DNA from: Candidatus Methylomirabilota bacterium
GTDB lineage: Bacteria; Methylomirabilota; Methylomirabilia; Rokubacteriales; CSP1-6
Direction: 5' to 3'
Length of the DNA: 33,023 nucleotides
Assembly (NCBI GenBank): GCA_036002485.1
Contig: DASYTI010000209.1
Coordinates: 1-33,023 of the forward strand
How positions within the stretch are numbered: the first letter of the stretch is position 1; every line of letters begins with the position of its first letter. Below the pieces are notes generated by a model. That model saw only the letters and a list, made by a program, of their open reading frames with translations, was not told the origin of the DNA and did not search any database. A program made the translations under genes and the position numbers. Positions 1-33,023 of this stretch are shown piece by piece.

Positions 1-181
1 CTCGGAGGGGGGCTCCGCCCCCCTTCCGAAGCCTCCCCCCGACGCAGTGCGAGCCGCAGGACGTCGCGGGGCTGGGGCCCCGCCGTCCGAGGCGAGCAAT
101 CTGAGAACTGCGCCGGCGAAGCCGGCGCTCGAAGCGGAACACTCTTGCTCGCGAGGAGACGGGAATTGCTTGGACGGGTCG
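1..181. repeat. Intergenic region with two GC-rich hairpins
   Basis: No gene is visible in these 181 bases. Bases 3-28 fold into a hairpin: a C/G-rich arm at 3-13 pairs with 17-28 around a TCC loop, with one bulged T. Bases 110-128 form a perfect 8-bp stem (GCGCCGGC / GCCGGCGC) around a GAA loop. The region lies just past the stop of the leftward acyltransferase gene. The hairpins could therefore act as a terminator, although neither has a clear U tract, or they could be copies of a genome-wide REP-like intergenic repeat. Confidence 0.5.
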
Positions 182-1306
182 CTAGAGGGCGGGCGCGACG
201 GCGGCGGCCGGCGCGGCGGCCGTGCGATCGGCGGGCCGGGCCGCGAATCGCGATTTCAGGCGAAGGGCCGGGGCCTCGATCCAGCGGTAGGAGGCCGCGG
301 CCATGGCGAAGGTGATTACCCACGCGGGCACGATTCGCGACGGGAGGTATTCGAGGATGCCCGAGGCCCACAGGGCTCCCGCGAGAAAGAACACGGGAAG
401 GTGCCACAGGTAGAGCGCGTAGGACCGCTTCCCGATCCACACGAGCGGTGACCAGGCGAGGAGGGGAGCCAGGCGGGAGCCGGGCCGCAGCACGTCCACG
501 ATGAGAATGCCCGCGGCCACCGCCACGATGGTGCTCGCCCCCCGCCGGGCATAGTCGTCGGGCAGACGCGCCACCACGAGGACGGCCACGAGGACGGCGG
601 CGGCGGCCAGCGCGGCGACCGGCCATCGCCGTCTTGTCGAGGCCGACGGATCGCGCGCGCTCCGGATGTACCCCCACGACACGAGGCACGCCGTCGCGCA
701 CCCGATGAGGATGGGATCGGCGTGCGCGTCCGTGCCGAGGTAGAAGCGCCGGCCCGTCGCCCCGCTCACCGCCAGGTGATAGCGGAGGAGGATCGATCCC
801 AGGGTGGCCAGGAGAAGCCCGGCCACGAGCAGCCAGCGCGCGCGCACGCGGCGGAGGAGTAGGGCGAGGACGGGCGGCCATACGAGGTAGAACTGCTCCT
901 CGATCGACAGCGACCAGGCGTGCCCGAGCATGCCCTGGGGAAGCCCCGCGATGGCCGCCCAGTTCGCCACGTAGAAGATCACCGCGAGGACGAAGAGCGA
1001 CATGCCGACGACCCGGGAGGGGCCCGCAGTAGCGATCATGGCCACGCCGGAGACGATCACCACGGGCACGAGGGCGGGGAGAAGCCGAAGGGCCCGCCGG
1101 CAGTAGAAGTCACGCAGGGCGATGCGCCCCGCGGCCGCGTGCTCTTCGATCAGGAGCGTGCTGATGAGGAAGCCGCTCAGGGTGAAGAAGACGTCAACGC
1201 CGAGGAAGCCGCCGTGAATCAGCCCGGAGTGATAGAGCATGACGGCGAGGATGGAGATGGCGCGGATGCCGTCGAGGGCGGGGTGGTAGCCGAGCCGTGT
1301 CGTCAT
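182..1306 (-). CDS. Acyltransferase family 3 (OafA/YrhL-like) membrane protein
   Basis: A 374-residue polytopic membrane protein of acyltransferase family 3. Members transfer acetyl or other acyl groups to surface polysaccharide, lipopolysaccharide or related acceptors in the inner membrane. The family signature is at the N terminus: YHPALDGIRAISILAVM with a nearby LYHSG, then GGFLGVDVFFTLSGFLIS, and a HAWSLSIEEQFYLVWP motif around residues 130-145. About ten hydrophobic segments follow, ending in a basic, Ala-rich tail. No SGNH esterase domain is attached, so this is the single-domain form. It lies 95 bp downstream of aroB on the same strand, with no clear promoter or terminator between them, so it may be read through from the pilM promoter. 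The acceptor cannot be predicted. Modification of a surface glycan or of pilin is possible but speculative. Confidence 0.85.
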   Translation of the reverse strand: MTTRLGYHPALDGIRAISILAVMLYHSGLIHGGFLGVDVFFTLSGFLISTLLIEEHAAAGRIALRDFYCRRALRLLPALVPVVIVSGVAMIATAGPSRVVGMSLFVLAVIFYVANWAAIAGLPQGMLGHAWSLSIEEQFYLVWPPVLALLLRRVRARWLLVAGLLLATLGSILLRYHLAVSGATGRRFYLGTDAHADPILIGCATACLVSWGYIRSARDPSASTRRRWPVAALAAAAVLVAVLVVARLPDDYARRGASTIVAVAAGILIVDVLRPGSRLAPLLAWSPLVWIGKRSYALYLWHLPVFFLAGALWASGILEYLPSRIVPAWVITFAMAAASYRWIEAPALRLKSRFAARPADRTAAAPAAAVAPAL

Positions 1307-1401
1307 GGGCGGCGCTTCGGGACAGTGGCGAATGGCGGGTGGCCGGACAATGATCTACATCTAGCACGGCCGCCGGGAGCCGCCCGAGAGAATTGGGAGA
1401 C

Positions 1402-2484
1402 TCAGCCGAGCTCGGCCAGGGCCTCCAGAATCACGGGCTTGGGGACGTCGAAGACGATGCGGAAGCGTCCGATCTCCGGGGCGAGCACGAACGGCACGCG
1501 CCCCTCCTTGCCCTTCTTGTCGCGCGCCATGGCCTCGATCACTCGCTCGGGCGCTTCCCCCACCTCGCGCACGGGCAGGCCCATCGTCTCGAGCAGCCGC
1601 ACTTGCCGGGCCCGCGTCTCCGTCGAGGCCAGGCCCAGGCGCTCGGCCACGCCGGCCTCTGCCACCATGCCGAGCGACACGGCCTCGCCGTGGGCGAAGC
1701 GCGCATAGCCGGTGACCGCCTCGATGGCATGTCCGATGGTGTGGCCGTAGTTGAGCACGTGACGAAGCTCCGCCTCTTGCTCGTCGCGCTCGATCACGGA
1801 CGCCTTGAGACGGCACGAGCCGGCCACGATCCGCTCGAGGATCTCGGGCTCCCGCTTGGCGAGGGCGGCCGCGTTCCGCTCGACCTCGTCGAAATACGCG
1901 GCGTCCAGCACGATGCCGTGCTTGATCACCTCGGCCAGCCCGGAGCGGTACTCGCGCTCCGGTAGGGTCTGGAGCGCGCCCGTGTCGGCCAGCACGAGAC
2001 GCGGCTGGTGAAAGGCGCCGATCAGGTTCTTGGCGCGCGGATGATCGATGGCCGTCTTGCCGCCTATGGAGGCGTCCACCTGCGCGAGCAGGGTCGTGGG
2101 CAGCTGAACGAAGTGGACGCCGCGCATGTAAGTGGCGGCCACGAAGCCCGCGAGGTCTCCCACGGCGCCGCCTCCGAGGGCGACCACGGCCGAGCCTCGA
2201 TCGAGCCCGAATTCGAAGAGGCGGTCCCAGGTCCGCTCGGCGACCTCGAGGGTCTTGGCGCGCTCGCCCTCGGGGAGCATGACCGTGGTGACGTCGAAGC
2301 CCGCGCCGACCAGGCTCCGGGTCACCGCCTCGCCGTGGAGGCCGTGAATGACCGGATCAGTGATGAGGGCGAGCTTGCGCCCCACCCCGAGCTGAGAGAT
2401 CTCCGGGCCGGCCTGGGAGAGCAGGCCGGCTCCCACGGCAATGCGATAGGAGCGGGCGCCGAGCTTGACGGGGACGTCGATCAT
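1402..2484 (-). CDS. aroB: 3-dehydroquinate synthase
   Basis: Converts DAHP to 3-dehydroquinate, the second step of the shikimate pathway; a cytosolic, NAD- and metal-dependent enzyme. The 360-residue length is normal. The NAD-binding glycine motif [11 protein letters not shown] is at residues 104-114, and PTTLLAQVDASIGGKTAID is at about 129-147. The expected metal ligands are Glu185 (in AEVIKHG), His248 (in NYGHTIGHAIEA) and His265 (in FAHGEAV). It begins with ATG 12 bp after the aroC stop, so the two are almost certainly co-transcribed. The gene sits at the end of the pilMNOPQ operon. Proteobacterial pil operons are typically followed by aroK-aroB; here aroC occupies the aroK place. Function is secure. 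Confidence 0.97.
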   Translation of the reverse strand: MIDVPVKLGARSYRIAVGAGLLSQAGPEISQLGVGRKLALITDPVIHGLHGEAVTRSLVGAGFDVTTVMLPEGERAKTLEVAERTWDRLFEFGLDRGSAVVALGGGAVGDLAGFVAATYMRGVHFVQLPTTLLAQVDASIGGKTAIDHPRAKNLIGAFHQPRLVLADTGALQTLPEREYRSGLAEVIKHGIVLDAAYFDEVERNAAALAKREPEILERIVAGSCRLKASVIERDEQEAELRHVLNYGHTIGHAIEAVTGYARFAHGEAVSLGMVAEAGVAERLGLASTETRARQVRLLETMGLPVREVGEAPERVIEAMARDKKGKEGRVPFVLAPEIGRFRIVFDVPKPVILEALAELG

Positions 2485-2496
2485 CGGACGTCCAGG

Positions 2497-3669
2497 CTAC
2501 CAGGTTTTGAGGTAGTCGAGATAGCCCTGGTAGTTGCGGCGCACCTCGTCGATGCCGTCTCCTCCGAACTTCTCCAGGAAGGCCTCGGCGAGCACGAGGG
2601 CCATCATGGCCTCGCCGACCACGCCGGCCGCCGGCACCGCGCAGACGTCACTCCGCTCCACCACCGCCTCCACCGCTTCCTTGGTCGCCGTGTCCACCGA
2701 GCGGAGCGGCTTGCGGAGGGTGGAGATGGGCTTCATGGCGGCGCGCACCACCACGGGCTGGCCATTGGTGACCCCGCCTTCGAGGCCGCCCGCGCTGTTC
2801 GACTGGCGGTGAAAGCCGCTGTCGGCGTCGAAGAGGATCTCGTCGTGGACTTGCGAGCCCGGGCGGCGGGCGGCTTCGAAGCCGAGGCCGATCTCCGCGC
2901 CCTTGATCGCGTGAATGGAGCAGAAGGCGCGGGCCAGGCGTCCGTCGAGCTTCCGATCCCACTGCACGTAGGAGCCGAGGCCCACGGGGCAGCCGAGGGC
3001 GACGACCTCGAAGACGCCGCCCAGGGTATCGCCCGCGGCCTTGGCCTCGTCTATCGCCTCGATCATGCGCCGCTCCACCTCGGGATCGGCGCAGCGGACT
3101 TCGGAGGCCTCGGCGCGGCGGCGGACCTCTTCCCACGGAATCTCCAGCGCCCCGATGCGCACCCCGCCGATCTCCGTCACGTGGCTCAGAATGGTGATGC
3201 CGAACTCGTCGAGGAGCCTCTTGGCGACCCCGGCCACGGCCACGCGCGCCGTGGTCTCCCGGGCGCTGGATCGCTCGAGCACATTGCGGATGTCGTGGTG
3301 GCCGTACTTCATGGCCCCGGCCAGGTCGGCATGCCCGGGGCGCGGCCTGGTCACGGTTTTGGCGGCCGCCCCCGCCGGCGGATCGCCCACGGCCATGGTC
3401 TGCTTCCAGTTTTCCCAGTCGCGGTTCTGGATGGTCAGGGTGATGGGACTGCCGAGGGTCCGGCCCCCGCGCACTCCCGCAGAGATATGGGCCTGATCCT
3501 GCTCGATCTTCATCCGACCGCCGCGGCCATAGCCGCGCTGGCGGCGCGCGAGATCCGCGTTGAGGTCAGCCTCGGCCAGGGGCAGGCCGGCGGGGACGCC
3601 GTCGATAACGGCGGTCAGCGCCTCCCCGTGGGACTCGCCGGCCGTGAGGAAGCGGAACGCCCCGCCCAA
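2497..3669 (-). CDS. aroC: Chorismate synthase
   Basis: Catalyses the FMN-dependent elimination of phosphate from EPSP to give chorismate, the last shikimate-pathway step. The 390-residue protein carries all the family signatures: [18 protein letters not shown] at 11-28, [14 protein letters not shown] at 43-56, [18 protein letters not shown] at 109-126, [14 protein letters not shown] at 134-147, and [16 protein letters not shown] towards the C terminus. The start is a TTG codon at 3667-3669. It is chosen because the protein then begins directly before the conserved [11 protein letters not shown], and because an AGAGGG ribosome-binding site lies just upstream, overlapping the pilQ TAG stop. 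Only 9 bp separate it from pilQ and 12 bp from aroB. The weak start codon may reduce its output relative to pilQ. Confidence 0.97.
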
Positions 3670-3678
3670 GAGCCCTCT

Positions 3679-6309
3679 CTACCGCGGAGCGATCGGCGTC
3701 AGGGCCAGGCCGGCCCCGCCCTGGGTCGTCAGGATAGACGGCGTGACGAACACCACGAGCTCTCGCCCGGTCTCGTTGTTCTCCTTCTGCTTGAAGAGCC
3801 AGCCGAAGATCGGGATGTCGCCGAGGAGCGGTACCTTGCGCACGGTGGTCGACACGATACCCTGGGTGACGCCGCCGATGACGAGGCGGTCGCCCTCCTT
3901 GATGAGCACCTGTGTCTCGGCCTTGCGCCGGTTGATGATAGGCACGGCCACGCCGGCGGCGGGCGTGATGGTGTCGCCGCGGGAATTGTTCTCCACCACG
4001 ACGAGCAGCTTGATCTTGGCCACGATCTGATCGCCGATCTTCTCTCTCAGCACCGTCGGGGTCACCTCGAGCTTGAGCACAGCTTCCTTGAACTGGATCT
4101 GCGTGCCGGCCGAGCTGACCGTAGCATACGGGATTTCCTCGCCGAGCGACACCGCGGCTTTGTTGTTCTCCACGGTGACGATTTCGGGCCGAGCCAGTGT
4201 GCGCGTCTTGCCCTGAGCGGCCAGGGCCTGGAGGGCCAGGTTGATGTTGAAGCGGTTGGAGACCAGGCCGAAGGCGATGCCGCCCGCGGGCACGCCCGCG
4301 TTCGAGGCGTTCGGGAGTCCGGCGAAGGGCAGGTTGACGACGTTGCCGCCCAGGGGCAGACCCGTGGTGGCCGAGATCGGGAAGAGCTGCGAGAGCGTGA
4401 GGTTCGGGTTGGCCGGCGTCAAGTTCCACGGGGCGGTCGGGTTGAACGGCGCGATGGTGCCGTCCGGCAAGAGCACGCCGGCGAAGGCCGGGGAGATCGT
4501 GCCGGCGTTCTTGCCTGGGGCCGACTGGAAGCCCTGGCCGATCAGCGTCGTCGTATTGTTGATGTTGCCGGCGCCGGCCCCACCCCACTGCACGCCGATG
4601 CCCTCGAAGGCGTTGCGATCGAGGATCTCCATCCTCGCCTCGATCTTGACCTGGGGCAGCGGCACGTCCAGCTGCTCCTTGATCAGCTTCTTGATCCGCT
4701 CGAGATCGGCCTCGTAGTGGCGGATGAACACGCTGTTGGTCGGCTTGTGCGCCTGGATGGTGATGCCCTTGGCGAGCACGTCCTGACTCACGGAGACAAC
4801 CTGCGGGGGTTGCCCGGGCAGGAAGGGCGGATACGGGTTGTTCGGCTCCGGGAGCCGCCCCAGCGCCGGGTTCGGTGGTCCGCCGCCTGACGGCACCACC
4901 GTGGGCTGCTGCGGGATGCTCTGGATGATGGGGATCGGCGAGACGGGCGCCGAGCCCGACGGCGGAATGCCGAGGATGCCCTGAAGGGTCTTGGCCACGT
5001 CCTCGGGATCGGCGTACGAAAGCCGGATCGTCTCCTCCCGCAGCGGTCCGCGGGCCTTGGCCTCGGCGATGGCCGCTTCGGCCTGGAGCTTCTTGGTAGC
5101 CGCCTCCGCCTCTTTCACTTCCGCCTCGGCTCGCTTGGTGCGGATCTCGGTCTCGGACTTGACCTGGGCTTCCTGGACGCGCGCGTGCGCCTCGCGCTCC
5201 TTGGTCAGCTGCTCGGTCGAAACGATGCGAATGACGCTGCCCCGCTCCAGCTTCTGGAGTCCGCGCGTCTCCAGGATCGTGTCCAGGGCCTGCTCCCACG
5301 TGACATTGCGGAGCGACACCGAGACCTTGCCCTTGACATCGTCGCCCGCCACGATATTGCGACCGCTCTCGGCCGCGAGGATGCGCAGGAGGTTGACGAC
5401 GTCGGCATCCTTGAAGTCGAGCGAGATGAGACGCTGGCCGTTTCCGGCCGGCGGCGCCGCCGGGGGAGCGGCCGGCGGCGGGGTGGGACTGGGAGTCGCC
5501 TGGGCGGGCACCGGCACCAGCGCGATGGGCGCGAGGGTCGCCGCCTTGACCAATGCGTCCTTGGTCCTCACCTCTGGGGTCCGTGCGGCTGGCGTCCGGA
5601 TTTCTGAGGTCCGCACTTCCAGTGACCGCGGCTCCTGGATGCTGACAGGTGGCTCGGGCCCGGCCCTCGGCGGCGCCGGCCGGGAATCGAGCTTCAGGGA
5701 CTCGAACGCCTCGGCGACTCGCTGCGCTTCCACCTTCTGCAGAGTGATCTTGCTCGCGGCGGGGATCGCCGTCGACGCCGTGGCCGTCTCCTTGGCCTTG
5801 GGCGCAGGCTTGTCCGCCTGGGCGGTCCCGCCCGGCTCGAACACGAGGGCGAGCCCGTCGGGGCGCTCGTCGATTCGGTACCCGACTTTGCGAGAGAGCT
5901 CCACGACCACGCGAGCCGTGCCCACGCGGAACTGGCTGCCGCGCACCTCACGCACGGGGTCGCCGTCGGACTTGAGGGCCGTCCGGTTCCAGGCGAACGT
6001 CGTTCCCTGCATGTCGATCACCAGCCGGTTCGGGGAATCGATGAAGCTCGCCGCATACCGGGTAGGTCCGCTCATGCTCACCAGGACGGTGATGCCGTCG
6101 GCCTGGCGGTCCACCGTGATGGACTTGAGCTGGACCGACGCATCCGGCGTCTGCGCGATCCCGACGCCCGCTCCGAGGACTCCCCCCAGGACCAGCAATC
6201 CCAACGGCCAGCGCAGCGATCTGCCCAGTCGGCCCCGCGATCCACCAAGCGCGCGCAGCGATCCACCAAGCAAGCGCAGCGATCCGAATGTCGGCGTCTG
6301 AGGCTTCAT
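3679..6309 (-). CDS. pilQ: Type IV pilus outer-membrane secretin PilQ
   Basis: The outer-membrane secretin through which the pilus passes (876 residues). An unusually long basic N terminus precedes a hydrophobic signal segment at about 33-52. An AMIN (peptidoglycan-binding) domain spans about 58-157. A Pro/Ala-rich linker with EVRT/EIRT-type repeats spans 165-290. An STN/N0 domain lies at about 294-363 (ISLDFKDADVVNLLRILA). It is followed by a highly charged predicted coiled coil at 366-420, then an N1 domain at about 425-550 interrupted by a Pro-rich loop at 448-503. The secretin C domain runs from about 552 to 862, with VPLLGDIPIFGWLF near its end. A Gly/Asn/Pro-rich insert occupies about 576-682. 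The coiled coil and the large insert are additions to the standard architecture. The gene lies 40 bp after pilP and 9 bp before aroC, with AGGGG about 10 bases before the ATG. Confidence 0.95.
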   Translation of the reverse strand: MKPQTPTFGSLRLLGGSLRALGGSRGRLGRSLRWPLGLLVLGGVLGAGVGIAQTPDASVQLKSITVDRQADGITVLVSMSGPTRYAASFIDSPNRLVIDMQGTTFAWNRTALKSDGDPVREVRGSQFRVGTARVVVELSRKVGYRIDERPDGLALVFEPGGTAQADKPAPKAKETATASTAIPAASKITLQKVEAQRVAEAFESLKLDSRPAPPRAGPEPPVSIQEPRSLEVRTSEIRTPAARTPEVRTKDALVKAATLAPIALVPVPAQATPSPTPPPAAPPAAPPAGNGQRLISLDFKDADVVNLLRILAAESGRNIVAGDDVKGKVSVSLRNVTWEQALDTILETRGLQKLERGSVIRIVSTEQLTKEREAHARVQEAQVKSETEIRTKRAEAEVKEAEAATKKLQAEAAIAEAKARGPLREETIRLSYADPEDVAKTLQGILGIPPSGSAPVSPIPIIQSIPQQPTVVPSGGGPPNPALGRLPEPNNPYPPFLPGQPPQVVSVSQDVLAKGITIQAHKPTNSVFIRHYEADLERIKKLIKEQLDVPLPQVKIEARMEILDRNAFEGIGVQWGGAGAGNINNTTTLIGQGFQSAPGKNAGTISPAFAGVLLPDGTIAPFNPTAPWNLTPANPNLTLSQLFPISATTGLPLGGNVVNLPFAGLPNASNAGVPAGGIAFGLVSNRFNINLALQALAAQGKTRTLARPEIVTVENNKAAVSLGEEIPYATVSSAGTQIQFKEAVLKLEVTPTVLREKIGDQIVAKIKLLVVVENNSRGDTITPAAGVAVPIINRRKAETQVLIKEGDRLVIGGVTQGIVSTTVRKVPLLGDIPIFGWLFKQKENNETGRELVVFVTPSILTTQGGAGLALTPIAPR

Positions 6310-6349
6310 GCGGCGATCACCCCTTCTTCCTGCGTGCTGTGCCCATCAT

Positions 6350-6847
6350 TTAGTCCAGCGGCAAGCGCAGGGTCACCGTGGTCGGTCCCTGGCCGGGCTG
6401 GGCCGCGACCGCGAAGGTCACGGACGCAGCGGTGATGGCGGTCACTCGGCCATTGCCGAGGGCGTCGCCGGTCTTGAGGATGTAGCCGATGCCGTCAGGG
6501 CCCTCGACGAGCGCCATGAGCCCCGGACGACCCTGCACGATTCCGACCAGCTTGGCCGCCGTCAGAGTGATGCCCTTGTGCTCCGCGGCGAGCGAGACAG
6601 GCGTGAACGGATCGCGGCGTCCCTTGGAGTCGAAGGCGATGGGCGGGAGCGGCGCGCCCGCCTCCGGCTCCTTCGGCTTGATGGCGCTCGCGCCCGGCGC
6701 GGCCGGAGCACCGGGCGCGGGAGGAGCCGCGACCGGCGGCGGCGTGGGCGTCGGCACGGGCGCCGCGGGAGGCGCCTCGCTCCCGCCACAGGCGGCCAGG
6801 AGGGCCGAGGCCACGAGCAGTGGGGCGTATCGATGGTGCGGCGTCAT
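6350..6847 (-). CDS. pilP: Type IV pilus alignment lipoprotein PilP
   Basis: A 165-residue inner-membrane lipoprotein that links the PilMNO platform to the PilQ secretin. The signal peptide ends in the lipobox LLAAC, with Cys20 as the lipidated residue. A low-complexity Pro/Ala linker (about 25-60) follows, then the PilP beta domain beginning around the family motif RRDPFTPVS and including KLVGIVQG and YILKTGDALGNGRV. The start is ATG at 6845-6847: it creates a 4-bp ATGA overlap with the pilO stop and gives a proper lipoprotein signal. An upstream in-frame extension was discarded because it is only the shadow of pilO. It is translationally coupled to pilO. Confidence 0.93.
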   Translation of the reverse strand: MTPHHRYAPLLVASALLAACGGSEAPPAAPVPTPTPPPVAAPPAPGAPAAPGASAIKPKEPEAGAPLPPIAFDSKGRRDPFTPVSLAAEHKGITLTAAKLVGIVQGRPGLMALVEGPDGIGYILKTGDALGNGRVTAITAASVTFAVAAQPGQGPTTVTLRLPLD

Positions 6848-7488
6848 CGGGGCGTTCCTGGCTGACCCGCGGCGGGCCGCGGAGTCGGCGCGGGAGCCGG
6901 AGCGCCAGGCTTTGGCGGCGGCGGGGCGCCCTCGGGTCGGAACACATAGGTCGCCAGGGTCATCTCGGCGCGCAAGGTGCCGGTGGGACGCTCGATGCCC
7001 GTGAACTTGAACTCGCCCAGCGAGACGATGCGCGACAGCTTCCCCAGCTTCTCGAAGAACGCGCCCAGCTGGTTGTAGCTGCACTCGACGGTGACGGCGA
7101 TCGGCACTTCGGTCAGCACGTCCCGGTCCTCGGGATTCTTGGGCTGGAACAAGGCGACCCCCAGCCCGGCCTGTGAAGCCAGATCCGAGACCTGTCGATA
7201 GAGCCGCGGAATCTCACGCTCCGTGGGGAGGCGCTCCTTGGCGGTCTCGAGGCGCTTGCGGAGCGCCTCCGCCTGGGCGCGAAACGGGCGGAGGTTGGCC
7301 TCGTCGGCCCTGGCCTTGAGAACTTCAGCCCGCAGCACTTCGTTCTGCTGCTGCAGTCCGTCGCGGTCCGTGGCGGCCGGCGAGATGAGCAGGAAATAGG
7401 AGAGGGCCCCCAGAATGATGAGCAACATCGCTCCGAAGATGACCTTCTGCTGCCGGGGAGCGTTGACGATGGAGTCGAAGGCGCCCAT
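6844..7488 (-). CDS. pilO: Type IV pilus inner-membrane protein PilO
   Basis: A 214-residue bitopic inner-membrane protein that dimerises with PilN to form the T4P alignment subcomplex. A short cytoplasmic N terminus precedes one transmembrane segment at about 16-36. A periplasmic coiled coil follows (about 42-90, with QQQNEVLRAEVLKA and the EALRKRLETAKERLP region), then the ferredoxin-like PilO core (about 95-180, with SLGEFKFTG). The last 30 residues are a Pro/Ala-rich tail (PPPPKPGAPAPAPTP) that is longer than in textbook PilO and probably disordered. The start lies 4 bp after the pilN stop. Its stop overlaps the pilP start. Confidence 0.93.
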   Translation of the reverse strand: MGAFDSIVNAPRQQKVIFGAMLLIILGALSYFLLISPAATDRDGLQQQNEVLRAEVLKARADEANLRPFRAQAEALRKRLETAKERLPTEREIPRLYRQVSDLASQAGLGVALFQPKNPEDRDVLTEVPIAVTVECSYNQLGAFFEKLGKLSRIVSLGEFKFTGIERPTGTLRAEMTLATYVFRPEGAPPPPKPGAPAPAPTPRPAAGQPGTPR

Positions 7489-7492
7489 GGGG

Positions 7493-8044
7493 TCAGGGCT
7501 CGAAGCGCGTGACCACCTCGAAGGTGATCAGACGCGGCGATTTGGTCAGATCCTGCTTGGCGTCCGCGATGTCGACGTCCTTGAACTTGCCGCTGGCCTT
7601 GAGATTGGTCATGAAGTCGGAGAGGGCGGTGGAGCTGTAGGCAGTGCCGGCGAACCGGAGCTGGGTGCCCTTCTCCTCCATGCGCGTGAGCCAGAGGTCC
7701 TTGGGCAGGGTGTCGAGGACGGAGTCGAGAAGGTAGACGGGGCGGGTCTGGCCCCGCGCGACGATCTCGATGGCGTTCACCCGTCGCTCGAGGAGCTCCT
7801 TGTCACGCCGGAAGCGCTGCCCTTCGGCGATGAGCCCCTTGAGGCGGTCCGATTCCTTCCGGTTCTCCGCGATCTCGCGGTTCAATCGGCTGACGTCGGC
7901 GGAGATGCTCCACCACCAGCCGCCCACCACGAGCACGAGCACGGCGGCGACCGATCCGAAGGCGACGCCGAGGTTGAAGCTCGGGAGCTGAAGTCCGGGA
8001 CCCGCCTTCTTGGCCGAGGGCGGGGCGAGGTTGATCCGGATCAT
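7493..8044 (-). CDS. pilN: Type IV pilus inner-membrane protein PilN
   Basis: A 183-residue bitopic protein. Its short cytoplasmic N terminus carries the conserved INL motif (MIRINLAPP), which in characterised systems docks into PilM. One transmembrane helix lies at about 27-46. The periplasmic part has a coiled coil (about 50-85, SRLNREIAENRKESDRLKG) and a ferredoxin-like domain (about 90-183). The start is ATG at 8042-8044, which places MIRINL at the N terminus and overlaps the pilM stop as ATGA. The longer upstream extension is a shadow of pilM and was rejected. It acts with PilO and PilP to connect the cytoplasmic motors to PilQ. Confidence 0.93.
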   Translation of the reverse strand: MIRINLAPPSAKKAGPGLQLPSFNLGVAFGSVAAVLVLVVGGWWWSISADVSRLNREIAENRKESDRLKGLIAEGQRFRRDKELLERRVNAIEIVARGQTRPVYLLDSVLDTLPKDLWLTRMEEKGTQLRFAGTAYSSTALSDFMTNLKASGKFKDVDIADAKQDLTKSPRLITFEVVTRFEP

Positions 8045-9105
8045 GCGGTCTTGTCCCCCGGCCGACGGAGTCCAAGTCCCACCGCGACGGCGAGGAAGGG
8101 GGCCATCTGGTCGAGCTCTTCCGTGGTGAATTCGGCCCCCTCGTACTCGATGTGCGCGAGGGGGCGGGCGATCTCCACGGGAACCCCCCAGGACGAGGAG
8201 AGGAACTCGTCGATGCCGGCGAGACGGGCGCAACCCCCCGACAGGACGATGCGGGCGATGCGCTCTGACTCGGCCGTGGAAGCGAAATAGTCGAAGGTGC
8301 GCTGCACCTCGAGCGACAGATCGCGGGACACGGCTTCGAGCGCGGGCACGAGGTCGTCCCAGGCCACGCCGACCTCCTGTCCCTGCTTGGCCGCCTCGGC
8401 CTTCTCGAACGGAATGTTGAGGCGCTGGGCGATGGCCTGGGTGTAGTTGTGGCCGCCGAAGGGAACGTCGCGCGCGAAGATCGAGGCGCCGCCGCGGACG
8501 ACGTTGGTCTTCATGACGGTCGCCCCGATGTCGATGAGGGCCACCGCCTCATCGGCGCCGCCTTCCGGGTGATTGAGCTCCCACTGGTTCTGGATGGCGA
8601 ACGCGTCGAGATCGACGACGAGGGCCTCGAGCCCCGCCTGTTCCACGGCGGCCACGTACTCCAGGACCTTGACCTTCTTGACGGCGACGAGCACGACCGA
8701 CATCGCGTTCACGGATTCGCCCACGACCTGGTAGTCGAGGAACACGTCGTCCACCGCGAAGGGGATGTGATGCTCGGCCTCGAGGGTGATGGCGTCCGCG
8801 AGCTCCTTGGCCGTGACCCTCGGCAGGGGCACGCGCTTCACGATGCCCTCGCGCCCCGAGACGGAAATCGCGGCGGCCGTGTTCGTGATGCCCGCCTTCT
8901 GCACACACTCGCGGATCGCGTCGCTGACGAGCCCGGGCTCCTTGATGCTGCCCTCGCTGATCACGTCTCGGGGGAGGGGTACCTGGGCGAAGGCTTTGAG
9001 GGCATAGCCCGCCTTGCCCTCGACCAGCTCGATCGCCTTGACCGAGCTCGAACCGATATCGAGTCCGAACGTGAGGGGCCTCTTTCCCAGTCCAAAAAGC
9101 GCCAT
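8041..9105 (-). CDS. pilM: Type IV pilus actin-like assembly ATPase PilM
   Basis: A 354-residue cytoplasmic actin/FtsA-fold protein that binds ATP and the N-terminal tail of PilN. The phosphate-binding motifs are visible as LTFGLDIGSSSVKAIEL (residues 11-27), VALIDIGATVMKTNVV (about 190-205) and IVLSGGCARLAGIDEFL (about 288-304). It is the first gene of the pilMNOPQ-aroCB operon. A consensus sigma-70 promoter lies about 100 bp upstream (-10 at 9207-9212). The stop overlaps the pilN start by 4 bp. All family hallmarks are intact. Confidence 0.95.
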   Translation of the reverse strand: MALFGLGKRPLTFGLDIGSSSVKAIELVEGKAGYALKAFAQVPLPRDVISEGSIKEPGLVSDAIRECVQKAGITNTAAAISVSGREGIVKRVPLPRVTAKELADAITLEAEHHIPFAVDDVFLDYQVVGESVNAMSVVLVAVKKVKVLEYVAAVEQAGLEALVVDLDAFAIQNQWELNHPEGGADEAVALIDIGATVMKTNVVRGGASIFARDVPFGGHNYTQAIAQRLNIPFEKAEAAKQGQEVGVAWDDLVPALEAVSRDLSLEVQRTFDYFASTAESERIARIVLSGGCARLAGIDEFLSSSWGVPVEIARPLAHIEYEGAEFTTEELDQMAPFLAVAVGLGLRRPGDKTA

Positions 9106-9206
9106 GTCGGCTCCCGATCCTGCTGGCCGCCGACCCTCCGGGGGGTTTCCCGCGGCCGCCTGCGGGTTGGCCTGCTCACCCGTAAAAATTGCTGACTAGC
9201 ACGTAG

Positions 9207-9235
9207 CTTATATGCTGGCTCGGGGAAAGTGTCAA
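9207..9235 (-). promoter_or_regulatory. Sigma-70 promoter for pilM operon
   Basis: Read on the minus strand, TTGACA (9230-9235) is followed by a 17-bp spacer and TATAAG (9207-9212). This is a perfect -35 and a 5/6 -10. Transcription should start near 9200, giving an untranslated leader of about 95 nt with GC-rich inverted segments before the pilM ATG at 9105. The surrounding 9106-9302 interval contains no gene. Confidence 0.8.
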
Positions 9236-9302
9236 CAGTTTGACGCTACAATAGGAAGGGGCACCCCGGAATGGTTTCCCCGACCCGTTGGGGAAATTCG
9301 CG

Positions 9303-10487
9303 CTAGTCGGGTAATTCCCGGTATGACCCGGGCTTGAGCAGCCAGCCAAAAGGAATGAGGCTATCGCCGCTCCGGGAAGCCGCGCAATCGAAGCGGATCG
9401 CGGGCCCGCCGCCCGCTCGATCGATGGCGGTGGCTCCGCCGCGGACGCTCTGGGCCACCACCTGGCCTTCGACACCTCCAGGAGAGGTTCCGCGATACGC
9501 GAACCCGTCGAGGGCATAGGCGAGTCCACGCAGCCGAGCGTCGCCGGAGATCTCCAGTGTGCCGGAGACGATCATCCATCCGCGAAAGACGCCGGCCCCG
9601 CCGCCCAGCACCACGCGCGCGAGATCGCTAGCGGGTGTCGCGTTGGAGATCGGGGCGCCACTCGCCGTGTCCACGAAGACGAGCCCATCGCGAGGCGGAC
9701 TCGCGCCGTCGAAGGCGACGTTCCCGCGATAGTAGGTGCCGCGCGCCTGGGCCATGCGCCGCAGCGTGGCGAGCTCGGCGTCGGTGAAAGCCCACGCCCG
9801 CGCGTCTTGCCCCGGCTGCCCCTGGGCGATGTCGCTCGCCTGGTTGGGTATCGCATTGCCGTCGGCGCCCCAGACATCGGCACCCGGAGCCATGACGGCG
9901 GAGCCGCTCGTCCACGCCCCGAGCTTGGCGCCGCACGTGGTGTCGCCGCGGGCGTCCGCCGCGGCGCCCGCGGTGACCTGGAGCCCTCCTCCGGCGCAGA
10001 GCGCGCACGGCGCACTGTCGGCCGGCGCGCGCAGCCGCATGATGGTGGCGACGACGCGGTGATGCGCTTTCGCCCGCCCGTCTCCCGGATCATCGGTGGG
10101 GATCCAGCCGACGGCGACGATGTCCCGCTCATTGCCGCCTGCCCCGGGGGCCACGGTCAATCGGAACCCGCCCCACGCCACGCCCTCCAAGCTGACGGGC
10201 ACGAGGACGCTGCCGTCATAGGGCGGCGGAATCACGGCGGGAAGAGGGTCGGGGAGACCCTCCGTTGCTCCCGGGTGCGCGAGGGCCCAGATGGCGCGCT
10301 CGAGACCGGCTTCGGCGAGCGCGGCCGCTTGGGCCGCGCGGAGCTGATTGGAGGCGATGCTGGGTTCGGTCGCCGACATCGCCGAGAGCTCGAGGAGGAG
10401 CGAGCCGAGCACGAGAAGCGCGATGAGAGCCACGGGCACCGCAACGCCTCGTTGGTTCCCCAGGAATGACCCTGACCGGCTTCTCAC
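9303..10487 (-). CDS. PilX-like minor pilin / pilus assembly protein
   Basis: A 394-residue membrane-anchored protein with a prepilin-like N terminus: a basic leader ending NQRG (Gly14), then a hydrophobic helix VAVPVALIALLVLGSLLLE at 15-33. There is no Glu at mature position 5, as is common for PilX/GspK-type tip subunits. The rest (about 40-394) is a large extracytoplasmic domain rich in Gly, Ala and beta-prone sequence. It has Cys residues in ADSAPCALCAGGG, TTCGAK and RFDCAAS that could form disulphides. The start is GTG at 10485-10487, overlapping the stop of the upstream PilV-like gene. By position and shape it is the PilX equivalent of the minor-pilin cluster; the exact family is less certain. 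No PilW-like gene lies between it and the PilV-like gene. Confidence 0.75.
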   Translation of the reverse strand: MRSRSGSFLGNQRGVAVPVALIALLVLGSLLLELSAMSATEPSIASNQLRAAQAAALAEAGLERAIWALAHPGATEGLPDPLPAVIPPPYDGSVLVPVSLEGVAWGGFRLTVAPGAGGNERDIVAVGWIPTDDPGDGRAKAHHRVVATIMRLRAPADSAPCALCAGGGLQVTAGAAADARGDTTCGAKLGAWTSGSAVMAPGADVWGADGNAIPNQASDIAQGQPGQDARAWAFTDAELATLRRMAQARGTYYRGNVAFDGASPPRDGLVFVDTASGAPISNATPASDLARVVLGGGAGVFRGWMIVSGTLEISGDARLRGLAYALDGFAYRGTSPGGVEGQVVAQSVRGGATAIDRAGGGPAIRFDCAASRSGDSLIPFGWLLKPGSYRELPD

Positions 10488-10939
10488 CGCTCGGCGACGA
10501 GGGTCGTCAGCGAGATCGTCTTGTCGGTCGAGGCCATGCCCACGGCGCTGACCGGGCGATAGGAGACGCGCACCGTGATCTGACGGAGGCGCGGCGAGAC
10601 AATACCGGCGCAGCCGGACGACGCCGTGCAGTCCGAGATCCTGACTTCGCGACGGAAGGCGCCATAGGGTGGAGCCAGAGGGGACTCGTCAAGAAAGGTG
10701 GGCCGCCCGGCGGCGCGGGGTGCCGCGGCGGGGTGCCCTGAGACGCCGAGGCGATCCAGGGGCGGGCTCGAGCTCCAGGCCGCGGCGCGCGCTTCCTCGA
10801 GGCGCGCCAAGGCCAGAAAGGTCGCGGTCGAGAGCTGGCTACCCTCGCTGACCGCCGCCCCGGACACGGGGATCGATGAGGCGAGCGCGGTGAGTCCTAG
10901 GGCGAGGACGGCAACGGCGGTGAGGACGTCCGCCAGCAC
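10484..10939 (-). CDS. PilV/GspI-like minor pilin, lacking a visible leader
   Basis: A 151-residue protein whose first 24 residues (LADVLTAVAVLALGLTAL...) match the hydrophobic N-terminal helix of PilV/GspI minor pilins. The rest resembles their short globular domain, including LARLEEARA and two Cys in CTASSGC. The only supported start is GTG at 10937-10939, 6 bp after the TGA of the preceding FimT-like gene and in the same frame. This start omits the basic leader and the Gly-Phe cleavage site expected of a prepilin; the usual Glu5 position is Asp. The leader may have been lost to an indel or assembly error, or the protein may enter the membrane without PilD processing. It overlaps the next gene by 4 bp (GTGA). 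Confidence 0.7.
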   Translation of the reverse strand: MLADVLTAVAVLALGLTALASSIPVSGAAVSEGSQLSTATFLALARLEEARAAAWSSSPPLDRLGVSGHPAAAPRAAGRPTFLDESPLAPPYGAFRREVRISDCTASSGCAGIVSPRLRQITVRVSYRPVSAVGMASTDKTISLTTLVAER

Positions 10940-10945
10940 CGAGCT

Positions 10946-11464
10946 TCAGGGACCAATGACAACGCGACCCGAGGCGGACACCGTGACGGTCAGCGAGGCC
11001 GTGGCGTGGGTCACGGTGTAGGTCGCCGCCGGCGTCGCCGCGCCCAGGTAGTTGAAGACAGGATCGGCCGTGGTCGAGAGCGTGATATTGTCCGGCGCCG
11101 GAATATTTCCCAAGCCGTCGGTGCCCGGCCCGAGCCACACCGCTCCCCCGCAGCCGCCCAAGTGATAGTGCATGGCGCTGGCCGTGATATGGACGCACAC
11201 GTTCCCGTTTCGCTGGAGCGCGAGCTGCCGACCTTGGTTGAGGTAGGCCGCGATATCCGAAGCGGCACCCCGCACCATGGCCGTGCGGTAGTAGCTCAGG
11301 AAATAGGGCGTCGAGAAGGTGGCGAGCACGCCTATCACGGCGAGAAGCACGATGAGCTCGGGCAGGCTGAAGCCGCGCTGGCGCTGCCGGCGCCCCGCCC
11401 GAAGCTGGCTGGTGTCTTGCCCGCTGCTGCAGTGATCGTCCAGGCGTCCGATTTGTGTGCTCAT
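10946..11464 (-). CDS. FimT/GspH-type minor pilin
   Basis: A 172-residue class III prepilin. The cleavage site is RG|FSLPELIVLLAVIGVLA, with Gly31, Phe32 and the conserved Glu36 (mature Glu5). The mature part has the GspH/FimT pattern: the N-terminal helix, then RGAASDIAAYLNQGRQLALQRN, then a beta-rich domain ending GRVVIGP. Two Cys are present (in NVCVH and GGCGG). The 31-residue leader is long compared with the usual 6-20 and has no strong Shine-Dalgarno before its ATG (11462-11464). FimT proteins initiate pilus assembly or, in some species, bind DNA for uptake; the latter is untested here. It starts the minor-pilin group FimT-PilV-PilX, 49 bp after pilD. Confidence 0.85.
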   Translation of the reverse strand: MSTQIGRLDDHCSSGQDTSQLRAGRRQRQRGFSLPELIVLLAVIGVLATFSTPYFLSYYRTAMVRGAASDIAAYLNQGRQLALQRNGNVCVHITASAMHYHLGGCGGAVWLGPGTDGLGNIPAPDNITLSTTADPVFNYLGAATPAATYTVTHATASLTVTVSASGRVVIGP

Positions 11465-11513
11465 TTCACATCTAAATAAGCAAGAAAGGGGCCAGTATGC
11501 CTTGGGCCCCAGG

Positions 11514-12287
11514 TCAACCGCCCAGATACCAGGCGAGGAGGGGCCGTCCCCACAGGAGGCTGACCACGCCCCCGAGAGCCAGGAAAGGGCCGAAAGGAAT
11601 GGCGGCCTTCCGGCCCTTTCGGCCCGTGGCCAGCAACGCGATGGCCACGGCGCCTCCGCTCCAGACGCCTATCAGGATGGCCAGGAGGGCCAGCTTCCAG
11701 CCAAGGAAGGCGCCGATCATGGCTCCGAGCTTCGGGTCGCCCCCGCCCATGCCCCGGCCCGCCGTCAGAAGAATGATCAAGACGAAGGGACCGCCCCCAA
11801 CCACGATGCCCAGCAAAACGTCGAGCCAGCCCTGTGGACTGCCCAGCAGACTCAGCATGGCTCCGACCACGATCCCGGGGAGCGTGATGATGTCCGGGAT
11901 GATCTGGTGGTCTAGGTCGATCCCGCTGATCACCACGAGGGCGGCCGAGAAGATGATGGCCGCCACGAGGTCGAGAACGGTCACGGCGCGCCAGGCCGCC
12001 AGGGCGAAGAGAAGGCCGGTCAGCAGCTCGACGGCTGGATAGCGCCATGAGATGGGATTGTGACAGGCGCGGCACCGGGCGCGCAGCACGAGCCACGAAA
12101 CGACCGGGATGTTGTCGTACCACCGAATCGGGGTGCCACATGCGGGGCACGCGGATGGTGGGTGAACGATGCTGCGCTCCATGGGCAAGCGCGCAATCAC
12201 GACATTGAGGAAGCTCCCGATGATGAGGCCGAAGAGAAAGCACATGCCCTCGAGGAAGAGGGGCGGAAGCACGGAGTGATTGTACAA
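11514..12287 (-). CDS. pilD: Prepilin peptidase / N-methyltransferase PilD
   Basis: An inner-membrane aspartic protease that removes prepilin leaders and N-methylates the new first residue. Near the N terminus is GLIIGSFLNVVIARLP. It is followed by the four-Cys cytoplasmic domain (CPACG...CRACHNP), in which both CxxC pairs are intact. The catalytic aspartates lie in GIDLDHQIIPD and GGGDPKLGA. About seven further hydrophobic segments follow. The start is uncertain. TTG at 12285-12287 is preferred (257 residues) because GGAG lies 9 bases upstream and because starts further upstream would lie inside or beyond the pilA1 terminator hairpin (12329-12360). ATG at 12243-12245 is the alternative. Being behind a terminator, pilD may depend on read-through. 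Confidence 0.92.
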   Translation of the reverse strand: MYNHSVLPPLFLEGMCFLFGLIIGSFLNVVIARLPMERSIVHPPSACPACGTPIRWYDNIPVVSWLVLRARCRACHNPISWRYPAVELLTGLLFALAAWRAVTVLDLVAAIIFSAALVVISGIDLDHQIIPDIITLPGIVVGAMLSLLGSPQGWLDVLLGIVVGGGPFVLIILLTAGRGMGGGDPKLGAMIGAFLGWKLALLAILIGVWSGGAVAIALLATGRKGRKAAIPFGPFLALGGVVSLLWGRPLLAWYLGG

Positions 12288-12328
12288 GATGCGAAGCTCC
12301 GCCGACGCTCGTGAGGTGGGAAAAGACG

Positions 12329-12360
12329 CGACGAGGGAGGGGGTGACCCCTCCCTCGTCG
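12329..12360 (-). terminator. Intrinsic terminator of first pilin gene
   Basis: A perfect 14-bp stem (12329-12342 with 12347-12360) with a GTGA loop lies 25 bp beyond the pilin stop. On the minus strand the stem is followed a few bases later by TTTT. Confidence 0.8.
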
Positions 12361-12384
12361 GTGTTGGTCGTGTCGAGGGCGACT

Positions 12385-12807
12385 CTACGGAACCGTGATG
12401 GTGGTGCCGTCGCCGTTGGCGGTGATGGAGAAGGTTCCGGTGGTGCTGGAGGTGTAGGTGTAGGTTCCCGACCATGCCGGCGAGCCGCCCGGGGGCGGGG
12501 TCGGAATGTTGGCCATGAACGGGCCTGCGGTCTGTCCGAGGCCATTGGTCGTGGCCTGAGTCAGATCGGTGAGAGCCGCGGGCAGCGCCCCCATGTGGGC
12601 GGTGAACAGGCTCACCGATGATCCCATGGTCCGGGCGTCCGCCTGTGCCTTGGCGACTCGCGCGCGGGTCTGGACGTTGGCGTAGAGCGGGATGGCGATG
12701 GCCGCGAGAATGCCAATGATAGCCACCACGATCATCAGCTCGATAAGCGTGAAGCCGGCCTGGCTACCCTGGCGCGGCCTCCGCTCTGTATGGTATTTAC
12801 TCAACAT
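12385..12807 (-). CDS. pilA: Major-type pilin, copy 1
   Basis: A 140-residue type IVa-like pilin. An 18-residue leader ends in QAG before the canonical [22 protein letters not shown], with Glu5 present. The mature protein of 122 residues is short, has no Cys and hence no disulphide-bonded D region. It ends in a Thr/Ser/Gly-rich beta segment ([15 protein letters not shown]... TTITVP), which recalls GspG-type pseudopilins. The ATG is preceded by AGGGG at 7 bases. A sigma-54 promoter lies about 76 bp upstream and a strong terminator follows, so it is probably monocistronic. By eye, the mature protein differs from copy 2 at only 7 of 122 positions. Confidence 0.93.
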   Translation of the reverse strand: MLSKYHTERRPRQGSQAGFTLIELMIVVAIIGILAAIAIPLYANVQTRARVAKAQADARTMGSSVSLFTAHMGALPAALTDLTQATTNGLGQTAGPFMANIPTPPPGGSPAWSGTYTYTSSTTGTFSITANGDGTTITVP

Positions 12808-12882
12808 GTGTTGTCCCCTTTTAGAAAGGGCCGCATGCTAGGCCCAAAATGAATAAATGACTCCACTCCAGGACCACTCGGT

Positions 12883-12898
12883 AGCACGGTCAGTGCCA
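12883..12898 (-). promoter_or_regulatory. Sigma-54 (-24/-12) promoter of pilin copy 1
   Basis: On the minus strand the sequence reads TGGCAC-TGACC-GTGCT. The -24 hexamer is a perfect consensus, and the GC of the -12 element is at the correct spacing (GTGC instead of TTGC). Transcription should begin near 12872. The pilR gene for a sigma-54 activator lies nearby. Confidence 0.85.
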
Positions 12899-13056
12899 AA
12901 GAGGCTCCGGATCAAGCCAGGGACACTCCATTTTTAACGGACTCTTACGATGACTTTTCTTTCAATCCTTCCTCGAGCCATGCACGCGGAGGCCCGAGGC
13001 TGACAAATTGGGGAATTCGGAGTTCCGAGGAATGTCATTCGAGCCCACCCAAGCAA

Positions 13057-13087
13057 GACGGGGGAAGGCTTTTGGCCTTCCCCCGTC
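13057..13087 (-). terminator. Intrinsic terminator of second pilin gene
   Basis: A perfect 13-bp stem (13057-13069 with 13075-13087) with a 5-base loop lies 39 bp beyond the pilin stop. The minus-strand continuation is only weakly T-rich (TTGCTTGGG). Confidence 0.75.
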
Positions 13088-13126
13088 ATAGCGGCGCGAC
13101 TGGTGATGCAGGCGCGCGAGGGTCGC

Positions 13127-13546
<420 letters not shown>

Positions 13547-13820
13547 CGCTTCGTATCCCCCATGAAGTTAAGGGTCTCCTGGACCCGATATGAGAACTGG
13601 CTGCTTCTGGTCCTGCGGAAGCACTTTCAGTGCCACCTGTCCAAGAGCGCGACACATGTCAGCATTCCGACGTGACACACCGTTCGCGAGGCAAAATGAA
13701 TTGCTAAATACCTGAAAGTTCTGGCGCGGAGAATTTGGGCCACCGCGCCCGCGGAGCTCCTCGACGCCATGCGCGCCCGACGATGCTGACACGTCCTGTT
13801 ACTCGAACGGCCAAAGACTG
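13547..13820. other. Regulatory region upstream of pilin copy 2
   Basis: This 274-bp gap between pilR and the pilin has no credible gene; a 74-codon minus-strand frame overlaps the promoter and has no recognisable features. It holds a sigma-54 promoter (13619-13635), several TGTC/GACA elements at 13636-13680 including GACA-TG-TGTC on the minus strand, and a lower-GC stretch at about 13690-13740 that could bend or bind an activator. PilR sites in Pseudomonas contain repeated TGTC elements, so this is a plausible PilR enhancer. That is inference. Confidence 0.55.
13619..13635 (-). promoter_or_regulatory. Sigma-54 (-24/-12) promoter of pilin copy 2
   Basis: The minus strand reads TGGCAC-TGAAA-GTGCTT, almost identical to the promoter of copy 1 (TGGCAC-TGACC-GTGCTA). 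The predicted start is near 13609, about 63 nt before the ATG. Confidence 0.87.
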
Positions 13821-15218
13821 TCAGGCATCCCCTCCCGATCCTTTGCGGACGAGGCTGTGTTTCTGGAGCTTGTAGCGGAACTGGCGAAAAGTCATCTTGA
13901 GCAGCTCGGCCGCCTTCGTCTGCACTCCTCCTGTACGATCGAGGGCCCGCTGGAGATACCCGCGTTCGATGGTGTCGAGGGTCGCCTCCAGGTCGAGCCC
14001 GTCCTCGGGCAGCTCCACCGCTTCCATGCCTTTGACCGGGCGCTCCCGTCGTAGCGTCTCCGGCAGCGAGTCCACCCCGAGCATGTCCCCCGCCCCCAGG
14101 ACGATGGCCCTTTCGAGCACGTTCTCCAGCTCGCGGATATTGCCCGGCCAGTGGTATCGCTCGAGGACACCCATGGCGTCTGGCGCGACGCCGCGCGCCC
14201 CCTTGCCGAGCTCCTTGCCGAATTTCTGCAGGAAGTGCGCGACGAGCAGGGGGATGTCTTCGCGCCGCTCGCGAAGCGGGGGCAGCTGAATCGGGATCAC
14301 GTTCAGCCGGTAGTAGAGGTCCTCCCGGAGCACGCCGTCCCTCACGGCGTCCTCGAGATTGCGGTTGGAGGCGGCGATGAGCCGCACATCGGTCTTCATG
14401 TCCTTCGTGTCGCCCACGCGCCGGATCTCGCGGGTCTGAATGGCCCGGAGGAGCTTGACCTGGAGCAAGGGCGGGATCTCGGTGATTTCGTCGAGAAACA
14501 GGGTGCCGCCTTCGCCCGCCGAGAAGAGGCCGATCTTGTTCGACACGGCGCCCGTGAAGGCGCCCCGGACATGGCCGAAGAGCTCGGACTCCATGAGCCC
14601 TTCGGGGATGGCCCCGCAGTTGACCGACACGAAGGGCTTGTCCCGGCGAAGGCTGTTGAAGTGGATGGCCCGCGCCACCAGCTCCTTGCCTGTCCCGCTC
14701 TCGCCCGTGATCATGGCCGTGGAGGGGCTGTCGGAGATCTTGCGGATGGTGTCGAAGACTTCGAGGATCCGCCCGCTCTTGCCGATGATGTTTTCGAAGC
14801 GGTGCTGCGTCTCCAGCTGCTTCCGCAGATAGAGGTTCTCGTCTCGCAGCCGCTTGCGCTCGAGGGCATTGCGGACGATGAGGCTGACTTCATCCAGCTT
14901 GAAGGGCTTGGTGATGTAGTCGTAGGCTCCGAGCTTCATCGCTTCGACGGCCGTCTCGGTGGAAGCGACGGCCGTGATGACGATCACGGCCATGTCCGGG
15001 GAGATCTCCTTGGCCGCCCGCAGCACCTGCAGCCCGTCGACCTTGGGCATGCGCAGGTCAGTGATGACGGCGTCCGTGGCGTCACGGCGAAGCGCCTCGA
15101 TGGCCGCCTCGCCGCCCGCGGCGGTGACGACGTCATACCCTTCCTTCTCCAGGGTGATGGAGAGGAGGTCCCGCATGCTCTTTTCATCATCGACCACGAG
15201 CACACGGGCCTTGGCCAT
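13821..15218 (-). CDS. pilR: Sigma-54-dependent response regulator PilR
   Basis: A 465-residue NtrC-family activator. The receiver domain (1-120) has the acidic pair VVDDE, the phosphoacceptor Asp54 (in VITDLRMPK) and Lys104 (in YITKPF). The AAA+ domain (about 143-375) has Walker A GESGTGKE at 172-179, the sigma-54 contact loop GAFTGA at 219-224 and Walker B GTLFLDE at 238-244. The C-terminal Fis-type helix-turn-helix includes [20 protein letters not shown]. All residues needed for sigma-54 activation are present. It starts 12 bp after pilS and lies next to two pilin genes with -24/-12 promoters, so it is very likely the PilR that turns on pilin transcription. Its stop is 274 bp from the nearest pilin start. 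Confidence 0.95.
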
Positions 15219-15230
15219 GATGGCCTGATG

Positions 15231-16877
15231 CTACACCGCGCCGTCCGTGGACGGAAGCGTTAGGGTGAAGGTGGCACCGGCGCTCGGCGCGCTCCGCACC
15301 TCCACGTGGCCCCCGTGGTCCTGGGCGACGCGGTAGACGAGGGCCAGGCCGATGCCGCTGCCCTCGGCTTTGGTCGAGAAGAACGGCTCGAAGATGTGGG
15401 GCAGGTCGGCGTCGGCAATGCCGTGGCCCGTGTCTCCGACCCAGAGCTGCAATCGCCGGGATGCCTCGCCGGGCAGGAACCGCGCCCCCACGCGGAGCTC
15501 GCCGCCGTCCTGCATGGCCTGCACGGCATTGATACAGAGGTTCCAGATGGCCTGACGCAGCTGCTGGGAATCCACGCGGGCGGGAAGGCTCTCGCCGTAT
15601 TCGCGAATGACCTTGAGGGGGACGGGGAGGGCACGGTGTTCGATGAGGAGCACGACTTCCTCGAGGAGATCGGCGAGATTGACGTCATGCATGGCCATGG
15701 GCGCGGGCCGGGCGTACTCGAGAAAATCCCGGATGATCCGGTTCAGGCGCTCCGACTCGCGCAACACGATCTCGACCAGCCGGTCCCGCGTCGGATCCTG
15801 GGGCAGCTCCCTGACCAGGGCCTCGATGGCTCCCGACAGCGAGGCCAGGGGATTGCGGATCTCGTGGGCGATGTTCGCCGACAATCTTCCGATGGTGGCC
15901 AGCCGGTCCGCCTGACGGACGTGCTGCTCCATGCGCTTGATCGAGGAGAGATCCTGGCAGACGCCGATCAGACCGACGGCCTCCCCGCCGCCCGACCGGA
16001 GTGACCAGAACGAGATGCCCACGGGGACTTCCTGGCCGTCATGACGGCGCACGCGGATCTCGTAGCGAGGCGACTGCGCCGATGGACTCGCCACGCTCTT
16101 CCGCACCTCGGCGAGATCCACCTCCCGACCGAAGAGGGCCTCCCAGGGCTGGCCGAGCGCCTCCCGCTCGGCCACCCCCGTGATGGACTCGGCGGCGCGG
16201 TTGAAGGCCGTGATGCGCCCCTCGGGGTTGACGGCGATCAGCCCCGAACCGACCGACTGGAAGATGAGGTCGCGGAAGGCCTGCAGGTCGGAGAAGTCCC
16301 GGCGCTGGGTCTCGAGGCTGCGCTGGGCGAGGTAGTACCGCTCGGCCAGGGAGCCGGCGAGGAGGGCGATGGCCATGAGCACGCCCGCGTTGAGAAAGAC
16401 GGTGAGAATCTGGAGCGCGGTCGCCTCGGCGGGCCCGGCCATGCCCAGCCAGGCCAGGACGTGCCGCCCCAGCACCACGGTGACGTAGAGGAAGCCCGCG
16501 AGGCCCGCGGCGGCCAGCCCACCCTGCCGCGCGGCCAGGAAGCACCCCTCCAGCACGGTGAGCACGTAGAGGAAGGTGAACACGGAGCGCGGGCCGCCGC
16601 TGGCCGCGATGATGCCCGTGACGAGGGCGACGTCGACGCCGATCTGCAGCCAGGCGAAGCGGCGGAGATCGATCACGTGCGCGCTGCCCACGAGCAGGAC
16701 GCCGGAGATCAGGGCGGCCGCGAGGGCGGCCGTGGCGAAGGGCAGAAAGTCGAAGTGAAACCCGTCGGCGTACCGGAGCAGCGCCCCCGCCGTCAGCACC
16801 ATGGCCGCCGCGATGAGGCGCGCCCAACCCAGACCTCGCAGGGAGCTCCGGAGCGCCTGAGGCTCTCGCACGGACAC
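15231..16877 (-). CDS. pilS: Sensor histidine kinase PilS
   Basis: A 548-residue membrane histidine kinase, the partner of PilR. Six hydrophobic segments lie between about 18 and 175. A PAS domain (about 197-315, FRDLIFQSVGSGLIAVN...) follows, then the dimerisation/phosphoacceptor helix with His338 in IAHEIRNPL, and a HATPase_c domain (about 420-548) with the N box NLCINAVQAM, G1 DTGHGI and G2 GSGIGLALVYRV. The start is taken as GTG at 16875-16877, 5 bp after the pilC stop; GTG at 16869-16871 is nearly as good. Neither has a clear ribosome-binding site, so coupling to pilC translation is likely. In Pseudomonas, PilS monitors pilin in the inner membrane; the six-segment layout fits that type. 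Confidence 0.93.
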   Translation of the reverse strand: MSVREPQALRSSLRGLGWARLIAAAMVLTAGALLRYADGFHFDFLPFATAALAAALISGVLLVGSAHVIDLRRFAWLQIGVDVALVTGIIAASGGPRSVFTFLYVLTVLEGCFLAARQGGLAAAGLAGFLYVTVVLGRHVLAWLGMAGPAEATALQILTVFLNAGVLMAIALLAGSLAERYYLAQRSLETQRRDFSDLQAFRDLIFQSVGSGLIAVNPEGRITAFNRAAESITGVAEREALGQPWEALFGREVDLAEVRKSVASPSAQSPRYEIRVRRHDGQEVPVGISFWSLRSGGGEAVGLIGVCQDLSSIKRMEQHVRQADRLATIGRLSANIAHEIRNPLASLSGAIEALVRELPQDPTRDRLVEIVLRESERLNRIIRDFLEYARPAPMAMHDVNLADLLEEVVLLIEHRALPVPLKVIREYGESLPARVDSQQLRQAIWNLCINAVQAMQDGGELRVGARFLPGEASRRLQLWVGDTGHGIADADLPHIFEPFFSTKAEGSGIGLALVYRVAQDHGGHVEVRSAPSAGATFTLTLPSTDGAV

Positions 16878-16882
16878 CCGCG

Positions 16883-18082
16883 CTACTTGACCAGGGTCAC
16901 GAGCTTGAAGATCGGCAGGTACATGGCCACCACGAGGCCGCCGATGAGGACACCCAGCACGACGATCATGATCGGCTCGAGCAGGGCGGTCATGGCGCTC
17001 ACCGCCGTGTCCACCTCGTCGTCGTAGAAGTCCGCGATCTTCGAGAGCATGGCGTCGAGGGCGCCCGTCTGCTCGCCCACGGAGATCATCTGGATCACCA
17101 TGGGCGGGAACACGCCGGAGGCCTTGAGCGGCTCGGCCAGCGTCTTGCCCGCGGTGACGGCGGCCCGGCACTGGAGCACGGCCTTCTCGACGACCTTGTT
17201 GCCCGCGGTGCGCGCGGTGATACGCAGGCCTTCGAGAATGGGCACGCCCGAGGAGACGAGGGTGCCGAGGGTTCGCGTGAAGCGGGCCACCGCGACCTTG
17301 CGGATGAGCGTGCCCATCACGGGCACCTTGAGCAACAGCGCATCGATGGTGGCCTGCCCCTTCTCTGTCCGGTAATAGGCTCGGAGGGCGAAGACGCACC
17401 CGACGATGGCCGCGATGATGAGGAGGATGTACGTGCGCACGAATTCCGAGAGCCACACCACGACCTGGGTGGGCAGGGGCAGGTCGGCGCCCAGGTCCTT
17501 GAACATCTTGGTGAAGGTCGGGATGACGAAGGTGAGCATGAAGATCACCACGAGAGCCGCCACGCCCATGATGCTGGCGGGATAAATCATGGCGCCTTTG
17601 ACCTTCCGCTTGAGGGCGGCCGCCTTCTCGATGTAGGCGGCCAGGCGCTGGAAGACGACGTCGAGGATACCGCCCGATTCCCCGACCTCGACCATGTTCG
17701 TGAACAGATCGTCGAAGGTCCGCGGGTGCCTCCGGAGGGAATCGGCGAGGGTCGAGCCCTGCTCGACGGAGCGGGCCACGCGGTCGGTGACGGCCCGGAG
17801 GTTCTTCGAATCGCTCTGCTCGGCCAGGATGTTGAGGCACTGCACGAGGGGCAGGCCCGCATCGATCATGGTGGAGAACTGGCGCGTGAAGATCGCCATC
17901 TCCTTGTCCTTGACCTTGCCGCCAGCCTTGCTCGGAGTCTTGCCCCCCGCTCGCTCTTGGATCTTGGTGACGAGGATGGCGCGCTTGCGGAGCTCGCCCA
18001 CCGCCGACGTGCGGTCCGGGGCCTCGATCTCGCCGGTGGTGGTGCCGCCGGTGCCGCGTCCCTGATAGGTGAAGACGGCCAT
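16883..18082 (-). CDS. pilC: Type IV pilus inner-membrane platform protein PilC
   Basis: A 399-residue inner-membrane protein of the GspF/PilC family that couples the PilB and PilT motors to pilin insertion and removal. Two homologous T2SSF domains are visible. The first spans about 64-187 (FTRQFSTMIDAGLPLVQCL ... VGESGGILDVVFQRLA); the second spans about 268-390 (FTRTLGTLVSSGVPILEGL ... VGEQTGALDAMLSKIA). Transmembrane segments lie at about 170-190, 218-235 and 370-391. The ATG is preceded by AGGAGGT at an ideal distance. It lies 42 bp after pilT and 5 bp before pilS. All features are typical. Confidence 0.96.
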   Translation of the reverse strand: MAVFTYQGRGTGGTTTGEIEAPDRTSAVGELRKRAILVTKIQERAGGKTPSKAGGKVKDKEMAIFTRQFSTMIDAGLPLVQCLNILAEQSDSKNLRAVTDRVARSVEQGSTLADSLRRHPRTFDDLFTNMVEVGESGGILDVVFQRLAAYIEKAAALKRKVKGAMIYPASIMGVAALVVIFMLTFVIPTFTKMFKDLGADLPLPTQVVVWLSEFVRTYILLIIAAIVGCVFALRAYYRTEKGQATIDALLLKVPVMGTLIRKVAVARFTRTLGTLVSSGVPILEGLRITARTAGNKVVEKAVLQCRAAVTAGKTLAEPLKASGVFPPMVIQMISVGEQTGALDAMLSKIADFYDDEVDTAVSAMTALLEPIMIVVLGVLIGGLVVAMYLPIFKLVTLVK

Positions 18083-18124
18083 GTCAGGACCTCCTGTCTA
18101 GGCCAGCCGTTCGCACGACCCCGA

Positions 18125-19258
18125 TCACCGCTTGCCGAACGGCGAGCCGCTGCCGCTGCCCGTGAGCGTGGCGGCGGCGGGCATGCCGCCGGGGACGGAG
18201 CCGAGGAGCTGGGAGAGCTCGTCGGGCAGCATGCTGCGGTTGAGCGCCTCCTCGCGCGTGATCTTGCGCTTCTGCACCAGCTCGAGGAGCGATTGGTTCA
18301 TGGTCTGCATGCCGAATTTCTGGCCGGCCTGCATGGACGAGTAGATCTGGTGGATCTTCTCCTCGCGGATCAGGTTACGGACGGCCGGCGTGGTGACCAT
18401 GATCTCCAACGACATCACGCGGCCGCGCCCGTCCGTGGTGGGGATGAGCTGCTGCGAGAGGACGCCTTCGAGCACGAGGGAGAGCTGGGCTCGCACCTGG
18501 GACTGCTGGGTCGTGGGGAACACGTCGATGACCCGGTTGATGGTTTGCGCGCAGGAATTGGTGTGCAGGGTGCCGAGGGTCAGATGGCCGGTCTCGGCGA
18601 TGGTCAGGGCGGCGGAGATGGTCTCGAGGTCGCGCATCTCACCCACGAGGACCACGTCCGGATCCTGCCGGAGGATGTATTTGAGGGCGTTCTTGAACGA
18701 ATGCGTGTCCGAGAAGACCTCGCGCTGGTTGACCAGGCACTTCTTGTGGTGGTGGACGAACTCGATGGGGTCCTCGATGGTCATGATGTGCTCGGTCCGC
18801 TCGTTGTTGATCTTGTCGACCATGGCGGCCAGGGTGGTCGACTTGCCCGAGCCGGTGGGCCCCGTGACCAGGATCAGGCCCTTGGGCCGGTCGGCGAGCT
18901 GCTCCACCACCGGGGGCAGGCCAAGCTCGTCGAAGGAACGGATCTTGATGGGGATGACGCGGATGGCCGCGGCCACCGCGCCGCGCTGACGGTAGACATT
19001 GCAGCGGAACCGGGCCAGCCCCTGGATGCCGAAGGAGAGGTCGAGCTCGTTGTCCTCCTCGAACTTCTGCTTCTGCCCCTCGTTCAGCACGCTGTAGGCC
19101 AGACGCTGGGTGTCCTGCGGCGTCAGGCGCTCGAACTGGGTCAGGGGGGTCAGCTTGCCGTGGAGCCGGATCTGCGGCGGGGTGCCCGTGGTGATGTGGA
19201 GATCGGATGCCCCTCGTTCGATCATGATGGTCAAAAGATCGTGCATCGTGGCGGCCAT
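18125..19258 (-). CDS. pilT: Pilus retraction ATPase PilT
   Basis: A 377-residue hexameric cytoplasmic ATPase that powers pilus retraction, and hence twitching and DNA uptake. Walker A is GPTGSGKS at 133-140, the Asp box is TIEDPIEFVH at about 160-169, Walker B is VVLVGEMRDLET at about 202-213, and the His box is GHLTLGTLHTNS at 224-235. The PilT-specific C-terminal motif appears as LIREEKIHQIYSSMQ. This motif and the lack of an MSHA-type N-terminal domain distinguish it from PilB. The C terminus carries a short Gly/Ser-rich tail. The ATG follows GGAGGAA by about 13 bases. It lies 29 bp after pilB. Confidence 0.96.
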   Translation of the reverse strand: MAATMHDLLTIMIERGASDLHITTGTPPQIRLHGKLTPLTQFERLTPQDTQRLAYSVLNEGQKQKFEEDNELDLSFGIQGLARFRCNVYRQRGAVAAAIRVIPIKIRSFDELGLPPVVEQLADRPKGLILVTGPTGSGKSTTLAAMVDKINNERTEHIMTIEDPIEFVHHHKKCLVNQREVFSDTHSFKNALKYILRQDPDVVLVGEMRDLETISAALTIAETGHLTLGTLHTNSCAQTINRVIDVFPTTQQSQVRAQLSLVLEGVLSQQLIPTTDGRGRVMSLEIMVTTPAVRNLIREEKIHQIYSSMQAGQKFGMQTMNQSLLELVQKRKITREEALNRSMLPDELSQLLGSVPGGMPAAATLTGSGSGSPFGKR

Positions 19259-19287
19259 GGCTAAGCTATTCCTCCGTTGGTGTCATG

Positions 19288-21033
19288 CTAACCGAGCGTC
19301 ACCCGCAGCACTTCCTCGATCGTCATGCCGCCCTCGATCACCTTCTGCAGCGCGTTTTGCCGGAGCGTCTTCATGCCCTGCCGCTGCGCGGCCTCCCCGA
19401 TCTCGACGGCGGGAGCGTTCCGGATAATGAGATCACGAATGTCCTGATTGACGGGCATAACCTCGTAGATGGCCACGCGCCCCTTCATCCCCGTGAAATT
19501 GCAGGTGGCGCAGCCCTTCCCCTTGTAGAAGCTGATCTTGCCGAGCCCCTGCGGGATGTGCCCGTAGGGCACCAGGGTCTCCTCGTCGGCGTCGTAGGGC
19601 TGCTTGCAATCCTTGCAGACCTTGCGGCCGAGCCGCTGGGCCAGGATGAGGGTCAGCGAGGAGGAGACGAGGAAGGGTGGGATGCCCATGTCGAGCAGCC
19701 GGGCCACCGTCGACGGGCAGTCGTTGGTGTGCAGGGTGGTGAGCACGAGGTGGCCCGTGAGGGCGGCGCGGATGCCGATCTGCGCCGTCTCGAGGTCGCG
19801 CGTCTCGCCCACGAGGATGACGTCCGGGTCCTGCCGGAGGAAGGCTCGGAGCGCGCTGGCGAACGTGCGGCCGATTTCCTCGTTGATCTGCACCTGGTTG
19901 ACCCCGCGCAGGTTGTATTCGACGGGGTCCTCCGCCGTCATGATGTTGATGTCCGGCGAGTTGATGGTGTGGATCGCGGAATACAGCGTGGTGGTCTTGC
20001 CCGAGCCCGTGGGCCCCGTGATGAGGATCATGCCGTACGGGTTGTTGATGGCCTTAGTGAACTGCTCCAGGCTCCAGGAGTCGAAGCCCAGCATGGTGAG
20101 ATCGAGCTGGAGCGAATCCCTGTCGAGGATACGCATGACCGTCTTCTCGCCGAAGATGGTGGGGAGGGTGGAGACGCGGAAGTCGATCTCGCGCTGGTTG
20201 AAGCGGAGCTTGATACGGCCGTCCTGGGGCAGGCGGCGCTCCGCGATGTCGAGACTGGCCATGATCTTCACGCGGGAGGTCAGGGCGGCCTCCAGACGCT
20301 TGGGGGGGGTCATGATCTCGTGCAGCACGCCGTCGACGCGAAAACGGACCCGGAACACCTTCTCGTACGGCTCGAGGTGGATGTCGGAGGCGCCGCGCCG
20401 GATGGCGTCCACGAGGATCATGTTGATGAGGCGCACCACGGGCGCCTCGTCGGCCGACTCCTTGAGCTCGAAGACGTCGACCTTGCTCGCCGCTGCTTCC
20501 TCGTCCCCCTCGACCAGCTCGACGTCCGCGGCGGCGCCTTCCATCTCCGACACGATGTCGGCGATGCCGCCGCCCTTGCTGTCGTACGCTCGATCGATGG
20601 CCTGGCGGATGGCCACCTGCGAGGCTACGGCGGGAATCACCTGGAGATTCGTCATAAAGCCTACATCGTCCAGCGCGAAGACGTTGGTGGGGTCGCCCAT
20701 GGCGAGGGTCAGGGTATTGCCCTGGAGCTTGACGGGCAGGACCTCATACTTCCGGGCGATCTGCTCCGGGACGAGCTTGAGGATGTCGGGGTCGATGTCC
20801 AGCTGAGAGAGGGTAATCGATTGGATGCCGTACTGGCGGGACAGGAAGGCGATGAGGTTCTCTTCGGTGACGAAGCTGAGCTTGACGAGTATGCTGCCGA
20901 GCTTGTCGTTGGAGCCTTTCTGCTCCTGCAGGGCGCGGGCCAGCTGCTCGTTGTCGATCAATCCCTCGCGGACGAGGAGATCGCCGAGGCGCCGGCTGAC
21001 GGGCTGGGGCGGTCCGAGTTTGGGTTCGGCCAT
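19288..21033 (-). CDS. pilB: Pilus extension ATPase PilB
   Basis: A 581-residue hexameric ATPase that powers pilin polymerisation. The N-terminal MshEN/GspE-N domain spans about 12-150 (RRLGDLLVREGLID... and QYGIQSITLSQL). The ATPase core has GASDIHLEPYE at about 214-224, Walker A GPTGSGKT at 340-347, the Asp box TAEDPVEYNL, Walker B DVILVGETRDLET and the His box GHLVLTTLHTND. The zinc-binding tetracysteine of PilB/GspE is intact: Cys473, Cys476, Cys508 and Cys511. The N-terminal domain of some relatives binds cyclic-di-GMP; whether this one does cannot be told by eye. ATG at 21031-21033 is chosen because the extension upstream is a shadow of the macro-domain gene. Confidence 0.96.
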   Translation of the reverse strand: MAEPKLGPPQPVSRRLGDLLVREGLIDNEQLARALQEQKGSNDKLGSILVKLSFVTEENLIAFLSRQYGIQSITLSQLDIDPDILKLVPEQIARKYEVLPVKLQGNTLTLAMGDPTNVFALDDVGFMTNLQVIPAVASQVAIRQAIDRAYDSKGGGIADIVSEMEGAAADVELVEGDEEAAASKVDVFELKESADEAPVVRLINMILVDAIRRGASDIHLEPYEKVFRVRFRVDGVLHEIMTPPKRLEAALTSRVKIMASLDIAERRLPQDGRIKLRFNQREIDFRVSTLPTIFGEKTVMRILDRDSLQLDLTMLGFDSWSLEQFTKAINNPYGMILITGPTGSGKTTTLYSAIHTINSPDINIMTAEDPVEYNLRGVNQVQINEEIGRTFASALRAFLRQDPDVILVGETRDLETAQIGIRAALTGHLVLTTLHTNDCPSTVARLLDMGIPPFLVSSSLTLILAQRLGRKVCKDCKQPYDADEETLVPYGHIPQGLGKISFYKGKGCATCNFTGMKGRVAIYEVMPVNQDIRDLIIRNAPAVEIGEAAQRQGMKTLRQNALQKVIEGGMTIEEVLRVTLG

Positions 21034-21056
21034 CGTGGAAAGTGCCGCGGGGCCTC

Positions 21057-21593
21057 CTAGTTGGCGCCGGCCACGCGCTTGAGGGCGTCGCTGAAGGCCT
21101 TGAAAGCCTCGTCCTGATAGAGCACGAAGGCGACCTTCTGCAGGCTCGTCTTCCCCTTGCGCACGTGCTCGACCACCGTGGAGATCATGACGTCGGCCGA
21201 CCGCGCTGGAGGCACTCCTCCGACACCCGAGCCCAGGGCGGGGAAGGCGATCGAGGCCATCTTGTGCTTCTCCGCGATGGCCAGCGACGAACGCGTGGCC
21301 GCCATGACCTTGTCGGCATCGGCCTTGAGGTCGAGCCCCATGGTGGCCGCGTGGATCACGTGGGTGGCGGGCAGGTTGCCGGCCACGGTAAGTACGGCCT
21401 CGCCCGGCTCGATGGGTCCCTGCCGCACGGCTTCTTCTTCGATGACGGTGCCGCCTTTTCGCTTCATCGCCCCCGCCACGCCCGCGCCCATCCACAGCTC
21501 GGCGTTGGCGGCATTGACGACGGCGTCGACCTCGGCCTCCGTGATGTCGCCCCGGTCTATCGAGATTGTCGTGCTGCCGATCTTGACCTTCAT
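21057..21593 (-). CDS. Macro-domain protein (ADP-ribose / O-acetyl-ADP-ribose hydrolase type)
   Basis: A 178-residue single macro domain of the YmdB/MacroD kind. The ligand-binding signatures are GDITEAEVDAVVNAANAEL (about 16-34), GAGVAGAMKRKGG, TAGGN-like VAGNLPATHVIHA, and the phosphate loop PALGSGVGGVPPARSADVM. Family members bind ADP-ribose and often hydrolyse O-acetyl-ADP-ribose or remove ADP-ribose from proteins. The ATG (21591-21593) overlaps the mazG stop as ATGA, so the two are translationally coupled. It lies 23 bp before pilB. The pairing with MazG suggests nucleotide housekeeping rather than a direct pilus role. Confidence 0.88.
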   Translation of the reverse strand: MKVKIGSTTISIDRGDITEAEVDAVVNAANAELWMGAGVAGAMKRKGGTVIEEEAVRQGPIEPGEAVLTVAGNLPATHVIHAATMGLDLKADADKVMAATRSSLAIAEKHKMASIAFPALGSGVGGVPPARSADVMISTVVEHVRKGKTSLQKVAFVLYQDEAFKAFSDALKRVAGAN

Positions 21594-22408
21594 GACCTGT
21601 CTCCGCCCCCGCGAGGAGTCTCGCGTGCTTTGGCGGCCTCCCATGCGAGATCGAGTTCTTCTGGGGACATCTCGTCGAGCTTCCGGCCCTCGGCCGTCAT
21701 TGTGGCCTCTACCTCCCTGAATCGGCGCGTAAACGTGTCCGCTGCCTGCCTGAGCGAGTCCTCGGCGTCTATGTCCAGCCGCCGGGCGACATTGACGAGA
21801 GAGAACAGGAGATCTCCGAGCTCGGCCCGGATCCGCGTCGCGTCTCCCTGGCTGATGGCCTCGTCGGCCTCTGCCACTTCCTCCCGTACCTTGGCCCACG
21901 CCTGGGTCCAGCTCGGCCAGTCAAATCCGACGCGCCCAGCTTTGACCTGCAATCGCTGGGCGCGCAACAGCGCCGGAAGGCTCTGCGGCACGCCGTCCAG
22001 CGCCGAACGGGACGTCCCGTCTCCCTTGCCCTCAGCCCGCTTGATTCGCTCCCACTGGCTGAGGGCTTCCCGGGCATCCGCCACCTCGGCCGTCCCAAAG
22101 ACATGGGGGTGGCGGTGGGTCATCTTGTCCAAAACCGTCTGCAAAACCTCTGCCATGGTGAACTCGCCTCGTTCCTGGGCGATCTGGCAGTGGAAAACGA
22201 CCTGGAAAAGGACGTCCCCGAGCTCCTCGACGATGTGGTCAGGCTTGCCCTCGTCGATAGCCTGGAGGGCCTCGTAGGCTTCCTCGATCAGGTAGGGTTT
22301 GAGGGAGGCGCGGGTCTGTTCGCGATCCCAGGGGCAGCCACCCTCGCCCCTGAGGCGGCCCATGAGGGAGAGCAGGGCTTCGAAGAGAACGCCGGCCGAG
22401 TCAGCCAT
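21590..22408 (-). CDS. mazG: MazG nucleoside triphosphate pyrophosphohydrolase
   Basis: A 272-residue protein with the duplicated MazG fold. It hydrolyses (d)NTPs to monophosphates, cleansing aberrant nucleotides. The first domain begins CPWDREQTRASLKPYLIEE, with the metal-binding EEAYE and EELGDVLFQVVFH motifs. The second has EEVAEADEAI and ELGDLLFSLVNVARR. A DKMTHRHPHVFG segment joins them, as in the E. coli-type enzyme. ATG at 22406-22408 (MADSAG) is preferred because CAGGGA lies upstream and a TATAAT box lies 25 bp further on; an upstream ATG would overlap that box. It is the first gene of the mazG-macro-pilBTCSR operon. Confidence 0.93.
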   Translation of the reverse strand: MADSAGVLFEALLSLMGRLRGEGGCPWDREQTRASLKPYLIEEAYEALQAIDEGKPDHIVEELGDVLFQVVFHCQIAQERGEFTMAEVLQTVLDKMTHRHPHVFGTAEVADAREALSQWERIKRAEGKGDGTSRSALDGVPQSLPALLRAQRLQVKAGRVGFDWPSWTQAWAKVREEVAEADEAISQGDATRIRAELGDLLFSLVNVARRLDIDAEDSLRQAADTFTRRFREVEATMTAEGRKLDEMSPEELDLAWEAAKARETPRGGGDRS

Positions 22409-22432
22409 CAACGATCCCTGAATCGCGGAAGC

Positions 22433-22462
22433 ATTATACACAAGGGGGGTCGGCTCCTTGAA
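22433..22462 (-). promoter_or_regulatory. Probable promoter of mazG-macro-pilBTCSR operon
   Basis: On the minus strand a perfect TATAAT (22433-22438) has a weak -35, TTCAAG (22457-22462), at 18 bp. The same interval could carry a weak rightward promoter for the DUF1844 gene: TTGAAG (22458-22463), 17 bp, TAGGCT (22481-22486). The two would overlap head to head. Confidence 0.5.
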
Positions 22463-22512
22463 GGTCTTCAGGACGCGTGCTAGGCTTTCGCCGCTCTCCG
22501 TGAGGGCACCAC

Positions 22513-22923
22513 ATGGCTGACGAGCAACCTTTCCGCGTTACGGACCGCCGGCGCCGCGACGATGACGCTCCTGAGGCTCCGACGGCCTCGGCACCACCCG
22601 AAGCGGCCCCACCGAGCGGGCCGACGCCCGGGCCCTCCACCGCATCGGCGCCCCTTCCAGACGCCCCAGCCGGTGGTTCCGACCTCCAGAGCCTCTTCAT
22701 CATGCTTGCCTCGTCTGCGCTCGTGAATCTGGGCGAGGCGGCTGATCCGTCGACGGGGCAGCGGATCCTGGACCTGGACCAGGCACGGGATGCCGTCGAT
22801 CTCCTGGTGATGCTGCGCAGCAAGACCGAGGGGAATCGCACCCCGCAGGAAAGTCAGCTCCTCGACGAGATCCTCTACGACCTCCAGGTGCGCTTCGTCC
22901 GCGCGGCCAAGGGTGCGCATTAG
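22513..22923 (+). CDS. DUF1844 family protein
   Basis: A 136-residue protein of unknown function. The N-terminal 55 residues are charged, then Pro/Ala-rich, and probably disordered. The C-terminal part (about 57-131) matches the DUF1844 pattern: LQSLFIMLASSALVNLGE, DPSTGQRILDLDQARDAVDLLVML, KTEGNRTPQESQLLDEILYDLQ. Proteins of this family occur widely in Gram-negative phyla, often near metabolic or translation genes, without an assigned role. GAGGG lies a few bases before the ATG. It is transcribed divergently from mazG. Its TAG stop overlaps by 4 bp the stop of the opposing gene on the other strand. Confidence 0.85.
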   Translation: MADEQPFRVTDRRRRDDDAPEAPTASAPPEAAPPSGPTPGPSTASAPLPDAPAGGSDLQSLFIMLASSALVNLGEAADPSTGQRILDLDQARDAVDLLVMLRSKTEGNRTPQESQLLDEILYDLQVRFVRAAKGAH

Positions 22924-23570
22924 CGTGTCCTGATCACGACTCGTCTGTCCTCGATTTCGACATCTCTCACCGTACCCGGGACCGGCCAGTGAAAGAGCTT
23001 GGTGCTCGCCGGCCCCATGACAATGCTGACGGGCCAGGTGCCGACGGGCTGCTTCCCGAGGCTGAACTCCGAGACAACCACGCGCGCCGTTCCCGGCTTC
23101 CTGCCGGGGGCTCCCTGATCCAGGGCGATATACCCTCTCGCGGTGATCCACATGGGCCTGGCGAGCTGGGCCGGGGGAAGATAGGGCCGGAGCTGGGCGA
23201 ATGGTGGCCCTTGCAGGAGACTCCCGAGCTCGGTGCGTCCACGGAGGGTGAACTGTCCCTGGCTCAGGCGTATGCCGAATGGCTCGAAACGCAAGTGAGC
23301 CGTCTGGGCAAGGTATTGCGCGGCCAGGGCATTGGCCTCTCGCTCCGAGAGGAGCACGGGATCTTGACGGCTGGACTGACCGGCATCCCGCTGGACGAGT
23401 TCATAGAGCTTGGACTGGGCGCTGGAGGCATCCGCCCGGCTCCACTCGATGGCGTCAAAGGGTGGGGCCTCGAAGATGTTGCCAGACAGGAAGAGGAAGC
23501 CACCTGCCACGGCGGTCAAGAAGATGATGCCTATGATAAGGAGCAGGCAGCCGATGCAGCCCGTCTTCAT
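22920..23570 (-). CDS. Unrecognised membrane-anchored protein
   Basis: A 216-residue protein that I do not recognise. It begins MKTGCIGCLLLIIGIIFL, with one N-terminal hydrophobic segment (about 7-32) that could be a membrane anchor or signal. A presumably periplasmic domain follows, with segments LLSEREANALAAQYLAQ, GIRLSQGQFTLRGRTELG and ITARGYIALDQGA. The alternation of short beta-prone stretches suggests a lipid- or protein-binding beta sandwich, but this is only an impression. ATG at 23568-23570 places the anchor at the N terminus; an in-frame ATG 18 bp upstream is possible. It is convergent with the DUF1844 gene (4-bp tail overlap) and divergent from hsp20. Confidence 0.7.
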   Translation of the reverse strand: MKTGCIGCLLLIIGIIFLTAVAGGFLFLSGNIFEAPPFDAIEWSRADASSAQSKLYELVQRDAGQSSRQDPVLLSEREANALAAQYLAQTAHLRFEPFGIRLSQGQFTLRGRTELGSLLQGPPFAQLRPYLPPAQLARPMWITARGYIALDQGAPGRKPGTARVVVSEFSLGKQPVGTWPVSIVMGPASTKLFHWPVPGTVRDVEIEDRRVVIRTR

Positions 23571-23630
23571 AGGGTTAGACCTTATCACCCAGCCTATTTT
23601 TCAAATGCTTACAAATTTTTTTGCGACGGC

Positions 23631-23651
23631 CTTGACATATCAGGGCTCAGC
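23631..23651 (+). promoter_or_regulatory. Candidate HspR operator (degenerate HAIR element)
   Basis: CTTGACA-N7-GCTCAGC resembles the HAIR inverted repeat CTTGAGT-N7-ACTCAAG bound by HspR, matching 9 of 14 half-site positions with exact spacing. It overlaps the -35 element and the spacer, where a repressor would act. An hspR gene lies downstream in the same operon, which supports autoregulation. The match is imperfect and partly shared with the -35 box, so confidence is low. Confidence 0.35.
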
Positions 23652-23660
23652 ATATATAAG
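23632..23660 (+). promoter_or_regulatory. Sigma-70 promoter of hsp20-dnaK-dnaJ-hspR-lon
   Basis: TTGACA (23632-23637), a 17-bp spacer and TATAAG (23655-23660) form a near-perfect housekeeping promoter. A/T tracts just upstream (23597-23622) could serve as an UP element. The predicted start is near 23667, leaving a leader of about 50 nt before the strong TAAGGAGG (23705-23712) and the hsp20 ATG. Confidence 0.8.
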
Positions 23661-23718
23661 TCAGATAGACTTAGATCATGGGCCGGCAAGGACCGGCTCA
23701 AAGTAAGGAGGCAATGCT

Positions 23719-24186
23719 ATGGCTGTGATGCGTTGGCGCAACCAGGGGCTCGAGCCGTGGTCGTCCGCCAGGGACATCGGTGAGGTGCAGGCTGAGGTGA
23801 ACCGGTTCTTCGACGGCTTTTTCGGTCGGGCCTCTGAGTCGGGACTATCGGAGCGCGTATGGGCCCCCGTGGCTGACATGTACGAGACCAAGGACGAGCT
23901 GGTGATCAAGCTGGACCTACCGGGCATGAACGAGAAGGACATCCAGGTGTCTATCACCGGCGATCTCCTGTCCGTCAAGGGCCAGCGTCTGGAGACGCAG
24001 GAGGTCAAGGAGGAGTCGTACTACAGGACCGAGCGGTGGACGGGAAGGTTCGAGAGGATTTTCCAGCTTCCCATCCCCGTGCAGGCCGACAAGGTCCGCG
24101 CCACCTACCGTGAGGGCGTCCTCACCGTGACGCTCCCCAAGGTCGAGGCCGTGAAGCCCAAGGATATCAAGATCGACGTGCAGTAA
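23719..24186 (+). CDS. Small heat-shock protein, Hsp20/alpha-crystallin family
   Basis: A 155-residue ATP-independent holdase chaperone. The alpha-crystallin domain runs from about 47 to 146: [19 protein letters not shown], then [14 protein letters not shown]-like strands, and the consensus [12 protein letters not shown] near the end. The short C-terminal tail has an I-K-I-D-V segment that fits the I/V-x-I/V oligomerisation motif. The N-terminal arm contains [30 protein letters not shown], typical of bacterial class A proteins. It is first in the stress operon, behind a consensus promoter and a full TAAGGAGG ribosome-binding site, and is likely the most highly expressed member. Confidence 0.95.
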
Positions 24187-24200
24187 CGCGACACCGGCCG

Positions 24201-24225
24201 GCGGCGGGGCGTGACGCCCCGCCGC
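24201..24225 (+). other. Strong GC hairpin between hsp20 and dnaK
   Basis: A perfect 11-bp stem (24201-24211 with 24215-24225) around a TGA loop lies 15 bp after the hsp20 stop. No U tract follows, so it is more likely an mRNA-stability or partial-attenuation element than a full terminator. dnaK starts 41 bp further on with its own AGGAGA site and no obvious promoter. Confidence 0.6.
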
Positions 24226-24266
24226 GTCGGCCGCTGACGAGCGACTTCACACAGGAGACGGACAAC

Positions 24267-26201
24267 ATGGCGAAGGTGATCGGCATTGACCTCGGCACGA
24301 CGAATTCGGTGGTCGCGGTGGTGGAAGGTGGAGATCCCACCGTGATCGCCAACCAGGAAGGCAGCCGCCTGACCCCCTCGGTGGTGGCCTTCACGAAGGA
24401 AGGGGAAACCCTGATAGGGCAGGTGGCGAAGCGTCAGGCCATCACCAACCCCGACAACACCATCTTCTCGATCAAGCGCTTCATGGGTCGGCGATTCGAT
24501 GAGGTGCTGCAGGAGGCGAAGCTCGTCCCCTACAAGGTCATCAAGGCCCAGAACGGCGACGTCCGCATCGAGGCCAGGGGCAAAGAGTATGCTCCACCCG
24601 AGATCTCCGCGCTGGTGTTGAGAAAGCTCAAGGAGGCTGCGGAGGCTTACCTCGGCGAGAAGGTGACCCAGGCCGTCATCACCGTGCCGGCTTACTTCAA
24701 CGACAGCCAGCGCCAGGCCACCAAGGACGCGGGGGCGATCGCCGGGCTCGAAGTGCTCCGCATTGTCAACGAGCCCACGGCAGCGGCCCTGGCGTATGGA
24801 CTGGACAAGAAGAAGGACGAGACGGTGGCCGTGTACGATCTGGGTGGCGGCACCTTCGACATCTCGATTCTCGAGATCGGCGAGGGTGTGGTCGAGGTCA
24901 AGGCGACGAACGGAGACACCCATCTGGGCGGCGACGACTTCGACCAGAAGGTCATGGATTGGATCGCCGACGAGTTCAAGCGGGAGAACGGGATCGATCT
25001 GCGCAAGGACCGCATGGCGCTCCAGCGGCTCAAAGAGGCCGCGGAGAAGGCCAAGTGCGAGCTCTCGACCGTGATCCAGACCGAGATCAACCTGCCCTTT
25101 ATCACGGCCGACGCCACGGGCCCCAAGCACTTGGTGTTGACCCTCACGCGGGCCAAGCTCGAGTCGCTCGTGGCGGATCTGATCGAGCGCAGCCTGGGCC
25201 CCTGCCGCGAGGCCATGCGCCAGGCGGGCGTGACAGCCGGAGACCTGGACGAGGTCATCCTCGTGGGCGGGCAGACGCGCATGCCCAAGGTGCAGGAGGA
25301 CGTCAAGAAGCTCTTCGGCAAGGATCCGAACAGGACCGTCAACCCCGACGAGGTGGTGGCGGTGGGCGCCGCGGTGCAGGCGGCGGTGCTCACGGGTGAA
25401 GTCAAGGACTTGCTGCTCCTCGACGTGACGCCGCTGTCCCTCGGCATCGAGACGCTGGGCGGAGTCATGACCAGGCTCATCGAGGCCAATACCACGATTC
25501 CCACGAAGAAGACGGAGACCTTCACCACGGCCTCGGACAGCCAGCCCTCGGTCGAGGTGCACGTGCTCCAGGGCGAGCGGCCCATGGCCCGTGACAACCG
25601 CACCCTCGGGCGCTTCCACCTCGATGGCATTCCTCCGGCTCCGCGTGGGGTGCCGCAGGTCGAGGTGACCTTCGACATCGACGCCAACGGCATCCTCAAC
25701 GTCTCGGCGCGCGACAAGGCGACGAGCAAGCAGCAGAACATCACCATCACGGCCTCGTCCGGCCTCACCAAGGACGAGATCGACAAGATGAAGAAGGAAG
25801 CGGAAGCCAACGCGGCCGAGGACGCGAAGAGCCGCGAGGTGATCGAGGTCAAGAACCAGTGCGACTCGCTGATCTACTCGACGGAGCGGACGCTCCGGGA
25901 CTACGGCGACAAGATCCCCGCCGAGGACAAGCAGGGCATCGAGGCCGCCATGTCAGAGGCGCGCGAGGCCCTCAAGGGCGAGGACCTCGAGCGCATCAAG
26001 CGGGCGCAGGAGGCGCTGACCAAGGCCTCGCACAAGCTGGCGGAAGTGATGTACCGCGAAGCGCAGGCGGCCGGCCAGCCGGGACCGGGCCCCCAAGGCG
26101 CTGGGCAGGCGGGCGCGACCGGCGCCCCCGGCGACCGGGCTCCCAAGAGCGACGTCGTGGATGCCGAGTTCGAGGATCTCGGCGACAAGGGCAAGAACTG
26201 A
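24267..26201 (+). CDS. dnaK: Molecular chaperone DnaK (Hsp70)
   Basis: A 644-residue ATP-dependent Hsp70. The nucleotide-binding domain (1-about 380) has [50 protein letters not shown] and [13 protein letters not shown]. The linker [15 protein letters not shown] is followed by the substrate-binding beta domain and helical lid. The C-terminal tail ends in [13 protein letters not shown], the conserved tail motif of bacterial DnaK, after a Gly/Pro/Ala-rich stretch. It is followed after 6 bp by the DnaJ-type gene. The cognate nucleotide exchange factor grpE is not in the window, although it is commonly linked to dnaK. Confidence 0.98.
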
Positions 26202-26207
26202 GGCCGC

Positions 26208-27200
26208 ATGTCCCGTGACTACTACGCGGTTCTCGAGATTGGCGTCGGGGCGACGCCTGCGCAAGTCAAGCGGGCGTATCAGCGCCTGGCCCGGCGGTAC
26301 TCGCCGGACATCAATTTCTGGGACCGCGATACTCAGGCCCTCTTCGAGGAGATCGTCGAAGCCTATCGCGTGCTGAGCGATCCCTCCGCGCGGGGCGTCT
26401 ACGATCGCCACGGGGGTCAAGGCCGTTCACGGCCGGAGAGGGCCAATCCGAAGTCTGCTTTCGGAGGCCGCCGGGGCGACGATGCCCACGTCGCCGTGGA
26501 GCTGTCGTTCGTCCAGGCGGCCTCCGGGGCCTCCGCCGATGTCACCGTCGAGCGCCTCGGGTCGTGTGAGACGTGTGACGGCACGGGCGGCCGCCCCCAT
26601 GCCCCCACCTCGCGCTGCGAGCACTGCGCGGGCGCCGGCACGGTCTGGCGACGCGAAGGAACGCTGACGGCGGACCGCTGTCCCGCCTGCGGCGGCACCG
26701 GCGAGCGGGTCAGCGAGCCGTGCCCCGATTGCCGCGGCCGCGGGCTGCGCCCGGAGCGGACGACGGTGCCGGTGGCCATCCCCGCCGGGGTGGACTCCGG
26801 CGCTCAGATTCGCGTGGCGGGAGAAGGTGATGCCGGACCAGGGGGAGGGCCGAGGGGCGACCTGATCGTCATAGCCCGAGTGCACGAGGACCCTGCCTTC
26901 ACGCGCAAGGGCGACAACCTCCACGTGGAGACGCACGTCACCGTCGCCGAGGCCGTCCTGGGCGCGCGGGTGCCCGTACGGACTCTCGAGGGCACGGCGG
27001 AGCTGGTGGTGCCGCCGGGTACCCAGAGCGGCCAAGTCCTGAGACTGCGCGGGCGCGGGCTGCCGCGGCTCACCAGTCCTGGCCGCGGCGATCTCTTCGT
27101 CACCGTGCGCGTCGAGATTCCGCGCGGCATCGACGCGCGGACCCAGGAGCTCTTTCGCGAGCTCGGCCGGCTGCTCCCGCGACAGGGAGTGGGGTCGTGA
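26208..27200 (+). CDS. dnaJ: DnaJ-type co-chaperone with SPD instead of HPD
   Basis: A 330-residue Hsp40 of the class I layout. The J domain (about 4-68) has YYAVLEIGVGATPAQVKRAYQ and FEEIVEAYRVLSDPSARGVYDR. However, the loop between helices II and III reads RRYSPDIN: the invariant HPD is SPD (Ser32, codon TCG at 26301-26303). His in HPD is required in characterised DnaJ proteins to stimulate DnaK ATPase. The G/F region is very short. All four zinc motifs CxxCxGxG are intact (Cys120/123, 137/140, 158/161, 172/175), and a normal C-terminal substrate-binding region follows. It overlaps hspR by 4 bp. It may be a client-binding holdase, a J protein with altered DnaK contact, or part of the HspR circuit. 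The base call itself needs checking against relatives. Confidence 0.9.
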   Translation: MSRDYYAVLEIGVGATPAQVKRAYQRLARRYSPDINFWDRDTQALFEEIVEAYRVLSDPSARGVYDRHGGQGRSRPERANPKSAFGGRRGDDAHVAVELSFVQAASGASADVTVERLGSCETCDGTGGRPHAPTSRCEHCAGAGTVWRREGTLTADRCPACGGTGERVSEPCPDCRGRGLRPERTTVPVAIPAGVDSGAQIRVAGEGDAGPGGGPRGDLIVIARVHEDPAFTRKGDNLHVETHVTVAEAVLGARVPVRTLEGTAELVVPPGTQSGQVLRLRGRGLPRLTSPGRGDLFVTVRVEIPRGIDARTQELFRELGRLLPRQGVGS

Positions 27201-27583
27201 CAGACAAGGGCAAGCCCCTCTACATGATCGGTGTGGTCGCCGACATGCTGAAGCTTCATCCCCAGACCCTGCGCATGTACGAAAAGAAGGGGTTGATCAG
27301 GCCTTCGCGCACGGAAGGGCGGACCCGGATGTACTCGGCCGGCGACGTCGACGAGATCGCCCGGGTCATCCGGCTCGCTCGGGACCTCGGGGTGAATCTG
27401 GCGGGCATCGAGATCATCCTAAAGATGAGACGGCGGATGCTCGATATGCAGACTCAGATCGAGGACCTGACGAGCTACGTGCAGGGAGAGATGGGGGAGA
27501 TGCGCGATCCAGCCGTCCGCGGCCGCAGCGAGGCCCTGGTGCGGGCCGCCTCGACCCAGCTGAAGCCCGTGGACCTCTTCTGA
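27197..27583 (+). CDS. hspR: MerR-family heat-shock repressor HspR
   Basis: A 128-residue transcription factor with an N-terminal MerR winged helix (about 9-77): YMIGVVADMLKLHPQTLRMYEKKGLIRPSR-type recognition region, RMYSAGDVDEIARVIRLARDLGVNLAGIE. A short coiled coil (about 78-110) follows. There is no metal-binding Cys set, and the LHPQTLRxYE pattern together with the position after dnaK-dnaJ identifies it as HspR. HspR represses dnaK operons by binding HAIR repeats, in some bacteria with DnaK as co-repressor. The GTG start (27197-27199) overlaps the dnaJ stop as GTGA, so the repressor is made in proportion to the chaperones. A degenerate HAIR-like site is present at the hsp20 promoter. Confidence 0.9.
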   Translation: MTDKGKPLYMIGVVADMLKLHPQTLRMYEKKGLIRPSRTEGRTRMYSAGDVDEIARVIRLARDLGVNLAGIEIILKMRRRMLDMQTQIEDLTSYVQGEMGEMRDPAVRGRSEALVRAASTQLKPVDLF

Positions 27584-27605
27584 GCGGGCGGAAAGGACGC
27601 ATGCG

Positions 27606-30068
27606 ATGACGGACAAGATGAAGACAGACGGCGGGCCGGCGGACATGGCCGTGCCGGAGATCGTTTCGATCCTGCCCCTGCGCGATCTGGTGGTGTTCCC
27701 GCACGCCGTCCTGCCCCTGGCCGCCGGGCGCGAGTCCTCCCTTCGCTTGATCGAGGACGCGGTTCGCGCGGGCCGACCCATCGGCACCTTCGGTCAGCTC
27801 GACGCGACCATGGACGCGCCGACGGAGAACGACCTGCACAGGATCGGCACCTTCACGGCCATCCACAAGGTGATCAAGCAGCCCGATGGGCCTGTTCGGC
27901 TGGCCGTGCAGGGGCTGTCGCGCATCCGCCTGATCGAAGTGGTCCAGACCCACCCCTTCATGAAGGCGCGGGTGGAAGAGGTGGTCGAGACCATGCCGCC
28001 CGCCGGTGACCTCGAGAGCGAAGCCCTGGTGCGCACGGCCACGACCGTGTTCCGCAAGATCGTGGAGCTCTCGCCGCATCTGCCCGACGAGCTGGCCGAG
28101 GCCATCGCCAACGTCACGCACGCGGGGCGGGTCGCCGACGCCATCGCGGCGTCGCTGCCCTCGCTGACTCCCCAGGCCAAGCAGGAGCTGCTGGCCACGG
28201 CCGACGTCAAGGCACGCCTCCAGCGGCTCGTCGCCCTCCTGACCAAGGAGGCCGAGGTGCTCGAGCTCGGCTCGCGCATCCAGTCCCAGGTCGAATCCGA
28301 GGTCGGCAAGGGCCAGCGGGACTACTACCTCCGGGAGCAGCTCAAGGCCATCCAGAAGGAGCTCGGCCAGAGCGACGATCGCACCCAGGAGATCGACGAG
28401 CTGCGCGGCAAGATCGAGGCGGCCGGCATGACCGAGGAAGCGAAGAAGGAGGCTCTGCGCGAGCTCGACCGCCTCGCCAAGATGCCGCCCGCCGCCGCCG
28501 AGTACACGGTGGCGCGGACCTACCTCGAATGGCTGGTGGCGCTGCCGTGGAGCAAGGAGACGGAGGACACGCTCGACCTGGTGCAGGCACGGACCGTCCT
28601 CGACGACGACCACTCGGGGCTCGAGAAGGTGAAGGAGCGCATTCTCGAGTATCTCGCCGTCAAGAGCATGCGCCCGGTCGGTCGGGACCCCATCCTCTGC
28701 TTCGTGGGTCCTCCCGGCGTGGGCAAGACCTCGCTGGGGCGTTCCATCGCGCGGGCCCTGGGACGGAAATTCCACCGGATCTCGCTCGGCGGCATGCGGG
28801 ATGAGGCGGAGATCCGCGGGCATCGCCGCACCTATATCGGGGCGCTCCCCGGGCAGATCATCCAGGGGTTGCGCCGCGCCGAGTCCAAGAATCCCGTCCT
28901 GATGCTCGACGAGATCGACAAGCTCGGGATGGACTTCCGGGGTGATCCCGCCTCGGCGTTGCTCGAGGTGCTCGATCCGGAGCAGAACGTCGCCTTCCGG
29001 GACCACTACGTGGACGTGGCGTTCGATCTCTCGCGCGTGCTCTTCATCACCACGGCCAACATGCTCGACACGGTGCCCCCGGCCCTCCGGGACCGGATGG
29101 AGATCATCGAGCTGCCGGGTTACACGGAGGAGGAGAAGGTCCAGATCGCGCGCAAGCATCTCGTGCCCAAGCAGGTCCGCGACCATGGACTGACGACCAC
29201 GGGGGGATCGACGACCAGCGAGGGAGCGACCACGGGCGGCGAGGCCGCGCAGATCCGCTTCACGGACGCCGCCCTCACCAACCTGATCCGCCACTATACG
29301 CGCGAGGCGGGGCTGCGGAATCTCGAGCGCGAGATCGCCACCATCACGCGCAAGATCGCCAAGCGCCGGGTCGAGGGCCACGTGGAGCTGGTCGAGGTGA
29401 CGCCAGATCTGGTCGGTGAGCTTCTCGGCGCGCCCCGCTTCCTCGTCGAGGAGCTCGAGGAGCGCACGCGCATCCCCGGAGTCACGGTCGGTCTGGCCTG
29501 GACTCCCGCGGGAGGCGACATTCTCTTCATCGAGGCCACCCGCATGAAGGGCAGCAAGACGCTCACCCTCACCGGCCAGCTCGGAGACGTGATGAAGGAG
29601 TCGGCCCAGGCCGCGCTGTCCTGGGTGCGCTCCCACGCCACCGAGCTCGGCATCCGCTCCGACTTCTGGGAGACGTCGGACATCCATGTCCACATCCCCG
29701 CGGGCGCCATCCCCAAGGATGGGCCATCGGCGGGTGTGACCATGGTGACGGCGCTGGCCTCCCTCATGAGCAGTCGCCCGGTCAAGCCGCGTCTGGCCAT
29801 GACGGGCGAGGTGACGCTCTCGGGCCGGGTGCTGGCCGTGGGCGGCATAAAGGAAAAGGTGCTGGCCGCGCGTCGCGCGGGCGTGACGACGGTGATCCTG
29901 CCGCGTCGGAACGAGAAGAACCTGCTCGAGGACGTGCCGAAGCATCTGCGCGAATCCATGACCTTCCATCTCGTGGATTCGGTCGAGGAGGCCCTGGATC
30001 TCGCGCTCGAGGACGCCCTTCCGAGAAGCGGCCGGATGAAGGACGCCCTGGTGCCCTCGCGGAACTGA
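27606..30068 (+). CDS. lon: ATP-dependent protease Lon
   Basis: An 820-residue LonA-type protease. The N-terminal substrate domain spans about 17-205 (ILPLRDLVVFPHAVLPL), followed by a helical region (205-310, QRDYYLREQLKAIQKELG). The AAA+ module has Walker A GPPGVGKT at 368-375 and Walker B VLMLDEIDK at about 431-439. The protease domain has catalytic Ser708 (KDGPSAG) and Lys751 (GGIKEKVLAARR). A Thr/Gly/Ser-rich insertion at about 529-548 lies in the small alpha domain, where E. coli Lon has no such low-complexity stretch. It begins 22 bp after hspR with AAAGGA upstream, and an out-of-frame ATG at 27601 just before. It is the last gene of the stress operon, so proteolysis and chaperones are co-regulated. 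Confidence 0.97.
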   Translation: MTDKMKTDGGPADMAVPEIVSILPLRDLVVFPHAVLPLAAGRESSLRLIEDAVRAGRPIGTFGQLDATMDAPTENDLHRIGTFTAIHKVIKQPDGPVRLAVQGLSRIRLIEVVQTHPFMKARVEEVVETMPPAGDLESEALVRTATTVFRKIVELSPHLPDELAEAIANVTHAGRVADAIAASLPSLTPQAKQELLATADVKARLQRLVALLTKEAEVLELGSRIQSQVESEVGKGQRDYYLREQLKAIQKELGQSDDRTQEIDELRGKIEAAGMTEEAKKEALRELDRLAKMPPAAAEYTVARTYLEWLVALPWSKETEDTLDLVQARTVLDDDHSGLEKVKERILEYLAVKSMRPVGRDPILCFVGPPGVGKTSLGRSIARALGRKFHRISLGGMRDEAEIRGHRRTYIGALPGQIIQGLRRAESKNPVLMLDEIDKLGMDFRGDPASALLEVLDPEQNVAFRDHYVDVAFDLSRVLFITTANMLDTVPPALRDRMEIIELPGYTEEEKVQIARKHLVPKQVRDHGLTTTGGSTTSEGATTGGEAAQIRFTDAALTNLIRHYTREAGLRNLEREIATITRKIAKRRVEGHVELVEVTPDLVGELLGAPRFLVEELEERTRIPGVTVGLAWTPAGGDILFIEATRMKGSKTLTLTGQLGDVMKESAQAALSWVRSHATELGIRSDFWETSDIHVHIPAGAIPKDGPSAGVTMVTALASLMSSRPVKPRLAMTGEVTLSGRVLAVGGIKEKVLAARRAGVTTVILPRRNEKNLLEDVPKHLRESMTFHLVDSVEEALDLALEDALPRSGRMKDALVPSRN

Positions 30069-30094
30069 GCGTCAACTAGCCGTACTGGAAGGAC

Positions 30095-30125
30095 AAATCG
30101 GCTGCCGCGACCCGGCAGCCGATTT
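30095..30125 (+). terminator. Terminator of the hsp20-lon operon
   Basis: A perfect 12-bp stem (30095-30106 with 30114-30125) with a 7-base loop lies 26 bp after the lon stop. The stem ends in AAA/TTT pairs and is followed by CAGTTT, a weak U tract. It is the only strong hairpin in the lon to lytic transglycosylase gap (30069-30167). Confidence 0.8.
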
Positions 30126-30167
30126 CAGTTTACGCAAGAGGGCCCGGTCCGCTATGTTCGATCCATT

Positions 30168-30851
30168 GTGCTCCGCGCCCTCGTGATCTCCTCACTGCTG
30201 CTCCTCTCCGCCCTCCCCACCGAGGCGGCGGGCTCCTCTCTCTATCGCTGGGAGGACGGCGAGGGCGTGGCCCACTTCACCAATGCGCCCACGGACGGCC
30301 GCTTCCGCCGCCTCGGCGCGCTCTCCTCAGGTACCGCGCAGGGCTGGCTGCGGCTCCCCGAGGCCGTGCGCACGCACTATGGCGACGAGATCCGCGAGAT
30401 GGCGACGCGCCACGGTGTCGCGCCCGACCTGGTCGAGGCGGTGATCCGGGTCGAGTCGGCCTTCAACCCTCGGGCCGTGTCGAACAAGGGCGCCCAGGGG
30501 CTGATGCAGCTCATGCCGCGCACCGCCTCCGCGCTCGGGGTGCGCAATGCCTTCGATCCGCGCGAGAACATCGAGGGCGGCGTGCGTCACCTGCGCTATC
30601 TGCTCGACCGGTACCCGGGGAATACGGCCCTGGCCCTGGCCGCCTACAATGCGGGCGAGAAGGCGGTGGACAACTACGGCGGCGTCCCGCCATATGCCGA
30701 GACCCAGCAATACGTGCAGAAGATCCTCGGCACGGGTGGCTGGTCGGGAACGCGGTCGGTGCGGACCATCATCTTCCGTTACACGGAGTCAGACGGGACG
30801 GTCACCTACAGCAATGTCCCGAGGGGAACAGCAGGTCCGAGCTTTCGCTAG
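30168..30851 (+). CDS. Secreted SLT-type lytic transglycosylase
   Basis: A 227-residue exported murein lyase. The signal peptide (about 1-21) ends near TEAA. A short DUF4124-like module follows ([19 protein letters not shown], 23-41). The goose-lysozyme-like SLT domain runs from about 68 to 190, with catalytic Glu96 in [23 protein letters not shown] and the AYNAGEKAV motif at about 159-167. The C terminus repeats a DUF4124-like strand pattern ([18 protein letters not shown]), so the catalytic domain is bracketed by two related modules. The start is GTG at 30168-30170. A weak TTTACG-18-TATGTT pair ends only 10 bases before it, so the message could be nearly leaderless. Such enzymes open peptidoglycan for envelope machines, but a link to the pilus is only suggestive. 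Confidence 0.9.
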
Positions 30852-31131
30852 CGCGCCGGACCGATAAGCTTCGCCAGATCGATTCAGCCCTCGCCTCGCC
30901 GGTCTCCTCGCCTGCGGCTCGTCGGCACCATCTCGGCTCGAAGGTCCACTCAGCCCTCGCCTCGCGCCTTCGTCGCTCAGCTCGAAGGATCACGTTCTCG
31001 GTCGCAGCCCTCAACGTATAACCGCATACGCCTCGGGCTGGCTCCTCCCTCGGGCGTGGCATTTCGAGATGAGGGGCGCAGCCCCGAGGCGAGGGCTGAG
31101 TTGAGGTGGCTCGCTTCTCGCTCCGGCGCGA
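30852..31131. repeat. Intergenic region with direct and inverted repeats
   Basis: This 280-bp gap between two genes that face each other holds no credible gene. The 14-mer CAGCCCTCGCCTCG occurs at 30885-30898 and again at 30951-30964. The longer CTCAGCCCTCGCCTCG (30949-30964) is exactly inverted at 31085-31100. A related GCTCGAAGG(T/A)(C/T)CAC segment occurs at about 30936-30949 and 30980-30994. The inverted pair could form a long hairpin between convergent transcripts. The pattern looks like a REP-like intergenic family rather than an insertion sequence. Confidence 0.65.
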
Positions 31132-31560
31132 CTAGCGTCGCTTCCAGACAGTGTCGAGAAAGCGGTCGAGGAAGCCGTCCTTGATGAAGATCTCCACCGC
31201 CTCGCGCGTCGCCTCCTGATCCATCCCCCACAGCGCCGCCCGCTTGCCGCCTTCCGGGGCGCACTGGACGAAGATCCGCTCGTCCCGCGTGTAGGCGACA
31301 GGCAGTCCCTCGTAGATCTGCGCCGCGAACGCGTTGACCCCCGGCCCGCCCACCGCGATGGCGGGGAAGAGCTCGGCCATCTCCTGATTGACCATCCACA
31401 TGTCGGTCACGACCACGCCGCTCCGGTTCTCGTCGCCTTCGCTCCGCGAGCCGATGGCGCGCTTGAGCTCGTAGGCGATGGGCCGGTCTTCCTCCTCGGG
31501 CAGGATGCCGTAGCCCACCACGAGGAGGACGGTCGAGCCGATATCGAAATAGCGGGGCAT
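31132..31560 (-). CDS. Unrecognised conserved-looking protein
   Basis: A 142-residue soluble-looking protein that I do not recognise. It begins MPRYFDIGSTVLLVVGYGI and contains VVVTDMWMVNQEMAELFPAI, then AVGGPGVNAFAAQIYEGLP, and a C terminus EAVEIFIKDGFLDRFLDTVW. The GGPGVN segment superficially recalls a loop of nucleotide- or substrate-binding folds, and the protein lacks a signal peptide or membrane helix. The ATG (31558-31560) overlaps the stop of the isochorismatase-type gene by one base (TGATG), so it is translationally coupled to it and likely works in the same process. The much longer open frame upstream is a shadow of the hydrolase gene. Confidence 0.7.
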   Translation of the reverse strand: MPRYFDIGSTVLLVVGYGILPEEEDRPIAYELKRAIGSRSEGDENRSGVVVTDMWMVNQEMAELFPAIAVGGPGVNAFAAQIYEGLPVAYTRDERIFVQCAPEGGKRAALWGMDQEATREAVEIFIKDGFLDRFLDTVWKRR

Positions 31561-32129
31561 CAGCGGATGAGACGGGCCAGTTCTCGGAAGTCCTCGGAAT
31601 CGGCCTGGCCGAGGAGCTGGAACATCAGCGTCTCGGTGGCGCTCACCACGGCGCCCGCCTGGCGCAGCTGCTCGGTGGCGAGCCGCCAGTTGGCCTGGGT
31701 GCGCGAGGTGATGGCATCGGCGGCGACGTGGACGGCCAGGTCCGCCCCGAGAAGGTCCAGAGCCGTCATGAGCACGCAGACATGCGCCTCGATGCCGGCC
31801 AGGATCACGCGGCGGGTGCCCAGTGTCTGAAGGCGCGCCCGTGCCTCCTCGGCCGCCCAGCACGAGAACACGACCTTGGCCACGGGCCGGACATCGGCGG
31901 GCAGCGCGTCGCGCAGCTCCTGCAAGGTGTGGCCGAGGCCCTTGGCATACTGCTCGGTCACGACGATGGACAGCTTGAGTCGCTTGGCCGTGGCCACGAG
32001 GATCTTGATGTTGCGCATGACCTCTTCGCGGTGATCGGCGTCCATGGCGGGGAAGAGCCGCTCCTGGACGTCCACGAGGAGAAGCGTGGTGCCCTCGCGG
32101 GGCAGGGTCATCGGGTGCGGAGTGTCCAT
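31560..32129 (-). CDS. Isochorismatase-family cysteine hydrolase
   Basis: A 189-residue alpha/beta hydrolase of the isochorismatase/YcaC superfamily. The catalytic triad is visible: Asp20 (in LLLVDVQERLF), Lys85 (in VAKVVFSCW) and Cys118 (in GIEAHVCVLMTALDLL), with the non-proline cis-peptide region before the Cys typical of the group. It lacks the aryl-carrier domain of true isochorismatases. Its substrate (an amide, ureide or nicotinamide-like compound) cannot be assigned. It lies 21 bp after comM and overlaps the next gene by one base, giving a comM-hydrolase-unknown operon. Confidence 0.88.
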   Translation of the reverse strand: MDTPHPMTLPREGTTLLLVDVQERLFPAMDADHREEVMRNIKILVATAKRLKLSIVVTEQYAKGLGHTLQELRDALPADVRPVAKVVFSCWAAEEARARLQTLGTRRVILAGIEAHVCVLMTALDLLGADLAVHVAADAITSRTQANWRLATEQLRQAGAVVSATETLMFQLLGQADSEDFRELARLIR

Positions 32130-32150
32130 GGGGATCTCCTTGGGGTCGGA

Positions 32151-33023
32151 TCAGAGGCATCGGTCCAAGCCCCGGTACTGCAGCGCCTCGGACACGTGCT
32201 CCGTCGCTATCCTCTCACACCCCGACAGGTCGGCGATAGTGCGGGCGACCTTGAGGACGCGGTCGTGGCCCCGCGCGGAAAGGCCGAGCCGGCTCACCGC
32301 CTGCTGGAGGAGCCGGGCGGCCTCGGGGGGCACCCCGCAGAACCGCCGCACCTGCCGGCCGCTCATGCGGGCATTGACGCGGGTGGTGCCGCCGACGAAG
32401 CGCGCGCGCTGGCCCTCGCGGGCCGCCTCCACCCGCCCTCGGACCACGGATGATGTCTCTCCGAGCGTTCCCGAGAGCTCCGCATAAGGCACCGCGGGCA
32501 CGTCCAGGTGCAGATCGATCCGGTCCAGGAGCGGGCGCGAGAGCCGCGCCAGGTAGTGGCGACGCTCGCCCGCCGTGCAGACGCAGCTGGAGAGCGACGC
32601 GCAGCCGCGACGACACGGATTGGCCGCGCCCACCATCTGAAAGCGCGCGGGGAAGGCCGCGCTGCCCGCTGCGCGCGCGATCATGATGCTGCCGTCCTCG
32701 AGGGGCTGGCGGAGCGCCTCGAGCACGCGCTGGGAGAATTCCGGAAGCTCGTCGAGGAAGAGCACGCCCAGGTGGGCGAGGCTCGCCTCGCCCGGACGGG
32801 GCAGACGGCCGCCCCCGATGAGGCCCGCCTCCGAGGCCGTGTGGTGAGGCGCGCGAAACGGACGGTAGTGGACGAGGCCATGGCCGGCGGGCAGGAGACC
32901 CGCCACGCTCCACACGGCGGTGACCTCGATCGATTCGTCGAGCGAGAGCGGAGGCAGGATGGTGGGCAGCCGGCGGGCCAGCATGGTCTTGCCCGAGCCG
33001 GGCGGCCCCAGCATCAAGATATT
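32151..33023 (-). CDS. comM: ComM/YifB-family Mg-chelatase-like AAA+ ATPase (partial)
   Basis: The C-terminal part (about 290 residues) of a protein that continues past the right edge of the window. Walker A GPPGSGKT lies near the edge. It is followed by the family motifs FRAPHHTASEAGLIGGG, PRPGEASLAHLGVLFLDELPEF (Walker B) and EALRQPLEDG, a Cys-rich insert (NPCRRGC and CVC, about residues 130-147), SRPLLDRIDLHLDVP with the arginine finger, and the C-terminal Mg_chelatase_C domain (ARLLQQAVSRLGLSARGHDRVLKVARTIADL). ComM is a hexameric branch-migration helicase needed for integration of transforming DNA. The missing N-terminal portion should hold the Lon-protease-like (ChlI) domain. A T4P locus nearby makes natural transformation plausible. 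Confidence 0.93.
   Translation of the reverse strand, partial: NILMLGPPGSGKTMLARRLPTILPPLSLDESIEVTAVWSVAGLLPAGHGLVHYRPFRAPHHTASEAGLIGGGRLPRPGEASLAHLGVLFLDELPEFSQRVLEALRQPLEDGSIMIARAAGSAAFPARFQMVGAANPCRRGCASLSSCVCTAGERRHYLARLSRPLLDRIDLHLDVPAVPYAELSGTLGETSSVVRGRVEAAREGQRARFVGGTTRVNARMSGRQVRRFCGVPPEAARLLQQAVSRLGLSARGHDRVLKVARTIADLSGCERIATEHVSEALQYRGLDRCL

Follow-up and report, generated by a model that had tools for sequence, protein, structure and literature searches.

Rokubacteria are uncultured soil and groundwater bacteria. The window analysed here, the whole 33,023-nucleotide stretch of contig DASYTI010000209.1, derives from a Candidatus Methylomirabilota bacterium of the order Rokubacteriales and carries hsp20, dnaK, dnaJ, hspR and lon, in this order and all on the forward strand (Table 1). 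As stated in a preliminary description of this DNA, dnaJ lies between dnaK and hspR. The dnaK-dnaJ-hspR-lon order is kept in 46 named Rokubacteria loci.

Table 1. Features of the dnaK-dnaJ-hspR operon and of its dnaJ gene in the window
Feature	Position	Strand	Evidence
Operon promoter: -35 box covered by the HspR-like operator cTTGACA-N7-GCTCA, -10 box TATAAG	23631..23660	+	Comparative motif
hsp20, first gene of the operon	23719..24186	+	PF00011, 82 bits
dnaK, sole DnaK of the genome	24267..26201	+	NCBIfam DnaK, 1038 bits
dnaJ with SPD J domain, 330 aa	26208..27200	+	Pfam and NCBIfam matches
J domain, residues 4-66	26217..26405	+	PF00226, 60.3 bits; four helices in AlphaFold model
S-P-D codons replacing HPD, residues 32-34	26301..26309	+	Direct reading; SPD in 59/59 orthologues
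Codon for Glu47, equivalent to Lys48 of E. coli DnaJ	26346..26348	+	K48 comparison; D477 contact from PMC8215388
Short linker in place of the G/F region	26412..26471	+	Length comparison; disordered in model
DnaJ C-terminal client-binding domain, zinc part inserted	26487..27122	+	PF01556, 155 bits
Four CxxCxGxG zinc motifs, residues 120-179	26565..26744	+	PF00684, 40.5 bits
hspR, MerR-type heat-shock repressor, overlaps dnaJ stop	27197..27583	+	NF047375, 108.4 bits (cut-off 105)
Lineage-specific HspR C-terminal tail LKPVDLF	27560..27580	+	HspR C-terminus comparison
lon protease, downstream	27606..30068	+	Pfam Lon domains

The dnaJ product begins MSRDYYAVLEIGVGATPAQVKRAYQRLARRYSPDINFWD. The Y-S-P-D reported for its J domain is correct: a Tyr codon TAC (26298-26300) is followed by TCG-CCG-GAC, and SPD stands in place of HPD in the context RRYSPDINFWD. 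The Pfam matches to DnaJ, DnaJ_C and DnaJ_CXXCXGXG all exceed their cut-offs; thus, both the J domain and the DnaJ that carries it are genuine. An AlphaFold model (mean pLDDT 78.5, pTM 0.52) has a four-helix J domain and the usual body, joined by a short disordered linker (residues 72-86), and in Foldseek it groups with solved DnaJ structures (6jzb, E 1.9e-27). Among the features of a class A DnaJ, the protein has the J fold, the four zinc motifs and the C-terminal client-binding domain. It lacks the HPD motif and the G/F-rich region, and scores 304.1 bits against the DnaJ_bact equivalog TIGR02349, below the cut-off of 377.2.

The preliminary description had asked whether related genomes show HPD at this place, as expected if SPD were an error. 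Within Rokubacteriales this is not so, and the error reading fails: SPD occurs in 59 of the 59 genomes, from four families, with a readable dnaK-dnaJ-hspR locus, in orthologues that reach down to about 44-52% identity with the window protein. In contrast, the syntenic gene encodes HPD in 29 of 29 readable genomes of six other families in the same class (24 read by script and five by eye), where the gene order is dnaK-hsp20-dnaJ-hspR. In a maximum-likelihood tree (midpoint root), all SPD proteins form one clade (support 100/99) that joins the HPD operonic DnaJs (99/98), apart from the grpE-linked DnaJs. Based on synteny and this tree, the operonic HPD DnaJ of the sister families is the orthologue of the SPD DnaJ, and the single SPD clade indicates that HPD was replaced a single time, before Rokubacteriales diversified. 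The Ser codons are uniformly TCN (43 TCG, 10 TCC, 4 TCT and 2 TCA), a pattern expected from one origin; a change from His (CAY) to Ser (TCN) requires two base changes. When 84,980 species were scanned for LAR[QR]YSPDV and GPRGDL[IVM]V[IS], SPD relatives came from Rokubacteria/Methylomirabilota only, a result that for SPD covers the one peptide of the first seed.

Pairwise J-domain dN/dS among SPD proteins is 0.11-0.29, except in one very close pair (dS 0.11) with a value of 0.45, and is similar to that of the J domain of the canonical grpE-linked DnaJ. These ratios indicate that SPD dnaJ is under purifying selection and, with the intact frames, bear out the earlier view that the gene is not decaying. 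All genomes compared are uncultured assemblies, and the source itself is a metagenome-type assembly with many contigs, the one circumstance that speaks for a sequencing or assembly error or a pseudogene. Given 59 agreeing assemblies, intact frames and purifying selection, we consider this explanation ruled out, with a negligible residual probability.

The replacement of His is accompanied by other changes relative to the HPD orthologues, all on one branch and to be counted as one event (positions follow E. coli K-12 DnaJ). Besides H33 to S (59/59), the SPD clade has K62 to A (56/59), P38 to F, L or V, G39 to W, K46 to L, E55 to R, Q65 to M, L or V and Q68 to R, while K48, which is K in 100% of the HPD orthologues, is mostly E, D or G. 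The J domain of this lineage has gained newly conserved F, W, L and R positions. P34, D35 and R63 do not vary, 98% of the proteins retain N37, and R22 and R27 are kept, with a helix II net charge of +3.9 versus +4.5 in the HPD orthologues. The stretch from the J domain (from YD) to the body spans 18-26 residues in most SPD proteins, namely wherever it was measurable by script, compared with about 57-62 in the HPD orthologues; the alignment shows no GF-rich stretch, and the G/F region is absent. The window DnaJ has the equivalents of K48 to E and K62 to A, its SPDxN is followed by a new F-W, and its G/F linker is far shorter. The claim that the rest of its J domain is intact is therefore not entirely accurate. 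The claim that four zinc motifs are intact is right for the window and does not extend to the clade, in which the inner two CxxC motifs are missing from 48 of the 59 orthologues and only two remain. The genome of the window and 10 others keep all four. By family, four motifs occur in the branch of the window and in f2, whereas f3, f4 and most members of f1 have two, a distribution that makes repeated loss of the inner zinc pair within the order probable.

In the contact between DnaJ and DnaK, H33 touches the carbonyl of L391 in the DnaK linker and K48 bridges to D477 in the DnaK substrate domain, whereas D35 contacts R167 and Q378, and P34 contacts P419 (PMC8215388). Set against the substitutions of the clade, two coupling contacts (H33 and K48) are gone and two docking contacts (P34 and D35) are kept. 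A change of His to Gln in HPD abolishes ATPase stimulation in every system tested (PMC8215388).

On the side of DnaK, the J-contact residues R167, E206, E217, Q378, L391, P419 and D477 are essentially unchanged in Rokubacteria, in a comparison in which the D211 loop was not alignable. There is therefore no sign here of a DnaK adapted to SPD, and a compensating DnaK is rejected at the known contact positions. The proposal of a changed contact between the SPD protein and its own DnaK is left unsupported by these unchanged residues; moreover, the same single DnaK must also serve HPD DnaJs. We also rejected a second DnaK specialised for the SPD protein; the other full-length Hsp70 adjoins an hscB-like gene and looks HscA-like. 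This HscB-HscA-like pair lies on contig C51, and its HscB-like J domain has HPD.

The canonical HPD DnaJ and the GrpE that were predicted to exist elsewhere in the genome were both found, adjoining each other on contig C143. A DnaJ of the grpE-linked type is present, whole or in pieces, in 60 of 60 Rokubacteriales genomes. Contig C199 of the window genome encodes a further DnaJ/CbpA-type protein with HPD, and contig C41 (20219-20380, minus strand) a short J protein in which a hydrophobic segment at the N-terminus accompanies an HPD J domain (YHPDRTEG). In DnaK, the clamp pair D326/K414 (E. coli numbering) is Q/A in the genus of the window and its relatives, and D/R in other Rokubacteriales and the sister families; the Q/A branch is the branch that keeps four zinc motifs in its SPD DnaJ.

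The motif TTGACA-N7-[AG]CTCA overlaps the -35 box of a sigma-70 type promoter upstream of the operon and has a single copy in the window (23632). One copy lies upstream of the operon in 31 of the 46 Rokubacteria loci, several of the others being too short upstream. It was not found on the opposite strand of the loci, nor in the available fragments of grpE-dnaJ loci. A third half-site, GTACTCAA, lies directly after the -10 box in the operon promoters of many relatives. The motif resembles the outer halves of the HspR operator HAIR, which has the consensus CTTGAGT-N7-ACTCAAG; a search for the strict consensus with up to three mismatches gave no site at the operon promoter.

HspR itself differs between the lineages. 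In Rokubacteriales it ends in a sequence like EALVRAASxQLxPVDLF, in the sister families in one like GLVPVGRRGLxRR; 53 of 55 distinct Rokubacteriales sequences have a C-terminal Phe and an acidic residue at the third position from the end. The sister-family DnaJs differ from the SPD DnaJ in having HPD, K48, K62, the long linker and four zinc motifs, and in standing beside an HspR with the other type of tail. In one assembly (G004) dnaJ and hspR are both missing. We rejected this joint loss as evidence of coupling because the assembly lacks the operonic dnaK as well and thus probably does not contain the operon at all.

J-domain proteins with a clear J domain in which HPD is non-conservatively replaced are defined as type IV, or pseudo, J-domain proteins (PMC13254874). 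The SPD DnaJ shows both features and, classified by its sequence, is a type IV protein by this definition, with a class A architecture minus the G/F region. The kind is already known from DNAJB13 (HPL), Pam16/Magmas (DKE/DKS) and the type IV proteins of Plasmodium (PMC13254874, PMC8605242, PMC10349383). Like the SPD DnaJ, these combine a recognisable J domain with a non-conservative change of HPD, and DNAJB13 also keeps a full client-binding body. Unlike the SPD DnaJ, they are eukaryotic and have other residues changed; the SPD protein is bacterial, lies in a dnaK-hspR operon, keeps P and D, and has lost the G/F region.

For a J protein acting on HspR there are two models. In Helicobacter pylori, the hspR operon encodes the J protein CbpA, which binds HspR and interferes with its binding to DNA, while in Streptomyces coelicolor DnaK supports HspR instead (PMC6032397). 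CbpA of H. pylori resembles the SPD DnaJ in being a J protein in an hspR operon under HspR control (PMC6032397, PMC7074700); SPD dnaJ is encoded with hspR under a putative HspR-like operator, as judged by resemblance to the HAIR consensus. H. pylori CbpA differs in that it stimulates the DnaK ATPase and has no zinc region. In Escherichia coli, the MerR-like CbpM covers the DnaK face of the J domain of CbpA when it binds (PMC4063869), and HspR might sit on the SPD J domain in a similar way. Unlike HspR, CbpM does not bind DNA as a repressor, and the CbpA J domain is active, which the SPD J domain would not be on our reading. Together these precedents make a role of the SPD J domain in the HspR circuit reasonable, not proven.

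The Rokubacterial operonic DnaJ is very probably a former DnaK activator that has taken on a different role, perhaps holding clients or acting together with HspR. Loss of the His, of Lys48 and of the G/F linker, with an HPD DnaJ as backup, makes it very probable that the SPD DnaJ no longer stimulates the DnaK ATPase, although the mutants in the literature are His to Gln and the residue here is Ser. With a modest degree of preference, we take the protein to be a fixed, order-wide pseudo-J protein that binds clients uncoupled from DnaK within the HspR heat-shock circuit. In this scheme, the operonic DnaJ of the Rokubacteriales ancestor would have lost Lys48, the long G/F linker and the His in contact with the interdomain linker of DnaK, while the grpE-linked HPD DnaJ would have remained the usual co-chaperone of the single DnaK. 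The SPD protein would keep its client-binding body and have its J domain refitted as a binding surface. Co-expressed with DnaK and HspR from the HspR-like promoter, it could modulate HspR according to client load, much as CbpA does in H. pylori. Confidence differs between the parts: the loss of stimulation is strongly supported by the mutant data in the literature, client holding moderately supported, and direct action on HspR with the J domain as contact weakly to moderately supported.

Against the pseudo-J reading, P34, D35 and the positive helix II are kept, as if docking on DnaK still mattered, and Hsp70 can be stimulated by a designed analogue of the J domain that has no HPD (PMC13254874). 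The retained Pro-Asp and helix II allow the main rival, in which the SPD J domain binds DnaK through helix II, Pro and Asp without firing hydrolysis; it would then either be a competitor of the HPD DnaJ or bring DnaK, without trapping, to HspR or other sites. Competition and recruitment are both listed as options for such proteins in a 2026 review (PMC13254874), and the invariance of P34 and D35, the near-invariance of N37, the preserved R22, R27 and helix II charge, and DnaK residues R167, Q378 and P419 all fit it. However, the K48 by which the J domain is positioned on DnaK has been lost, and the new F, W and L residues near the loop suggest another partner, so that we consider this rival rather unlikely. 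If the Ser served in place of His in a J domain tuned to its own DnaK, the protein would still be an active co-chaperone; it shares an operon with DnaK and keeps PD, and HPE is tolerated with HscC (PMC13254874). This is highly improbable, given the unchanged DnaK contact residues shared with HPD DnaJs and the accompanying loss of K48 and the linker.

The protein might instead be a general ATP-independent holdase with no link to HspR, its place in the operon merely inherited. Such a role agrees with the retained client-binding body and outer zinc pair and with the loss of the G/F linker and often of the inner zinc pair, the inner zinc centre being the one that reportedly serves DnaK-coupled work. 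A pure holdase would not need a J domain so strictly conserved, with newly conserved positions besides, and we regard this alternative as improbable. The conservation of the operon, the HspR-like operator and the lineage-specific HspR tail make us lean towards an HspR circuit over a plain holdase. A bolder form of the HspR reading, tentative and quite unlikely in our view, is that the SPD J domain is a dedicated dock for the altered HspR tail (...QLxPVDLF-COOH), client-free DnaJ holding or releasing HspR. If true, a former DnaK activator would now sense misfolding for the heat-shock repressor and would do so without DnaK, unlike the situation for Streptomyces HspR.

In the searchable literature, mostly without subscription papers, we did not find a bacterial, operon-borne, order-wide SPD form. 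Whether J proteins with altered HPD are accidents or selected, and competitors or recruiters of Hsp70, is unsettled according to the 2026 review (PMC13254874). Here, one bacterial order has a nearly full-length DnaJ with a change that arose once, is present in 59 of 59 genomes and is accompanied by co-changes, which speaks against accident in this case. Living sister families supply HPD orthologues at the same locus as controls. With one DnaK, one GrpE, SPD and HPD DnaJs and HspR, Rokubacteria offer a compact bacterial system for pseudo-J function, and annotators should not presume a co-chaperone function for the "dnaJ" of their dnaK operon.
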